DNA of 64,000 bases from Ciceribacter sp. L1K22 (lineage in GTDB: Bacteria; Pseudomonadota; Alphaproteobacteria; Rhizobiales; Rhizobiaceae), in the NCBI RefSeq assembly GCF_017599385.1, contig NZ_JAGFPK010000001.1, positions 188,177 to 252,176 of the forward strand, in the 5' to 3' direction. Numbering within the stretch: the first letter of the stretch is position 1; each line of letters opens with the position of its first letter. The notes under the pieces are model-generated. The model had not been told where the DNA came from. It saw only the letters and a list, made by a program, of their open reading frames with translations, and did not search any database. The translations under genes were made by a program, and so were the position numbers. Below, piece by piece: positions 1 to 64,000 of the stretch.

Positions 1-33
1 TAGAAGCCTCACGAAACTGTTCGGCTTCCGTAT

Positions 34-62
34 TTGAATGATCGGCATTTGCAGACTATATG
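34..62 (+). promoter_or_regulatory. Candidate sigma-70 promoter of the Tim44-mltA-smr-xre run
   Basis: TTGAAT at 34-39 and TATATG at 57-62 are separated by 17 bases, which suits a housekeeping promoter about 40 bases ahead of the first gene. This is read from sequence only. The first 100 bases contain no other feature I can support. Confidence 0.4.
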
Positions 63-100
63 AAAAAGCGGAATTTAATTGGAGCGATGGCCGGGTTCGT

Positions 101-799
101 ATGGGATCGAATGAATTTGTAACGCTGTTCTTTTTGGTGGCGGCTGTGTTGATCTTTCTGCAGCTGCGCAGCGTGCTGGGTCGCCGCACAGGAAACGAAA
201 AGCCTCCCTTCGACCCTTACAGTCGCAGGGACTCGACCAAGCTGCCCGAGGGCGAAGATGGAAAGGTCGTCACGCTCCCCAAGAGAGAGGTGAATGACGA
301 CGGAAATCGTTTCGCCGTGGCGGACTCGTATGCCCCCGCCGGCACCGCTCTCAACAGCGGACTTCGCGAAGTCTTGAAAGCCGACCAGAACTTCAACCCG
401 CGTGAATTTCTGGATGGCGCCAAGATGGCCTATGAAATGATTGTTTCGGCCTTCGCCGAGGGAAACCGACAAACTCTGTCCTCTCTTCTGTCGCCCGAAG
501 TCATGGAAGGGTTTGACCAGGCCATCCGAACCAGGGAAAGCCGCGGTGAAAAGGTTGTATCTACCTTCGTGGGTATCGAAAAGGCGGACATCGTTCAGGC
601 TGGTGTGAGGGATAATGAGGAGCATGTGACCGTCCGCATCACCTGCCAGCTTATCCAGGCAACATACGACAAGGACGGTAAAGTCATAGACGGGGATGCG
701 GACGTCGTGTCTGAAGTGAACGACATCTGGACCTTCGCGCGGGACGTGCGGTCTAGAGACCCGAACTGGAAGCTCATTGCTACTGAAGCGGATCAATGA
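101..799 (+). CDS. Tim44/TimA-like membrane-anchored protein
   Basis: A 232-residue protein. One N-terminal membrane segment (about residues 5-22) is followed by a charged, proline-rich linker (about 30-90) and a Tim44-like domain (about 95-230) ending in a typical W-K-L-I strand. Bacterial Tim44 relatives are inner-membrane adaptors of unclear function; the name comes from the mitochondrial import motor subunit. I chose the ATG at 101 because the protein then begins directly with the membrane anchor. An upstream in-frame start would add 21 charged residues. It is the first gene of a run with mltA, whose start overlaps its stop by 4 bases. Family assignment is fairly secure, function is not. 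Confidence 0.8.
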   Translation: MGSNEFVTLFFLVAAVLIFLQLRSVLGRRTGNEKPPFDPYSRRDSTKLPEGEDGKVVTLPKREVNDDGNRFAVADSYAPAGTALNSGLREVLKADQNFNPREFLDGAKMAYEMIVSAFAEGNRQTLSSLLSPEVMEGFDQAIRTRESRGEKVVSTFVGIEKADIVQAGVRDNEEHVTVRITCQLIQATYDKDGKVIDGDADVVSEVNDIWTFARDVRSRDPNWKLIATEADQ

Positions 800-1917
800 C
801 CGGTCGTCGCGCCGACTTCACACTGAAGCCCTGCACCTTCGCAGACTTGCCGAGGTGGGAAAACGATGATGCGACATGCCTTCTCGAACCGCTACGGAAA
901 TGCCTCGACTACGTAAAGAAAACCAAGCCGTATCGGGTGGGCAGTCTCGGCCTGCTGTCGGACGATCTGGATGCAGTGGTGACGACCATTCCCCCAGTGG
1001 CATCAACCACGCCTGAACGGGCGCGTCACTTTTTCGAAACCAGCTTCGTTCCCTTCATGATTCAGCCGTCCGATGGGCGCCGGGGGTTCGTAACCGCGTT
1101 CTACGAGCCTGTCGTCGAAGTCTCCGATCGTCCTGACGACGTGTATTGCTATCCGTTCTATCGGCCCCCAGTGGATCTAATAGAGATTGCCGACGGAAAC
1201 CGGCCGGATGGTTGGCCCGCCGATTACCGCTTCGGCCGTCGAACCGGCGAAGAAATTTCGATTTATCCTGACCGAAGGGCGATCGACAGTGGCCTCCTTG
1301 AGGGCAGGGGTCTTGAGATAGCCTGGGCTAAATCGTCGGTCGATGTCTTCTTCGCCCACGTACAGGGCGCGGCGCAACTTCTGTTCCCGGACGGACAAAT
1401 TAGAAGAATCACCTATGCCGCAAAAAATGGACATCCATTTATCGGGATAGGTCGACACCTGATCGACATTGGAGAGATCCCGGAAAGCCAGATATCCATG
1501 CAGGCGATCCGGGCGTGGCTTCGCGACAACCCCGCGCGCGTGGAAGAGATTTTGTGGACGAACCGCTCCTACATATTCTTCCGCGAAAGCTTGGTCGATG
1601 ATCCGGCTCTCGGCCCGATCGCTGCTGCAAAGGTCCAACTTGTTCCCGGGCGGTCGCTCGCCGTCGATCGGGAAATTCACACGTTCGGCTTTCCGATTTT
1701 CGTCCACGCAGAGACTATCACGCACATCGATGATGAGAGACCCTTCGCCCGGTTGATGTTGGCGATGGATACAGGCTCGGCCATTGTCGGACCCGCCCGT
1801 GGAGATATCTTCACGGGCTCCGGGGATCTCGCCGGCGAGCATGCGGGAGCGGTGAGAAGCGCCGCAGACTTTTACATTCTGATCCCGAAGGATGCGGCAT
1901 CGAGGTACATCCCATGA
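796..1917 (+). CDS. mltA: Membrane-bound lytic murein transglycosylase A (MltA family)
   Basis: A 373-residue MltA-family enzyme, which cleaves the MurNAc-GlcNAc bond of peptidoglycan to form 1,6-anhydro-MurNAc. The MltA domain spans about residues 70-230. The C-terminal 3D-type barrel carries the family aspartate in AMDTGSAIVG near residue 320, followed by a GDIFTGSG stretch. The ATG overlaps the stop of the preceding gene (ATGA), so the start is well fixed. No signal peptide or lipobox is visible at this start, which is odd for an enzyme acting on the cell wall. A product of this reaction could feed the recycling genes at 21-23 kb (inference). Confidence 0.9.
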   Translation: MTGRRADFTLKPCTFADLPRWENDDATCLLEPLRKCLDYVKKTKPYRVGSLGLLSDDLDAVVTTIPPVASTTPERARHFFETSFVPFMIQPSDGRRGFVTAFYEPVVEVSDRPDDVYCYPFYRPPVDLIEIADGNRPDGWPADYRFGRRTGEEISIYPDRRAIDSGLLEGRGLEIAWAKSSVDVFFAHVQGAAQLLFPDGQIRRITYAAKNGHPFIGIGRHLIDIGEIPESQISMQAIRAWLRDNPARVEEILWTNRSYIFFRESLVDDPALGPIAAAKVQLVPGRSLAVDREIHTFGFPIFVHAETITHIDDERPFARLMLAMDTGSAIVGPARGDIFTGSGDLAGEHAGAVRSAADFYILIPKDAASRYIP

Positions 1918-2474
1918 GCCGGGACAGGAAGCTCACGCCGGAAGATCGGATCCTGTGGGGGCGGATCGCTCGCACGACGCGTCCGTTGCCGGGCCGACTG
2001 GAGGAGATGCTTCAGCTCACGGAGGAATTCGAAAAGATAGTCCCTGAAGCGGGCGGTTCCAAGGAGGCCAGTGTTGCGGTCGCCCCTCCATCCCAGCGCG
2101 ACGTAGCGCGACGCGACAAGGTTGGCGGCGTGCACCATCCGTTGGAGCGGCCCGTGAAGCGAAAGTTGTCTCGGGGGCGACTGGCTCTTGAGGCGCGACT
2201 GGACCTTCATGGCTTGATCCAGAGCGAGGCGCACACGGTGTTGCTCGATTTTCTGATCCGGGCCCACGAGCGAGGTCTCAGGCACGTGCTCATCATCACC
2301 GGCAAGGGAAGTTCCCTGGGAAGTGATGGGGCATTGAAGCGTGCCGTCCCGATGTGGTTCGCAAATCCCCAGTTTCGGTACCTGATATCCTCGTATGAAA
2401 CTGCCGCACACCATCACGGCGGTGAGGGGGCGCTCTACGTTCGTTTGTCGCGTGGGGGGAGAGAACCGTCGTGA
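1914..2474 (+). CDS. Smr domain protein (MutS2 C-terminal-like)
   Basis: A 186-residue stand-alone Smr protein. A basic, low-complexity N-terminal half (1-90) precedes the Smr domain, which begins with the LDLHG motif at residues 96-100 and continues with an ITGKGSS loop. Smr domains are nucleic-acid nicking or binding modules; the role of stand-alone proteobacterial forms is not settled. The ATG overlaps the mltA stop by 4 bases, and its own stop overlaps the GTG start of the next gene, so translation is probably coupled across four genes. Confidence 0.88.
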   Translation: MSRDRKLTPEDRILWGRIARTTRPLPGRLEEMLQLTEEFEKIVPEAGGSKEASVAVAPPSQRDVARRDKVGGVHHPLERPVKRKLSRGRLALEARLDLHGLIQSEAHTVLLDFLIRAHERGLRHVLIITGKGSSLGSDGALKRAVPMWFANPQFRYLISSYETAAHHHGGEGALYVRLSRGGREPS

Positions 2475-2839
2475 CTCCCTTTGCAGAATTGGTGCGCGAC
2501 CTGCGTCGTCAGAGAGGGGTGTCGCAAAAGGAGATGGCGTACGCCATAGGCGTCTCACCGGCATATCTCTCGGCTCTCGAACACGGGAAACGAGGCAAAC
2601 CGAGTTTTGATCTGCTGCAGCGTGTCGCCGGCTACTTCAACATCATCTGGGACGAAGCCGAACAACTGTTTCAGACTGCTGGCGTCTCCGACCCAAAGGT
2701 TACCATCGATACGTCAGGTCTCCCAACTCCCTACACCGCATTTGCCAATGCTCTGGCCGCTGAAATACGAACGCTTCCGATCGAGTCCCTTCTGGCTCTT
2801 CAGGAAGTCCTCGACCACGCGCAAAAGCGCGGTAACTGA
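2471..2839 (+). CDS. XRE-family helix-turn-helix regulator
   Basis: A 122-residue protein with an N-terminal Cro/C1-type helix-turn-helix (about residues 6-62, including a QKEMAYAIGVSPAYLSALE core) and a short C-terminal helical tail. It starts with GTG, which overlaps the Smr gene stop (GTGA). Its conserved position after mltA and smr and ahead of gyrB suggests a chromosomal housekeeping regulator rather than a phage or toxin-antitoxin component; no toxin-like partner is adjacent. Target unknown. Confidence 0.85.
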   Translation: MTPFAELVRDLRRQRGVSQKEMAYAIGVSPAYLSALEHGKRGKPSFDLLQRVAGYFNIIWDEAEQLFQTAGVSDPKVTIDTSGLPTPYTAFANALAAEIRTLPIESLLALQEVLDHAQKRGN

Positions 2840-2882
2840 CGTGTTTTCCCCCTGTTTTGACTGCCTGCGGCCTGCGGATGTT

Positions 2883-2910
2883 TTGATCGCTCAAACAAAA
2901 CCTCTATAGT
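2883..2910 (+). promoter_or_regulatory. Candidate gyrB promoter
   Basis: TTGATC at 2883-2888 and TATAGT at 2905-2910, 16 bases apart, lie about 60 bases upstream of the chosen gyrB start, in the only non-coding gap before gyrB. Sequence resemblance only. Confidence 0.35.
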
Positions 2911-2955
2911 CCCGCCTAACGCTGCGGCTGATTCGAAATAGCCGTTTTGCCTTAA

Positions 2956-5406
<2,451 letters not shown>

Positions 5407-5407
5407 C

Positions 5408-5448
5408 GTTTTCACGTGAATCAGGCGAGGTTTGATTCACGTGAAACA
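5408..5448. promoter_or_regulatory. Pair of parS-like ParB-binding sites in inverted arrangement
   Basis: The right site at 5433-5448 (TGATTCACGTGAAACA) matches 15 of 16 bases of the widely conserved chromosomal parS sequence TGTTTCACGTGAAACA. The left site at 5408-5423 (GTTTTCACGTGAATCA) matches 13 of 16. Together they form a perfect 14-base inverted repeat (5410-5423 and 5433-5446) around a 9-base spacer. There is no T-run on either side, so it does not look like a terminator. It lies between the convergent gyrB and nitroreductase genes, a usual place for a parS site. ParB binding is inferred. Confidence 0.7.
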
Positions 5449-6030
5449 CTAGTCGACCATCAATACGTGCCTAAAGGCGATTTCGCTGAGCGGCCGCCGA
5501 CCATTCGGCGTTTCATCCCCACTTGGGATGCCTTCGCGTATCTTGCCGATTGCGACTGCTACCTCTACGTGGTGATCTTGCGGAACACGCAACACCTCAG
5601 CCGCACGCACAAAATTGACACCACCCATTGCGTGGGCGGCCAGCCCACATTTCAATGACTGCAAAGCGATAGCCATCCAGGCCGCTCCCGCGTCAAAACT
5701 GTGGCTGCGAAGCGGCCTTGTTGAACCGTCCGGTCGTCTGCTCAACGTGTCGGAAATTACGAAAATCAGAGCGGAAGCATTTCTAGCCCACGCTTTGTTT
5801 CCTTCATCAAGAAGTTCAAGCGCCGTCTCGAATTCGTGGTCTTGACGCAAGAAATAGATAATTCGCCATGGTTGACGGTTTGATGCCGAGGGAGCCCAGC
5901 GGGCAGCCTCGATAATTGTCAGCAACGTGTGATGGTCGATTTGCTCTCCAGTGAAAGACCGAGGCGACCACCTGTCTAGAAATATGGAATCGATCGGAAA
6001 CTCCGAGATTCTGCCGTTCGATGATGTCAT
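5449..6030 (-). CDS. Nitroreductase family protein
   Basis: A 193-residue FMN-dependent nitroreductase-fold protein. The N-terminal RWSPRSF motif (FMN phosphate contact) and the AARWAPSASNRQPWR segment are typical, as is the GAAWMAIALQS helix in the second half. These enzymes reduce nitro, quinone or other small acceptors with NAD(P)H; the substrate is not predictable. The ATG at 6030 is preceded by AGAGGA at good spacing, so I preferred it to an in-frame start 18 bases upstream. It is convergent with gyrB and divergent from phaZ, with no operon partner. Confidence 0.88.
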   Translation of the reverse strand: MTSSNGRISEFPIDSIFLDRWSPRSFTGEQIDHHTLLTIIEAARWAPSASNRQPWRIIYFLRQDHEFETALELLDEGNKAWARNASALIFVISDTLSRRPDGSTRPLRSHSFDAGAAWMAIALQSLKCGLAAHAMGGVNFVRAAEVLRVPQDHHVEVAVAIGKIREGIPSGDETPNGRRPLSEIAFRHVLMVD

Positions 6031-6240
6031 GTCCGATCCTCTTGGCATTCGCGCGCTTATCGCGAACGCTCCTGTGATTCAAACTTCCTAAACCAGCCTT
6101 TGGAGAAGAAAATTTAAGTTCGAAGATCTATGATTTAGCGCATGGAACCACGCGAGCAAGAGAGCGTTTTCGCGGGTGCAACAAAAGCGTTACACATCAA
6201 GCGAACTCTGATAGCGTTTGATGCATGTAACCAATGATCG

Positions 6241-6254
6241 TTCCCGAACGGGAA
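6241..6254. promoter_or_regulatory. Palindrome in the phaZ leader
   Basis: TTCCCG-AA-CGGGAA is a perfect 6+6 inverted repeat ending 10 bases before the phaZ ATG and overlapping the ribosome-binding region. It could be an operator or a small leader hairpin. No known regulator is assigned. The rest of the 234-base gap between the divergent nitroreductase and phaZ genes (6031-6264) shows no other clear element. Confidence 0.3.
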
Positions 6255-6264
6255 GGGGTGGCCA

Positions 6265-7548
6265 ATGTTCTACCAATTGTACGAGATGAATCATGCGTTC
6301 ATGGCGCCCGTCCGGGCAACAGCGGATGCTATGAATCTCGCCTGGAAAAACCCCTTGAACCCATGGTCACATACCGTCGTTGGGCGCTCTCTTTCAGCCG
6401 GGTTTGAAGTCTTCGAACGTGTGACACGCCGGTACGGTAAACCCGCTTTTGGGCTTCCCACGACCACTGTCGCTGGCGAGAGGGTCGCGGTGGAGGAAGA
6501 AATTGTATGGCGCAAGCCCTTCTGCGACCTGATCCATTTCAAGCGACATCTGACGCCCGGTGCGGACAAGGGCCCGCGTATCCTCGTCGTTGCGCCTATG
6601 TCGGGTCATTATGCCACTTTGCTTCGCGGCACTGTCGAAACGCTGATGCAAAACGCAGACGTCTACGTCACCGATTGGATCGACGCACGAATGGTGCCGG
6701 TCACGGAAGGCGATTTTGATCTCGATGATTACATCGATTACGTCATCGAGATGCTGCATCACCTGGGTCCAGATACCCATGTGGTTGCCGTCTGCCAACC
6801 TTCGGTTCCGGTTCTGGCGGCCGTTGCCGTGATGGAAGGAGATGATGACACCTGCGCGCCGTCATCGATGACGCTGATGGGCGGACCGATCGATACCCGA
6901 ATCAATCCGACCGCCGTGAACCAGTTGGCGCAGGACAAGCCGCTTGAATGGTTCCGCGACAACGTCATCATGCAGGTGCCGTGGCCACAGCCCGGTTTCA
7001 TGCGCCAAGTCTATCCGGGCTTCCTGCAGCTTTCCGGCTTCATGTCGATGAACCTCGATCGTCACATGATCGCGCACAAGGACTTCTACATGCACCTCGT
7101 CAAGAACGACGGGGACTCGGCCGAGAAGCATCGCGATTTCTACGACGAATATCTGGCCGTCATGGATCTGACGGCGGAGTTCTACCTGCAGACGGTCGAC
7201 ACCGTCTTCATCAAGCATGCCCAGCCGAAGGGCGAGATGATGCACCGCACGAAGCGCGTCGACACCACGGCCATCCGCAACGTCGCACTTCTGACGGTCG
7301 AAGGGGAAAACGACGACATTTCCGGCGTCGGCCAGACCAAGGCGGCGCAGACGATCTGCACCAACATTCCCGACCACATGCGTATGCACTACATGCAGCC
7401 GGACGTCGGTCATTACGGGGTCTTCAACGGTTCCCGCTTCCGTCGTGAGATCGCTCCGCGGATCATCCAGTTTGCCAAGACGCACACCAAGAATGTCAAG
7501 GCGCAGACACCGGTCAAGCGCGTCATCAAGGGCGGCAAGGCCCTCTGA
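6265..7548 (+). CDS. phaZ: Intracellular polyhydroxyalkanoate (PHB) depolymerase
   Basis: A 427-residue alpha/beta hydrolase of the intracellular PHB depolymerase family, which breaks down carbon-storage granules in the cytoplasm. The lipase-box position carries cysteine instead of serine (VAVCQPSVP, Cys177), as is known for the PhaZ1 type of Cupriavidus, where a Cys-Asp-His triad works. The candidate histidine is in PDVGHYGVF near residue 387. The C-terminal PHB-depolymerase domain and a lysine-rich tail follow. Length agrees with the family. It has no signal peptide, as expected, and is followed by a strong terminator. Confidence 0.95.
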   Translation: MFYQLYEMNHAFMAPVRATADAMNLAWKNPLNPWSHTVVGRSLSAGFEVFERVTRRYGKPAFGLPTTTVAGERVAVEEEIVWRKPFCDLIHFKRHLTPGADKGPRILVVAPMSGHYATLLRGTVETLMQNADVYVTDWIDARMVPVTEGDFDLDDYIDYVIEMLHHLGPDTHVVAVCQPSVPVLAAVAVMEGDDDTCAPSSMTLMGGPIDTRINPTAVNQLAQDKPLEWFRDNVIMQVPWPQPGFMRQVYPGFLQLSGFMSMNLDRHMIAHKDFYMHLVKNDGDSAEKHRDFYDEYLAVMDLTAEFYLQTVDTVFIKHAQPKGEMMHRTKRVDTTAIRNVALLTVEGENDDISGVGQTKAAQTICTNIPDHMRMHYMQPDVGHYGVFNGSRFRREIAPRIIQFAKTHTKNVKAQTPVKRVIKGGKAL

Positions 7549-7569
7549 TACTTTTGACAATCTGAATTT

Positions 7570-7615
7570 AAGAAGCGGATTCAGTCGGTTCTCCGATTGG
7601 GTCCGCTTCTTTCTT
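7570..7615 (+). terminator. Rho-independent terminator of phaZ
   Basis: AAGAAGCGGA at 7570-7579 pairs perfectly with TCCGCTTCTT at 7602-7611. The long loop holds a small inner TCGG/CCGA stem, and the hairpin is followed by TTCTT. Confidence 0.7.
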
Positions 7616-7688
7616 GAAGCCCGCCTGCGCATTTCCCACATCGAAACCATCGGACGGCATTCCGCCGCCCGCGAGAACGAGGTTATCG

Positions 7689-8123
7689 ATGATGAACCAG
7701 TCAGCACTGCTTCGGCCGGATTGGACTCCGGCAACCGTCGCCCTGATGGTGGTCGGCTTCATGGTCTTCTGGCCGCTCGGTCTGGCCATGCTCGCCTATA
7801 TCCTGTTTGGCGAGAAGTTTCAGAACTTCAAGCGCGAAGCCAATCGAAAGGCCGATACGGCTTTCGCGTGGTGCCGCACAAACAGCTACTCCGCCTCTGG
7901 CTCGACCGGCAACGTCGCCTTCGACGACTGGCGTAAAGCCGAGCTTGAGCGCCTGGACGAAGAGCGTCGCCGTTTGGACGAGATGCGCGCCGAATTCGAC
8001 ACTTATGCCCGCGAACTGCGTCGGGCCAAGGACCAGGAAGAGTTCGATCGCTTCATGCGCGATCGTCAGCAGGTGAAGACCGCGGACCAGTCCGGTCCGA
8101 CCCAAGGCTTCACCGGCAACTGA
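7689..8123 (+). CDS. DUF2852 family small membrane protein
   Basis: About 144 residues. One membrane segment (about residues 15-38, VALMVVGFMVFWPLGLAMLAY) is followed by a linker and a strongly charged coiled-coil-like region (about 75-130) rich in Arg, Glu and Asp. This matches the alphaproteobacterial DUF2852 family, whose function is unknown. Two consecutive ATG codons (7689 and 7692) follow a GAACGAGG ribosome site, so the start could be either. It is isolated between two terminators, so it is probably monocistronic. Confidence 0.8.
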   Translation: MMNQSALLRPDWTPATVALMVVGFMVFWPLGLAMLAYILFGEKFQNFKREANRKADTAFAWCRTNSYSASGSTGNVAFDDWRKAELERLDEERRRLDEMRAEFDTYARELRRAKDQEEFDRFMRDRQQVKTADQSGPTQGFTGN

Positions 8124-8150
8124 TCCGGCACATAGCTCTGAAAGAACGAG

Positions 8151-8178
8151 GTCGGCGCCATCGCGCCGACCTTTTTTG
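8151..8178 (+). terminator. Rho-independent terminator after the DUF2852 gene
   Basis: A perfect 9-base stem, GGTCGGCGC (8151-8159) with GCGCCGACC (8164-8172), closes a 4-base loop and is followed by six T residues. Confidence 0.88.
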
Positions 8179-8216
8179 TTGCTGTACAAGACCCAGAATC
8201 GGCTAGAACACGAATC

Positions 8217-8975
8217 ATGTTCCCCCTGCTGAAAAAGCTGACACCGCAGAGAGCACCGGCGATCCAGCTGGAGCGTGCGATCGCCGTTGACGGCCGGTCC
8301 ATCCCGCTCACCATCCGCAAGAACAGCCGCGCGACCCGGATCACGCTCAGGATCGAACCGGGCGGCCGCGCGCTGAAGATGACCATTCCACCGGGCCTTC
8401 GAGAACGCGACATCGATGATTTCCTCGATCGTCACCAAGGCTGGCTTAGCACCAAGCTTAAACGCCAGAAGACTGCAGGAAGCATCGAGGATGGCGGTGA
8501 GATTCTCGTCCGGGGCATTCCGCATCGCATCGTCCATACCGGACAGCTTCGTGGACTGACCCAGTCGATCGACAGCGAGGTCGGCCACGTTCTGAGCGTC
8601 AGCGGGCTTGAGGATCATCTGCCCCGGCGCGTTGCCGACTTCCTGAAGAAAGAAGCGCGCCGCGATCTGGAGCAACTTGTGGCGCTTCATGCCAAGACGG
8701 TCGGGAAGCCGGTCAAGAGCATGACCTTGAAGGACACCCGCAGCCGCTGGGGATCCTGTTCCTGGGACGGCAAGCTGAGCTTTTCCTGGCGCATTGTGAT
8801 GGCACCACCGCTCGTCATCGATTATCTCGCAGCCCATGAAGTCGCCCATCTGCGCGAGATGAACCATGGCCCAGCCTTCTGGGCACTCTGCGGCAAGCTC
8901 TGCCCTCAGATGGATGAGGCCAAGGCCTGGCTGAAGCGCCACGGTTCGGCGCTGCATGCCATCGACTTCGACTGA
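8217..8975 (+). CDS. WLM / YgjP-type (M48-annotated) zinc metallopeptidase
   Basis: A 252-residue member of the YgjP/SprT-like metallopeptidase group. The HExxH zinc motif is HEVAH at residues 207-211, followed by the third-ligand region MNHGPAFW. The family SRWGSCS segment lies near residue 176. No signal peptide or membrane segment is visible, so it is likely cytoplasmic. Substrate is unknown. It lies upstream of trpF on the same strand with a 73-base gap. Confidence 0.85.
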   Translation: MFPLLKKLTPQRAPAIQLERAIAVDGRSIPLTIRKNSRATRITLRIEPGGRALKMTIPPGLRERDIDDFLDRHQGWLSTKLKRQKTAGSIEDGGEILVRGIPHRIVHTGQLRGLTQSIDSEVGHVLSVSGLEDHLPRRVADFLKKEARRDLEQLVALHAKTVGKPVKSMTLKDTRSRWGSCSWDGKLSFSWRIVMAPPLVIDYLAAHEVAHLREMNHGPAFWALCGKLCPQMDEAKAWLKRHGSALHAIDFD

Positions 8976-9048
8976 GCAACCCTGAGACCTTTCAGCCTTT
9001 GTCGCAAATTGGCTCGACTCTTTTTTGATTTCGTGCGACTTCGCTGCC

Positions 9049-9723
9049 ATGAGACCCGATATCAAGATCTGCGGACTGAAGACGCCGGAGGCGGTCGATC
9101 GTGCGGCTGACCGCGGCGCGAGCCATATCGGCTTCATCTTCTTCGCGAAAAGCCCACGTAACATCGAGCCAGACATTGCAGGTACACTCGCCGACCGCGT
9201 TCGCGGCCGGGTGAAAAGCGTTGCGGTGACGGTGGATGCCGACAATGACGATCTCGACGAAATCATCGCCTTGATGCGCCCGGATATCCTGCAGTTCCAT
9301 GGTCATGAGAGCCCGGAACGCCTTTTGACAGTCAAGGCGGTCACCGGACTGCCGATCATGAAGGCATTTTCCATCCGCGATGCCGATGACCTGAAGCGGA
9401 TCGAGCCCTATATCGGGATTGCCGATCGTTTTCTCTTCGATGCCAAGCCGCCGGTCGGATCGGACCTGCCGGGCGGGAACGGCGTCACCTTCGATTGGCG
9501 TCTCCTCCGGTCGCTTGACGACAGCGTCGATTACATGCTTTCCGGAGGCCTCAACAAGGCCAACATCGCAGAAGCCCTGCGAGAGACCGGGGCGCGGGCG
9601 ATCGATATCTCATCCGGAGTGGAATCTGCCCCGGGCGTCAAGGATCTGCAGATGATGGACGAGTTTTTTGCGGCTGTTGCCGAAGCAAGTCGCGCACAGC
9701 CGGTTTCAGGGAGTGTCAAGTGA
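9049..9723 (+). CDS. trpF: Phosphoribosylanthranilate isomerase
   Basis: Catalyses the third step of the tryptophan branch, the Amadori rearrangement of phosphoribosylanthranilate. It is a 224-residue TIM barrel with the catalytic Cys in the opening IKICGLK strand, FDAKPP in the middle, and the phosphate-binding LSGGLN and DISSGVE segments at the end. I chose ATG 9049, which starts right before IKICG; a TTG further upstream adds nothing conserved. Its stop overlaps the GTG start of trpB. Confidence 0.96.
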
Positions 9724-10940
9724 ACCAGTCACCCAAGCCCAATTCCTTCCGTGAAGGTCCCGACGAAGACGGCCGTTTCGGTATTTTCGGTGGCCGCTTC
9801 GTTGCCGAGACGCTGATGCCGCTGATCCTCGACCTGCAGGCGGAGTGGGAAAAGGCAAGGACGGATCCGGAATTCCAGGCCGAGTTGGCGCATCTCAATA
9901 CCCATTACACCGGTCGTCCGAGCCCGCTCTATTTCGCTGAGCGCCTGACGGAAGAACTCGGTGGCGCGAAGATCTACTTCAAGCGTGACGAGCTCAACCA
10001 CACCGGCTCGCACAAGATCAACAACTGCCTCGGCCAGATTCTGCTCGCCAAGCGCATGGGCAAGACCCGCATCATCGCCGAAACCGGCGCCGGCCAGCAC
10101 GGCGTTGCCTCGGCCACGGTCGCAGCCCGCTTCGGCATTCCCTGCGTCGTTTACATGGGTGCGACCGATGTCGAGCGTCAGGCGCCGAACGTCTTCCGCA
10201 TGAAGCTCCTCGGTGCCGAAGTGAAGCCGGTCACGGCTGGCCATGGCACGCTGAAGGATGCCATGAACGAGGCGCTGCGTGACTGGGTCACCAATGTCGA
10301 TGACACCTATTACATGATCGGCACCGCTGCCGGCCCGCACCCCTATCCGGAAATGGTCCGTGAGTTCCAGTCGGTCATCGGCCGCGAAACGCGCGAACAG
10401 ATGCTGGCAGCCGAAGGCCGCCTGCCGGACATGCTGGTTGCTGCCGTCGGCGGTGGCTCGAACGCAATCGGCCTCTTCCATCCCTTCCTGGATGACGAAA
10501 GCGTGCGCATCGTCGGCGTCGAAGCCGGTGGCAAGGGTCTCGAAGGCGAGGAACATTGCGCTTCGCTGACCGCGGGCACGCCGGGCGTCTTGCATGGCAA
10601 CCGCACCTACCTGCTCCAGGACGGCGACGGCCAGATCAAGGAAGGTCACTCGATCTCCGCTGGTCTCGACTATCCCGGTATCGGTCCGGAGCACTCCTGG
10701 CTCAAGGACATGGGCCGCGTCGAATATGTCCCGATCAAGGACGACGAAGCGCTTGCCGCCTTCCAGCTGCTGACACGCACCGAAGGCATCATCCCGGCGC
10801 TGGAGCCGAGCCACGCCCTTGCCGAAGTCGTTAAGCGCGCGCCTCGCATGGACAAGGACCAGATCATCGTGATGAACCTCTGCGGCCGCGGCGACAAGGA
10901 CATCTTCACTGTCGGCAAGATTCTCGGTATGGGGCTCTGA
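9720..10940 (+). CDS. trpB: Tryptophan synthase beta chain
   Basis: PLP enzyme joining indole and serine to make tryptophan, in an alpha2-beta2 complex with TrpA. It has 406 residues. The PLP lysine is in HTGSHKINN, and the phosphate-cup glycines are in [11 protein letters not shown]. The GTG start at 9720 overlaps the trpF stop (GTGA), indicating coupling. The codon choice looks strongly biased to C/G-ending codons, as in well-expressed genes of this genome. Order trpF-trpB-trpA without trpE, trpD or trpC is usual in rhizobia, where those genes lie elsewhere. Confidence 0.98.
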
Positions 10941-10942
10941 TC

Positions 10943-11782
10943 ATGACTGCGCGTATGGACCAACGTTTTGCTGCCCTGAAGGCAGAAGGCCGCCCGGCTC
11001 TCGTCACCTATTTCATGGGTGGCGATCCGGACTACGACACGTCGCTTGCGATCATGAAGGCCCTCCCGGAAGCCGGCGCCGACGTCATTGAACTCGGCAT
11101 GCCCTTCTCGGATCCGATGGCCGATGGCCCGGCAATCCAGCTTGCCGGCCAGCGGGCTTTGAAGGCCGGCCAGACCCTCGTGCGCACGCTCGATCTGGCC
11201 CGCGAATTCCGCAAGACCGACAACGAAACGCCGATCGTCATGATGGGGTACTACAACCCGATCTACGTCTATGGCGTCGAGCGTTTCCTTGACGACGCAC
11301 TCGCCGCCGGCATCGACGGCCTGATCGTCGTCGACCTCCCGCCGGAAATGGATGACGAACTCTGCATCCCGGCCCGCAGCCGCGATATCAACTTCATCCG
11401 TCTAGCGACCCCGACCACCGACGACAAGCGTCTTCCGACCGTTCTGAAAAATACCTCGGGCTTCGTCTATTATGTCTCGATGAACGGCATCACCGGCTCG
11501 TCGCTGCCCGATCCTTCGCGTGTTGCCGGCGCCGTCCAGCGCATCAAGGCGCACACGGACCTGCCGATCTGCGTCGGATTTGGCGTCAAGACCGCCGAAC
11601 ATGCGCGCCTCATCGGTGCCAATGCCGATGGTGTCGTGGTCGGTACTGCGATCGTCAATCAGGTTGCCACCAACCTCACAGCCGATGGAAAAGCGACGGC
11701 GGATACGGTTCAGGCCGTCGCCACGCTGGTGCGCGGACTGGCAAGCGGCGTGCGTTCTGCCCGCCTTGCTGCTGCCGAATAA
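10943..11782 (+). CDS. trpA: Tryptophan synthase alpha chain
   Basis: Cleaves indole-3-glycerol phosphate to indole for TrpB. It is a 279-residue TIM barrel with catalytic Glu in [18 protein letters not shown] and Asp in VVDLPPEM. The phosphate site is in the C-terminal GFGVKTAEH and GVVVGTAIV strands. It starts 2 bases after the trpB stop, so the genes are probably coupled. Confidence 0.98.
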
Positions 11783-11820
11783 GCACCCCATATGGGCTTT
11801 AAACATCAGGAGTACGCCGC

Positions 11821-12729
11821 GTGAACTGGATCACCAACTATGTGCGCCCGCGAATCAATTCCATGCTGGGCCGCCGCGAAGTTCCGGAAAACCTCTGGAT
11901 CAAGTGCCCGGAAACGGGCGAGATGGTCTTCCACAAGGACCTGGAAGAGAATAAGTGGGTGATCCCGGCTTCCGGCTATCACATGAAGATGCCGGCCAAG
12001 GCGCGCCTGACGGATCTCTTTGACGATGGAGCATACGAAGCCCTGCCACAGCCGAAAGTGGCGCAGGATCCGCTGAAGTTCCGCGATTCCAAGAAATACA
12101 CCGATCGCCTTCGCGACAGCCGCGTGAAGACGGATCAGGAAGACACGATCGTTGCCGGAGTCGGCACGGTGCAGGGCCTGAAGCTCGTGGCCGTCGTTCA
12201 CGAATTCAATTTCATGGGCGGTTCGCTCGGCATCGCCGCCGGCGAAGCGATCGTGAAGGCGTTCGAACGCGCCATCAAGGAAAAGTGCCCGTTGGTCATG
12301 TTCCCGGCTTCGGGTGGCGCTCGCATGCAGGAGGGCATCCTCTCGCTGATGCAGCTGCCGCGCACGACGGTGGCCGTCGACATGCTGAAGGAAGCCGGCC
12401 AGCCCTATATCGTGGTCCTGACCAACCCGACCACGGGCGGCGTCACGGCGTCCTATGCCATGTTGGGCGATCTCCACATCGCGGAACCGGGCGCCGAGAT
12501 ATGCTTTGCCGGCAAGCGCGTCATCGAGCAGACCATCCGCGAAAAGCTGCCCGAGGGCTTCCAGACTTCGGAATACCTGTTGGAGCACGGCATGGTCGAT
12601 ATGGTGGTCAAGCGTCATGACATTCCTGACACGCTGGCTCGCGTCCTGCGAATGATGCTGAAAAAGCCGCAGCCAGACACTCGAAAGAAGCTGCCCGCGC
12701 CTGAGGCCATTGCCGTCTCACCTGCTTAA
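11821..12729 (+). CDS. accD: Acetyl-CoA carboxylase carboxyltransferase subunit beta
   Basis: The carboxyltransferase beta subunit makes malonyl-CoA with AccA for fatty-acid synthesis. It has 302 residues and starts with GTG. The crotonase-like core is clear ([12 protein letters not shown], then [13 protein letters not shown]). The N-terminal zinc-ribbon module, which normally carries four cysteines in two CxxC pairs, is kept in outline ([10 protein letters not shown]) but has only one cysteine (Cys29); the others are Gly, Ile/Ala or Tyr-type residues. It therefore probably does not bind zinc. It follows trpA by 38 bases and precedes folC. Confidence 0.96.
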
Positions 12730-12768
12730 TCCGCGCCGCACCGAACAGCTGTCGACGAGATCATAGAA

Positions 12769-14112
12769 ATGACCAAGCCCGCCATCAGTGAGGCAGAGCT
12801 GGAGATCGAAAGGCTCATGGGCTTGCACCCAAAGGGCTATGATCTCTCGTTGACGCGCATCACCCGTCTTCTTGAAACGCTGGGAAATCCCCAAAAGCGT
12901 TTGCCTCCCGTCATCCATGTGGCCGGAACAAACGGGAAAGGCTCTGTGTCGGCTTTTTGCCGTGCACTGTTGGAAGCCGGCGGCATGAGCGTGCACGTTC
13001 ATACCTCACCGCATCTTGTCCGATGGCACGAGCGATATCGCATTGGTCGAAAAGGCGAACCCGGACGCTTTGTGGAGGACGCAAAGTTTGCCGATGCTGT
13101 TCGGCGCGTGGCTGAAGCCAATGCGGGCCAGCAAATTACCGTATTCGAAATTCTGACAGCTGTCGCATTCCTGCTCTTCTCCGAGGAACCTGCTGATGTT
13201 GTGATTATGGAAGTGGGCATGGGGGGCCGCTTTGACTGCACTAACGTCATCGAACAACCCGCTGTTTCAATCGTCATGCCCATATCTCTCGACCATCAAG
13301 CCTATCTCGGTGATCGCGTGGAACTGATCGCCGCGGAGAAGGCGGGGATAATGAAGCGCGGCTGTCCAGTCGTGATTGGTCATCAGGAGTTTGACGCCGC
13401 GCTGGAGGTTCTTATGACGACCGCTGAGCGACTGTCCTGTCCCATGAGTGTCTATGGACAGGATTACTTCGGTCACGAGGAGTTCGGCCGATTGATCTAT
13501 CAGGATGAGTTCGGTCTCTCCGATCTTCCGTTGCCGCGGCTTCCCGGTCGTCATCAGTACGCAAACGCAGCAGCGGCCATCCGTGCGGTGAAGGCGGCAG
13601 GCGTCGTATTGACCGAAGACATTGTCGCCAAGGCTATGACGACGGTTGAATGGCCGGGACGACTTCAGCTTCTGACAGAGGGAGCGCTCTATGCAGCAGC
13701 TCCAGACGGCTGTGAGTTATGGGTCGACGGCGGCCACAATCCCGGCGCCGGAGAGGTGATAGCCGAGGCAATGGCGAGTTTCGAGGAACGCACATCGCGC
13801 CCACTTGTTCTCATCATCGGAATGCTCAACACCAAGGACCCGACCGGCTATTTCCAAGCCTTTGCAGGTATCGCGTCTCACGTTTACACCGTTCCCATCA
13901 GGGGAACGGATAATGCCCTTGACCCAGTTGTCCTGGCGGATGCTGCTATGGATGCTGGGCTGGTGGCGGAGCCCGTGTCGAGCATCCTGGACGCTCTGCA
14001 CGCCGTAACGGAGCGACAGGAGAAGGATGTTGCCGCCCCCCGCGTCATGATCGGTGGGTCGTTGTATCTGGCAGGTAATGCCCTTGCAGACAACGGCACT
14101 CCCCCGAATTGA
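12769..14112 (+). CDS. folC: Bifunctional folylpolyglutamate / dihydrofolate synthase
   Basis: Adds glutamate to folates and joins dihydropteroate to glutamate. It has 447 residues and belongs to the Mur ligase fold. The P-loop is VAGTNGKGSVSAF near residue 48, the metal-site region is EVGMGGRFDCTNVI, and the C-terminal ligase domain holds WVDGGHNPGAGEV. It follows accD by 39 bases. By eye its third codon positions are less G/C-rich than those of trpFBA-accD. A hairpin follows its stop. Confidence 0.97.
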   Translation: MTKPAISEAELEIERLMGLHPKGYDLSLTRITRLLETLGNPQKRLPPVIHVAGTNGKGSVSAFCRALLEAGGMSVHVHTSPHLVRWHERYRIGRKGEPGRFVEDAKFADAVRRVAEANAGQQITVFEILTAVAFLLFSEEPADVVIMEVGMGGRFDCTNVIEQPAVSIVMPISLDHQAYLGDRVELIAAEKAGIMKRGCPVVIGHQEFDAALEVLMTTAERLSCPMSVYGQDYFGHEEFGRLIYQDEFGLSDLPLPRLPGRHQYANAAAAIRAVKAAGVVLTEDIVAKAMTTVEWPGRLQLLTEGALYAAAPDGCELWVDGGHNPGAGEVIAEAMASFEERTSRPLVLIIGMLNTKDPTGYFQAFAGIASHVYTVPIRGTDNALDPVVLADAAMDAGLVAEPVSSILDALHAVTERQEKDVAAPRVMIGGSLYLAGNALADNGTPPN

Positions 14113-14113
14113 A

Positions 14114-14135
14114 GAAGCCCGGCGTACCGGGCTTC
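14114..14135. terminator. Hairpin between convergent folC and trxA
   Basis: GAAGCCCGG at 14114-14122 pairs perfectly with CCGGGCTTC at 14127-14135 around a 4-base loop. There is no clear T-run on either strand, so it may be a weak bidirectional terminator or an RNA 3-prime stabilising hairpin. Confidence 0.5.
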
Positions 14136-14164
14136 ACATTCATCGACTTATGCTAGCAGTGAGC

Positions 14165-14485
14165 TTAAACTGCTCCAGCGATCCAGCTTGACAAAGCTGT
14201 TTTGGGGGCCGCTCCGACCTTGATGTCGGCAACCTCGCCACCCTTGAACATCGCAAGAGTCGGAATAGACCGAACGCCGAATTTGGCGGCGAGCTCGGGG
14301 TTTTCATCGATATTCAACTTGGCGATCTTGACCTTTCCAGCCATCTCCTGCGAGATTTCTTCCAGGCTCGGTCCGATCATCTTGCAGGGGCCGCACCATT
14401 CAGCCCAGAAATCCACGATGACAGGCTCAGCAGATTCAAGAACCTCCGCCTGGAAATTTGCGTTGTCGACTTTAACCGTAGCCAT
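14165..14485 (-). CDS. trxA: Thioredoxin
   Basis: A 106-residue cytoplasmic thioredoxin with the redox motif WCGPC in [15 protein letters not shown] and the cis-proline region RSIPTLAMF. The ATG at 14485 gives the family length; longer in-frame starts would add an unrelated arginine-rich stretch. It is the last gene of the minus-strand block, 76 bases after addA. General protein-disulfide reductant; a conserved neighbour of addAB and folC in rhizobia. Confidence 0.96.
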
Positions 14486-14561
14486 GATTGCTCCTTTCGC
14501 GGTCGAAGTATCTGACAGACATGTGAGAACGTTGGCCCGCCTTTTCAATGGGGCCTGTATT

Positions 14562-17500
14562 TCACAGTGTGTTGAGCTCGGCAAGCGTGCTGTCCAGCAA
14601 CTCAGGTGGAAGCTCAAGCAGCTTCGCCTCTTCGGTGTATATCAGCAAGCCGTCAATTAAATGGCCTGGGTAGATGGGTTTCAGAAGTTCCCGATATATC
14701 GCCAGCTGAGCTCTATGAGTGAAGGGGACGTGAGAAAGATCGCGTGGTGGAATACGGTTCGTCTTGTAGTCGATCAGGATGACCCGTCCCTCGACCACGG
14801 CAAGCCTGTCGATTCGTCCACTCACCGCCCGGTCTTCACCAGCGATCATCAGAGTTCCCATGATGGATACCTCTGCCTGTCCGTAGGACGACATTATCTT
14901 CCTCATATCGGGGTGCTGGATAAGTTGGGCTATCTGCTGAAACAGTTGCAGGCGTTGCACTGTTGTCCAGAACCGCGCCGCGCGCGAAATGTAACGCTCC
15001 GCCGCGGCCATCCGATCTTGTTCCGACACGTCTGGTAAAACCTGCAGCAGTCGATGAACCAGGCGTCCTTTTTGCAAGGCTCTGTCGCTCTCCTGCTTCG
15101 GCGCGAAGAGCCTTGATCCGATGATAGCGTCACTAGGCGCATCCTCAACAAAAAAGCCGACGCCCGAAGGGCTCAGGGGACGCGGAAGTTGGCTCGGAGG
15201 TGGCAATGGCGTGAGCAAGGCGGGCGGGAGTTCATATTGTTGCAATCTGGCAGGTGGAGGTTCGTGTCCTTCAATTCGAGCAGCCTGTTCAGGCAGCTCC
15301 CAGACGATGCCGTCCCACTGGTCCCCAGCTGTGGTGAAACGTTCCTCCCGACAAAACCTCGACTCTGCACGCAACGCGGTACTCACCATGTCGTGCCATA
15401 TGTCGCTCGGCCTCTGCTTACCGCAGTATCCGCAGATGACGAGGCGATCGGCTGCTCGGGTCATGCCCACATAAAGAAGGCGCCTGTACTCATCTTCGGC
15501 CAGCTGGCGAATCCGGTCACGATCGAACTGCGAGACGCATGTCTCCAGGTTTTTCGTCGGCACCCAGATTGGCACTGTCTTGCCGTGCTCTGTTGTCGCA
15601 AACCGGAACCGCGGCAGATGGTTGCTATTGAAGGGTCGACCCCCACCATCGACAAGGAAGACAACCGGGGCTTCCAGACCCTTCGAGGCATGGACGGTCA
15701 TAATCCGTACCTCGTCACGGGAGGAGTCCTGCTCTCGCTTGATTTCCGGCGCTTCGGTTTCGAGCGCGGCAACAAATGCCTGGAGGCCTGGCATGCCTCC
15801 GCTCTCGTGATCTAGAGTGAGGTTGGTGAATTCGTCGAGAACGTCCGCTGCTTCTGATCCTAATCGACCCAGAAATTTGCGTCTGCCCCCAAAGGCGCCA
15901 AGCACATGGGCGTAGAAGCCATGGACGGACGACCGTCGCGAAAGCTCGACCAGTTGCAGCAGCTCTGATGTGACCCCGTGCCAGACGCTGTCTGCATCCG
16001 TTTCAGCCAACGTCAGGATTCTCTGCCAAAGGGAATATCCTTCCGGACGGAACGCGGCTGCTTCATAAAGCTCCGTTTCGGTGAGATTGAAAAGTGGGCT
16101 TTTCAGGAGCGAAGCAAGAGACAGATCGTCGGACGGCAGCAATACGAAACGGCCAAGCGCAAGAAGATCTTGAATGGCTATGTGTGTCGTCAGCTTTAAT
16201 CGATCCGCGCCTGCCACGGGGATATTGCCGCGACGCTTCAGCTCCCGCGTAAGTGCTCCCACAAAGCTGTCACGTTTCCGAACAAGCACGAGAATGTCTC
16301 CTGCGCGGATGGCGCGTTCGACGCCATCGTCGACGATTTTGCCCTGCCTGATCATCTGCTCCATTGTTTCGGCGATACGCCGCGCGACGATCGCCGGAGG
16401 AGCGTTCTCAGGGGTCGAATCGAAGGGAGCAGTCCAATCATCGCTTTTCTGCGTCGCGTCCGCAGCGATCATGTCCCAAACTTCGACGCGGCCGGGGTGA
16501 CCGATACGGTTCGAGACATGAACGATCGCTTCGGACGACCCGCTCAAGCCACGAGCGTTGTCCTGGAAACGGAAGACCTGGTCGACCGCTGAAAGAACCG
16601 CTCCGGTTGACCGGAAGGAAAGCGGAAGGCGTACGGCACTGAAATCCAGGCCCCCCTGGCTGACGTCTCTTTCCGTAGCGCGGCTTTCCTCTGAAAAACG
16701 TTCGGGTCTAGCGCCCTGGAACGAGTAGATCGACTGCTTCTCATCGCCCACAGCGAAGAAGGTACGCAAGCCCGGACGAGCGCTCTCGCCCGAAAAGAAA
16801 TCGTCACGAAGCGATCGTATTACCGACCATTGTACGGGACTGGTATCCTGAGCCTCGTCGACGAGGATATGGTCAATACCCTGATCCAGCTTATAGTGAA
16901 CCCAGGGGGCGGCGTCGCTTTTGGTCAGGAGCTCCGCTGTTCGCGCAATCAGATCTTCGAAGTCCAACTGACCCCGGACCTTCTTCCGATACTCATAATC
17001 GCCAATCAGGAATTGAGCGAGGACCAGAGCCGCCGAAGTTGCTTCGTATGTCTGTACAAGTCGTACTCGCTCGCGGCACTGCAACAAGTGTTCTTGCGCC
17101 TTGGTGAACCAGTCGCCGACATCGATCACCTGCCGCTGCATTTCCGCCGTAGCAACTGTTTTCACACTTTTCGGCGCCCCAAGCTTTGTCAGAAGTGCGT
17201 TCTCTAGCCGGGCAAGTTTCAGCATAGGATCTGTTTCGCCAGTCGCCGCACGCAATTCGGAGGCGACTGCTTGAGCATTGGCTCCGCCGATTTTGTCGGC
17301 AAGCTCAAGATAAACCGCAAGATTTTCGCCTGAGAGGCCGGCCAATGGCCAAACAGCCTCAGCGGCCGACCGAACCGTCTCGGTCTCCTTCAAGCCGAGG
17401 CGACCACGGAGCACTTGGTTGAAACCGTCTCCGCGCTCCGCCGCGGAAAGGAAATCCCGCAATGACTGCCGATTGCTGACAATATCAGCAAGAAGAGCTT

Positions 17501-18104
17501 CAAGGCCGTGTTCGTCAGCCAAGGAAAGAACGTGCTCGAAGGCGCGCACGAGTTCCGGATTCTGCCTCGCAGAGGCGAGCGTCAGAAGCGAACGCTTGAC
17601 ATCATCAAGAAGCGTTGAGGCCGCCCTATCCTCCAGGACGGTAAAATGGCCCGCCACATTGGCCTCAAGCGGAAACTGGTGCAGCAGCGCCTCGCAGAAT
17701 GCGTGGATGGTCTGAATCTTGAGACCGCCTGGAGTTTCGAGAGCCTTGGCGAAGAGTTGTCGAGCGTCGCGTAGCTTGGCTTGGTTCGGAGACTGTCCCT
17801 CGATTTTCTCGATCCGCAGGGCGAGTTGTTGATCATCCAGTCTCGCCCACTCGGCCAGCCGTGCAAAGACGCGATTGGACATCTCAGATGCGGCTGCTTT
17901 CGTGTAGGTCAGGCAAAGAACGGAAGAGGGCCTTGCCCCAGACAGCAGCAGTCTGATGACTCGTTGCGTTAGCACATGCGTCTTGCCAGATCCGGCGTTC
18001 GCTGACACCCATGCGGATCGTCGGGGATCGGAGGCGAGGGCTTGCTGCGCTGTTGTCCAGTCCGCCGGATTCAGTCCCTCCGGCATCATTGTAACATCAC
18101 TCAT
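14562..18104 (-). CDS. addA: Double-strand break repair helicase-nuclease AddA
   Basis: AddA is the UvrD-type helicase and nuclease subunit of AddAB, the alphaproteobacterial counterpart of RecBCD, which processes double-strand ends for RecA. It has 1180 residues. The Walker A motif [10 protein letters not shown] is at about residues 35-44, the DEAQDTSP box and [15 protein letters not shown] (helicase motif V region) follow, and the C-terminal nuclease motif is ILIDYKTNR. The ATG at 18104 overlaps the end of addB by 8 bases. An upstream extension of 46 residues inside addB has no conserved features, so I rejected it. Confidence 0.96.
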
Positions 18105-21100
18105 CGCCGACCTCGTCGGCTTCGGCGGTCGACCATTCCGCCACGCGCGCAAGATGATCGTAGTCTCCGCCGAGATCGCCTTGCTGGAAAGGTATGAGAC
18201 GGGACACAAAGCCGCGCTCGCCGCTAAACAGAAGCGCGACAAAGCGGTTTAGCTGTGATGCGGCGTCCGATCCCAGGTCTGACGCGGACTTTACTTTGTC
18301 GCCCTTGCCGCTCTGCTCATTGTTCACTGCCTCAGCCCCAAAACGCGCACCCGGACGAAGACGCACATACAGTAGATCGTTCGGTTTGCGGATGCCGACG
18401 TTTTTAAAGGCACCGGCCTGAAGCGCGGCTGCCTCGAGAGGCAGCTGCGGATCGAGAAGGCTTCTTGCCTGAGCCACGCTGGGGCTGGAGCCAGTCTTGT
18501 AATCGATTATATCCGCAAGACCGTCGATCCGAATATCGATTCTGTCGGCAACGCCCGTCAGACGGATACCAGCACCCTCTAGTTCAAAGCCTGCGGGAAC
18601 CTCTGTAAACGACTGGCTATATGATCCCTGCCGATTTTGCTCCCATTGCAAAAATGGATCGGCAATGCCCCAGAAGCGGTGACGCCAGACAACATCTATA
18701 TGCGGCGGAAGCTTCGCGGCCGCGAAGCACTCGTTAATGATTCGCTCGACCTCGGATCGCTCCACCTCATTTCGTGAGAGCATCGCCTCGCGCACAAGCC
18801 GTTCCACTATCTTATGGTAGAGTGTGCCTCGTTCAGCAGGTCCCGGTTCGCAGCTGAAGGGGGCGATCGGTTCAAGTCTGAGGATACGTCTCGCATAAAT
18901 CGAATAAGGATCACGCCGCAGTCGTGCCACCTCGCTGAAGGAGTACTGGCGTGGCTGCAAGGCCGCATCGGGCCTTGGCTCGGGACGTCGCGCCGCAGGC
19001 TGGGCTTCGCCTTCATCGAGCATCGCAACGAACTGTCTGTACCGATCACCACGTAGCTGGAGTTCTTCAGCAAGACCGTCACCGGCAAGTGCAAGCAGTC
19101 GCTGCAACCAGCGGGAGGCGACGGTGGGTGTGTTCCCTTGGCGCAAGGAGCGCGAAAAAATCAGCCTCCTGGTGCCGCACGCCATTTCGAAGTCGTGCGC
19201 CAGCTGGCCGGTCCGCCGCTCGGGTGGCTGAAGACCGATGTCTGTCTTCATCGTCCGCGACAGAAAGGGATTGTTCGTCGTCTGCGTTGGCCAAGAGCCT
19301 TCATTCAGACCTCCCAGAACCATCGTGTCGACATTCTGGAGGCGGGCCTCGAGGGTACCGAAGATAAAGACCCGAGGGTGCCGCATGGCTCTTGGCTTCA
19401 CGGCCTCGCCCGCACTAAAAGCTTCGACGAGATCGATCCACTCGAGACCGGTGGCTTCCAGCTGTCCGTCCGTTTCGATGATCTGCTCGAGCAGGTTCGC
19501 CAGCTTCTCGCCCGCCTCGTCACCCCATAAGCTGGATAGGTCGCCTCGATCATCAATGCACACGGCTTCCAAGGCCTGACCGGTAAGGACTGCCCACTCG
19601 GAGAGCGGTAGTCGACGGTCTGCGGCATTCTTAAGATAGGCGAGTGCGTGGTCCATCAGCGTGGCAAGAGTGGCGGCCCCGGCCACCGCTTCTTCGCCGA
19701 GGTTCTTTCTCCAAAGGGGTGGATGCCTCTCCTGCGACTGTGCCTTCAGTTGATCTTCAAGAAGGCTCCGCACGTCTTTTATGTTCGCGTTTTTTGTCCC
19801 GCCTCGCAGCGCCAACAGCTCCAGCATCTCGGCCGATGTCACGATGTCGTGTTCGTTGCAGCCGAAACGTGCGAGCGGATGTTTTAACAATCCGGCGATC
19901 GTCGTCGGATTGCCGGGCTGCAAGCACGCGTCGAGCAGCAGACCAAGGATCGTCCCCTGCCTGCTTCCTGTGAGCGGTGTGCCGGCGGTGTCATCGGCGG
20001 CAATGTGATAGCGCGCCAGTTCTGCGACAACCCGCTTGGCAAGGTTCCGATCGGGAGTGACAAGCGCCACCCGGCTTTCGCCGGCGGCGCCGACATCCTC
20101 CAGCGCCAGACGGAGCGCGGTGGCGATGGCAGCCGCCTCTTCCCGCTCGTTAGCGGCTTCGATCAGGCTGACATCCTTAAAGGCATTCGAGATCCGCCCC
20201 GGATCGAAGCTGGACCGCCATTCCATCCAACTGTCGGTGGCGCCGGCCGGCGTTAACGCACGCGAAATGATCTCTGCCCGATCCGCCAGGTCGTCGTCCG
20301 GCCGTCCAAGTGCGGTGACATCATTTCGATGAACTCCCAACTGTTTCAGCAATTGGGACAATCCGTACTGTGGATGACTGCGCGAGGCAGGATCAGGAAT
20401 ACTCATGTCCCCGAGTTGAGCTCCAACGAGTGACCAATGAGCGTCGGGCATCGTCTGATCAAGACCCGGCAAGACCACGATACCTTCCGGTATCGATGCT
20501 GCTGCCGCAATCAACTCAGCTGCTGCGGGAATGGAGCCCGTGGATCCTGCAATAATGACGGGGTCTCGGCTATCGAGCGCAAGTAGCCGTGCGGCTTCAC
20601 CCCGGAGTTGGGCGTTGCGATGTCGCACGGGGGAAGAGCGGTTCAGTTCGTTCAGTCGATCGGGCCAGAACGTTCTCGCTATCTTGAGGAACTCCAGCGT
20701 CAGCTGCCACCATCCGGCAAAGTTGCCGGCCTCGATGGTCTCCAGGAGATTCCAGTCGGTTTCTTCCGTCTCGATCGCATCGATCAGTTCGGCGAGCGCC
20801 CTCGCGAGCCACACCGCGTCCGCGGGGCTTGCGGGCGCCACGAGCGGGGTATCAGAATGAAGACTGCGGACGATTTCGGGCAGCTGGTTCCGCCAGGCGA
20901 GAATCAGCCGTCCGAGTTCGATGAGGCGCGCCGTATTACTGATCGGTGGGTAGAAATCGAGAATATCAGGCGCGTCCACATCGAAGTAACCAAGATCTTC
21001 TTCCGTTTCGCCGAGCGGCTTTATGATCGGCAGTATGGCGGTCTGACCACCCATGAGATCGACAAACTCCGACCGCAATTCGCGGGCTGCGCGACGGGTG

Positions 21101-21258
21101 GGCAGATAAATCGTTATCTTGGCGAGAGCCAGCGGATCGGTCGGATCATGCCGAAAGCCTCGGATAAGCCGGCCGTTGAGCAAGCCACTCGCCAGCTCCC
21201 GGAGGAAAGGCACACCCGGGGCGATGGTCATGATCTGTCCCGCTCGCCCGCGCGTCAT
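18097..21258 (-). CDS. addB: Double-strand break repair protein AddB (alphaproteobacterial type)
   Basis: Partner of AddA, 1053 residues. The N-terminal helicase-like region begins with the TIAPGVPFLRELA and LPTRRAARELRSEF segments. A central VLGGLNEGSWP motif marks the RecC/AddB-like core, and the C-terminal exonuclease domain carries DIIDYKTGSSPS. Its ATG lies 1 base after the stop of the nucleotidyltransferase gene, so translation is probably coupled. A second possible start is 27 bases further in. Confidence 0.95.
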   Translation of the reverse strand: MTRGRAGQIMTIAPGVPFLRELASGLLNGRLIRGFRHDPTDPLALAKITIYLPTRRAARELRSEFVDLMGGQTAILPIIKPLGETEEDLGYFDVDAPDILDFYPPISNTARLIELGRLILAWRNQLPEIVRSLHSDTPLVAPASPADAVWLARALAELIDAIETEETDWNLLETIEAGNFAGWWQLTLEFLKIARTFWPDRLNELNRSSPVRHRNAQLRGEAARLLALDSRDPVIIAGSTGSIPAAAELIAAAASIPEGIVVLPGLDQTMPDAHWSLVGAQLGDMSIPDPASRSHPQYGLSQLLKQLGVHRNDVTALGRPDDDLADRAEIISRALTPAGATDSWMEWRSSFDPGRISNAFKDVSLIEAANEREEAAAIATALRLALEDVGAAGESRVALVTPDRNLAKRVVAELARYHIAADDTAGTPLTGSRQGTILGLLLDACLQPGNPTTIAGLLKHPLARFGCNEHDIVTSAEMLELLALRGGTKNANIKDVRSLLEDQLKAQSQERHPPLWRKNLGEEAVAGAATLATLMDHALAYLKNAADRRLPLSEWAVLTGQALEAVCIDDRGDLSSLWGDEAGEKLANLLEQIIETDGQLEATGLEWIDLVEAFSAGEAVKPRAMRHPRVFIFGTLEARLQNVDTMVLGGLNEGSWPTQTTNNPFLSRTMKTDIGLQPPERRTGQLAHDFEMACGTRRLIFSRSLRQGNTPTVASRWLQRLLALAGDGLAEELQLRGDRYRQFVAMLDEGEAQPAARRPEPRPDAALQPRQYSFSEVARLRRDPYSIYARRILRLEPIAPFSCEPGPAERGTLYHKIVERLVREAMLSRNEVERSEVERIINECFAAAKLPPHIDVVWRHRFWGIADPFLQWEQNRQGSYSQSFTEVPAGFELEGAGIRLTGVADRIDIRIDGLADIIDYKTGSSPSVAQARSLLDPQLPLEAAALQAGAFKNVGIRKPNDLLYVRLRPGARFGAEAVNNEQSGKGDKVKSASDLGSDAASQLNRFVALLFSGERGFVSRLIPFQQGDLGGDYDHLARVAEWSTAEADEVGDE

Positions 21259-21259
21259 G

Positions 21260-21988
21260 TCATCGGTCCTCCTCGTGTTCGCGCATCGTGTGTTCTGCAG
21301 CTACAATTGCCTCAGGCGTGCCGACGGTGATCCAGTGACCGGAGAGCTCTATCCCATACAGACGACCCGCAGAGATCGCCTTGTCAAAATAGAGGTTGAG
21401 ATTGAATGCTTCGGATGGAGCATCGGAAAAAAGCGCTGGATCAAGAACCAGCGCTCCCGCGTACACAACCGGATGTTCGTCGCCATCGACATATCGGGTA
21501 AGCTTGCCCGTCGGTGCCATTGAAAAATCGCGCTTTTCATTGTGCCCCGTTGTCCGTTCGGGTGGCACGCAAAGGAGCGCCATGTCCATGCTGCCAGGAT
21601 CGAAAAATTCCGCAAGCCGGTGAAGATTGGAGGACGATGACGTTTCGCCGATCCAGAAAAGATCGGCATTCATCACGAATACGGGCGCATCTGCGAGCTG
21701 CTGGAGTCCCTTGACCAGACCGCCGCCCGAGTTCAGCAGGCCTTGCCGCTCATCCGATACTAATACTTGCAGGCGGGAGTAGGTGGATAAGTGCGCCATC
21801 ATCGCATCCGCATGATGATGGACGTTGACGACTGCTCGTTCCACACCCGCCTCGGCGAGCAGATCCAGTGCGTAGTCGATCAACGGCTTTCCAGCAACCT
21901 GTATGAGCGGTTTAGGCGTCGTGTCCGTGAGAGGACGCATGCGCGTGCCAAGCCCAGCGGCCAGCACCATCGCTTCGGTGATTTTCAT
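21260..21988 (-). CDS. NTP-transferase, probably MurU-like MurNAc-1-phosphate uridylyltransferase
   Basis: A 242-residue sugar-nucleotide pyrophosphorylase fold with the signature AAGLGTRMRPLT and KPLIQVAGKPLI at the N-terminus, and the metal-binding NADLFW segment. In Pseudomonas, MurU makes UDP-MurNAc from MurNAc-1-phosphate produced by the kinase AmgK. The upstream gene here encodes a kinase of just that type, so the same anhydro-muropeptide recycling step is inferred. Mannose-1-phosphate guanylyltransferase is the main alternative. Start: ATG 21988, or TTG 21997 overlapping the upstream stop. Confidence 0.82.
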   Translation of the reverse strand: MKITEAMVLAAGLGTRMRPLTDTTPKPLIQVAGKPLIDYALDLLAEAGVERAVVNVHHHADAMMAHLSTYSRLQVLVSDERQGLLNSGGGLVKGLQQLADAPVFVMNADLFWIGETSSSSNLHRLAEFFDPGSMDMALLCVPPERTTGHNEKRDFSMAPTGKLTRYVDGDEHPVVYAGALVLDPALFSDAPSEAFNLNLYFDKAISAGRLYGIELSGHWITVGTPEAIVAAEHTMREHEEDR

Positions 21989-21993
21989 GTCAG

Positions 21994-23520
21994 TCAAGGC
22001 TCTGATTCGGCTACTTCAATTCCAGCCTTTATGCACCACTCGCGCAAGGGCGACATTATGGGATGCTCCAGGGCAACTGCCAGGTGCCAGAGGGTGCGCG
22101 ACATATGGCGCATGTAGTCCGGTTTCCGGTCCCGCTGAAGCAGCCTGACCCAGAGTCCGTTGAGCTTGCAGGCTCGCTGAGCCGACATGATGTGCCACGA
22201 TTTGACGAACGATTCCTCGTCAAATGATCCATGTTCGCGCCTCAGGGTGAAATACCGTGCCATCAGCATGTCCATCAGCGGTCTTCTCACCGTCACGCGG
22301 GCATCCTGGACAATCGAAACCAGGTCATAGCTGCTGGGACCAATCATGGCGTCCTGAAAGTCGATCAGCCCAACGCGTGCGTGACCGTGCTGTGCCTCTC
22401 GCCAGATGATATTGGGAGAATGGAAGTCGCGCAGGACCACCGTTTTTTCGCAGGTCCCCAACTCGTCGATCAGATGGTCCCATATCGCCACGAAGTTTGC
22501 ACGCTCCTGCGGAGAAGCGACCTCGCCTCCGCGCTTCCATGGAATGTGCCAATCCAGAATCAGCTCCGCCTCGATCTTCATCGCGGACCGGTCGTAGTTC
22601 GGGATATGATGCGTGCGCCCGTCATCAAGTGGGATCTCTGCGGGAAAGGTGTTTGAGTGTAGCCAAGCCAGACACTCGACCGCAGCTTCGTACCGCTCCG
22701 GAACCGGCAACCCTTGATCGTCAAGGATGGAGCCGCTTCCAAAATCCTCGATCACGAGAATCCCTTGGTCCAGATCAGCGGCATGGATCTCGGGCGCGGC
22801 AAAGCCTTTGTCCCGCAACAACCGGTCGATGGCGACAAACGGACGAACATCCTCAGCAAGATGAACGAGTTGCGAATAGGGCTTTCCATCGCGTATGGGC
22901 GGACCGTCCGGCTGGCGGGGAGAATCCATCAACACCAGTGTCTTCGAGTCGGGCATATGGAGGCGTTCATAGGCCCTCGTCGATGCGTCTCCAACGAGGA
23001 ACCGACGCTTTACTCCCCTGAAGCCGTGCTCATCTAGAAATGAGCGGATTGCCCGGAGCCGGATTAGCCGATCAAGTTTCTGGGACGGACCGCTAATGTC
23101 GAGGCGGCGCCCTTCAGCCTGATGGGTCAACTCCATCCATAATGTTGTTGCCGGCAGAGCGCCCGCGGCGCGATCCGGCCATTCAACCAACACGACACCA
23201 TCTTCCAAAGCCTCATCGAGACCAAGTTCGTCCAGTTCGGAGACGTGTGTCAGCCGATAAAGATCGAGATGGTATAGAGGAATTCTGACGTCATAAGACT
23301 GGACCAGAGTGAATGTGGGGCTCGGTACATCGAGCATCGGATCATCCCCCACCGCGCGAATGAGGGCGCGAGCGAGCGTGGACTTTCCCGCGCCTAGATC
23401 GCCTGAGAGCGCAATGCAATCACCCGGCTTTACCAAGAGCGCCAAATCCTCCCCGAACGCGATGGTCGCGGATTCGTCAGGAAGGAAGAGATTGAAGCGG
23501 GAAGGTGAGTTCTGGATCAT
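21994..23520 (-). CDS. tsaE: TsaE ATPase fused to an AmgK-like aminoglycoside/sugar phosphotransferase
   Basis: A 508-residue two-domain protein. Residues 1-150 are TsaE, the ATPase of the tRNA t6A37 complex, with Walker A GDLGAGKSTLARAL, the PSPTFTLVQSY switch and the HLDLYRL motif. Residues 160-500 are an APH-type kinase: the Brenner-like motif VLRDFHSPNIIW is followed by GLIDFQDAMIGP (metal-binding Asp). The second half resembles AmgK, which phosphorylates MurNAc/GlcNAc at the anomeric carbon. It is followed directly by the murU-like gene and overlaps the end of divL by 4 bases. Such fusions are known in rhizobial genomes. Confidence 0.93.
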   Translation of the reverse strand: MIQNSPSRFNLFLPDESATIAFGEDLALLVKPGDCIALSGDLGAGKSTLARALIRAVGDDPMLDVPSPTFTLVQSYDVRIPLYHLDLYRLTHVSELDELGLDEALEDGVVLVEWPDRAAGALPATTLWMELTHQAEGRRLDISGPSQKLDRLIRLRAIRSFLDEHGFRGVKRRFLVGDASTRAYERLHMPDSKTLVLMDSPRQPDGPPIRDGKPYSQLVHLAEDVRPFVAIDRLLRDKGFAAPEIHAADLDQGILVIEDFGSGSILDDQGLPVPERYEAAVECLAWLHSNTFPAEIPLDDGRTHHIPNYDRSAMKIEAELILDWHIPWKRGGEVASPQERANFVAIWDHLIDELGTCEKTVVLRDFHSPNIIWREAQHGHARVGLIDFQDAMIGPSSYDLVSIVQDARVTVRRPLMDMLMARYFTLRREHGSFDEESFVKSWHIMSAQRACKLNGLWVRLLQRDRKPDYMRHMSRTLWHLAVALEHPIMSPLREWCIKAGIEVAESEP

Positions 23521-26117
23521 TCCGCAGCAGCGACTGACCGGGGTTGGCTGGATGATGGGATACGGCAGGTTACAGTAGTTCCAAGTCCAGGATCGCTGGC
23601 AATCGATACCTTGCCGTTGTGAAGGCTTACAAAACTTTCGACGATAGAGAGACCCAGACCGGCACCGCTTCGCCTGCCGCCCTTACCGTTGGATGAAAAA
23701 CGGTCGAAGATGTTGTGCAACATGTCCGGCGCTATACCGCATCCCCGATCCTTGACTGCGAATAGAAAATCTGAGCCTTCGCGCCAGCATTTCAATTCAA
23801 CGGCCGTCGAAGCCGGTGCAAAGTTCACTGCATTGGTCAGGAGCTTGATGAGTATTTGCTTCAACCGCTGCTGATCGGCTGTAATCGTGCCCAGGCTTGG
23901 CGGTGCCGAAATCTCCAGCGTCACGTTCGCTTCCTGAAGACGATCGGTCATTTGCATCGCGACATCATCAAGGAGGTCATCGAGATCGATCTCCTCGTGG
24001 TTCAGGCGCATGATGCCCGCATCGACAGTTGCGAGGTCAAGAATGTCATTGACGATCGTCAGGAGCACCGACGATGACGTCGATATATGATCTATGTATT
24101 CGGCCTGTCGCTCGTTCAGCGGCCCGACGGACGGCGTTTTCAAAAGGTCCGTGAAGCCTATGATATTCGTCAACGGTGAGCGCAGTTCGTAGGACATGTG
24201 TTGGACGAAATCGTTCTTGAGTTCGTCCGCCTTTCGCAAGGCCTCGTTCTTTTCCAGCAATGCGCGCTCCGCCCTAGCGCTGTCCGTCATGTTGACAAAT
24301 GTCAGCATCGTCTGAGCGTTCGGCAGCGGGATGACAGCGTAGTCGAGTATGAGACCAGAATGCAGTTCGAGCGTACCTTGGAGGGAGGGTCTTTCGTCCT
24401 CGAAGCTCGTGATCATGCGTCCGAAGGTCTTCCAGCCGTCGGGCTTGTCGTAAGAGTTCGCGCACGCCGCTTCGATAGTTTGAATATGGGTATCCGGTTT
24501 GGCCACGGCCTCGCTAATACCCCACAAGGCGCGGAAAGCAGGATTGGATAGACGCAGACGTCCATCTGGACCGAAAACAGCCACGCCTTCCGAAAGATGA
24601 TCGATGGTTTCGCCCTGAACACGCAAGAGAGTGTTGTATTTCGTTTCGAGATCGACCTGTTCGGTCAGATTTTCGAAGACCCAGGTCGCACCGCCCTGTG
24701 GGTGCGCTGCCGTGATGACGCGCAAGGTTTGGCCATTTGGCAGATGCCAGAGATCGGTCCTCGTCTCAATGGATCGGTAGACTGCCAGCGCCTGTTCTTT
24801 CCAGTTTTTCCAGTTCAGTTGCTCCGGCAGCTTCTTGTCAGTTCGCAGTCGGTCAAGAAGTTCGCCGTTCTCCGGTTTTCCTTCCAGGAAGGGCATATCC
24901 AGAGCCCAAAGGCGGGCAAACGCCTGGTTGTAGAACTGCAGTCGCCGCTGTGCATCGAATATTGCCACGGGTGTTGCCAGGTGGTCCAACGTATCCGCAT
25001 GGCTCTTCAGCGTTCTCTGAAGTTCCTCCCGAAGAGCCTCGTTCTGGCTGATGTCGATGGCGAGACCGCAGCCGCCATCTGGCGTCTTCGTATCGACGAT
25101 GTCGAGGAACGCGCGTCGTCCACGCACCACTGCCGATATGGTTCCATGGAATGGTGAATCTATCCCGGTTTGTGCCCTGACAGTGGCGCGGTCGATCGTG
25201 CCCAAAAGTTCTTGCTGCGACGCAATTACCTGCTGTGGGCTTTGCGCTTCCACGGCCTCGCTATAGGCATGGTTTACCCAGATCAGACGTCCGTCCGGAT
25301 CACGCCGCCACGCCGGCTGATCGATTGAGTTTAGAAGCGTTTCGAAAGCCGTGATCGAAGACAGTAGACGTGAACGTTCGATTTTGAGCTCCGCAAGCTC
25401 GGCGCGAAGATTGTTCAAGGCCACGAAGCTCGTGAATGCTCTGCCTCCCGACAGGCGGCCCTGAACTTCAAGCAATTCGCTGCGGTTGGTTTCGATCACA
25501 AGATCGAATGTCTGGGCTTCCGAACGCAGCGCCTCGATTGCATGTTCCAACTGCATCGCGGAAGCCGAATTGAGCCAGCGACCAAATGCAAGGAAGTCAG
25601 TATCGCCTTGCGGAGCTCCGCTATCAGCGGGGAGCTGGCCCACAAATTCGGCTTTGCCGGTCCGGCCATCCCAGATCACGATACGCCTGTTCTTTTCCGC
25701 TATCAGCGCCTCATAACGTGACAGGCGTTGATTGGCGTCCGCGAGAAGGCCGCGGACTTCCTCGGTTTCTGCCTCGATTCCGGCTTTTTGCCTGATCAGC
25801 CAAAGAACGGAAAAGAGGCTGGCGGACAAAAGACCGAGAACAATCGAAAGTCCGACCATCTCCGCCGATCCGAACAGATTGCCCGTCTTCGTCAGGATTG
25901 CCGCGTCGCCGCCGAATGCGGCTGGGGAAGAAGCGCCCAAGGCGCTGCTGCCCAGGAGGAGCGCTGTAAGCCGTTGGCGCCATCGCGACCATTTCCGACT
26001 CTGCGGCAGAGAAATACCGCAAGAACCGTCAAGGCACGCAACGTGATGCGCAAAATTTGTCTGCTGCCCGGATGGCGACTCACGCCATTCCGACCTCGTA
26101 TTCTTCTTCACCGACAT
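23517..26117 (-). CDS. divL: DivL-type tyrosine pseudo-histidine kinase (cell-cycle regulator)
   Basis: An 866-residue membrane protein. A hydrophobic N-terminus and a membrane segment (about 88-108) precede a coiled coil, three PAS-like regions (about 262-360, 377-490, 505-615), a HisKA dimerisation helix and a HATPase domain with DRGCGIAPD and GAGLGLSIVE. The H-box reads QHMSYELRSPL: the phospho-accepting histidine is replaced by Tyr643 (codon 24189-24191). That change defines DivL, which in Caulobacter controls the CckA-CtrA pathway together with DivK. The ATG at 26117 has GGACGGAGA before it; an upstream TTG is less likely. Confidence 0.9.
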   Translation of the reverse strand: MSVKKNTRSEWRESPSGQQTNFAHHVACLDGSCGISLPQSRKWSRWRQRLTALLLGSSALGASSPAAFGGDAAILTKTGNLFGSAEMVGLSIVLGLLSASLFSVLWLIRQKAGIEAETEEVRGLLADANQRLSRYEALIAEKNRRIVIWDGRTGKAEFVGQLPADSGAPQGDTDFLAFGRWLNSASAMQLEHAIEALRSEAQTFDLVIETNRSELLEVQGRLSGGRAFTSFVALNNLRAELAELKIERSRLLSSITAFETLLNSIDQPAWRRDPDGRLIWVNHAYSEAVEAQSPQQVIASQQELLGTIDRATVRAQTGIDSPFHGTISAVVRGRRAFLDIVDTKTPDGGCGLAIDISQNEALREELQRTLKSHADTLDHLATPVAIFDAQRRLQFYNQAFARLWALDMPFLEGKPENGELLDRLRTDKKLPEQLNWKNWKEQALAVYRSIETRTDLWHLPNGQTLRVITAAHPQGGATWVFENLTEQVDLETKYNTLLRVQGETIDHLSEGVAVFGPDGRLRLSNPAFRALWGISEAVAKPDTHIQTIEAACANSYDKPDGWKTFGRMITSFEDERPSLQGTLELHSGLILDYAVIPLPNAQTMLTFVNMTDSARAERALLEKNEALRKADELKNDFVQHMSYELRSPLTNIIGFTDLLKTPSVGPLNERQAEYIDHISTSSSVLLTIVNDILDLATVDAGIMRLNHEEIDLDDLLDDVAMQMTDRLQEANVTLEISAPPSLGTITADQQRLKQILIKLLTNAVNFAPASTAVELKCWREGSDFLFAVKDRGCGIAPDMLHNIFDRFSSNGKGGRRSGAGLGLSIVESFVSLHNGKVSIASDPGLGTTVTCRIPSSSQPRSVAAAE

Positions 26118-26251
26118 CCCCGGTCTGTCTCCGTCCCATGAGCCGCATCTCGACAAGACATCCCAACTTCACCGGAGCGCCAGTGCGCGTAACGGCGAAT
26201 CAAGTTCTAAAACATTACTGCCTAAGGGAATCCCAGTGAAGGGTTGGGCTC

Positions 26252-26287
26252 AAAAAAGAAGCCGCGGCCTTTGTCAAGGGCGCGGCT
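26252..26287 (-). terminator. Rho-independent terminator of ahcY
   Basis: On the minus strand AGCCGCG (plus 26281-26287) pairs with CGCGGCT (plus 26260-26266), with further inner pairing, and is followed by TTC and six T residues (plus 26252-26257). It closes the chvI-to-ahcY side of the block and separates it from divL. Confidence 0.85.
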
Positions 26288-26316
26288 ACAATATGTTGTG
26301 TATATAATGTCGTCGA

Positions 26317-27717
26317 TTAATAGCGATAGTGGTCGGACTTGAACGGACCCTGGGGAGTCACGCCAATGTAGCTTGCCTGCTCACTCGAGAGTTCCGTGAG
26401 CTTCACACCGAGCTTTGCCAGATGCAGGCGGGCAACCTTCTCGTCCAGATGTTTCGGCAGGACATAAACCTTGTTCTCGTACTTCTCGCCCTTCGTGAAG
26501 AGCTCGAGCTGTGCAAGAACCTGGTTGGTGAACGAAGCCGACATGACAAAACTCGGATGTCCTGTGGCGTTACCGAGGTTCAGGAGGCGCCCCTCGGACA
26601 ACAGAATCATGCGGTTCCCCTGCGGAAACTCCACCATGTCGACCTGCGGCTTGATATTGGTCCACTTGAGATTGCGAAGGGCAGCAACCTGAATCTCATT
26701 GTCGAAGTGGCCGATGTTTCCAACGATCGCCATGTCCTTCATCTGCCGCATGTGATCGAGGCGGATGACGTCCTTGTTGCCGGTCGTGGTGATGAAGATA
26801 TCCGCAGTCGAAACGACATCTTCCAGCTGGACAACCTCGAAACCATCCATAGCCGCCTGCAGTGCGCAGATCGGGTCCACCTCGGTGACCTTCACTCGGG
26901 CACCGGCTCCACGAAGGGATGCGGCCGATCCCTTTCCGACGTCGCCGTAGCCACAGACAACCGCAACCTTTCCGGCCATCATGACATCGGTTGCCCGCCG
27001 AATTCCGTCGACGAGAGACTCCTTGCATCCGTACTTGTTGTCGAACTTCGATTTCGTAACGGAGTCGTTGACGTTGATCGCCGGGAAGGGCAGCAGGCCC
27101 TTTTGGCTTAGCTGATACAGCCTGTTTACGCCGGTGGTGGTTTCCTCAGTCACGCCACGGATGGCGTCGCGCTGCTTGGTGAACCAACCCGGCGAAGCCG
27201 CGAGCCGCTTCTTTATCTGGGCGAACAGGATTTCTTCTTCCTCGGAATGAGGGCTCGACAGAACGTCCTCTCCGGCCTCCGCGCGTGCGCCAAGCAGGAT
27301 GTACATGGTTGCATCGCCGCCGTCATCGAGGATCATGTTGCTGAAACCGCCGTCGGTCCATTGGAAGATGCGATCCGTGTATTCCCAATAGTCGGTCAGG
27401 CTCTCGCCCTTCACAGCGAACACCGGTATGCCGGACGCCGCGATTGCAGCGGCTGCATGATCTTGCGTCGAAAAGATATTGCACGACGCCCACCGAACTT
27501 CGGCGCCCAGCGCAACGAGCGTCTCAATGAGCACCGCGGTCTGGATCGTCATGTGGAGCGAGCCAGTGATGCGGGCACCTGAAAGCGGTTTTGCCTCGCC
27601 AAACTCCTCACGGCAGGACATCAGTCCTGGCATTTCGGTTTCGGCGATGTCGATTTCCTTCCGGCCAAAATCGGCAAGCGAAATATCCGCTACGACGAAG
27701 TCACTTGTATGGCTCAT
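26317..27717 (-). CDS. ahcY: S-adenosylhomocysteine hydrolase
   Basis: Splits S-adenosylhomocysteine into adenosine and homocysteine, closing the SAM methylation cycle. It has 466 residues, with the substrate region [15 protein letters not shown], the NAD-binding loop [11 protein letters not shown], and the C-terminal KSDHYRY that contacts the neighbouring subunit's NAD. The ATG at 27717 begins MSHTSDF; an upstream in-frame extension is not conserved. Its leader (27718-27872) carries a probable promoter and an ATAAAGA repeat operator, described separately. Confidence 0.98.
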
Positions 27718-27801
27718 CTGTTTCTCCAGCCTGTACGCTGGGGGACGGTCCTCGATCACCCATGCGTATGTGTTTCCTCTTTAGGAAGAGGGTTGATAGC
27801 T

Positions 27802-27830
27802 GGAATAGCAGGCTTTGTTCGATGTGACAA
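27802..27830 (-). promoter_or_regulatory. Candidate ahcY promoter
   Basis: On the minus strand TTGTCA (plus 27825-27830) and TATTCC (plus 27802-27807) are exactly 17 bases apart, about 85 bases upstream of the ahcY ATG. A small CCTCTT/AAGAGG hairpin lies in the leader at 27776-27791. Confidence 0.5.
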
Positions 27831-27833
27831 TAC

Positions 27834-27865
27834 GGATATAAAGACCTCTTTATGTCTTTATATCC
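27834..27865. promoter_or_regulatory. ATAAAGA-type operator upstream of ahcY
   Basis: GGATATAAAGAC (27834-27845) and GTCTTTATATCC (27854-27865) form a perfect 12-base inverted repeat. Within it ATAAAGA-CC-TCTTTAT (27838-27853) is another perfect palindrome, and a third TCTTTAT half-site follows at 27855-27861. It sits 3 bases upstream of the -35 box. An ArsR-family SAH/SAM-sensing repressor (SahR type) is one possible ligand; this is inference, not shown. Confidence 0.55.
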
Positions 27866-27872
27866 TTTCGAT

Positions 27873-28145
27873 TTACGCTTCCTCGCCAAATTTGTTAAGG
27901 ATCAACTGTTCAAGGGCATCCAGCACTTCGGTCGCCTGAGCCCCGGTCGCCGATACGCGAATGCTGCAGCCGGGGCTGGCTGCAAGCATCATCAGTCCCA
28001 TGATCGACATGCCACCTACTTCGGTTCCATCCTTCGAGACCGATACGAGAGCGTCGTAACTTCCTACGGTTTGGACAAATTTGGCGGAAGCCCTGGCGTG
28101 AAGACCGCGTTTGTTGGAGATGAGCAACTCACGTGACAATGTCAT
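27873..28145 (-). CDS. ptsH: HPr phosphocarrier protein
   Basis: A 90-residue HPr of the phosphotransferase system. The active histidine is His16 in GLHARASAKF, and the regulatory serine is Ser47 in GGMSIMGLMML, the target of HPr kinase. In alphaproteobacteria such HPr belongs to a regulatory, non-sugar-transporting PTS. It follows the EIIA gene with a 17-base gap and is followed by the ahcY control region. Confidence 0.95.
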   Translation of the reverse strand: MTLSRELLISNKRGLHARASAKFVQTVGSYDALVSVSKDGTEVGGMSIMGLMMLAASPGCSIRVSATGAQATEVLDALEQLILNKFGEEA

Positions 28146-28162
28146 TATGGACGCCTGATACC

Positions 28163-28564
28163 CTATTTACCGCTCAAAACTCGGCTCGCGACATTGATGT
28201 ATTTTCGTCCAGCTTCCGACGCCTCAGCGAGTGCCTTCTCCATGTCATTATCGGAACGCACCCCTGCAAGTTTTATCAGCATTGGAAGGTTCACACCTGC
28301 TATCACCTCGATACGGCCGCTGTTCATGACGGAAATTGCAAGGTTTGAGGGTGTACCCCCGAACATGTCGGTCAAAATGATGACACCATGCCCATCGTCG
28401 GCTCTTAGGACGGCGTCGAGGATATCTTGACGCCTCTGGTCCATATCGTCTTCCGGCCCAATGGATACCGTTTCAACGAGTTTTTGAGGGCCAACGACGT
28501 GCTCCACCGCATGGTGAAACTCTTCCGCAAGCTTGCCATGGGTGACAAGCACAAGTCCGATCAT
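28163..28564 (-). CDS. manX: PTS EIIA component, mannose family
   Basis: A 133-residue EIIA-Man domain with the phosphorylatable histidine at residue 9 in LVLVTHGKLAEEF and the DMFGGTPSN loop. No EIIB, EIIC or EIID genes are nearby, so it probably acts as a regulatory phospho-protein rather than in sugar uptake. The ATG at 28564 gives family length; a longer in-frame start reaches back into non-conserved sequence. It lies between hprK and ptsH. Confidence 0.92.
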   Translation of the reverse strand: MIGLVLVTHGKLAEEFHHAVEHVVGPQKLVETVSIGPEDDMDQRRQDILDAVLRADDGHGVIILTDMFGGTPSNLAISVMNSGRIEVIAGVNLPMLIKLAGVRSDNDMEKALAEASEAGRKYINVASRVLSGK

Positions 28565-28681
28565 TATAGCCGCCTCTTTGCTGCCGCAAAACCTGGCCCA
28601 GTTATCGCACTGCGGCCTTTTCGTCCACCGGTGGCCGACAATCTTGGCGATGTATCCGCCGAGCGCAAGCAAAAACGAGAC

Positions 28682-29140
28682 TCAATCATCACTGCGATGC
28701 CGCGTCCCTATAAGGCTCTCGATCCAAGCCAGCGGAGAACTGCAACCTATGACGATCCGCAGCAGGGGAACGCTGATATTTGCTGCGAATTCGTAGCATT
28801 CGTCATCCAGGGGAAGACGTTCTGCTTCGTTTCCAACCGGAAGGACACAATAATGGATCACAGTCGATCTCTGTCCGCCCATCTCAACAATACCGCTGTG
28901 CCTCAGCTCAAGAAGCCCGGCGGTCGCCACCGGACGGGACGCGATTACGGACCCGTTTAATATCTGCAGCCAAGCCTGATCATCAGCGACGAGGGCTCCG
29001 TATCGCCCGTTGCGGCGCGCCTCGGCGATACATGAGAATGCCAAACTTGACTTGCCCGAACCCGACGGACCTACAAAGGCCAGTCCAGTTAAGCCGACGG
29101 CAATAACCGTCGTGTGGGCATTGATTCCGCTACCGGTCAT
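28682..29140 (-). CDS. hprK: HPr kinase/phosphorylase, short alphaproteobacterial form
   Basis: Only 152 residues, about half the length of the Gram-positive enzyme. It holds the catalytic domain with Walker A GPSGSGKSS at about 24-32 and the LVADDQAWL segment, but lacks the N-terminal domain. It phosphorylates Ser47 of HPr. The start overlaps the chvG stop by 4 bases (ATGA), tying the PTS output to the ChvG sensor operon. The short form is normal for rhizobia. Confidence 0.93.
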   Translation of the reverse strand: MTGSGINAHTTVIAVGLTGLAFVGPSGSGKSSLAFSCIAEARRNGRYGALVADDQAWLQILNGSVIASRPVATAGLLELRHSGIVEMGGQRSTVIHYCVLPVGNEAERLPLDDECYEFAANISVPLLRIVIGCSSPLAWIESLIGTRHRSDD

Positions 29141-30918
29141 GCCGCCACGTCAATCGGCAAAGTGAGAGTGAATTTGGCTCCTCTTGGCTTTGAATCTTCC
29201 TGTTGGAGCAGGTTTTCTGCTCTCAAGGTGCCGCCATGTGCCTCGGCAATCTGCCGGCTGATCGACAAGCCAAGACCAGAGTTCTGCCCGAAACCCTCGC
29301 CTTCGGGACGGTCCGTGTAGAAGCGTTCGAAAATACGGTCAATGTTTTCAGCCTGAATCCCCGGTCCGTTGTCCTCGATCTGGATGACGCAACGTCCCTT
29401 GGTTCGTGACAGACGTACAACGATACGTCCGCCATGAGCGGGCGCGAAAGAGCGTGCGTTCTCGATCAGGTTTGAGATGATCTGGCCAAGCCGCAGGTCA
29501 TGACCATTGACCATGAAGCCAGTTTTCATTCCTTGTTTCCGATCCACGATATAGTCGATCTCGACGGGCTTCTTGCGCGTGCTGATCTGCCGCGACGCGT
29601 CCACAAGATTGCTGAGAAGGACTTCCATATCGACGGGCTTGGCGTCGCTTCGCGCAAGCTCGGCGTCCAGCCGCGAGGCATCGGAAATGTCGCTGATCAG
29701 CCTGTCAAGCCGTCGCACGTCATGTTGAATAATGTCCAGAAGCTTGTTTTTGGATTCCTCCGTCCGGGCGAGCGGCAGCGTTTCCACGGCACTGCGCAGC
29801 GAAGTCAGCGGGTTCTTCAACTCGTGGCTGACATCGGCAGCAAAGCTTTCGATCGCGTCGATACGATCGTAGAGCGCATTCGTCATCTCGCGTAGCGCCA
29901 GGGAGAGGTTGCCGATTTCGTCTTGGCGTGCAGAGAAGTCGGGAATTTCTTGCCGTTCCTTTGCTCCGCGTCGGACCCGAACCGCTGCCGCAGCAAGGCG
30001 GCGCAGGGGATTGGCAATCGTCGATGAGAGCAGAAGGGACACAACGATGTTAACCAGCGTTGCCACGCCGAAAACGCGCATGATCGCAAGTCTTTCAGCA
30101 TGAACAATCTTGTCGATGTCTCCGGCTTGCGTCGATAAGAGCAACACTCCGAGCACGGCTCGGAACCGCTGCACCGGGACGGCAACAGATACGATCAATT
30201 CGCCGTTGTCGGTGACCCGCACCACCGCACCCCGTACGCCCGTCAACGCATTCATCACTTCGGGATAGATAGACCCGTCGCCGCCAGGCGTTTCCTTGTA
30301 CAAAGGGAGGTTGCTCGGTTGCAGCAGCTTGTTGAACAGACGCGCTGCCGCGTCGGCCCAGCCCTCACTGTCGGTCTCCACAGGTGGGAGATCGAACCGG
30401 AGAATCTGTCCCCGCGAGTAAAGATGTCGCGAGTCCAGAAGCATGTTGGCATCCGCGTCAAAGAGCCGGGCACGGGTTCGGGTAGGGGAGATCAGCCGTC
30501 GCAGGACAGGCGCCACCCTCTCGGGATTGATTGGGAACTCCAGGTCTTCATCGTTGGGAACTGGCGTTATGCTTTGTCCGGCTTGCAGTTCCAGCAGCTT
30601 CTGCGGGTCGATTGTTATCGAATTCGTATCCACGGACGCCGACGCGGAGATGGCACCTGCAATGATTTCGCCTTGGGTAAGAAGGCTCTCAACGCGGGCG
30701 TCGATCAGTCCCTCGCGGAACTGATTGAGATACATAATCCCGCCCACCAGAACGACGAGGGCGGCAAGATTGAAGAAGACGATGCGGCGCGTGAGGCTGG
30801 AAAAAAGTGCATTGCCGAAGACGCGGCGAATGAGAGTAAACGGGTGAACCATGAAACGACGCCGCGCAACGGCTACATCGGTCTCATCCAGGTCATCATT
30901 CGAAAACGGTCGTTCCAA
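29137..30918 (-). CDS. chvG: Sensor histidine kinase ChvG (ExoS)
   Basis: Sensor of the ChvG-ChvI pair that controls envelope, acid and succinoglycan responses and virulence or symbiosis in rhizobia and Agrobacterium. It has 593 residues: a membrane segment near residues 40-65, a periplasmic sensing region to about 255, a second membrane segment, HAMP, the H-box ADVSHELKNPL, and a HATPase with EDNGPGIQ and SGLGLSISRQ. The likely start is TTG at 30918, which has AGAGG 8 bases upstream and gives the usual length; an ATG 66 bases inside is the alternative. Confidence 0.94.
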   Translation of the reverse strand: MERPFSNDDLDETDVAVARRRFMVHPFTLIRRVFGNALFSSLTRRIVFFNLAALVVLVGGIMYLNQFREGLIDARVESLLTQGEIIAGAISASASVDTNSITIDPQKLLELQAGQSITPVPNDEDLEFPINPERVAPVLRRLISPTRTRARLFDADANMLLDSRHLYSRGQILRFDLPPVETDSEGWADAAARLFNKLLQPSNLPLYKETPGGDGSIYPEVMNALTGVRGAVVRVTDNGELIVSVAVPVQRFRAVLGVLLLSTQAGDIDKIVHAERLAIMRVFGVATLVNIVVSLLLSSTIANPLRRLAAAAVRVRRGAKERQEIPDFSARQDEIGNLSLALREMTNALYDRIDAIESFAADVSHELKNPLTSLRSAVETLPLARTEESKNKLLDIIQHDVRRLDRLISDISDASRLDAELARSDAKPVDMEVLLSNLVDASRQISTRKKPVEIDYIVDRKQGMKTGFMVNGHDLRLGQIISNLIENARSFAPAHGGRIVVRLSRTKGRCVIQIEDNGPGIQAENIDRIFERFYTDRPEGEGFGQNSGLGLSISRQIAEAHGGTLRAENLLQQEDSKPRGAKFTLTLPIDVAA

Positions 30919-30972
30919 TCCCTAAACCTCTTGCGTGGAACGGTGCCCCGCACAGTGCCAACGCGCTTCCAG

Positions 30973-31695
30973 TCAGGCCGCTTCCCGGAACCGGTAGCCG
31001 ACGCCATAGAGTGTTTCGATCATGTCGAAGTCGCCGTCTACCATTTTGAATTTTTTCCGCAGACGCTTGATGTGACTGTCGATCGTACGGTCGTCGACAT
31101 ATACCTGCTCATCATACGCGGCGTCCATAAGAGCGTCCCGGCTTTTCACGACACCGGGCCTTTGCGCCAGGGACTGAAGAATCAGAAATTCCGTGACCGT
31201 CAAAGTGACTGGGTCGCCCTTCCAGGTACACGTGTGCCGTTCTTGGTCCATAACAAGTTGCCCGCGTTCAAGAGTACGCGCCTGCGGCTCGCCTGTCGTC
31301 TTGCCGGTGCTTGCTACCGGGTTTCCTTCACGATTTGCGGCACGCCGAAGGATCGCCTTGACGCGTTCCACCAATAGCCGTTGGGAGAATGGTTTGGTGA
31401 TGAAATCGTCGGCACCCATCTTGAGGCCAAACAGTTCATCGATCTCTTCGTCCTTGGATGTCAGGAAGATCACCGGAAGATCCGACTTCTGACGGAGCCG
31501 CCTCAGCAGTTCCATGCCATCCATTCTCGGCATCTTGATGTCGAAGATCGCAAGGTGCGGTGGGCGAGCCAGCAGACCGTCGAGCGCGGATGCGCCATCG
31601 GTATAGGTCTCGACCTTGTAGCCCTCGGCCTCCAACGCGATCGACACCGACGTCAGAATGTTGCGGTCGTCATCCACGAGGGCGATTGTCTGCAT
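30973..31695 (-). CDS. chvI: Response regulator ChvI
   Basis: A 240-residue OmpR/PhoB-type regulator. The receiver domain has the acidic pair in VDDDRN, the phospho-acceptor Asp in [11 protein letters not shown] and the lysine in DFITKPF; the winged-helix domain ends GVGYRFREA. Of several in-frame ATG codons I chose the one at 31695, which starts [10 protein letters not shown], has GGAGAG before it and gives the length of characterised ChvI. It precedes chvG by 54 bases and is divergent from pckA. Confidence 0.96.
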
Positions 31696-32032
31696 GAGAG
31701 TACTCTCCATGATCATTGCTCTTCGGCTCCTGTCTCTGCCCACCAGCCCGGAGGCAATCAGGGAACCGCGTTCTGGGGGTAAAGGTGGAACAAATTGTGG
31801 CAGAGATAAAGGGTAGTGCTCGGGACAATCTCTCGTTCTTGCAGATTGAAGCCGAGCGTAGACCGCGGACCCGCTATATTCAAACCGATTTAAAAAGGAT
31901 GAATGAGATTTAAATCGATTAAATATCTGATATTATTGACATTTTTGGAAATATGCTCTTGCGCAAAGACACAACTGCATCTAGTTGTGCCTTGAATTCA
32001 ACGGCTGTCGCCCAGAGCAAAGGAAGCTGTCC
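31696..32032. other. 337-base divergent control region between chvI and pckA
   Basis: No gene is seen here. The pckA-proximal half is strikingly A+T-rich (about 31880-31960) compared with everything around it and holds two AATCGATT-like operators and a TTGACA at 31936-31941. No good -10 box could be fixed at normal spacing from that TTGACA. The pckA ribosome site AAAGGAAG lies at 32019-32026. Confidence 0.6.
31882..31924. promoter_or_regulatory. Tandem AATCGATT-like operators ahead of pckA
   Basis: TTTAAATCGATTAAAT at 31909-31924 is a near-palindrome centred on ATCGAT. A related but weaker copy, AAACCGATTTAAA, lies at 31882-31894, about 28-30 bases away on the helix. LacI-family regulators bind this kind of site, and in Sinorhizobium pckA is controlled by the LacI-type protein PckR; that it acts here is inference. 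Confidence 0.5.
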
Positions 32033-33643
32033 ATGGAGGAGCTTGGAGTGAACAATCCCTTGATGGGGGTCGCTGCAATTGGTTTGGGCGACGCTGCGCG
32101 TGTCTTCTATAACCTGACGCCGAGCGAACTTTACGAGGAGATCATCCTGCGCCGTGAGGCTGTTTTGACGGCCGACGGCGCAGTTTGCGCCGAGACCGGA
32201 CAACACACGGGGCGTTCGCCCAAGGACAAGTTTGTCGTGAGGGATGATACGACCGACGGGCAGATCTGGTGGGAAAACAACAAGCCCATGTCACCCGAAA
32301 ACTTCGGTCTTCTGCATAAGGATATGCTGGCGCATGCGGCTGGCCGGGATCTGTTTGTTCAGGATCTCATCGGCGGCGCGGATGTCGACAACGCGCTTCC
32401 GACCCGCGTCGTTACTGAATATGCGTGGCACTCGCTATTCATCCGGAATCTTTTGATTCGGCCGGACCGATCGACTTTGAAAACTTTCCATCCGAAGCTG
32501 ACGATTATTGATCTGCCAAGCTTCAGGGCCGATCCGGCCCGTCATGGTTGCCGTACCGAGACCGTGATTGCCTGCGATCTCACCAACGGTATCGTCCTGA
32601 TTGCAGGCACCTCCTATGCTGGGGAGATGAAAAAGTCAGTCTTCACCGTCCTGAATTATTTGTTGCCCGCCAAGGGTGTGATGCCGATGCATTGCTCCGC
32701 TAACGTTGGGGCAGATGGAGATGCCGCTGTTTTCTTCGGATTGTCCGGTACCGGAAAAACGACGCTCTCCGCGGATCCCTCGCGCACTTTGATCGGGGAC
32801 GACGAGCACGGTTGGGGCGAGCATGGTATCTTCAATTTCGAAGGTGGATGCTACGCAAAGACAATACGTCTGTCGGCCGAAGCCGAGCCGGAAATTTTTG
32901 CAACCACGAAGAGATTCGGAACCGTTTTGGAAAATGTGGTTCTCGATCAAAACCGCGTTCCAGATTTCAACGACGGATCCAAGACCGAGAACACCCGGTG
33001 CGCCTATCCGCTGCACTTCATTCCGAATGCATCGGCGACGGGAACGACAGGACACCCTCGGACCATCATCATGCTGACGGCTGACGCATTCGGAGTCATG
33101 CCGCCGATCGCGCGGTTGACCCCCGAGCAGGCGATGTACCACTTCCTGTCTGGATACACGGCCAAGGTTGCCGGGACGGAGAAAGGTGTCACAGAACCCG
33201 AAGCCACGTTCTCCACCTGCTTTGGTGCGCCGTTCATGCCGCGTCATCCGGCGGAATACGGACGTTTGCTGCGCGATCTTATTGCCGAGCACGACGTGAA
33301 ATGCTGGCTGGTCAACACCGGCTGGACCGGTGGTGCCTATGGCGTTGGTCATCGCATGCCGATCAAGGCAACGCGGGCCCTGCTCACCGCTGCGCTCAAG
33401 GGGGATCTGCTGAGCGCCGAATTCAGAACCGATCCGAATTTCGGTTTTGCTGTGCCTGTTGATGTCCCCGGGGTAGACCGAGCCATACTGAATCCCCGCT
33501 CCACCTGGGCTGATCCGGAGCGATACGATGCGCAGGCCCAGAAACTGGTCGCTATGTTCATCACGAATTTTGCCAAATTCGAAGAACATGTGGACCACAA
33601 GGTGCGGGATGCGGCACCCACCGTGAGAATCGCTGCTGAGTAA
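32033..33643 (+). CDS. pckA: Phosphoenolpyruvate carboxykinase (ATP)
   Basis: Converts oxaloacetate to PEP, the entry to gluconeogenesis during growth on dicarboxylates. It has 536 residues. The kinase-1a P-loop [16 protein letters not shown], the kinase-2 region IGDDEHGW and a FEGGCYAK segment are all present. The ATG at 32033 (MEELG) has a good ribosome site and matches the known length of rhizobial PckA; an upstream in-frame start adds 16 unsupported residues. Divergent from chvI; ends at a strong terminator. Confidence 0.98.
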
Positions 33644-33664
33644 TAGTGCGTTTTCGGACTGTAT

Positions 33665-33692
33665 AAACCCGGCGGCTTCCGCCGGGTTTTTT
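33665..33692 (+). terminator. Rho-independent terminator of pckA
   Basis: A perfect 11-base stem, AAACCCGGCGG (33665-33675) with CCGCCGGGTTT (33679-33689), has a 3-base loop and runs into six T residues ending at 33692. Confidence 0.9.
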
Positions 33693-33742
33693 GTTTCCCG
33701 GATGGTGCCTATAATGGCGCGCCGCAGAAACGGAACAGGACT

Positions 33743-34177
33743 ATGGCCAGCGAACCCCTTGTCATCAATGAAAGAATAGTCATCGCGGGATGGGAGTTGA
33801 CCGAGCAGTTTGTGCTGGCCGGCGGTCCCGGCGGGCAGAACGTCAACAAGGTTGCGACTGCTGTTCAGTTGTTTTTCAACGCTGCCGGGTCTCCGGCTCT
33901 AAGTGAGCGCATTAAGACAAACGCGTTGAAACTGGCGGGGAGGCGGGCATCCAAGGATGGTGTCATTCTAATTGAGGCGGCCCGATTCAGGAGTCAGGAA
34001 CGGAATCGAGACGACGCTCGCGAACGGCTGCGCGAGCTTATCCTCAAGGCAGCGGAACCACCTGCACCGCCGAGGCGAAAGACCAAACCGTCCAAGGGTG
34101 CAATTGAACGGCGCCTGAAGGAAAAGAGCGGTCGGTCCGAAGTCAAGCGGATGCGCGGCCGGCCGGACAACGAATGA
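33743..34177 (+). CDS. arfB: Ribosome-rescue aminoacyl-tRNA hydrolase ArfB
   Basis: A 144-residue ArfB/YaeJ protein which frees ribosomes stalled at mRNA ends by hydrolysing peptidyl-tRNA. The catalytic GGQ motif is in GGPGGQNVNKV near residues 30-40. The basic tail (RRKTKPSKGAIERRLKEK to the end) is the part that enters the empty mRNA channel. No alternative such as RF1/RF2 fits because the codon-recognition domain is absent. alkB follows with overlapping or close starts. Confidence 0.95.
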   Translation: MASEPLVINERIVIAGWELTEQFVLAGGPGGQNVNKVATAVQLFFNAAGSPALSERIKTNALKLAGRRASKDGVILIEAARFRSQERNRDDARERLRELILKAAEPPAPPRRKTKPSKGAIERRLKEKSGRSEVKRMRGRPDNE

Positions 34178-34200
34178 ATAACGCCTGGAGACGGCATTCA

Positions 34201-34821
34201 ATGTCGACACCCATAATTCTGGAAGAGGGATTGCTGCTCCGCCCCGGTTATTTCTCTCGAGAGCAGCAGGAACTGTTGCTAGAGGATGTGCGGTCTGTTG
34301 TTGGTATCGCGCCGCTCTTTGTTCCGGTCATGCCCAAAACGGGCAAGTCACTGTCGGTGCGTATGACCAACTGCGGTGATCTTGGCTGGGTTACAGATCG
34401 TGAGGGCGGATACCGATATCAGGATTTTCATCCGGTTACCGGAGAACCATGGCCAAAGATCCCGCAGCGTCTTCTGGAGTTATGGCGTGACGTTTCCGAA
34501 TACGACGCCCCGCCGCAGGCGTGCCTAGTCAATTTTTATGAACCCGGGGCCAAGATGGGTCTCCATCAGGATCGCGACGAGAAGAACTTCAAGGCTCCCG
34601 TCGTTTCCGTTTCTCTTGGAGACGCATGCCTCTTTCGGGTTGGTGGTCTCGACCGACGCGATTCTACCCGTTCGTTTAAGCTGGAAAGCGGGGACGTTCT
34701 CGTCCTCGGCGGAAAAAGCAGGTTAAGATATCACGGCGTCGACAGGATTTATCCCGGCACGTCGACGTTGCTTCGGCACTCCGGGCGCGTAAACCTGACG
34801 ATGCGCCGAGTCACGGACTGA
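34201..34821 (+). CDS. alkB: AlkB-type alpha-ketoglutarate-dependent DNA dealkylase
   Basis: Fe(II)/2-oxoglutarate dioxygenase that removes N-alkyl lesions such as 1-methyladenine. It has 206 residues from the chosen start. The iron ligands are HQD in MGLHQDRDEKNF and a His in LRYHGVDRI; the cosubstrate arginines are in RVNLTMRRV. A substrate lid with a WVTDREGGYRYQ stretch is typical. I chose ATG 34201, with GGAG upstream; ATG 34174, overlapping the arfB stop, is also possible and adds nine residues. Probably co-transcribed with arfB. Confidence 0.93.
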   Translation: MSTPIILEEGLLLRPGYFSREQQELLLEDVRSVVGIAPLFVPVMPKTGKSLSVRMTNCGDLGWVTDREGGYRYQDFHPVTGEPWPKIPQRLLELWRDVSEYDAPPQACLVNFYEPGAKMGLHQDRDEKNFKAPVVSVSLGDACLFRVGGLDRRDSTRSFKLESGDVLVLGGKSRLRYHGVDRIYPGTSTLLRHSGRVNLTMRRVTD

Positions 34822-34834
34822 TACGTCGAATAAA

Positions 34835-35830
34835 TCACAACTTTCTCAGTGCGACTTTCTCGATAAGGTGGTCTTTGCCTTTTCTCAGTATGAGATCGGC
34901 ACGCGGTCGCGTTGGCAGAATGTTTTCCCGCAGGTTTTTCAGGTTGATGCTGCTCCAGAGATCCTCAGCGCGGGCCAGCGCTTCTCCTTCGGTTATTGTG
35001 GCGTAACGATGGAAATAGGAATTGGGATCCTTGAATGCTGTCTGGCGTAACTTCATGAACCGATCGACATACCAGCGATGAATGTGTTTTTCGTCGGCGT
35101 CGATGTAGATCGAGAAGTCGAAGAAATCGGATACCATGGGCACGATCTTTCCATCGGCCGGCAAGTCCCGGGACTGCAAGACGTTGATACCCTCGAAGAT
35201 CAGGATATCCGGACGGTCCACCACGCGGGACTCGTTCTGAAGGATGTCGTAGGTAAGATGCGAGTAGGTCGGCGCGTTCACGTTCGGACGACCGGCCTTT
35301 ATGGCGGAAAGAAACCGGAGGATGGCCGCGGTGTCGTAGCTCTCTGGGAATCCCTTGCGGTTCAGGATGTTCTGACGAACGAGCGTCTCATTGGGATAGA
35401 GAAAGCCGTCGGTGGTAACGAGATCCACTTTGGGGCTTGACGGCCAGCGGGCCAGAAGTTCTTTCAGGACGCGAGCGGTCGTGGACTTGCCAACGGCGAC
35501 CGATCCGGCGATCCCGATGACAAACGGCGTTTTTGTTACGTCCGAGAGGCTGAGAAACCTGTTTCGCTGCTCGAACAACAGTTGCGACGACTCGACGTGT
35601 GCCGATAGCAGGCGAGACAGAGAGAGGTAGATTCGTCTGACCTCTTCCAGATCAATCGGATCATCGATGGACCGAAGTCGCCGGACTTCGTCCTCCGTCA
35701 GCGTGAGAGGTGTATCGGCACGGAACCTGGCCCATTCATTCGAAGAGAAGAAATGATATGGCGAATAGTCGTTCGGCTGAAAATGATCTAGCGCCTCGGA
35801 CGTTTCGGCTTCCCTGCTTGCAGTAGTCAT
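34835..35830 (-). CDS. coaA: Pantothenate kinase, type I
   Basis: First step of coenzyme A synthesis from pantothenate. It has 331 residues; the P-loop [17 protein letters not shown] is near residue 105, and the [11 protein letters not shown] and [12 protein letters not shown] segments of the CoaA family follow. It is the last gene of the his run; its ATG overlaps the hisE stop by 4 bases. hisE-coaA adjacency is regular in rhizobia. Confidence 0.97.
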
Positions 35831-36150
35831 GGGTCTTTTCGACTGGCCTTCTCGCTGAGGCCGCTTTGACCGGTTCGCCGCTCAAGCTCGCTCATCACCG
35901 CTTGTAGCGGGATATCCGCGATTTTCAATACGACCATCAGATGATAGAGAATATCTGCGGCTTCGTAGACGAGGTTGTCTCGGTCGCCAATTGTTGCAGC
36001 GATGACGGCTTCGATAGCCTCTTCGCCCAGTTTCTTCGCCGCTTTCGCCTGCCCACTTGCGATCAGTCGCGCCGTCCAGGACTCATCTGCTGGCGCTGAC
36101 GATCTCTCGTCAACAATGGCCTCAAGGTCCTGTAGCGTGAACTTGGACAT
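35827..36150 (-). CDS. hisE: Phosphoribosyl-ATP pyrophosphatase
   Basis: Second step of histidine synthesis. It is a 107-residue all-helical MazG-like fold with the metal-site motifs [10 protein letters not shown] and [11 protein letters not shown]. The ATG at 36150 (MSKFTL) gives the family length; the longer in-frame version runs into hisF. It is separate from HisI here, unlike the HisIE fusion of enterics. Confidence 0.96.
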
Positions 36151-36166
36151 TCCAGTTCTCCATTCA

Positions 36167-36943
36167 TCAGTCAAGGCGGACGGCGATGCCGTTGTTGGCC
36201 ATGTGCTTCTTAGCGTCGAGGATGGAAAATGTCCCGAAGTGGAAGATTGAAGCCGCAAGAACCGCCGTTGCGTGGCCGTCATTGATGCCCGCCACAAGGT
36301 CATCCAGTGTTCCGACACCGCCGGAGGCGATAACTGGAACGCGAACGGAATCGGCGATGCGCCGGGTTAAGGCGATGTCGTAACCGCTCTTGGTTCCGTC
36401 CCTGTCCATGGACGTGACGAGCAGTTCGCCCGCCCCCCTTGCCACTACCTTCTCTGCGAAATCGATTGCGTCGATACCGGTGGGATTGCGGCCGCCATGG
36501 GTGAATATCTCCCAGCGTTCGGTTTCGCCATCCGCCGATACCCGTTTGGCGTCAATCGAAACCACGATGCATTGGTCCCCGAATTTGTCCGCCGCCTCCG
36601 CCACGAAATCCGGATTTTTGACCGCTGCGGAGTTGATGGAGACCTTGTCGGCCCCACAGAGAAGCAGCTTGCGAATATCGGCAACGGTGCGCACACCGCC
36701 GCCGACAGTCAGCGGCATGAAACAGTGCTCGGCGGTCTGTGCCACCACGTCGAAGATCGTGTCACGTTCGTCGGACGACGCCGTTATATCGAGAAAGCAG
36801 AGTTCGTCCGCGCCAGCGGCATCGTAGGCCTTTGCCGCTTCCACTGGATCTCCGGCATCAATCAGGTCAACGAAATTGACGCCCTTGACGACGCGACCGT
36901 CCTTGACGTCCAGACATGGGATCACGCGGGCCTTGAGTGTCAT
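36167..36943 (-). CDS. hisF: Imidazole glycerol phosphate synthase cyclase subunit
   Basis: TIM-barrel cyclase that, with HisH, makes imidazole glycerol phosphate and AICAR. It has 258 residues. The catalytic aspartates are in [14 protein letters not shown] and [12 protein letters not shown]; the phosphate-binding VIASGGVG is intact. The start overlaps the hisA stop by 4 bases. Confidence 0.97.
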
Positions 36944-37692
36944 ATGCCTTCCCCCTTGGGCGCTCTGGCAGCCTTTATCATCGAGAGGGCTGCTGCGGGG
37001 TCGATTCGACCATCGTAGAGCGCGCGTCCTGAAATCGCCCCCTCAAGCTTACTGGCATCCGGCTCCAACATGCGGCGGATATCGTCAAGGGAAGCAAGAC
37101 CGCCGGAGGCAATGACCGGAATTGATACCGCATCGGCGAGCTGCAATGTGGAGGGCCAATTGATGCCGGCGAGAACGCCATCCCGATCTATGTCGGTATA
37201 AATGATGGCTGAAACCCCGGCTCCTTCGAATTTGCGTGCGAGTTCTATCACGCCCAGCTCGGACGCCTCTGCCCAGCCTTCGACAGCGACCTTGCCACCC
37301 TTCGCATCGATTCCTACCGCGATTCGGCCCGGAAAGCGGCGGCACGCCTCAACGACAAGAGCCGGATCTCGGACGGCAATTGTGCCCAGTATGACTCGTG
37401 CCAGGCCTCGGGAAAGCCAGTTCTCGATGTGGGCAAGAGTGCGAATCCCGCCGCCAAGCTGCACTGGATTTCTGGTCGCCCTCACGATCGCGTCGACGGC
37501 TGCACCGTTGACGCTTTCACCAGCGAATGCGCCGTTGAGGTCGACCACGTGCAACCATTCGAAGCCTTGTTCCTCGAAGGCTCGGGCTTGGGCGGCCGGA
37601 TCCACATTATAGATCGTGGCTTGCGTCATGTCGCCCAGCTTGAGCCTGACGCAACTACCATCCTTGAGATCAATGGCGGGGAATAGAATCAT
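36940..37692 (-). CDS. hisA: ProFAR isomerase HisA
   Basis: Isomerises ProFAR to PRFAR, the substrate of HisF. It is a 250-residue barrel with Asp in [13 protein letters not shown] and the second acid in [12 protein letters not shown]. It lies 34 bases after hisH, in the usual H-A-F-E order. Confidence 0.97.
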
Positions 37693-37726
37693 GTTAGCCG
37701 GCTAGCCTTCAGTGTGCTTCCAGGAC

Positions 37727-38377
37727 TCACGGGTCCCATCTCAGAAAATTTGCGATCAATTTCAGGCCCAACCTTTGGCTCTTTTCAGGATGGAACTGGG
37801 TTCCCACCATGTTTTCCCGGCCCACGACCGCTGTCATCGGACCGCCGTAGTTGGTCGTTGCGATGACGTCTGCCTGATCCGTCGCCGCAAGATGGTAGGA
37901 GTGTACGAAATAGGCATGAAGTCCGCTCTCACCTGTTGGGATGCCCTCAAAGAGAGGATGCTGACGATTGAGATCGACGGTATTCCAGCCGATTTGCGGA
38001 ATTTTGAGGTTCGGATCTGCGGGCGACATCTCAATCACGTCGCCAGAAATCCAGTCAAAACCCGGCGTCACCGTCTTTTCTAGTCCACGGGAAGACATAA
38101 GCTGCATTCCAACGCAAATGCCCAGGAAGGGGCGGGCTTTCCGTTCTACGACCTCAAGCAGCGCGTCATGCATGCCGTCCACCGAATCCAGGCCCTTGCG
38201 GCAGTCCGCATAAGCGCCAACGCCTGGAAGAACGACCCGGTCGGCAGCCGCCACGACTTCTGCCTTGTCCGTTAGATCTACCGCTGCGTTGACCCCGGCT
38301 TCGGACGCGGCGCGCTCGAAGGCTTTGGTGGCCGACCGCAGATTTCCTGATCCGTAGTCTATGATCGCGACACGCAT
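37727..38377 (-). CDS. hisH: Imidazole glycerol phosphate synthase glutaminase subunit
   Basis: Class-I glutamine amidotransferase that feeds ammonia to HisF. It has 216 residues; the nucleophile is in [10 protein letters not shown], and the catalytic His-Pro-Glu is in [10 protein letters not shown]. The ATG at 38377 has GGAG 9 bases upstream; an in-frame GTG six bases earlier is too close to it. Confidence 0.96.
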
Positions 38378-38395
38378 CGACACTAACTCCTCTGG

Positions 38396-38992
38396 CTAGA
38401 CCAGCGTCCCCTTCGTCGAGGGAACGCGATCGGCCTGACGCGGATCGATTTCGGTAGCGACGCGAAGAGCGCGCGCGACCGCCTTGAAACAGGTCTCCGC
38501 GATATGGTGATTGTTGGCCCCGTAGTGATTGACTACGTGAAGCGTGATGCCGGCATGTTGCGAGAAGGCTTGAAAGAACTCCCGCACGAGTTCCGTGTCG
38601 AAGGTACCGACCTTCGACGAACTGAAATCGACCTTCCAAACCAGAAACGGCCGTCCGGACAGATCCACTGCAGCCTTTGTCATTGTCTCGTCCATGGCGA
38701 GATCGAGAGACGCGTAACGCGTTATTCCACGGCGATCTCCGAGGGCCTTGGCGACTGCCTGACCAACGGCTATTCCCGTGTCCTCCACGGTGTGGTGGTC
38801 ATCGATATGCAAGTCGCCCTTTGCGTCAATCGCCATGTCGATCAGCGAATGCCGGCTGAGTTGATCCAGCATGTGATCGAAGAAGCCGATGCCCGTGGCG
38901 ATACGAGACAGACCGGCGCCGTCGATATTCACTGAGACGGTGATGTCGGTTTCATTGGTTTTGCGCGAAACCTCGGCTTTGCGACCTGCCAT
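38396..38992 (-). CDS. hisB: Imidazoleglycerol-phosphate dehydratase
   Basis: Dehydrates imidazole glycerol phosphate. It is a 198-residue monofunctional form (no phosphatase domain), with the manganese motifs [14 protein letters not shown] and [12 protein letters not shown] plus [12 protein letters not shown]. The ATG at 38992 is chosen; the longer in-frame start would reach into the hslV promoter gap. First gene of the hisB-H-A-F-E-coaA run, divergent from hslV. Confidence 0.97.
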
Positions 38993-39188
38993 CGAAGCTG
39001 CTCCCTCGGAAATTGGCCGTTCCATATCAGGAGGAACACTGAATATCCAGAAATTACATTGCGCTGCGCCTACCCGGATGTCGCTGTTCAAGCGATCGCG
39101 TTGTATTTGCCGGATGCGCGCTTACATAAGCGCCGATTGGCAGTGTATGCCGCTACAAACGAATGTCCTGTCGGGACGGAGAGTGCTC

Positions 39189-39716
39189 ATGACCACGATT
39201 ATCACAGTTAGAAAGAACGGTTCGGTCGTCATGGCGGGTGATGGTCAAGTCAGCCTCGGGCAGACCGTAATGAAAGGCAATGCGCGCAAGGTCCGAAGGA
39301 TCGGGAAGGGCGGCGAGGTGATAGCTGGCTTTGCCGGAGCGACGGCAGATGCCTTCACACTGCTTGACCGGCTGGAAAAGAAGCTGGAGCAATATCCCGG
39401 CCAGCTGATGCGCGCGGCTGTCGAATTGGCGAAGGACTGGCGCACGGACAAATATCTGCGCAATCTCGAGGCCATGATGCTCGTCGCCGACAAGAGTATT
39501 ACCTTGGCAATCACGGGAAATGGCGACGTCCTTGAGCCCGAACACGGAACGATCGCGATCGGATCCGGTGGGAACTACGCCTTTGCCGCGGCTCGGGCGC
39601 TTATGGATACCGACAAATCCGCTGAGGAAATTGCGCGTCGGGCTATGCAGATAGCCAGCGACATCTGTGTCTACACCAATGATGCGATTGTTCTGGAAAG
39701 TCTTGATGGTGAATGA
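39189..39716 (+). CDS. hslV: ATP-dependent protease subunit HslV
   Basis: Threonine protease ring of HslUV. It has 175 residues. The ATG at 39189 is fixed by the biology: removal of Met exposes the catalytic Thr in [11 protein letters not shown]. The GDGQVSLG and [12 protein letters not shown] segments are typical. A possible heat-shock-like element, GTTG around 39100 with CTTACAT at 39121-39127, lies upstream, but the match is weak. It precedes hslU by 77 bases. Confidence 0.97.
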
Positions 39717-39793
39717 CGGCTTCCTGAACTGGTTAGAAAACGTCCCGATACCGTCATCATGACACACGAAATTCTGAGCACGAGTGACAAACC

Positions 39794-41101
39794 ATGACCA
39801 ATTTTTCGCCCCGTGAAATCGTTTCCGAACTCGATAGGTTCATCATCGGTCAGCACGAGGCCAAACGGGCCGTCGCGATCGCCCTTCGCAATCGCTGGCG
39901 ACGCCAGCAACTCGACGAGAGTTTGCGTGACGAAGTGATGCCGAAGAATATCCTAATGATCGGCCCGACCGGGGTCGGGAAGACCGAGATATCGCGTCGT
40001 CTTGCGAAGTTGGCCGGCGCCCCCTTTATCAAGGTGGAGGCAACCAAATTCACGGAAGTCGGATATGTCGGCCGTGACGTTGAGCAGATTATCCGTGACT
40101 TGGTTGAGATAGGAATCGGCCTTCAGCGCGAGAAGAAGCGGGCCGAGGTGCAGGCAAAGGCCCATGCCGGTGCCGAGGAACGTGTCCTTGATGCGCTTGT
40201 CGGTGCGACAGCCTCGCCGGCAACTCGCGACAGTTTTCGTCGAAAGCTCCGCGCTGGTGAGCTGGACGACAAGGAAATCGATATCGAAATTGCGGACACT
40301 GCCGGCGGAATGCCGAGCCTGGACATCCCGGGCATGCAGGGCGGCAACGTCGGCATTCTCAACCTGTCCGATCTGTTCGGCAAGGCCATGGGTGGCCGAA
40401 CCAAGAAGGTCCGCACGACCGTCAAGGCTTCCTACGCTGATCTCATCCGAGACGAGTCTGACAAGCTGATCGACAACGAAGTCATCCAGCGCGACGCTGT
40501 TCGCTCGGTTGAAAATGACGGAATCGTGTTTCTTGACGAGATCGACAAGATTGCGGCGCGCGATGGAGGCATTGGCGCCGGCGTTTCCCGTGAGGGTGTG
40601 CAGCGTGATCTTCTACCGCTTGTCGAGGGAACAACCGTCTCGACGAAATACGGACCGGTAAAAACCGACCATATCCTGTTTATCGCGTCTGGCGCCTTTC
40701 ATGTTTCCAAGCCATCCGACCTGCTGCCCGAATTGCAGGGACGCTTGCCGATCCGTGTTGAGCTCAAACCCCTCAGCAAGGAGGATTTCCGCAGGATTCT
40801 TACGGAAACGGAAGCAAGTCTGATCCGGCAATACCGCGCCTTGATGGAAACCGAGGAATTGCAGCTCGACTTTACCGAGGACGCCATCGACGCTCTGGCT
40901 GATATTGCCGTGAAGCTCAATGCATCAGTTGAGAACATTGGCGCACGCCGGCTGCAGACAGTCATGGAGCGCGTCCTGGACGACATTTCGTTCAATGCTC
41001 CTGATCGCTCCGGTTCCGCCGTGATGATCGATTCTGAATACGTCCGGGAGCACGTTGGTGAGATCGCAGCTGACGCGGATCTGTCTCGTTACATATTGTG
41101 A
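39794..41101 (+). CDS. hslU: ATP-dependent protease ATPase subunit HslU
   Basis: AAA+ unfoldase that feeds HslV. It has 435 residues. Walker A is [13 protein letters not shown], followed by the pore-loop region [14 protein letters not shown]; Walker B is [10 protein letters not shown], and the C-terminus is the short DLSRYIL tail that inserts into HslV. The intermediate I-domain spans about 110-240. Confidence 0.98.
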
Positions 41102-41283
41102 TCCTCATTCGAGGCTGTGAATGACGGAAGGACGGTCCTCACAAATAGTTTTTTCTGCAGCCTCGACAGTTCCATTTTGTCTTTATAAGTATGGCCGCAT
41201 TCTTTGCACCGGCCGTACCGTCGGTCAGGATGCGAACCTTCCGACTTCCGGAGCGCAGGCTTCAAGATAGAGGCGCAGGCATC

Positions 41284-42231
41284 GTGCAACGTTTTCTTCT
41301 GGCATTGGTCACGACCCTTGGACTGGTTTTCGCCGCAGGCAATGCCATGGCCGTCACGAAAGTGCCGGCCGGCAACCGGAATGCGGAGCAACCGGCGATA
41401 CCGGGCGCTTCGGTACGACGTACCAAGGCCGGGAAGACATCTTTCGATCTCAAGTACGAGAAGGTTCGAGACCTTCTTGCGACCGACAAAAAGCTCGTCT
41501 CGAAGATCAAGGAAACTGCCTCCCGCTACAACATAGATCCGATTCATATGATCGGCGCGATCGTTGGCGAACATACCTACAACGTGGATGCCTATGATCG
41601 CTTGCAGAGCTATTATGTGAAGGCCGCTTCCTATGCCGGAAACGTCTTCGATTTCTCCTACAAGGGAGAAAAGATATCCGACTTCGTCAATCGACCCGAG
41701 TTCTCGGTTTGCTCCTCTAAGACGGATTCGTATGCTCTCTGGACCTGCCGAGATGAGGTCTGGCAGAAGGTTTTCCAAGGAGAGTCGGTTGACGGGCGAA
41801 CTTATCCCGACAACCGATTCAGTGCTGTTTTCTTCCAGCCTTTCTATGCCGGGCAGACGTTCGGCCTTGGCCAAATCAACCCGCTGACCGCGCTGATGAT
41901 GAGCGATACGGTGCACGAGAAATCGGGTTACCCCGAGCTTGATGAAAATGATGCTGCCGACGTCTACCGTGCGATCATGCAGCCAGACGTGTCTCTGGCT
42001 TTCATGGCGGCAATCATCCGCAAGGCAATCGATGATTATCGCGAGTATGCGGACATGGACATCTCCGGAAATCCCGGCATCACCGCAACTCTCTTCAACA
42101 TCGGGGACTCGCAGCGGCGTGCACGCGCTCTGGCTCGGAAAAATGCCTCCGGCGGACGGGTGTGGCCGGAGGAAAACTACTATGGCTGGTTGATAAACGA
42201 CAAGCTGCCGGAGCTCGAAGCGTTGTTGTAG
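41284..42231 (+). CDS. DUF1402 family exported protein
   Basis: A 315-residue protein with a cleavable signal peptide (QRFLLALVTTLGLVFAAG to AMA) and a conserved domain rich in aromatic residues. The segment MIGAIVGEHTYNVDAYD and the later QTFGLGQINPLTA recall the lysozyme-like transglycosylase fold, with Glu in GEHTYN as a possible acid (inference). I chose GTG 41284, which places the signal peptide at the N-terminus, with GAGG upstream; ATG 41230 is the alternative. It is 24 bases ahead of the P450 gene. Confidence 0.78.
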   Translation: MQRFLLALVTTLGLVFAAGNAMAVTKVPAGNRNAEQPAIPGASVRRTKAGKTSFDLKYEKVRDLLATDKKLVSKIKETASRYNIDPIHMIGAIVGEHTYNVDAYDRLQSYYVKAASYAGNVFDFSYKGEKISDFVNRPEFSVCSSKTDSYALWTCRDEVWQKVFQGESVDGRTYPDNRFSAVFFQPFYAGQTFGLGQINPLTALMMSDTVHEKSGYPELDENDAADVYRAIMQPDVSLAFMAAIIRKAIDDYREYADMDISGNPGITATLFNIGDSQRRARALARKNASGGRVWPEENYYGWLINDKLPELEALL

Positions 42232-42255
42232 CGACTTGTCCGGCAAGGGAACGGA

Positions 42256-43647
42256 ATGTACGTCGACAGAGAAGTTTTCGAACCCCCTGCACCAGTACCC
42301 AGATCGATGCCGCCCGGCTGGCTGACGGTGATAAACACTGTCTTGAAAAATCCCCTCGAGCTTTGGGGAGAGCCATCCTACAATCGCCCCTGGATCGTCG
42401 CCCGCTTCTTCAACCAGCGAAGCCTCATCGCCAATCATCCTGGTCTCATCAGGCATATACTGGTCGAAAATGCCGCGAACTACCGGATGCAGACAATTCG
42501 CCAATTGGTATTGCGCCCCATTTTGCGAGATGGCTTGCTGACTGCCGAGGGTTCTGTCTGGCGGCGAACGAGGAAAGCGATAGCGCCCGTCTTTACGCCA
42601 CGCCACGCAAAAAGTTTCGCCGCTCAGATGCATGCCAAGTCTGTTGAGTACGTCGAGCTGAGATACGCGGATGGTGACTTCGTGGTCGACGTCTCCGAAG
42701 ACATGAACCAACTGACGTTTGCGATTCTTTCCGAAACGCTTTTCTCCGGTGAACTCGCGGTCCCAACGGAGAACTTCTCGGAGGACACCGAACGACTGCT
42801 GCATGTCATGGGGCGGATAGATCCAATGGATCTACTGCAGGCTCCGGGCTGGATCCCACGCCTGACACGTACCGGCGGTGAAGCCGTCCTGAACAAATTT
42901 CGCGACATAGTCCAGCGTACCATCGATCTCCGTCGGAGGCGTTTGCAGAAAGAACCGGAAAAAGCCCCGCAGGACTTTCTCACGCTGATGCTTGAGCAAA
43001 CCGGAGAGAGGGGTCTGACGGAAGACGAGCTCCAGGACAACATCCTGACCTTTATCGGCGCCGGTCACGAAACGACGTCGCGTGCCCTCGCTTGGACGCT
43101 ATACTGCGTTGCCCGGTCGCCGGTCGTGCGGGATAGGATGGAAGCGGAAATCGATAGCGTCATTGCAGACGGGGATGACCCGGTCGTTTGGATCGAACGC
43201 ATGCCCCAGGTGCGGGCAGCCTTCGAGGAGGCAATGCGCCTCTATCCACCCGCACCTTCGATCAACCGCGAAGCGATCGACTCTGACAGTTGGTCGGATG
43301 GCACAGGAGAGCGCGTCGAAATCACCAAGGGCATGACAGTTCTGATCATGCCGTGGACCCTCCACCGTCACGAACTCTTATGGGAACGGCCCCGGGCTTT
43401 CATACCCGAACGTTTCCTGCCTCAAAATCGGGATAAGATAGACCGTTTTCAATATTTGCCTTTCGGAGCCGGACCCCGTGTCTGCATCGGCGCATCCTTC
43501 GCGATGCAGGAGGCCGTGATCGCACTGGGAGTCATGATGTCGCGCTACCGGTTCGACGTGACGGCAGCGACCAGACCGTGGCCGGTGCAAAGGTTGACGG
43601 TGCAACCCAAATCAGGATTGCCGATGCGCGTATCCCGTCGGCGGTGA
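42256..43647 (+). CDS. Cytochrome P450
   Basis: A 463-residue soluble P450. The I-helix oxygen motif is GAGHETTSRAL, the K-helix ExxR is EAMRLYPP, and the haem-thiolate loop is FGAGPRVCIGASFA with the cysteine ligand. There is no membrane anchor, as usual in bacteria. No ferredoxin or reductase gene is near, so redox partners must be encoded elsewhere. Substrate is unknown; the bulky F/W-rich N-terminal part and general pattern recall fatty-acid or CYP102-haem-like P450s, but this is a guess. Start supported by AAGGGAACGGA. Confidence 0.94.
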   Translation: MYVDREVFEPPAPVPRSMPPGWLTVINTVLKNPLELWGEPSYNRPWIVARFFNQRSLIANHPGLIRHILVENAANYRMQTIRQLVLRPILRDGLLTAEGSVWRRTRKAIAPVFTPRHAKSFAAQMHAKSVEYVELRYADGDFVVDVSEDMNQLTFAILSETLFSGELAVPTENFSEDTERLLHVMGRIDPMDLLQAPGWIPRLTRTGGEAVLNKFRDIVQRTIDLRRRRLQKEPEKAPQDFLTLMLEQTGERGLTEDELQDNILTFIGAGHETTSRALAWTLYCVARSPVVRDRMEAEIDSVIADGDDPVVWIERMPQVRAAFEEAMRLYPPAPSINREAIDSDSWSDGTGERVEITKGMTVLIMPWTLHRHELLWERPRAFIPERFLPQNRDKIDRFQYLPFGAGPRVCIGASFAMQEAVIALGVMMSRYRFDVTAATRPWPVQRLTVQPKSGLPMRVSRRR

Positions 43648-43768
43648 AGACGATATAGGTTTGCTGAAAGACGAAATCAGACCGTGTTTTGCCGTTTGTC
43701 AGCTGGTTCCATCAACGATATCGGTGCGATAAGGTCCGGCTGAAGAATGACACCGCCGGGAGCAAGAC

Positions 43769-45769
43769 GTGGCCTCTGACATTTTGTTGGGAATCGATAC
43801 CGGTGGAACCTATACCGATGCGGTTCTCTTCAGCGAAACTAGGGGCGTCATCGCCAAAGCAAAATCACTCACCACCCGACACGATCTATCAGTTGGCATT
43901 TCCGGTGCCGTTGAAGCCGTTCTGACGAGTTCCGGGGTCCTTAGCACACAGGTTTCGCTGGTTTCGCTTTCCACCACCCTGGCGACCAACGCGCTGGTCG
44001 AGGGACATGGCGGCCGCGCTGGCCTGGTGATGATTGGATTTGGTCCGGAAGATCTCGGGCGTGACGGCCTTGATCAGGCTCTCGGGAAGGATCCCGTGGT
44101 CTTCCTGAAGGGCGGACATGATGTACACGGGACAGAAACGCCGCTTGAGCTTGGCCCGCTCGAATCCGCCATGAGCGATCTGAAAGACAGTGTTACATCC
44201 TTTGCGGTAGCAGGATATTTTGCCGTCAGAAACCCTTCACACGAATTGAAAGTAAGGGATTTCCTGCGGTCCCATTCGCCGCTGCCTGTTACCTGCAGCC
44301 ATCAACTTTCTTCGAAACTCGGAGGTCCTCGACGCGCCCTCACGACGCTGCTGAACTCACGCCTGGTATCGATGATCGACCGGCTTGTCGGTGCGTGCGA
44401 AGATTTCATGCGCGCGCGGGGCATAACAGCCCCGACGATGGTTGTCAGAGGTGATGGAGCTCTGATCTCCGCTGCGGAGGCGCGCCTCAGGCCCATTGAG
44501 ACCATATTGTCGGGTCCGGCCGCAAGTCTGATCGGCGCCCAGTTCCTGACAGGCCGCAGCGATGCAGTCGTTTCAGACATTGGCGGTACGACCACCGATG
44601 TCGCCATTCTCGACAAAGGTCGACCACGCCTGGATGCCGAAGGCGCCGTCGTCGGCGGGTATCGAACCATGGTGGAAGCCGTGGCCATGCGGACATATGG
44701 GCTCGGCGGTGACTCGGAAGTGCGGGTTAACGACCGGGGGCTTGCGGCCTCGATCGAGCTAGGGCCGCGTCGGCTAATGCCGCTCAGCCTTGCCGCCTGG
44801 ATCCATGGTGACGAAGTAAGCGCTGTTCTCGAACGTCAGCTAAAGGCGAGTTACATAGGTCGTTACGACGGTCGCTTCGCGGTCCGAACCGGTGTTCCGG
44901 CGCGTTTTGCCGCAGGCTTGGAGAAGAAAGAGATCGAGCTGTTTGACCGGATAGGCATGGTGCCCGTGCCGCTGGATCAGCTTATTAGTGTCACACCGCA
45001 GAAAGCGACGTTAGATCGGCTGGTTTCCCGTGGTCTTGTCCATGTCTGCGGCGTAACGCCGTCAGACGCCCTTCACGTGCTCGACCGTCAGCATCAATGG
45101 GATCGCGAAAGCGCTCTCTTGGGCCTGGAACTTCTTGCTCGCACCCGGGATGGCGCAGGTCGGCCAATCGCCGATTCCGCTGTAACGATGGCAAACCGGA
45201 TCGTCGATCGGTTGACGCGTCAATCCGCAGACTTGCTGATCGCATCAGCGCTTTCCGAGGACGGCGTTTTCGATGTCGATCCGGCCCGGTCACCTATGGT
45301 GGATCGCGCGCTAAACCGTGCAGGCGGCATTGTGCGTCTTTCCATATCGCTTGATCGTCCGTTGATCGGTTTGGGTGCATCCGCCCGGGAATACTATCCG
45401 GCCATTGCCGCGCAACTGTCGGCCGAATCGATTGTTCCGGACGAAGCGGATGTGGCAAACGCCGTCGGGGCAGTGGTTGGCCAAGTCCGCTCGGCTGTTA
45501 CCGTCTTTGTCACCTCGCCGGAGGAGGGGCGGTTCGTTCTTGCCGGCGCGGGCGAGAATCGACTGTTTGCTGACGAGGCTCAGGCTCTCGCGGCAGCCGA
45601 GGAGCGTGCGCGTGCCGTTGCGCTGGAGCAGGCGATTGTCAACGGCGCTAACGATCCTGCCGTTCTGTGTGACGTTTTCATCCAAGCGCCGGAGATTGAG
45701 GGGCGGAAAAAGCTGATCGAAGCGCGTATTGTCGCCACAGCGAGCGGCCGACCTCGCTTTGCAAGCTAA
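43769..45769 (+). CDS. Hydantoinase/oxoprolinase A-type (HyuA) ATPase
   Basis: A 666-residue protein of the HyuA/oxoprolinase/acetone-carboxylase beta family. The ATPase signature [15 protein letters not shown] is at the N-terminus, and [13 protein letters not shown] (second phosphate loop) at about 270. These ATPases activate the substrate for ring opening or carboxylation. The usual HyuB partner is absent here, so this is an orphan A subunit. Start GTG at 43769 with GGGAG upstream. It lies 121 bases after the P450 gene; the gap shows nothing clear. Substrate unknown. Confidence 0.88.
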
Positions 45770-45876
45770 ACTCTTTCCGTATTGGAAAGAATCCTTCGAA
45801 CTTATGCCGCATTGACTTGAATTCGCATCGCGAGTTTGCTGCGCATCAAGAATGTGAACGTTTCCGGAGAAATGAT

Positions 45877-48048
45877 ATGAATCGCGTGGATGCGCACGGC
45901 CTTGCCTTCGATGGGCAACTTTACGATTTCCTTTGCAGCCATGCTCTGCCGGGAACTGGCGTAGACCAGGAAACGTTTTTCCGCGCGTTCTCCGATATCG
46001 TACATGACCTTGCACCCCGCAATGAGGCTCTTCTTGCTGTGCGGGATGAGATGCAACACCAGTTGGATACCTGGTACCGCGAAAACGGTGCACCGTCGGA
46101 TATTGCTGACTATGAAGCATTTCTGCGACGGATTCGGTATCTTCTGCCGGAGGGTGCAGCCTTCTCGGTATCCACGAGCAATGTAGACCCGGAAATATCG
46201 TCGATCGCGGGGCCGCAGCTGGTCGTTCCCGTGATGAACGCCCGATACGCTCTCAACGCCGCGAACGCACGCTGGGGCTCGCTCTACGATGCGCTTTATG
46301 GAACGGATGCCATTCCCGAAGAGGACGGGGCCGAGAGGCAAGCCGCTTACAATCCGGTTCGAGGCGAAAAAGTCATCGCGTGGGCACGCACGTTCCTTGA
46401 CGATGCCGTGCCGCTTGGCCTCGGCCGTTGGAAGGATGTCGCGTCGTTTTCGATCCTGAATGCGGCTCTTCATATCACACTCGTTGATGGGCAACAGACA
46501 TCTGTGGCCGATCAAAGTCAGTTCGTCGCTTATTCAGGACCCGTCGATCACCCCAACACGGTCGTATTGCGGCGAAACGGACTTCATATTCAGCTCATCT
46601 TCGACGCGGAAGGAAACATCGGACGCACAGACCGAGCTCACATTGATGATATTCGCCTCGAATCAGCGATCACGACGATTATGGATTGTGAGGACTCAGT
46701 CGCTGCGGTCGATGCCCAGGACAAGGTAGCGGTGTACGCCAACTGGCTTGGTCTCATGCGCGGAAATTTGACGGAAGACGTTACCAAGGGCGGCTCTGTC
46801 TTCACCCGTCGTCTGGCACCCGATATCTCGTGCAAAGCGCCCGACGGATCATCTTTGCAGCTTCGCGGCCGTTCGTTGATGCTCGTTCGAAACGTCGGTC
46901 ACCTCATGACCAATCCGGCGATTCTTGATCGCTCTGGAAAGGAAGTGCCGGAAGGGATCATGGACGCCGTGATCACCGCCTTGATCGCTCTTCACGATAT
47001 TGGTCCGAATGGCCGCCGAAAAAATTCTCCGGCAGGTTCCATGTACGTGGTCAAACCGAAAATGCATGGCCCGGACGAGGTAGCATTTGCCTGTGATCTA
47101 TTCGCGCGGGTGGAACAAGCGTTTGGTATGGCGCCCAACACGATCAAGATGGGGATCATGGACGAGGAGCGGCGTACCACCGTCAATCTCAAGGAGTGCA
47201 TACGTGTCGCCCGCGAGCGCGTGGTCTTCATCAACACCGGTTTTCTGGACCGGACCGGCGATGAAATCCACACGTCGATGGAAGCAGGGCCGATGATACG
47301 GAAGGGTGATATGAAGCAGGCCGCCTGGATCGCCGCCTATGAGAACTGGAATGTCGATATCGGCCTTGAATGCGGTCTGTCGGGACATGCCCAGATCGGC
47401 AAGGGTATGTGGGCGATGCCGGATCTGATGGGCGCGATGCTGGAACAGAAGATCGCGCACCCAAAGGCGGGAGCCAATACAGCATGGGTTCCGTCACCGA
47501 CCGCCGCCACCCTGCACGCAACCCACTATCATCGAATTTCGGTGAAGGACGTCCAGCAGGCGCTCATGAATCGGAAGCGTGCGAACTTGCACGACATCCT
47601 CTCGGTCCCTGTTGCAGTGCGTCCAAACTGGACGGCGGAAGAAATACAGCGGGAACTCGATAACAACGCACAGGGGATCTTGGGTTACGTTGTCCGCTGG
47701 ATCGATCAAGGAGTGGGTTGTTCCAAGGTTCCGGATATTAACAACATTGGCTTGATGGAGGACCGCGCCACCCTTCGGATTTCAGCCCAACACATGGCGA
47801 ACTGGCTCCGTCACGGCGTCGTTTCGGAGCAGCAGATTGTCGAGACAATGAAGAGAATGGCAATTGTGGTCGACGCTCAAAACAAGGACGATGTAGCTTA
47901 CCGACCTATGGCGCCTGACTTCGACTCCTCGGTTGCTTTCCAAGCCGCTGTGGAACTTGTGCTGAAAGGACGTGAGCAGCCTAACGGATATACGGAACCG
48001 GTTCTGCATCGGCGCCGACAGGAGTTGAAGGCGAAGCTCTCAGCCTAA
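45877..48048 (+). CDS. glcB: Malate synthase G
   Basis: Condenses glyoxylate with acetyl-CoA to malate. It has 723 residues, matching the G isoform. Typical segments include [43 protein letters not shown] and the catalytic [12 protein letters not shown] region; the C-terminal plug domain is complete. The ATG at 45877 has GGAGA six bases upstream. A 7-base hairpin (45772-45790) lies between this gene and the previous one. Isocitrate lyase is not in the window, so it may serve glycolate/glyoxylate use. Confidence 0.97.
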
Positions 48049-48066
48049 AAACTTACTGCATACAGA

Positions 48067-48091
48067 AAAGCCGCCGGAAATCGGCGGCTTT
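48067..48091. terminator. Bidirectional terminator between glcB and the L,D-transpeptidase gene
   Basis: AAGCCGCCG (48068-48076) pairs with CGGCGGCTT (48082-48090), 5-base loop. It has a short T-run on the plus side and TTTT on the minus side, and lies between convergent genes. Confidence 0.7.
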
Positions 48092-48114
48092 ATAATGTCG
48101 CACGTGCCGAGGGC

Positions 48115-48777
48115 CTACTGGATCACGACGACCTTCGCGCCCTTTCCAGGGCGGACACGGTTGTAGAGGTCAATCACGTCCTGGTTCATCAGGCGGATGC
48201 AGCCAGATGACGCGGCGGTGCCGATCGACGCCCACTCAGGTGTACCGTGCAAACGGAAAAGCGTGTCCTGACCTTTCTCGTTAAACAGATACATCGCACG
48301 CGCGCCCAGCGGATTATTAAGGCCCGGCCCCATGCCGTCATCGACGTATCTGGCGATCTCGGGCTTCCGGACCGCCATTTCTTTCGGCGGGTGCCAGGTC
48401 GGCCAAGCCTGCTTCCAAGCGATATAGGCCGTCCCAGACCAGGCAAAGCCCTGCTTGCCGACGCCAATGCCATAACGCATGGCTTTGCCATTCGGCAGAA
48501 TGTAGTAAAGGAATCGCTCACGGGTATTCACAACGATTGTTCCGGGCTTCTCGTCAGTCTTGTAGGAGACGATCTGCCTGTGAAATTTTGGATTGACCCG
48601 ATTGATGGGAATAGCGGGCAGCGTGTAGCCGGCGTCCGACATTTTGCCATAGGAGTCTGAGAAAATCTGGCCTTTCTCGATCTTGGCGGTGTCGGTCGAA
48701 TTGTCGGTCGTTGTGCATCCGGTGAGCGCTAGCGCTGCTACAAGGCCGAACGCTGTCAAGGTATTGCGGAATCGCAT
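48115..48777 (-). CDS. L,D-transpeptidase lipoprotein (YkuD/ErfK family)
   Basis: A 220-residue exported lipoprotein. The lipobox LTGC follows an N-terminal hydrophobic stretch; the YkuD domain has the catalytic HGTPEWASIG histidine and the cysteine in SSGCIRLMNQD. These enzymes make 3-3 peptidoglycan cross-links or attach proteins to the wall; rhizobia rely heavily on them. ATG 48777 is the start that places the signal sequence correctly. A 7-base inverted repeat (ATGGTCG / CGACCAT, 48804-48822) lies just upstream. Confidence 0.93.
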   Translation of the reverse strand: MRFRNTLTAFGLVAALALTGCTTTDNSTDTAKIEKGQIFSDSYGKMSDAGYTLPAIPINRVNPKFHRQIVSYKTDEKPGTIVVNTRERFLYYILPNGKAMRYGIGVGKQGFAWSGTAYIAWKQAWPTWHPPKEMAVRKPEIARYVDDGMGPGLNNPLGARAMYLFNEKGQDTLFRLHGTPEWASIGTAASSGCIRLMNQDVIDLYNRVRPGKGAKVVVIQ

Positions 48778-48955
48778 GGAGGGCTCGTGTGAAAGGCTGG
48801 ATAATGGTCGACTACCGACCATCTGTGATTATGGTTTATTTTGAATTAATTCGGCCTTGGCAATACTGTGCACGGCGCAGAGGACGAACGCCGCAGCAAA
48901 TTAAAACTGCATTGCTTTTTTGCAACATGTGGACCCGGCAATGGAGGATTTGTCC

Positions 48956-49435
48956 ATGACTCTTTTGTCAATCGCGGCAAACAATCCGTTAGTGGATGGG
49001 CGCCAATCGACGAATGCGCTTCTTGTGCGTAGAGGCGTTCAGATCCTGCTCAGCGAGATGCGTCACGCTTTGCTTCCGGAACTGACACTTTCAAACGGCC
49101 GACGCGCCGACCTGGTAGCGTTGTCCGAAAAGGGTGAGATCTGGATCATTGAGGTGAAGTCCTCGATTGATGACTTCAAGGTCGATCGGAAATGGCCGGA
49201 TTACAGGCTTCATTGCGACCGCTTGTTCTTCGCCACTCATCCCGGCGTTCCCGCTGAGATATTCCCACAGGACTGTGGCCTTATCCTGTCTGACGGTCGT
49301 GGCGCTGATTTGCTGCGTGAGGCACCAGTCCACCCCCTGCCGCCTGCACGCCGGAAAGCGATCACTCTGTCTTTTTCTCGCACGGCTGCACAAAGACTTA
49401 TGCAGGCAGAGTGGGCGGCGACGACTGTCTCCTAG
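48956..49435 (+). CDS. mmcB: MmcB family DNA repair protein
   Basis: A 159-residue protein of the alphaproteobacterial MmcB family with a restriction-endonuclease-like core: GRRADLVALSEKGEIWIIEVKSS gives the D...ExK catalytic signature. In Caulobacter MmcB is linked to mitomycin C resistance. The ATG at 48956 has GGAGG eight bases upstream. It is divergent from the L,D-transpeptidase gene and convergent with actR. No SOS-type GTTC-N7-GTTC box was seen upstream. Confidence 0.88.
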   Translation: MTLLSIAANNPLVDGRQSTNALLVRRGVQILLSEMRHALLPELTLSNGRRADLVALSEKGEIWIIEVKSSIDDFKVDRKWPDYRLHCDRLFFATHPGVPAEIFPQDCGLILSDGRGADLLREAPVHPLPPARRKAITLSFSRTAAQRLMQAEWAATTVS

Positions 49436-49443
49436 CGAACGGT

Positions 49444-50040
49444 CTATTTCGGAGCGCGCTTGGCGAGGATTCGCTGCAATGTGCGGCGGTGCATGTTAAG
49501 GCGGCGCGCCGTTTCCGAGACATTCCTTTCGCAAGCTTCATAGACGCGTTGTATGTGCTCCCAACGCACCCGATCCGCGGACATGGGGTTCTCCGGAACC
49601 TCCGCCTTTTCACCGGGCTTCTGCGTAAGAGCGTTGAAAACGTCATCCGCGTCAGCCGGCTTAGACAGGTAATCCAACGCTCCAAGTTTGACCGCGGTGA
49701 CAGCCGTGGCAATGTTGCCGTATCCCGTCAGCACGACGATCTTTGTGTCATCGCGTCGCTGCCGGATCGCCTCTATCACGTCCAGGCCGTTGCCGTCTCC
49801 AAGCCTCAGGTCGACGACCGCGTATTTTGGGGTCGCGCTTTTGGACTTTGCTACGCCTTCGGCCACGGAAGCTGCGATGTCGACCGTAAATCCTCTCGAC
49901 TCCATAGCCCGTGCAAGCCTTCGCAGAAAGGGAACGTCGTCGTCGACAATCAGCAGAGTCGGATCCGATCCAATCATTTCGACCGAGGTGTTTCCGCCAG
50001 TTCCGGGTGTTCCGGCTACCGATGCATTGTTTTCGCTCAT
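49444..50040 (-). CDS. actR: Redox response regulator ActR (RegA/PrrA family)
   Basis: A 198-residue receiver plus Fis-type helix-turn-helix. The acidic pair is in LLIVDDDVPFLRRL, the phospho-acceptor Asp in AVVDLRLGDGNG, and the DNA-binding helix is SETARRLNMHRRTLQRIL. The HTH is nearly identical to RegA/PrrA as I recall them. It partners ActS (next gene upstream); in rhizobia the pair governs acid tolerance, CO2 and nitrogen functions. ATG 50040 chosen over an in-frame start nine codons upstream. Confidence 0.96.
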   Translation of the reverse strand: MSENNASVAGTPGTGGNTSVEMIGSDPTLLIVDDDVPFLRRLARAMESRGFTVDIAASVAEGVAKSKSATPKYAVVDLRLGDGNGLDVIEAIRQRRDDTKIVVLTGYGNIATAVTAVKLGALDYLSKPADADDVFNALTQKPGEKAEVPENPMSADRVRWEHIQRVYEACERNVSETARRLNMHRRTLQRILAKRAPK

Positions 50041-50101
50041 GACACCTCCACGGCATTCGACCCGCATTATTCCGACTGAGGACTATATAGGGCCGCAAAC
50101 A

Positions 50102-51409
50102 TCATTTTGTCGAACTGATGTCGAGGCGTTGGCGAGGCCAAATGACGCTGACGCGTGCGCCGGGTTCAGGCGCCGCGCGATTCTCGAACCTTAGCTTGGC
50201 ACCCGACCTCTCAAGCAGCGTTTTGGCAATGAACAGGCCGAGCCCGAGGCCGCCTGCACTGTCTGGCCGCGTCCTGGTCGTCATGTACGGCTCGCCAATA
50301 CGCGCAAGGATATCGAGAGAATATCCTGGCCCGTCGTCCTCCAGCACGATCGAAATCGTATCCTGATTATGACCGACGAAGACGACAACCCTGCTCTTTG
50401 CGAAGTCAACGGCGTTTTCAATGAGATTCCCAAGACCAAAGAGGATTCCGGGATTTCGGCTTAGAAGCGGTTCGGGTTCTTGGGTCTTGGTTTCGATCAG
50501 CTCGACGGCAATGCCAAATTCGCGGTGTGGCGCCATCACCTCCTCCATCATGGAAGAGAGAGTCAGCCGTCGCATATGTTCTTCGCTTTCCGATGGAAGG
50601 CTCGTCAGGCGACGAAGAATATCACGGCATCGTTCACTCTGGCTTCGCAGCAATTGGACGTCTTCGCCGAAGCGCTCGTCCTGACCCAGTTCGCGCTCCA
50701 TCTCCTTGGCAACGACGCTAATCGTTGCCAATGGAGTCCCTAGCTCGTGTGCTGCGGCGGCGGCTAGTCCGTCCAGTTGCGATAGGTGCTTCTCCCTTTG
50801 CAGGACGAGTTCCGTTGCCGCGAGCGCATCAGCGAGAAGCGATGCTTCTTGTGATACTCGGTATGCATAGAAGGCGGCAAAGCCCATCATCGAGATCACG
50901 GAGCACCATGTCGCAACCTGCATCAGCGGCTTTACGTTCAAGATTTCCCCGCTGAACCAGGGCAGGGGGAAAGGCGAAAGGAAAAGCACTGTAACGGCCA
51001 CCACCGCCAACGCCATCAGACCGATGGAGTGTCTGAGGGGTTGGGAAGCGAAGGAAATGATAACCGGAACGCACATCAGCGGAGCGAAAGGGTTCGCGAG
51101 CCCCCCGGTTATGAAAAGCAAAGCCGCCAGTTGCAGCAAATCAAGTGCTAGGAGACCCGATGCCGCCAGGGGCTTGAGGCGATGTGTCGGAGGGAACAGT
51201 AGTGATAGGGATATGTTTGCAAGAGCAAGCGCCGCAATCAGTCCAAGGCTGGCGACGACGGGCAGATCGAAATGTAGCCAGAATGCCACGGCGAAGACTG
51301 TGACGCTTTGACCCGCAACGGCCAGCCACCGCAATCGGACGAGCGTTTCAAGACGCAGTCGCCGGCTGGTATTGTCGAAACCAGGACTGGAGGTATGTTG
51401 TGGCTCCAT
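50102..51409 (-). CDS. actS: Redox sensor kinase ActS (RegB/PrrB family)
   Basis: A 435-residue sensor kinase with six predicted membrane helices in the first half, including the quinone-binding GGLANPFAPLM loop. The H-box is AAAAHELGTPLAT, a redox-type cysteine sits in SERCRDILRRL, and the HATPase holds EDDGPGYS and GGLGLGLFIA. These features match RegB, whose activity follows the quinone pool. It is upstream of actR by 61 bases and follows hrpB by 14 bases. The ATG at 51409 is chosen; an upstream in-frame start would lie inside hrpB. Confidence 0.96.
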   Translation of the reverse strand: MEPQHTSSPGFDNTSRRLRLETLVRLRWLAVAGQSVTVFAVAFWLHFDLPVVASLGLIAALALANISLSLLFPPTHRLKPLAASGLLALDLLQLAALLFITGGLANPFAPLMCVPVIISFASQPLRHSIGLMALAVVAVTVLFLSPFPLPWFSGEILNVKPLMQVATWCSVISMMGFAAFYAYRVSQEASLLADALAATELVLQREKHLSQLDGLAAAAAHELGTPLATISVVAKEMERELGQDERFGEDVQLLRSQSERCRDILRRLTSLPSESEEHMRRLTLSSMMEEVMAPHREFGIAVELIETKTQEPEPLLSRNPGILFGLGNLIENAVDFAKSRVVVFVGHNQDTISIVLEDDGPGYSLDILARIGEPYMTTRTRPDSAGGLGLGLFIAKTLLERSGAKLRFENRAAPEPGARVSVIWPRQRLDISSTK

Positions 51410-51423
51410 ATCACACTTCCCGA

Positions 51424-53883
51424 TTATCGTGCTCGCGGCTTGGCTCGCGTCGTTGGATTGGCGTCTGCAGGGTTGTCCGGCCACTCGTGTTTCGGATACC
51501 GGCCACGCATCTCCGCGCGTACATCCCTCCATGAGCCAGACCAGAATCCCGGGAGATCGCGCGTCGTCTGGATAGGTCGGTGGGCTGGTGACGTCAATTC
51601 AAGCAGCAGCGGCAGCCTGCCGTTACCGATTGTCGGATGGTCCTTCAACCCGTACAGTTCCTGGACGCGAATGGAGACCGTCGGCTCTTGCCCATTGTAT
51701 CGGATGGGATGATTCTGCCCTGTGGGTGCTGTGAAATGGGTCGGGGCCAAGCGATCCATTTCCCTTTGCAGATTGAAAGGAATGATCGACACGAGTCCCT
51801 CATGCAGACTGCCGGGCGATATGTCCGCAAGGCTTCGCACGGAACCCTGAAATGGGACGAACCACGCCTCAAGCAGCGAAATCAGTGCTTCATCGGACAT
51901 ATCTGGCCACGGCTCGCCGATGGCGCGACGGAGAAACTCGACGCGTTGCCGGAACTGTATCGCCGCCGTCCCGAACGGGAGAATCCCAATACCCAGTTGA
52001 CGAACCCCTTCCGCCAACCCCTTTGCAGTTAGCTCTCCCGGCGGCACGGGAAGCGGTGTTTCCTCAAGTGTAATGGCACCGACTTTCACGGTTCTCCGGG
52101 CACGAACCTGACGGCTGTCGGTGTCGAAATAGCTTTCCTCGCACTTCTGTATCGCGCCGGGAAGCAGGTCTTGGATATCGTCCTTGTCGATACGCGCGGC
52201 CGCAAGGATTCGAGGTTTTTCCGCCCGTCCGGTGACATCGGCGACCACGAGCATCCTCTCGCTTGCCAGCCGTTCGCTCTGATCGAGTTCCCCTCCGCGC
52301 CCATTGGCCATCAGGAACCGCCCAGGTGCGCCTCGGGCGAAAGCGATCCGATCGGGATAGGCAAACAGCAGAAGCTGTCCAGCTGTCATCGACGCAGCAG
52401 AGTCATTATTGACGAGAGATGTGGCGATCTGCCTCGCAAGCCGTTTTGCCGCAGTGGCTCTCGCGGAGCTGTCTCGGTCGAAATGAAGCAGGCGCTCGTC
52501 AAGGTCGATGTTCTGTCCACCGATGCCCGGTTCTCCGACGAGAACCGCAAGCCTGGCGGCCCTTTCGGCCTGACCGTAAGCGGCAGCGCTGAGGATCATA
52601 GCCGAAAGGCGCGGCTCGAGCCCCAACCGCCGAATCTGTCGGCCTCTCTCTGTCAGCGCTCCGGCTGGGTCGAGCGCCCCAAACGTCCGAAGCAGGCTCC
52701 GCGCCTCGGCAAGAGCCGGTGCGGGTGGAAAGTCGATGAAGGCCAGCGCTTGCGGATCACGAACCCCCCAGATGGCGAGATCCAGTGCAAACCCCGTGAG
52801 GTCGGTGCTCAGGATGGATGGCGGGGTGAACGCGGGCAAAGCAGCGGTCTGTCCAGCATGCCATAGCCTTATTGCGATTCCCGGCTCGGTTCGGCCCGCG
52901 CGTCCCGCGCGTTGATCGGCCGACGCCTTCGAGACCCGTGTCGTCTCCAGCCTCGTGATCCCGGTGGAGGGCTCGTAGACAGGCAAACGCTGCAGGCCGC
53001 TGTCGATAACAATCCGCACGCCGTCGATGGTAATCGAGGTTTCGGCGATCGAGGTTGCAAGCACCACCTTCCGCAGCCCTGACGGAGCGGGCCTTATGGC
53101 CTCGTCCTGTTCCTTGCCTGTGAGATTGCCGTACAGCGACGTTATCGCGATGTTGTCGTCAATGATCGATTGAAGTCGCTCCGCAACCCGTCTTATTTCC
53201 GCCTGTCCCGGGAGAAAGGCAAGGATCGACCCTTCTTCCTCCCGCAATGCCTGGCTTACAGCCGTTGTCACTGTTTCTTCTATCGAGGCTGTGCCGGGTC
53301 TGTCCCGATACCGGATCTCGACGGGAAAGGCTCTTCCCGGGCTTTTGATAACGGGTGCCGTTTCGAGCAGTTGCGCCAAGCGATCGACATCCAGCGTCGC
53401 GGACATCACAACGATCTTCAGGTCGGGTCGCAGAGCCGATTGAACGTCAAGCGCCAGCGCGAGTCCGAAATCCGCGTCGAGAGAACGTTCGTGAAATTCG
53501 TCGAAGATAACGGCAGCGATGCCTGGCAGGTCCGGTTCCTCCAGGATCATCCGGGTGAAGACACCTTCAGTAACCACCTCTATGCGGGTGGCGGACGAGA
53601 TACGGTTATCAAGACGCATCCTGTAGCCGACGGTCTGACCGACTTCTTCGCCCAGCAGGTCGGCCATGCGGCGTGCGGCAGCCCGCGCAGCAAGTCTTCG
53701 GGGTTCAAGAAGAAGTATCCGTCCGTCCTTCCGCCATTCTTGCTCGAGGAGGTGGAGCGGTACCAGCGTTGTCTTGCCGGCGCCGGGAGGGGCAGTGAGA
53801 ATGGCGCGGTTACCGTCGCTGAGCGCGCGCGACAGTTCACCAAGAACGGACGAAACGGGAAGGTGCGGAAGATCGACAGTCAA
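51424..53883 (-). CDS. hrpB: ATP-dependent RNA helicase HrpB
   Basis: An 819-residue DEAH-box helicase. Walker A APPGAGKTTL is at about 31-40, the DEFH box (DEAH variant) at 128-131, SATLD follows, and motif VI is QRAGRAGRTEPG. The C-terminal HrpB-specific region is complete. No ATG lies near the N-terminus; the start is probably TTG 53883, which overlaps the stop of the upstream gene as TTGA. Cellular role in rhizobia is not well defined. Confidence 0.93.
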   Translation of the reverse strand: MTVDLPHLPVSSVLGELSRALSDGNRAILTAPPGAGKTTLVPLHLLEQEWRKDGRILLLEPRRLAARAAARRMADLLGEEVGQTVGYRMRLDNRISSATRIEVVTEGVFTRMILEEPDLPGIAAVIFDEFHERSLDADFGLALALDVQSALRPDLKIVVMSATLDVDRLAQLLETAPVIKSPGRAFPVEIRYRDRPGTASIEETVTTAVSQALREEEGSILAFLPGQAEIRRVAERLQSIIDDNIAITSLYGNLTGKEQDEAIRPAPSGLRKVVLATSIAETSITIDGVRIVIDSGLQRLPVYEPSTGITRLETTRVSKASADQRAGRAGRTEPGIAIRLWHAGQTAALPAFTPPSILSTDLTGFALDLAIWGVRDPQALAFIDFPPAPALAEARSLLRTFGALDPAGALTERGRQIRRLGLEPRLSAMILSAAAYGQAERAARLAVLVGEPGIGGQNIDLDERLLHFDRDSSARATAAKRLARQIATSLVNNDSAASMTAGQLLLFAYPDRIAFARGAPGRFLMANGRGGELDQSERLASERMLVVADVTGRAEKPRILAAARIDKDDIQDLLPGAIQKCEESYFDTDSRQVRARRTVKVGAITLEETPLPVPPGELTAKGLAEGVRQLGIGILPFGTAAIQFRQRVEFLRRAIGEPWPDMSDEALISLLEAWFVPFQGSVRSLADISPGSLHEGLVSIIPFNLQREMDRLAPTHFTAPTGQNHPIRYNGQEPTVSIRVQELYGLKDHPTIGNGRLPLLLELTSPAHRPIQTTRDLPGFWSGSWRDVRAEMRGRYPKHEWPDNPADANPTTRAKPRAR

Positions 53884-54842
53884 GTTGCCTTGATTCCGTG
53901 TAACGACGATGTGCTTTCATAAGCCAGGATTGCCGCAGCAAGATCTTCGATCGCCGCGCCAACCGATTTGAAAAGGGTAATGTCGGAACGTTCCGATCGG
54001 CCGGGAACACGTCCTGCAACAAGTTCCGACAATTCGCCGATGATGGAGGCCTCGTTGATGACACCGTTTTTTATTGCCTGGACGATATCTCCTGCTTCCG
54101 AAAGCGCGCCCGCTCGCGTGTCGACATACACCTTCGCCCGCCGGATGACCTCATCGTCACTTTCACGCATGGACGGCTTGAAGGCACCGACAAGATCGAC
54201 GTGACATCCAGGCTGGAGCCACGCACCTTGGACCAGCGGCTCTTCGGAAAGCGTAGCGCATGAAACAATGTCGGCCGACCGCACACCCGTCTCGATGTCG
54301 GGGCACCTTTCGGCATCAAGCCCGAGCGACCGGGCCATCCGCGCCGTGTGCTCGACCTTTTCCTCCGACCGGCCCCACACGAGAAACCGCCGCAAAGGAT
54401 GGACGCTCGCATGCGCCTGCATCAAATTGAGGGAGAGGCGGCCAGTCCCGATCATCATCATAGTTTCTGAATCGGGACGCGCCAGATACTGAGACGCCAG
54501 TGCAGACGCCGCTGCCGTACGCCGAGCCGTCAATTCCCCGCCATCGACGACAGCCAGCAGTTCGCCGGTGCTTCCTGACGTCAGCATATAGCTGCCGTTA
54601 ACGGCGGGTAGACCCCTGGAACCGTTGCCCGGATAGACCGAGACGAGCTTCACACCTGCATATTCGCCGGGTAGCCATGCGGGCATCAGCAAAAGGGTCG
54701 CTGTCGGTTCGCCGGGCACCTGAATGTCATGGTGATGCCGAACCGGCATAACGCTCGGGGCGACGAACATGGCTTCGAGAGCCTTTATAAGCGAGTCCCA
54801 GGGAAGTGCGGCGGCCGTCTCCGCTGCATTCAATACGATCAT
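53880..54842 (-). CDS. Ornithine cyclodeaminase / mu-crystallin family protein
   Basis: A 320-residue NAD(P)-binding protein of the OCD/mu-crystallin family. The Rossmann segment MIGTGRLSLNLMQAHA and the downstream VDLVGAFKPSMRESDD loop are typical. Members may be ornithine cyclodeaminases, alanine dehydrogenases or ketimine reductases; the substrate cannot be read here. The ATG at 54842 has GGAGA upstream. It is coupled to hrpB by a TTGA overlap. Upstream is a long gene-free gap. Confidence 0.88.
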   Translation of the reverse strand: MIVLNAAETAAALPWDSLIKALEAMFVAPSVMPVRHHHDIQVPGEPTATLLLMPAWLPGEYAGVKLVSVYPGNGSRGLPAVNGSYMLTSGSTGELLAVVDGGELTARRTAAASALASQYLARPDSETMMMIGTGRLSLNLMQAHASVHPLRRFLVWGRSEEKVEHTARMARSLGLDAERCPDIETGVRSADIVSCATLSEEPLVQGAWLQPGCHVDLVGAFKPSMRESDDEVIRRAKVYVDTRAGALSEAGDIVQAIKNGVINEASIIGELSELVAGRVPGRSERSDITLFKSVGAAIEDLAAAILAYESTSSLHGIKAT

Positions 54843-55061
54843 GTTGTCTTGTCTCCGTAGCGTTGGTTGGAGAGTAGCCAACGGATCTGCGCATTCAACC
54901 CGAATTGCGCCTGAATTGCTTCCTGTTACGTCTGAATAATGGGAATTCCCCATTCCTTTCAATCACTTGTATCTTTTTCGTGATTTTTTTGAGTTATGAG
55001 TTGACTTGTTTTTGGAGTGGGCCTAGAAAGCGCCTCACCGAAGGCGATAAAAACCGCCGAA

Positions 55062-55116
55062 CGGGGTACCGGAAGGTACCACTATACTAACTAAACGAGG
55101 TGCCCCCGGTACCCCG
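55062..55116. repeat. Inverted repeat with GGTACC motifs
   Basis: CGGGGTACCGG (55062-55072) and CCGGTACCCCG (55106-55116) are a perfect 11-base inverted repeat spaced by 33 bases. A further GGTACC lies at 55075-55080 inside. Function unknown; it could be a hairpin, an operator pair or the end of a small repeat. Confidence 0.6.
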
Positions 55117-55283
55117 TCCGCTTCCCCTTTGTTTCGAGTGACGGGGAAGGAAATTACAGGTGATGCCGAACCGGAGGGGGAAGACCTCTGCGGGGTTTTG
55201 GGGTGCGCGGGATTTTGGAGGGGGTTGGCGAATGGGATTGAAGGAGATGGATGGTGTTGCGCGAAAGGAAATGGTGGGGAAGT

Positions 55284-55495
55284 GCCCCTCATCCGCCTGC
55301 CGGCACCTTCTCCCCGCATGCGGGGAGAAGGAGGATGGAGCGCCGGCGGTGCCACGTGTCCCCTCTCCCCGTCAGAACGGGGGTGAGGCGCGGTCCGCGC
55401 AGCGGAGCAATCGATCCGGCGAATCGATTGCAGCAACGAACGCCTTGAGCTCTGGCGAAAAGCCGGCCGGGTGGCGACAGCCGGATGAGGGGGGC
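55284..55495. repeat. RIME-like mosaic palindromic element
   Basis: The outer ends GCCCCTCATCCG (55284-55295) and CGGATGAGGGGGGC (55482-55495) are inverted copies. Inside are a perfect 26-base palindrome at 55306-55331 (CCTTCTCCCCGC and its mirror), an imperfect one at 55362-55388, and a 9-base stem GCAATCGAT / ATCGATTGC at 55407-55431. Such CCTTCTCCCC palindromes are known as Rhizobium-specific intergenic mosaic elements; I recall the motif, but no search was run. Confidence 0.65.
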
Positions 55496-55545
55496 AGCGC
55501 GCGATGACAACAGGCCAAAGCGTCCCATACGAAAGGGGGATGTGA

Positions 55546-57483
<1,938 letters not shown>

Positions 57484-57543
57484 CCTGCCCGCGTGAACCG
57501 CGACGTCCTCCCCGCCGCGACACTTTCTCTTCCTCCTCGAGGC

Positions 57544-57581
57544 AAGAGGCCGGCCCTTAGGGGTCGGCCTCTTCTCATTTT
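57544..57581 (+). terminator. Rho-independent terminator of the chemoreceptor gene
   Basis: AAGAGGCCG (57544-57552) pairs with CGGCCTCTT (57565-57573); the inner CCC/GGG stem extends it. The following stretch to 57581 is T-rich (TCATTTT). Confidence 0.75.
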
Positions 57582-57782
57582 CGGACTGGGGAACGACGTC
57601 GCGGCAATCTCGCCCGGTACCGTTTCGCCAGGCGTGTGGAGAGCGGGCCGGAGCATCAGCCAGTTGGGAACAGCCGCAGCAAGCCTTGGCGCCCCGCCGC
57701 CGTACCCTTCAAACCAACCAGGAAACCGCGCATGCAAAAGGGGCCCGCAGGCCCCTTCATCGCGTCATGCAGGACCGGTTCG

Positions 57783-59165
57783 TCAGAGCATCGCGAGGTA
57801 GCGCGGCAATTCGGCCATGCGCGGCACGACGATCAGGGTCGCGACCTCGCCGCGCTTGAAGGCGTTGAGGAACCGCTTGTAGTCGGGGAAGACGACGCAG
57901 CCTGACGAGTCGCCGGGAACGCGCAGCAGATAGCTGTGGGTGAGGAAGCCGTCACGGCCGTACATCTTGGCGTCGCCGACGGGCAGCATGCGGATCGCCT
58001 CGACGCCGTGGAACAGGCTTTCGCGCATGCGCAGCTTGTAGACGTTCGGCGGCGTCGAGCCGCGGTTCTTGACGTGGACGTATTTCGGATTGTCGCGATA
58101 CTGTCCGCGACCGGACGACGCCGGGATCTTCTCGCCGTTCGGCATGTAGACGATGCCGGCGGTGATGTCATAGACGGCGATGCGGCTGCCGCGTCCGGGA
58201 AGCTTCGCTGTCTTGCGACCGAAGAGCGACGGGCGCTTGTCGTCTTCCTCGACGATCGGGCTGTCCGGCTTGGCGAGCGCCAGCTTGCTCGGCTTCGTCG
58301 TGCTCGGCACGAGCTTGCGCGGCGCCGGAATGTCGGGTTTCGTCAACGGGACCGGAATGTCCTCGATGAGTCCGGCCTCGGCCTCGTCGACACCTGACAG
58401 CACACGGTTGAACGGATCGTCCTCGGCCGCATCGCTCATGACGTCGGCGGAGGATTGCGAAGGCGCGTAGGCAAGCATGGTGCCGGAGGCGGTCTCACCG
58501 GCATCGGCGTCGTCACCGGTCCGCAGCGACGCCATTCTTGTCGCTTCGCTCGAAAGTTTCAAATTCTGCTTGCCGAGTTCGCTCGCCAGCGCCAGACGCG
58601 CGGTGCGCTGGTCGGCCGCATCTTCCATCGCCTCCTTCAGGATCGCGAGAGCGGTCTCGTCGGCAAGCACGCTGCGGCGCTGCGGGCGGGTGGATTTGTC
58701 GACGGATGCGAGCGTTAGGTCGCCGGGAAGCACGGCGATCGCCGGATCCTCGGTGACGGCGAGTGCGGCCATCATCCGCTCATGCGCTTCCTCGAAGGAA
58801 TGCTCGTCCGCGGTCTCGACATAGCGTCCGGCCTTCTGCGGACCGGAGGAGATAGCTGCCGGCCGCTGTTCGACGGCGGCGACCAGCGGTCCGGTGCTGC
58901 TGCCGTCGAGCGGGCGTGCCGAAAACGTGCCGAGCGCCAGAACGGCGGCGCCGACAACGACGACGCCGGAGGCGGCAGCGGCAAGCACGAGGCCACCGGC
59001 TGTGAAGCGGGACAACAGGGGTGCGGAACGGCCGGCGGCAATACCGTCACGGCTGGACTTCTTCGAGGACGCCATACTCTCACTCGTACCCAGACAGGTC
59101 ACTCGGCCGAGGGTTACGCTGGAACTCCAACCGCCCGAACCGCTCCGGTTATGATCGAAAGACAT
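57783..59165 (-). CDS. DUF2778 (Tlde1-like) membrane-anchored protein
   Basis: A 460-residue protein. A short N-terminal tail is followed by one membrane segment (about 50-75), a long low-complexity linker rich in Ala, Glu, Asp and Pro (about 80-330), and a C-terminal DUF2778 domain. The final part has THSYLLRVPGDSSGCVVFPDY, i.e. the His and SxGC-type Cys of the L,D-transpeptidase-like Tlde1 fold. Related domains serve as type VI effectors or as wall enzymes; here the TM anchor argues for a housekeeping wall role (inference). The ATG at 59165 is chosen; an upstream TTG is less likely. Confidence 0.8.
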   Translation of the reverse strand: MSFDHNRSGSGGWSSSVTLGRVTCLGTSESMASSKKSSRDGIAAGRSAPLLSRFTAGGLVLAAAASGVVVVGAAVLALGTFSARPLDGSSTGPLVAAVEQRPAAISSGPQKAGRYVETADEHSFEEAHERMMAALAVTEDPAIAVLPGDLTLASVDKSTRPQRRSVLADETALAILKEAMEDAADQRTARLALASELGKQNLKLSSEATRMASLRTGDDADAGETASGTMLAYAPSQSSADVMSDAAEDDPFNRVLSGVDEAEAGLIEDIPVPLTKPDIPAPRKLVPSTTKPSKLALAKPDSPIVEEDDKRPSLFGRKTAKLPGRGSRIAVYDITAGIVYMPNGEKIPASSGRGQYRDNPKYVHVKNRGSTPPNVYKLRMRESLFHGVEAIRMLPVGDAKMYGRDGFLTHSYLLRVPGDSSGCVVFPDYKRFLNAFKRGEVATLIVVPRMAELPRYLAML

Positions 59166-59200
59166 GAGCCCCCAAACCGGATGCTCTAAAGTATGAAAGA

Positions 59201-59215
59201 ACTTGGTAACCAAGT
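59201..59215. promoter_or_regulatory. 15-base palindrome upstream of the DUF2778 gene
   Basis: ACTTGGT-A-ACCAAGT is a perfect 7+1+7 inverted repeat 36 bases upstream of the start. A second inverted repeat, CGCATCC / GGATGCG, lies at about 59222-59249. Either may be an operator; no regulator is known. Confidence 0.35.
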
Positions 59216-59401
59216 CCTAAACGCATCCAACCTTAATTTAGGGATGCGGATACCCGGCCGCGATGGCCATTTTGCGTCCAAATTGTCGCAGGAAAGTGAT
59301 CGGGCAGCGTGGTCTAGGCTGATGGTGACGGTCACGCTCCGGCCGAAGATATGGCCGGAGCCGTGCGGCCCGAAGCGATGACGCACGCACCGTGGGCACC
59401 A

Positions 59402-60148
59402 TCATCTCCTGTAAAAAACGGCATCGATCATCCCGGCGTGTCGCGAGAACACCCGCCATAGCAACACAGCGACAACCCACATCACATTCCAGGCGATGAC
59501 CACATCGGAGAGGAAGTGAGCGCCGAAGGCGACCCTGTTCAGGGAAATGCATGCCGCCATCAAGCCGACTATCGAGAGATAGAACTTCGCGTATCGAGGC
59601 TTGATGAAGATCACCAGCGTCAGCAGGGCAAAGGCGCTCGCCGCTTCTCCCGAAATGAAAGAGCAATTGCGCATGCACTGATCGCTGATATCCCATGGCG
59701 GCGTGAAAATGGCGCTGCCGCCGAACTCCTCCAGGACTTTTGGGCGTGCCCTGCCGACCAGAGCCTTGATCCCTTGAACGCAAAGTCCCGGACCGACCGC
59801 GAAGAAGGTGATCACGAACAGCAATTTGTGTGGCGACGCCAATCGCCTCGCCTGTTCCGTGACCATGATCGCGGTGAGCACGGCCGCCGCCGTGCCGATC
59901 ACCAGCCAGGGCATGAACCGGTTGGCATCGCGCAACGCGATGAGCGCGTAATTGCTTTCAAATTCGAAACCGTTTGCGGCGTCCCAAAAAAAGCGACTTG
60001 TGATCAGATCCAGTTCAGGGAGCGCGGCGAAGATGATGGAGACGAAGCCGAGAGAAATGAGGGCATAGGGAAGGAGATCCTCCGTCTTGTCGCCCGGCTG
60101 TTGGGAAATTGTTTTTTGAAGATTGTTCAGGTGTGCCAGTTGCATCAT
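59402..60148 (-). CDS. PAP2-family membrane phosphatase (LpxE-like)
   Basis: About 248 residues with five or six membrane segments. The acid phosphatase motifs are all present: KALVGRARP, CSFISGEAAS and RVAFGAHFLSD with the catalytic His residues. Members dephosphorylate lipids such as lipid A, undecaprenyl pyrophosphate or phosphatidylglycerol phosphate. I chose ATG 60148 with GAGGA upstream; TTG 60223 would add 25 residues and sit close to the next gene. It is divergent from a two-component operon that may control it. Confidence 0.85.
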   Translation of the reverse strand: MMQLAHLNNLQKTISQQPGDKTEDLLPYALISLGFVSIIFAALPELDLITSRFFWDAANGFEFESNYALIALRDANRFMPWLVIGTAAAVLTAIMVTEQARRLASPHKLLFVITFFAVGPGLCVQGIKALVGRARPKVLEEFGGSAIFTPPWDISDQCMRNCSFISGEAASAFALLTLVIFIKPRYAKFYLSIVGLMAACISLNRVAFGAHFLSDVVIAWNVMWVVAVLLWRVFSRHAGMIDAVFYRR

Positions 60149-60240
60149 CAGTTCCTCGTTGAGGAACCGGTTCTCGCGCCCGATTGTCAAGATTTGGCGG
60201 AGAGCTTGAGTAGGGACCGTCAAAGGCGTTAGGCTTTATC

Positions 60241-60939
60241 ATGATTTCATCACTCGTGCTGGTGGTCGAGGACGACGCGGAGATAGCGCTGCTTCTGGAG
60301 CGCTACCTTGTCCGCTCCGGATATCGGACCGTTAAAGCATCGACGGGACAGACGGCGCTCGTCCATCTGCAGATGTTGCGGCCGGACCTGGTGGTTCTGG
60401 ACGTCGGCCTGCCTGACATCGACGGTTTCGACCTGCTCGCCAAGATCCGGGCGGAATCGCCTGTACCGGTCATCTTCGTGTCGGCGATGGATGACGACAC
60501 GGACAAGCTGCTCGGCCTCAAGCTCGGTGCCGACGACTATGTCACCAAGCCGTTCAATCCGCAGGAAGTGGTCGCACGCGTTGGTGCCGTCCTCAAGCGG
60601 ACAAAAGGAACTGCCGGCAGCGAGGTGATCCGGCACGAGCAGATCGAGGTGCATCTGGATTCGTATATCGCCATGACGACAAACGACAATCGTCGGGTCG
60701 AGCTGCCACTCACCGCCACCGAATTTCGTCTGCTCGTCTGCTTCATCCGGTCCCCCTTCAAGACATTCGAGAGAGCCTCATTGCTGGATGCATGCATGCC
60801 GGAAAGCGAGGCGCTGGACCGGACCGTCGATACGCATGTTGCCAATCTGAGGCGAAAGCTTTCGGATGGCGGCCAGGGCGGCTACATCACTACCGTCCGG
60901 GGGATCGGCTACCGGTTCGCGAGGTCGCCAGGTGTCTAG
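60241..60939 (+). CDS. OmpR/PhoB-family response regulator
   Basis: A 232-residue regulator. The receiver domain has VVEDDAEIALL, the phospho-acceptor in VVLDVGLPDIDG and DYVTKPFNP; the winged helix ends GIGYRFARSPGV. It is followed by its sensor kinase with an overlapping start (GTG inside the end of the gene). The close divergent PAP2 gene suggests it may control that gene (inference). Confidence 0.95.
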   Translation: MISSLVLVVEDDAEIALLLERYLVRSGYRTVKASTGQTALVHLQMLRPDLVVLDVGLPDIDGFDLLAKIRAESPVPVIFVSAMDDDTDKLLGLKLGADDYVTKPFNPQEVVARVGAVLKRTKGTAGSEVIRHEQIEVHLDSYIAMTTNDNRRVELPLTATEFRLLVCFIRSPFKTFERASLLDACMPESEALDRTVDTHVANLRRKLSDGGQGGYITTVRGIGYRFARSPGV

Positions 60940-62080
60940 GCGCCCTTCCCTTTCGATCCTGGCGGCGATGCTGGTCTCCTTCACCCAGATCATCACGATC
61001 GCGCTGCTCTACATTTCCGTCGACTGGTACATCGATCATGTCGAACTGTCCGCGATCGAAACCCTTCCCGACGACGCCAGATCCGCCTTTGTCAGCCTGA
61101 ACAACGGCGAGGTTCCCGATCAGGACGACCTGGCGGCATTGGTGGAGCTTTACCCGCAGCTGGAGGAGATGACGGAGGCAACGCCCATCGTCGGCGTTTT
61201 AGGCTTCGGCTTTGCCCTGATCCTCTTTACCAGCGCGATAGGGGTGCTTCTCGCCTACAGGATCGTCGCCCCGCTGACCCGTTTGACCGCGGCCGCGGAA
61301 CAGATCGGCAAGGGCGATTTCCAGGTCGAGGTCGAGCCGGGCGCCACGAAGGAAGTCGAGGTGCTCGCCACGACGATCAATCGCATGGCCAGCGAATTGC
61401 TCGCGCTCGAGACACGACTGAAGTTCAATTCGCGAGCAGTCGCCCACGAATTGCGGACGCCGCTGACCGTCCTGCAGGGCAATCTGCAGGGCATGGCGGA
61501 TGGCGTGGTCGAGACCAGCGAGGAGCGCGTACGCGCCCTGCTTCTGCAGACGCAAAGCATATCGGGCGTCGTCGACCAGCTCAATACGCTGTCGCTGGCG
61601 GGAACTGCCGATTTTATCACAGCGAACACGGAGACTGATCTGGCTCTGCATGTCTCGGATACCGTCGACCTGTTCCAGGCCTCCGCCGGACCTGCAATCG
61701 ACTGCCGAATGGAGCTTCTGCCGGCGCCTGCGAAGATCGACCCCCCTCGGTTTCGCCAAGCGCTTCTCGCCCTTCTGGAAAACGCGCGCAAATACGCGGG
61801 CGAGTTCGGCCCCATCGAGGTCAGCACCGGGGTGGACGATTCCGGGCGGTCCTTCGTCTCCGTCAGCGATCATGGCCCCGGACTGCCCAGCAATGTCGAG
61901 CATTCCTCGTTCGACATGTTCTGGCGAAGTGCTGCGGCGGACGGCCGTGGCGGGGGCGGTTCAGGGCTTGGGCTGACCGTCGTCAAGGCCATCGCCGAGG
62001 GGCATGGTGCGCGGCTGGAGGTCGGCAACAGGCCCGACGGTGGGGCCTATGCCACGATCATCTTCAACGACGGGGAGTGA
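60932..62080 (+). CDS. Sensor histidine kinase, partner of the OmpR-type regulator
   Basis: A 382-residue kinase. Two membrane segments (about 12-32 and 85-105) flank a short periplasmic loop rich in acidic residues. HAMP follows, then the H-box RAVAHELRTPLTV, and a HATPase with SDHGPGLPSN and GGSGLGLTVVKA. I chose GTG 60932, which overlaps the regulator stop by 8 bases; ATG 60968 is the alternative. The loop, about 50 residues, could sense cations, peptides or lipids; unknown. Confidence 0.93.
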   Translation: MSRRPSLSILAAMLVSFTQIITIALLYISVDWYIDHVELSAIETLPDDARSAFVSLNNGEVPDQDDLAALVELYPQLEEMTEATPIVGVLGFGFALILFTSAIGVLLAYRIVAPLTRLTAAAEQIGKGDFQVEVEPGATKEVEVLATTINRMASELLALETRLKFNSRAVAHELRTPLTVLQGNLQGMADGVVETSEERVRALLLQTQSISGVVDQLNTLSLAGTADFITANTETDLALHVSDTVDLFQASAGPAIDCRMELLPAPAKIDPPRFRQALLALLENARKYAGEFGPIEVSTGVDDSGRSFVSVSDHGPGLPSNVEHSSFDMFWRSAAADGRGGGGSGLGLTVVKAIAEGHGARLEVGNRPDGGAYATIIFNDGE

Positions 62081-62086
62081 CTTGGG

Positions 62087-62788
62087 TCAGACCGCGCGGG
62101 TGAGCCCGCCGTCGACGCGGATGTTCTGGCCGGTGATGTAGCCGGCTCCGTCGGAGGCGAGGAAGGCGACGGTGGCGGCGATTTCCTCGCTGGTGCCGTA
62201 GCGCTTCATCGGCACGCCCTCACGCCGCTCCTCGGTTTTCGGCAGGCTGTCGATCCACCCGGGCAGCACATTGTTCATGCGCACATTGTCGGCGGCATAG
62301 GTGTCGGCGAAGATCTTGGTGAAGGCGGCAAGCCCCGAGCGAAAGACGGCCGAGGTCGGGAACATCGAGGACGGCTCGAAGGCCCAGGCGGTGGAGATGT
62401 TGATGATCGTGCCCGACTTCTGCGCCTGCATGACGGGCGTGACGAGGCGGGTCGGGCGGATGACATTCAGGAGATAGACCTCCATGCCGGTCGCCCACTG
62501 CTCGTCGGTGATATCGAGAATGGATGCGCGGGGACCATGTCCGGCGCTGTTGACGAGCACATCGATGCGGCCGAAGCGCTCCATGGTGCCGTCGACGAGA
62601 CGCTGGAGGTCTTCGGGCGAGCGGTTGGAGCCGGTGACGCCAAAACCGCCGAGTTCGACGGCCAGCGCCTCGCCCTTGCCGGAGGACGAGAGGATCGCGA
62701 CCTTGTAACCGTCGGCGGCAAGACGCCTGGCGCATGCCGCGCCCATTCCGCTTCCACCCGCCGTGACGATCGCGACCTTATCTGACAT
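62087..62788 (-). CDS. SDR-family oxidoreductase with altered active site
   Basis: A 233-residue short-chain dehydrogenase/reductase fold. The NAD(P) motif TAGGSGMGAA is near the N-terminus, NSAG at 80-83, and the VDGG...C-terminus is typical. The classical YxxxK catalytic pair is replaced: the stretch aligned to it reads S-A-V-F-R at residues 146-150 (codons 62351-62353 and 62339-62341), so both Tyr and Lys are missing. It may bind a nucleotide without ordinary SDR chemistry (inference). It is convergent with the sensor kinase gene. Confidence 0.85.
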   Translation of the reverse strand: MSDKVAIVTAGGSGMGAACARRLAADGYKVAILSSSGKGEALAVELGGFGVTGSNRSPEDLQRLVDGTMERFGRIDVLVNSAGHGPRASILDITDEQWATGMEVYLLNVIRPTRLVTPVMQAQKSGTIINISTAWAFEPSSMFPTSAVFRSGLAAFTKIFADTYAADNVRMNNVLPGWIDSLPKTEERREGVPMKRYGTSEEIAATVAFLASDGAGYITGQNIRVDGGLTRAV

Positions 62789-62914
62789 TCCGCATTCTCC
62801 CTGCTTATTTGAGAGCGCGATCATTTCGACCGGGTGGCGGATTGTCGAGTCAGAAAAAGTGAAGCCGGCGCGGTTCGTCGCGCCGGCTTCACCGCAATGG
62901 ACTGTCGGACGCGC

Positions 62915-63325
62915 TTACCAGCTGCGGACGTCGAGCACGCGATCCTTGTGGGCCGGATGCGTGGAGAAGACGAAGATGCGGTCGAGCTCCTTCTGCGTCA
63001 GCAGGCGCAGGAAGCGGATCTCCGCAGTGTTGTTGGCGAAGGTCTTCATCAGGATGGCGCCGACCTTGCTGATGCGGGCATCCGGGATGTCGAAATAGAA
63101 TTGTTTGGGCAGATCGACCTTGGTGATGAAGGCGACGATCGCGCCGCTCAAGGAAATACGGATAACATCGCAACGGCGGGCCGCCATATGGGTCATGCCG
63201 TTTTCGGTGTACTCAAGACGGCCGGCGTTCATCGTGTCTTCCATGCGGAACCGGTTCTCCCGGTCGTACATGAAGGACTCCTCGCGCTGCAGATAGGTCG
63301 TCGACGGACGATTCGCCGTGGCCAT
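62915..63325 (-). CDS. PilZ-like domain protein, function unknown
   Basis: A 136-residue protein. The middle has RRCDVIRISLSGA, recalling the RxxxR / D-x-S-x-x-G pattern of PilZ domains, followed by beta-rich sequence (PKQFYFDIPD). The match is loose: the arginine pair and the DxSxxG are only partly kept, so c-di-GMP binding is uncertain. The ATG at 63325 is chosen; a longer in-frame start is possible. The 136-base gap upstream shows no clear promoter. Confidence 0.5.
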   Translation of the reverse strand: MATANRPSTTYLQREESFMYDRENRFRMEDTMNAGRLEYTENGMTHMAARRCDVIRISLSGAIVAFITKVDLPKQFYFDIPDARISKVGAILMKTFANNTAEIRFLRLLTQKELDRIFVFSTHPAHKDRVLDVRSW

Positions 63326-63461
63326 GTGTTTGCCCCATATTTCTTGTTGAACCACACCGCCAAAATAGCGGATGAGATTTAACAGTTGGTATGAGCATAC
63401 GGCCAGAAATCGCCTTGCGGCGCGGCAGAATTCAACATGGATAACAATCCGTTACCGGAAT

Positions 63462-64000
63462 TCACCGACGATAGGTTCGGCCCGCCTCGTCAAACAGGTG
63501 CAGGCGATGAGGATCGGCTGCGAAGCGCAGCTTCTCACCCTTCTTCACATCCGCGATGCCCTGCAGCTTGACGACGATCGGCTCGTCCTCGACCGGGCCG
63601 TCGACATAGAGCAGCGTGACCTCGCCGAGCTGCTCCACGATCGACACCGTACCCTCGAACAGCGCGTTGTCGCCTTTGGCGATGGTGAGGTCTTCCGGGC
63701 GAACGCCAAAGCTCGCCTTCTTGCCCTTTTCGGACGCCTCCGTCGCGACATCGACCGTCACCCGGCTGCCGTCCTTCAAGGTGATGCCGGTGCTGGCGCC
63801 GGTGGTTTCGATCGTCGCCGGCATGATGTTCATGGCCGGCGAGCCGATGAAGCGGGCGACAAAGAGATTGGCCGGGCGCTCGTAGAGCTCCAGCGGCGGG
63901 CCGACCTGTTCGATCTTGCCGGCGGAGAGCACGACGATCCGGTCTGCAAGCGTCATCGCCTCGACCTGGTCGTGGGTGACGTAGATCATCGTCGTGTCGG
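63462..64000 (-). CDS. ABC transporter ATP-binding protein, MalK/UgpC type (partial)
   Basis: The C-terminal part of a carbohydrate ABC-transporter ATPase, cut by the window end (N-terminus missing). It holds the switch region [17 protein letters not shown] and the linker [21 protein letters not shown], then a TOBE/MalK regulatory domain with FGVRPEDL. UgpC, AglK or ThuK-like exporter or importer cannot be told apart from this part; the permease genes lie outside. Confidence 0.93.

Follow-up and report, generated by a model that had tools for sequence, protein, structure and literature searches.

The window (the whole stretch of 64,000 nucleotides analyzed here, from Ciceribacter sp. L1K22) is likely to carry an operon divL–tsaE::amgK–murU–addB–addA, representing an old alphaproteobacterial gene cluster as it is arranged in the window's order, Hyphomicrobiales (as judged from the named relatives; "the order" below), with a promoter in the ahcY–divL gap. 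In this mechanism, transcription would start from the promoter in that gap, translation would be coupled at the gene overlaps, and trxA would be reached by read-through, probably with a promoter of its own in addition. Gene order, spacing, the terminator after ahcY, the divL leader, and 3′ ends of divL and murU without raised synonymous conservation are the points that the sequence itself establishes. Overall, the operon is an ordinary one and the promoter is its interesting part.

Genes of the run and their spacing

The whole run from divL to trxA was encoded on the − strand. The divL gene (23517–26117, ATG start, in-frame TTG at 26156) encoded Pfam domains PAS_7, HisKA and HATPase_c, and Tyr replaced the phospho-acceptor His (MSYELRSPL); Y occupied this position in 50/50 DivL proteins among the order loci. 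Its best solved structure was 4q20, Sensor protein DivL (E = 3.5e-42; runner-up, 1.8e-28); judged from these features, DivL is a PAS-containing pseudo-histidine kinase. The next gene (21994–23520) was a single fused tsaE-amgK gene composed of a TsaE ATPase (residues ~14–143; PF02367 122.3 bits and TIGR00150 108.7 bits, both above cut-offs) and an AmgK-like sugar kinase (residues ~159–496). The latter scored 226.7 bits against the NF045698 cut-off of 500, a clear homologue below the threshold that was reached by 0/81 genomes of the order sample, and by homology it may function as AmgK. The murU-like nucleotidyltransferase gene (21260–21988, alternative TTG start at 21997) was likewise a clear homologue below threshold (NF045697, E = 1.2e-63, 214.6 bits vs. 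a cut-off of 370); its nearest solved structure was 4y7t (Nucleotidyl transferase, E = 1.6e-33), followed by 8hhd, a sequence that has also been deposited as MurU. By these matches, the second and third genes of the block look like wall-recycling enzymes. AnmK, the enzyme upstream of AmgK/MurU, was found once above cut-off in the window's own genome and in 76/81 order-sample genomes; co-absence of AnmK and AmgK was not supported as proof of the pathway (AmgK missing in 4/81 genomes, AnmK in 5/81, both only in G145). AddB (18097–21258, 1175.9 bits) and AddA (14562–18104, ATG at 18104, 1422.2 bits) exceeded the cut-offs of the alphaproteobacterial AddAB profiles TIGR02786 and TIGR02784, respectively, and TrxA (14165–14485) that of TIGR01068. 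The upstream neighbour ahcY (26317–27759, − strand) lies beyond a terminator and outside the coupled run.

The original prediction that these genes overlap or touch was borne out from divL through addA: divL and tsaE-amgK overlapped by 4 nt (ATGA), the murU ATG lay 5 nt past the tsaE-amgK stop (or its TTG overlapped by 4 nt), murU and addB were 1 nt apart, and addB and addA overlapped by 8 nt. Beyond chance, the spacing was retained in 13 further genomes of the genus (divL/tsaE, −7 or −13; tsaE-amgK/murU, −4 to 9 in 10/13 and 79 to 124 in 3/13; murU/addB, −2 to 29; addB/addA, −8 or 4), where gene starts were extrapolated from tblastn alignments without a codon-by-codon check. Since profile-based start guesses overshot in the window by 18–258 nt (5/7 joints printed), exact spacing was taken from the sequence and the tblastn starts. 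The predicted end points also fitted the genes, 26117 being the divL ATG and 14165 the trxA stop. As for trxA, which had been counted in the coupled run, it does follow addA, but the 76 nt between the addA stop (14562) and the trxA ATG (14485) place it outside the tight coupling.

Conservation of gene order

The original prediction would fall if the gene order were confined to close relatives, and the order was kept well beyond them: divL lay upstream of addB on the same strand in 49/60 order loci and 25/60 loci from other alphaproteobacterial families, so a merely local arrangement was rejected. Among the 11 remaining order loci, divL was absent from 8 despite 6 kb of room or more, 2 were short of room, and the last, L076, had the ahcY-to-murU block inverted relative to addBA. 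The divL–addA part was common in the sampled loci, and ahcY also commonly adjoined divL. These loci came from an order sample of 81 genomes (79 with AddB, 77 over cut-off) and a class sample of 96 genomes (87 with AddB, 74 over cut-off), from each of which 60 loci were fetched, hand-picked so as mostly to omit contig-edge, split or weak matches. Gene order was also examined in 80 named loci, the best of at least 586 and thus skewed toward close relatives, and in 13 genus loci (13/14 other genomes, one fragment being skipped); two genomes occurred in both of these sets (L193/L262 and L224/L263).

Terminator and leader in the ahcY–divL gap

An intrinsic terminator was found after ahcY (26252–26287, − strand), consisting of a hairpin of 11 pairs in the window and 12 in the genus consensus followed by T6. 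Its 66-nt segment folded at −18.7 kcal/mol (z = −3.3), and 8/12 pairs were changed on both sides among 13 sequences, a value that 0/500 shuffles equalled; the rows were chosen by the pattern TTGACA + T6, which 12/13 genus loci matched and L258 did not. This terminator was missed by the first search, which we attribute to an 8-base loop limit and the stem mismatch in the window. A purpose-made scan, controlled by coding windows, detected a terminator no more than 250 nt past the ahcY stop in 45/75 named loci (among the best 80 of at least 586; controls 0/375), 9/36 order loci (controls 1/180) and 3/20 other-family loci (controls 2/100). With only 9/36 order loci detected, the start of the run at divL is best supported in Rhizobiaceae.

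Downstream of the terminator, leader alignments revealed a conserved promoter-like block, GGCAGTAATGTTTTAGAACTTGATTCG (26196–26222, − strand), which had no sigma-70 consensus match in our scan, and a conserved divL leader, GGATGTCTTGTCGA..ATGCGGC..GGACGGAGACAGACC (26118–26163, − strand), for which Rfam gave no match to a known structured RNA. One leader alignment was restricted to 47 loci and the window, each with a GACGGAGACA[GT]ACC block ahead of an ATG, so conservation within it is conditional on that block; another omits L155. Within the genus, the covarying terminator and the conserved leader part ahcY from divL, indicating that the run starts at divL, and an unbroken unit of ahcY with divL was rejected there. 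Read-through in Brucella has been reported from bvrR across ahcY to trx (PMC9491525); at the least, the ahcY terminator would make it weaker here.

GANTC sites upstream of divL

Two GANTC (CcrM-type) sites lay in this region on the − strand, one at 26197–26201, 80 nt upstream of the divL ATG, and the other at 26228–26232. GATTC occurred at the aligned place of the 26197 site in 39/48 leaders (46 distinct genomes), and 28/48 leaders had at least two GANTC. Counts in the ahcY–divL gap, made where the genes were on one strand and the gap within limits (31/60 order and 13/60 other-family loci), gave 67 GANTC in the 31 order loci, whereas seven palindromes of the same composition averaged 19 (Wilcoxon p = 7e-6). 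No GANTC excess appeared in three control gaps, namely addA–trxA (17 vs. about 17, order), upstream of ahcY (18 vs. 22) and reductase–tsaE (0.33 vs. 0.40 per locus, 15 loci).

Sites in the promoter region are expected of GcrA/CcrM control, and they were present as two sites with order-wide enrichment. Because the gap is enriched in GANTC, we infer, more weakly, that GcrA and CcrM methylation may time the divL promoter; a promoter possibly timed in this way may also drive wall recycling and AddAB. A considerable chance, if short of even, must be given to GANTC before divL being a general intergenic feature, or serving another regulator such as NtrX, and carrying no timing information. GANTC enrichment between genes is stated for most alphaproteobacterial chromosomes (PMC8116508), divL is on a list of Sinorhizobium meliloti promoters in which NtrX sites are due to be mapped (PMC9223101), and in named Rhizobiaceae (among the best 80 of at least 586 loci) GANTC, at 60, hardly exceeded TGNCA (55) and TCNGA (45); the lack of excess in all three control gaps speaks against this reading. 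Should methylation time the divL promoter and that promoter drive the whole run, the order would time wall recycling and the AddAB nuclease-helicase with replication by operon structure alone. A natural comparison is offered by families whose divL and repair operon are adjacent yet separately transcribed. Even otherwise, the divL–addA block, widespread in the order and class samples, adds to the published picture.

An opposite-strand reductase gene in other families

An oppositely transcribed reductase gene was present at the locus in 26/60 other-family loci, two of the matches being weak (L060, 80 bits; L105, 141 bits), and in 0/60 order loci and 0/80 named loci (best 80 of at least 586). Of the 26, 12 carried it between divL and tsaE and 13 upstream of tsaE without divL found, and 1 was unplaced. 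Six gap ORFs were scanned, giving three Pyr_redox_2, one LysR, one SNase-like and one without family. In the window's order, no gene stands between divL and tsaE-amgK-murU-addBA, and divL abuts tsaE. Joined and split states were placed on an AddB tree (FastTree) by profile-guessed gaps, joined meaning up to 210 nt; as this tree is unrooted, the reductase state can only be presumed ancestral. In the ancestor, divL probably adjoined the tsaE-amgK-murU-addBA operon, and each had a promoter of its own. For families retaining the reductase, we infer that this operon must start from its own promoter, and GANTC excess was absent from the 15 reductase–tsaE gaps tested. We put forward only tentatively, and with some doubt, that loss of the reductase in the order joined divL to tsaE-amgK-murU-addBA and so brought recycling and double-strand-break repair under a GANTC-rich, replication-timed (GcrA/CcrM) promoter; if true, AddAB and AmgK/MurU output would follow replication-fork passage.

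Possible internal signals and the trxA end

Over the last 30 codons, neither divL (p = 0.92) nor murU (p = 0.71) showed raised fourfold-site identity. It was nominally raised in the last 30 addA codons before trxA (p = 0.009); this end was not the highest window of addA, and no window stood out over the whole gene (p = 0.32). Within divL, fourfold sites of codons 631–660, some 0.6–0.7 kb before tsaE, were unusually conserved (0.66 vs. 0.45; p = 0.008 for the gene-wide maximum), and this stretch could be an internal regulatory element. The sigma-70 consensus scan gave fewer sites than expected (4 vs. 6.6 in shuffles), and a 9/12 promoter-like match just before murU (22083–22055, − strand) was at chance level.

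The original prediction of one transcript held well for divL–addA and less well for trxA. Owing to the overlaps, the lack of room for a terminator at the joints and the divL and murU ends without raised synonymous conservation, divL–addA is well supported as one transcript; it would form one mRNA in the window's organism, the demonstration by RT-PCR being that in Brucella. The addA–trxA gap measured 61–165 nt and held a conserved promoter-like block (TTGAAA ... CACATGT; 14519–14548, − strand, upstream of trxA), of which TTGAAA was invariant in 13/13 aligned sequences (the window and 12 genus genomes), and trxA probably has its own promoter. A hairpin after trxA (GAAGCCCGG TACG CCGGGCTTC; 14114–14135, − strand; segment z = −1.7, with 11/200 shuffles folding equally well) is the probable end of the run. 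Beyond it lies the convergent folC, with Mur-ligase domains on the + strand.

Tying DivL dosage to peptidoglycan recycling and break repair, as the original prediction would have it, is so far a conjecture. Neighbouring position is in itself no proof of function in common, since ahcY often adjoins divL and yet is cut off by the terminator in the genus. The genes might be neighbours by descent, with loose co-transcription, separate promoters for each half and no regulatory tie to DivL, although we regard such gene-order inertia as unlikely. It would account for the persistence of the neighbourhood in the 12/60 other-family loci split by the opposite-strand gene and for the inverted block of L076, and the conserved synonymous stretch within divL could be a promoter for the downstream genes; however, overlaps or near-contact are kept genus-wide, synonymous conservation is not raised over the final 30 codons of either divL or murU, and co-transcription was seen by RT-PCR in Brucella (PMC9491525). 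We consider it very improbable that the run is only the tail of a long bvrRS/chvGI–PTS–ahcY operon under the control of that response regulator: RT-PCR linkage of 16 genes in Brucella and binding of BvrR-P to its own operon (PMC9491525), as well as histidine-kinase, HPr-kinase-like (below cut-off), EIIA and HPr-domain ORFs upstream of ahcY on the same strand, would fit it, but RT-PCR is unable to separate read-through from the main transcript, and the genus has the covarying terminator and conserved leader between ahcY and divL.

Comparison with known systems

The original prediction knew of no explanation for this combination of genes. The operon had in fact been published in Brucella abortus, where RT-PCR placed ahcY-divL-tsaE-"guanylyltransferase"-addB-addA-trx within a 16-gene bvrR/bvrS operon (Rivas-Solano et al. 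2022, PMC9491525); the two wall-recycling genes are named otherwise there, as TsaE and mannose-1-phosphate guanylyltransferase, and the table of that report leaves their recycling role unrecognised. The window has the identical gene order from ahcY to trx. In the Brucella operon, which is described as one long transcript from bvrR, genes of unknown function separate ahcY from divL and addA from trx, whereas the window has the covarying terminator ahead of divL and the promoter-like block at trxA.

In Caulobacter crescentus, amgK (CCNA_03649) and murU (CCNA_03650) bear consecutive locus numbers and constitute the same MurNAc-recycling kinase/uridylyltransferase pair (PMC13046382); unlike in that report, the window has a TsaE–AmgK fusion joined to divL, and the main text of the report has 0 occurrences of DivL, TsaE and AddB. 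Two divL homologues are reported in many Rhizobiales genomes, one of them conserved near ori (PMC8116508); the passages of that source on divL describe no operon, and the window's own genome gave one match to an N-terminal DivL query. Atu0027 of Agrobacterium tumefaciens is a named DivL homologue in a relative, its operon not being described where it is named (PMC3577659).

Against the open-licence literature, three points look new: the run begins behind a GANTC-rich promoter region, many bacteria of other groups keep divL apart, with the opposite-strand reductase gene at the locus in 26/60 other-family loci and 0/60 order loci, and the terminator and leader of the genus put the start of the run at divL, with trxA probably having its own promoter. 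For its timing, the closest precedent is the GcrA regulon: divL is a member in Brevundimonas subvibrioides as well as C. crescentus and a predicted member in most of one 23-species set, while in a 13-species set GcrA control of divL is predicted in few, Caulobacterales among them (PMC7987155). Compared with that GcrA/CcrM–divL link, the window's order has a GANTC-rich region at the divL promoter, which appears to head an operon.

Gene layout and protein identities

The original prediction had proposed that a run from divL to trxA forms one transcript, and its coordinates and spacings were correct when checked on the window sequence. On the − strand, divL (23517–26117) overlaps the tsaE-amgK fusion (21994–23520) by 4 nt; the murU-like gene (21260–21988) follows after 5 nt, where a TTG start would overlap by 4 nt, then addB (18097–21258) after 1 nt, addA (14562–18104) with an 8-nt overlap and trxA (14165–14485) 76 nt past addA. 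A folC-like gene with Mur-ligase domains (12769–14112, + strand) is convergent with trxA, and a GC-rich hairpin lies between them.

Domain search found PAS, HisKA and HATPase domains in the window DivL, whose acceptor His is replaced by Tyr and whose nearest solved structure is 4q20 (DivL; E = 3.5e-42, runner-up 1.8e-28). Tyr occupies this position in 50/50 DivL sequences of the order and 20/26 from other alphaproteobacterial families (the remainder being 3 His, one of them a low-scoring match, 1 Lys and 2 gaps; the class-wide count of 21/27 takes in the window itself). AddA, AddB, TsaE and thioredoxin of the window passed curated cut-offs in profile search; AmgK and MurU are strong homologues, yet below their cut-offs, and that for AmgK was reached in 0/81 genomes of the order sample. 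The genome also encodes AnmK, the enzyme feeding the AmgK/MurU route. Since the second gene carries both TsaE and AmgK domains, a single chain combines a tRNA-modification ATPase with a kinase that likely serves recycling; the fusion is present at all 50 assessable order loci (window counted), and the two are separate genes in 38/42 loci outside the order. Another AmgK-like open frame (355 aa) lies outside the window in the same genome (G000:C1:399417-400358), and sampled genomes G139 and G112 likewise have an additional one.

Conservation of gene order

Loci were sampled by anchoring on AddB, 60 from the order and 60 from other families (one per alphaproteobacterial family). The order of the run is conserved outside close relatives, as divL precedes addB, and shares its strand, in 49/60 order and 25/60 other-family loci; a further 8/60 and 31/60, respectively, yielded no divL although 6 kb or more was available for it. 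Among the best 80 of 586 named loci, 69 had the complete ahcY-divL-tsaE-amgK-murU-addB-addA-trxA order and 4 more lacked only ahcY or trxA in view, these 73 including Roseibium, Stappia, Microvirga, Bosea and Aurantimonas; among genus relatives the order was complete in 12/13, the other lacking only trxA in view.

Several loci deviated. The ahcY-divL-tsaE-amgK-murU block is inverted relative to addB-addA-trxA in L076, so the murU/addB joint is breakable. tsaE-amgK precedes divL in Aureimonas pseudogalii (L234), and addA precedes addB in L054. In two Bartonella loci (L228, L231) divL, tsaE, addB and addA are present and murU was not found, nor was amgK in L228, possibly reflecting loss of the recycling step.

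Of the other-family loci, 26/60 carry a pyridine-nucleotide reductase gene transcribed in the opposite direction (12 have it between divL and tsaE, 13 have it ahead of tsaE where no divL was found, and 1 is unplaced); the same gene occurred in 0/60 order loci and 0/80 named loci (best 80 of 586). divL directly precedes tsaE (gap ≤210 nt) in 8/60 other-family loci. The joined and split states require 6 changes on the AddB tree; as this tree is unrooted, we infer rather than read from it that the split state is ancestral.

Boundaries and internal signals

In the genus, the ahcY-divL gap holds a hairpin (consensus 12 pairs, window 11) followed by T6, in which 94.9% of cells pair across 13 sequences and 8/12 pairs show both-side changes, values reached by 0/500 shuffles. 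The first 250 nt past the ahcY stop contained a terminator in 45/75 named (from the best 80 of 586), 9/36 order and 3/20 other-family loci (coding control windows: 0/375, 1/180 and 2/100, respectively). Downstream lie a promoter-like block (ten-base conservation bins 0.97, 0.92), less conserved bins (0.72, 0.66, 0.54, 0.82) and a leader preceding the divL ATG (0.96, 0.98, 0.92, 0.91). This leader (26118–26163) is strongly conserved in Rhizobiaceae and had no Rfam match. In five Rhizobium-group leaders (L181, L192, L195, L200, L209) the place of the GTCTTGTCG block upstream of divL is taken by a repeat-like palindrome of approximately GAGCATGATGTCGTCCGAAAACCG..TTTTCGGCATCATGCTC, the start-proximal block being kept.

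Neither divL (p = 0.92) nor murU (p = 0.71) showed raised fourfold-site identity over the last 30 codons; uncorrected values were p = 0.08 for tsaE-amgK, 0.09 for addB and 0.009 for addA. divL codons 631–660 (about 24140–24230), spanning the pseudo-acceptor helix ~0.6–0.7 kb upstream of tsaE, reached 0.66 vs 0.45 in 13 genomes (p = 0.008, taking account of all windows in the gene), which may reflect codon-level constraint or a promoter; maxima of the other run genes did not stand out over all windows (p = 0.32 to 0.56). A sigma-70 consensus scan gave a single − strand match (22083–22055), preceding murU, at chance level. Between addA and trxA, the genus sequences carry a TTGAAA that does not vary, together with a CATAT-like block. 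The most likely core unit therefore runs from divL to addA, and an internal start may exist within it; a separate start is probable for trxA.

GANTC sites upstream of divL

GANTC is the CcrM methylation site. Compared with seven palindromes of equal base composition, it was in excess in ahcY-divL gaps of 31 order loci (67 vs a mean of 19; above its own control in 25/31, Wilcoxon p = 7e-6), 13 other-family loci (17 vs about 5, p = 0.009) and 35 named loci outside Rhizobiaceae from the best 80 of 586 (98 vs 19). No excess was observed in the addA-trxA gap (0.50 vs 0.50 per locus, 34 order loci), the reductase-tsaE gap (0.33 vs 0.40 per locus, 15 loci) or upstream of ahcY (18 vs 22, 37 order loci). 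In named Rhizobiaceae (from the best 80 of 586), however, GANTC (60) was barely above TGNCA (55) and TCNGA (45), which runs against simple GANTC specificity; the conserved terminator itself includes TTGACA, matching TGNCA, and the gap was without GANTC in 8/38 of these loci. GATTC stands at a shared aligned position in 39/48 leaders, 80 nt upstream of the window's divL ATG.

In published work, divL is a GcrA regulon member in C. crescentus and B. subvibrioides, whereas in a 13-species set spanning the class GcrA control of divL is predicted for few members (PMC7987155); intergenic GANTC enrichment is stated to be general (PMC8116508). The sequence results here gave no link of DivL dosage to muropeptide recycling or repair, a link that the original prediction had suggested. 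In the order, a putative GANTC-rich divL promoter region precedes the recycling and repair genes, which probably start separately in many other families. This arrangement is the part worth following up, timing of these genes being a candidate role of the region.

Comparison with the Brucella operon

In Brucella abortus, the 16 genes from bvrR to trx-1, including the counterparts of the window's run, are co-transcribed, as found by RT-PCR across the joints (PMC9491525). What that study states of the 16-gene operon does not fit our sample for the divL-addA part, to which this comparison applies, rather than to the whole 16-gene unit or to lifestyles. The divL-addA run reads as an ordinary, old, probably co-transcribed one, previously reported in a relative.
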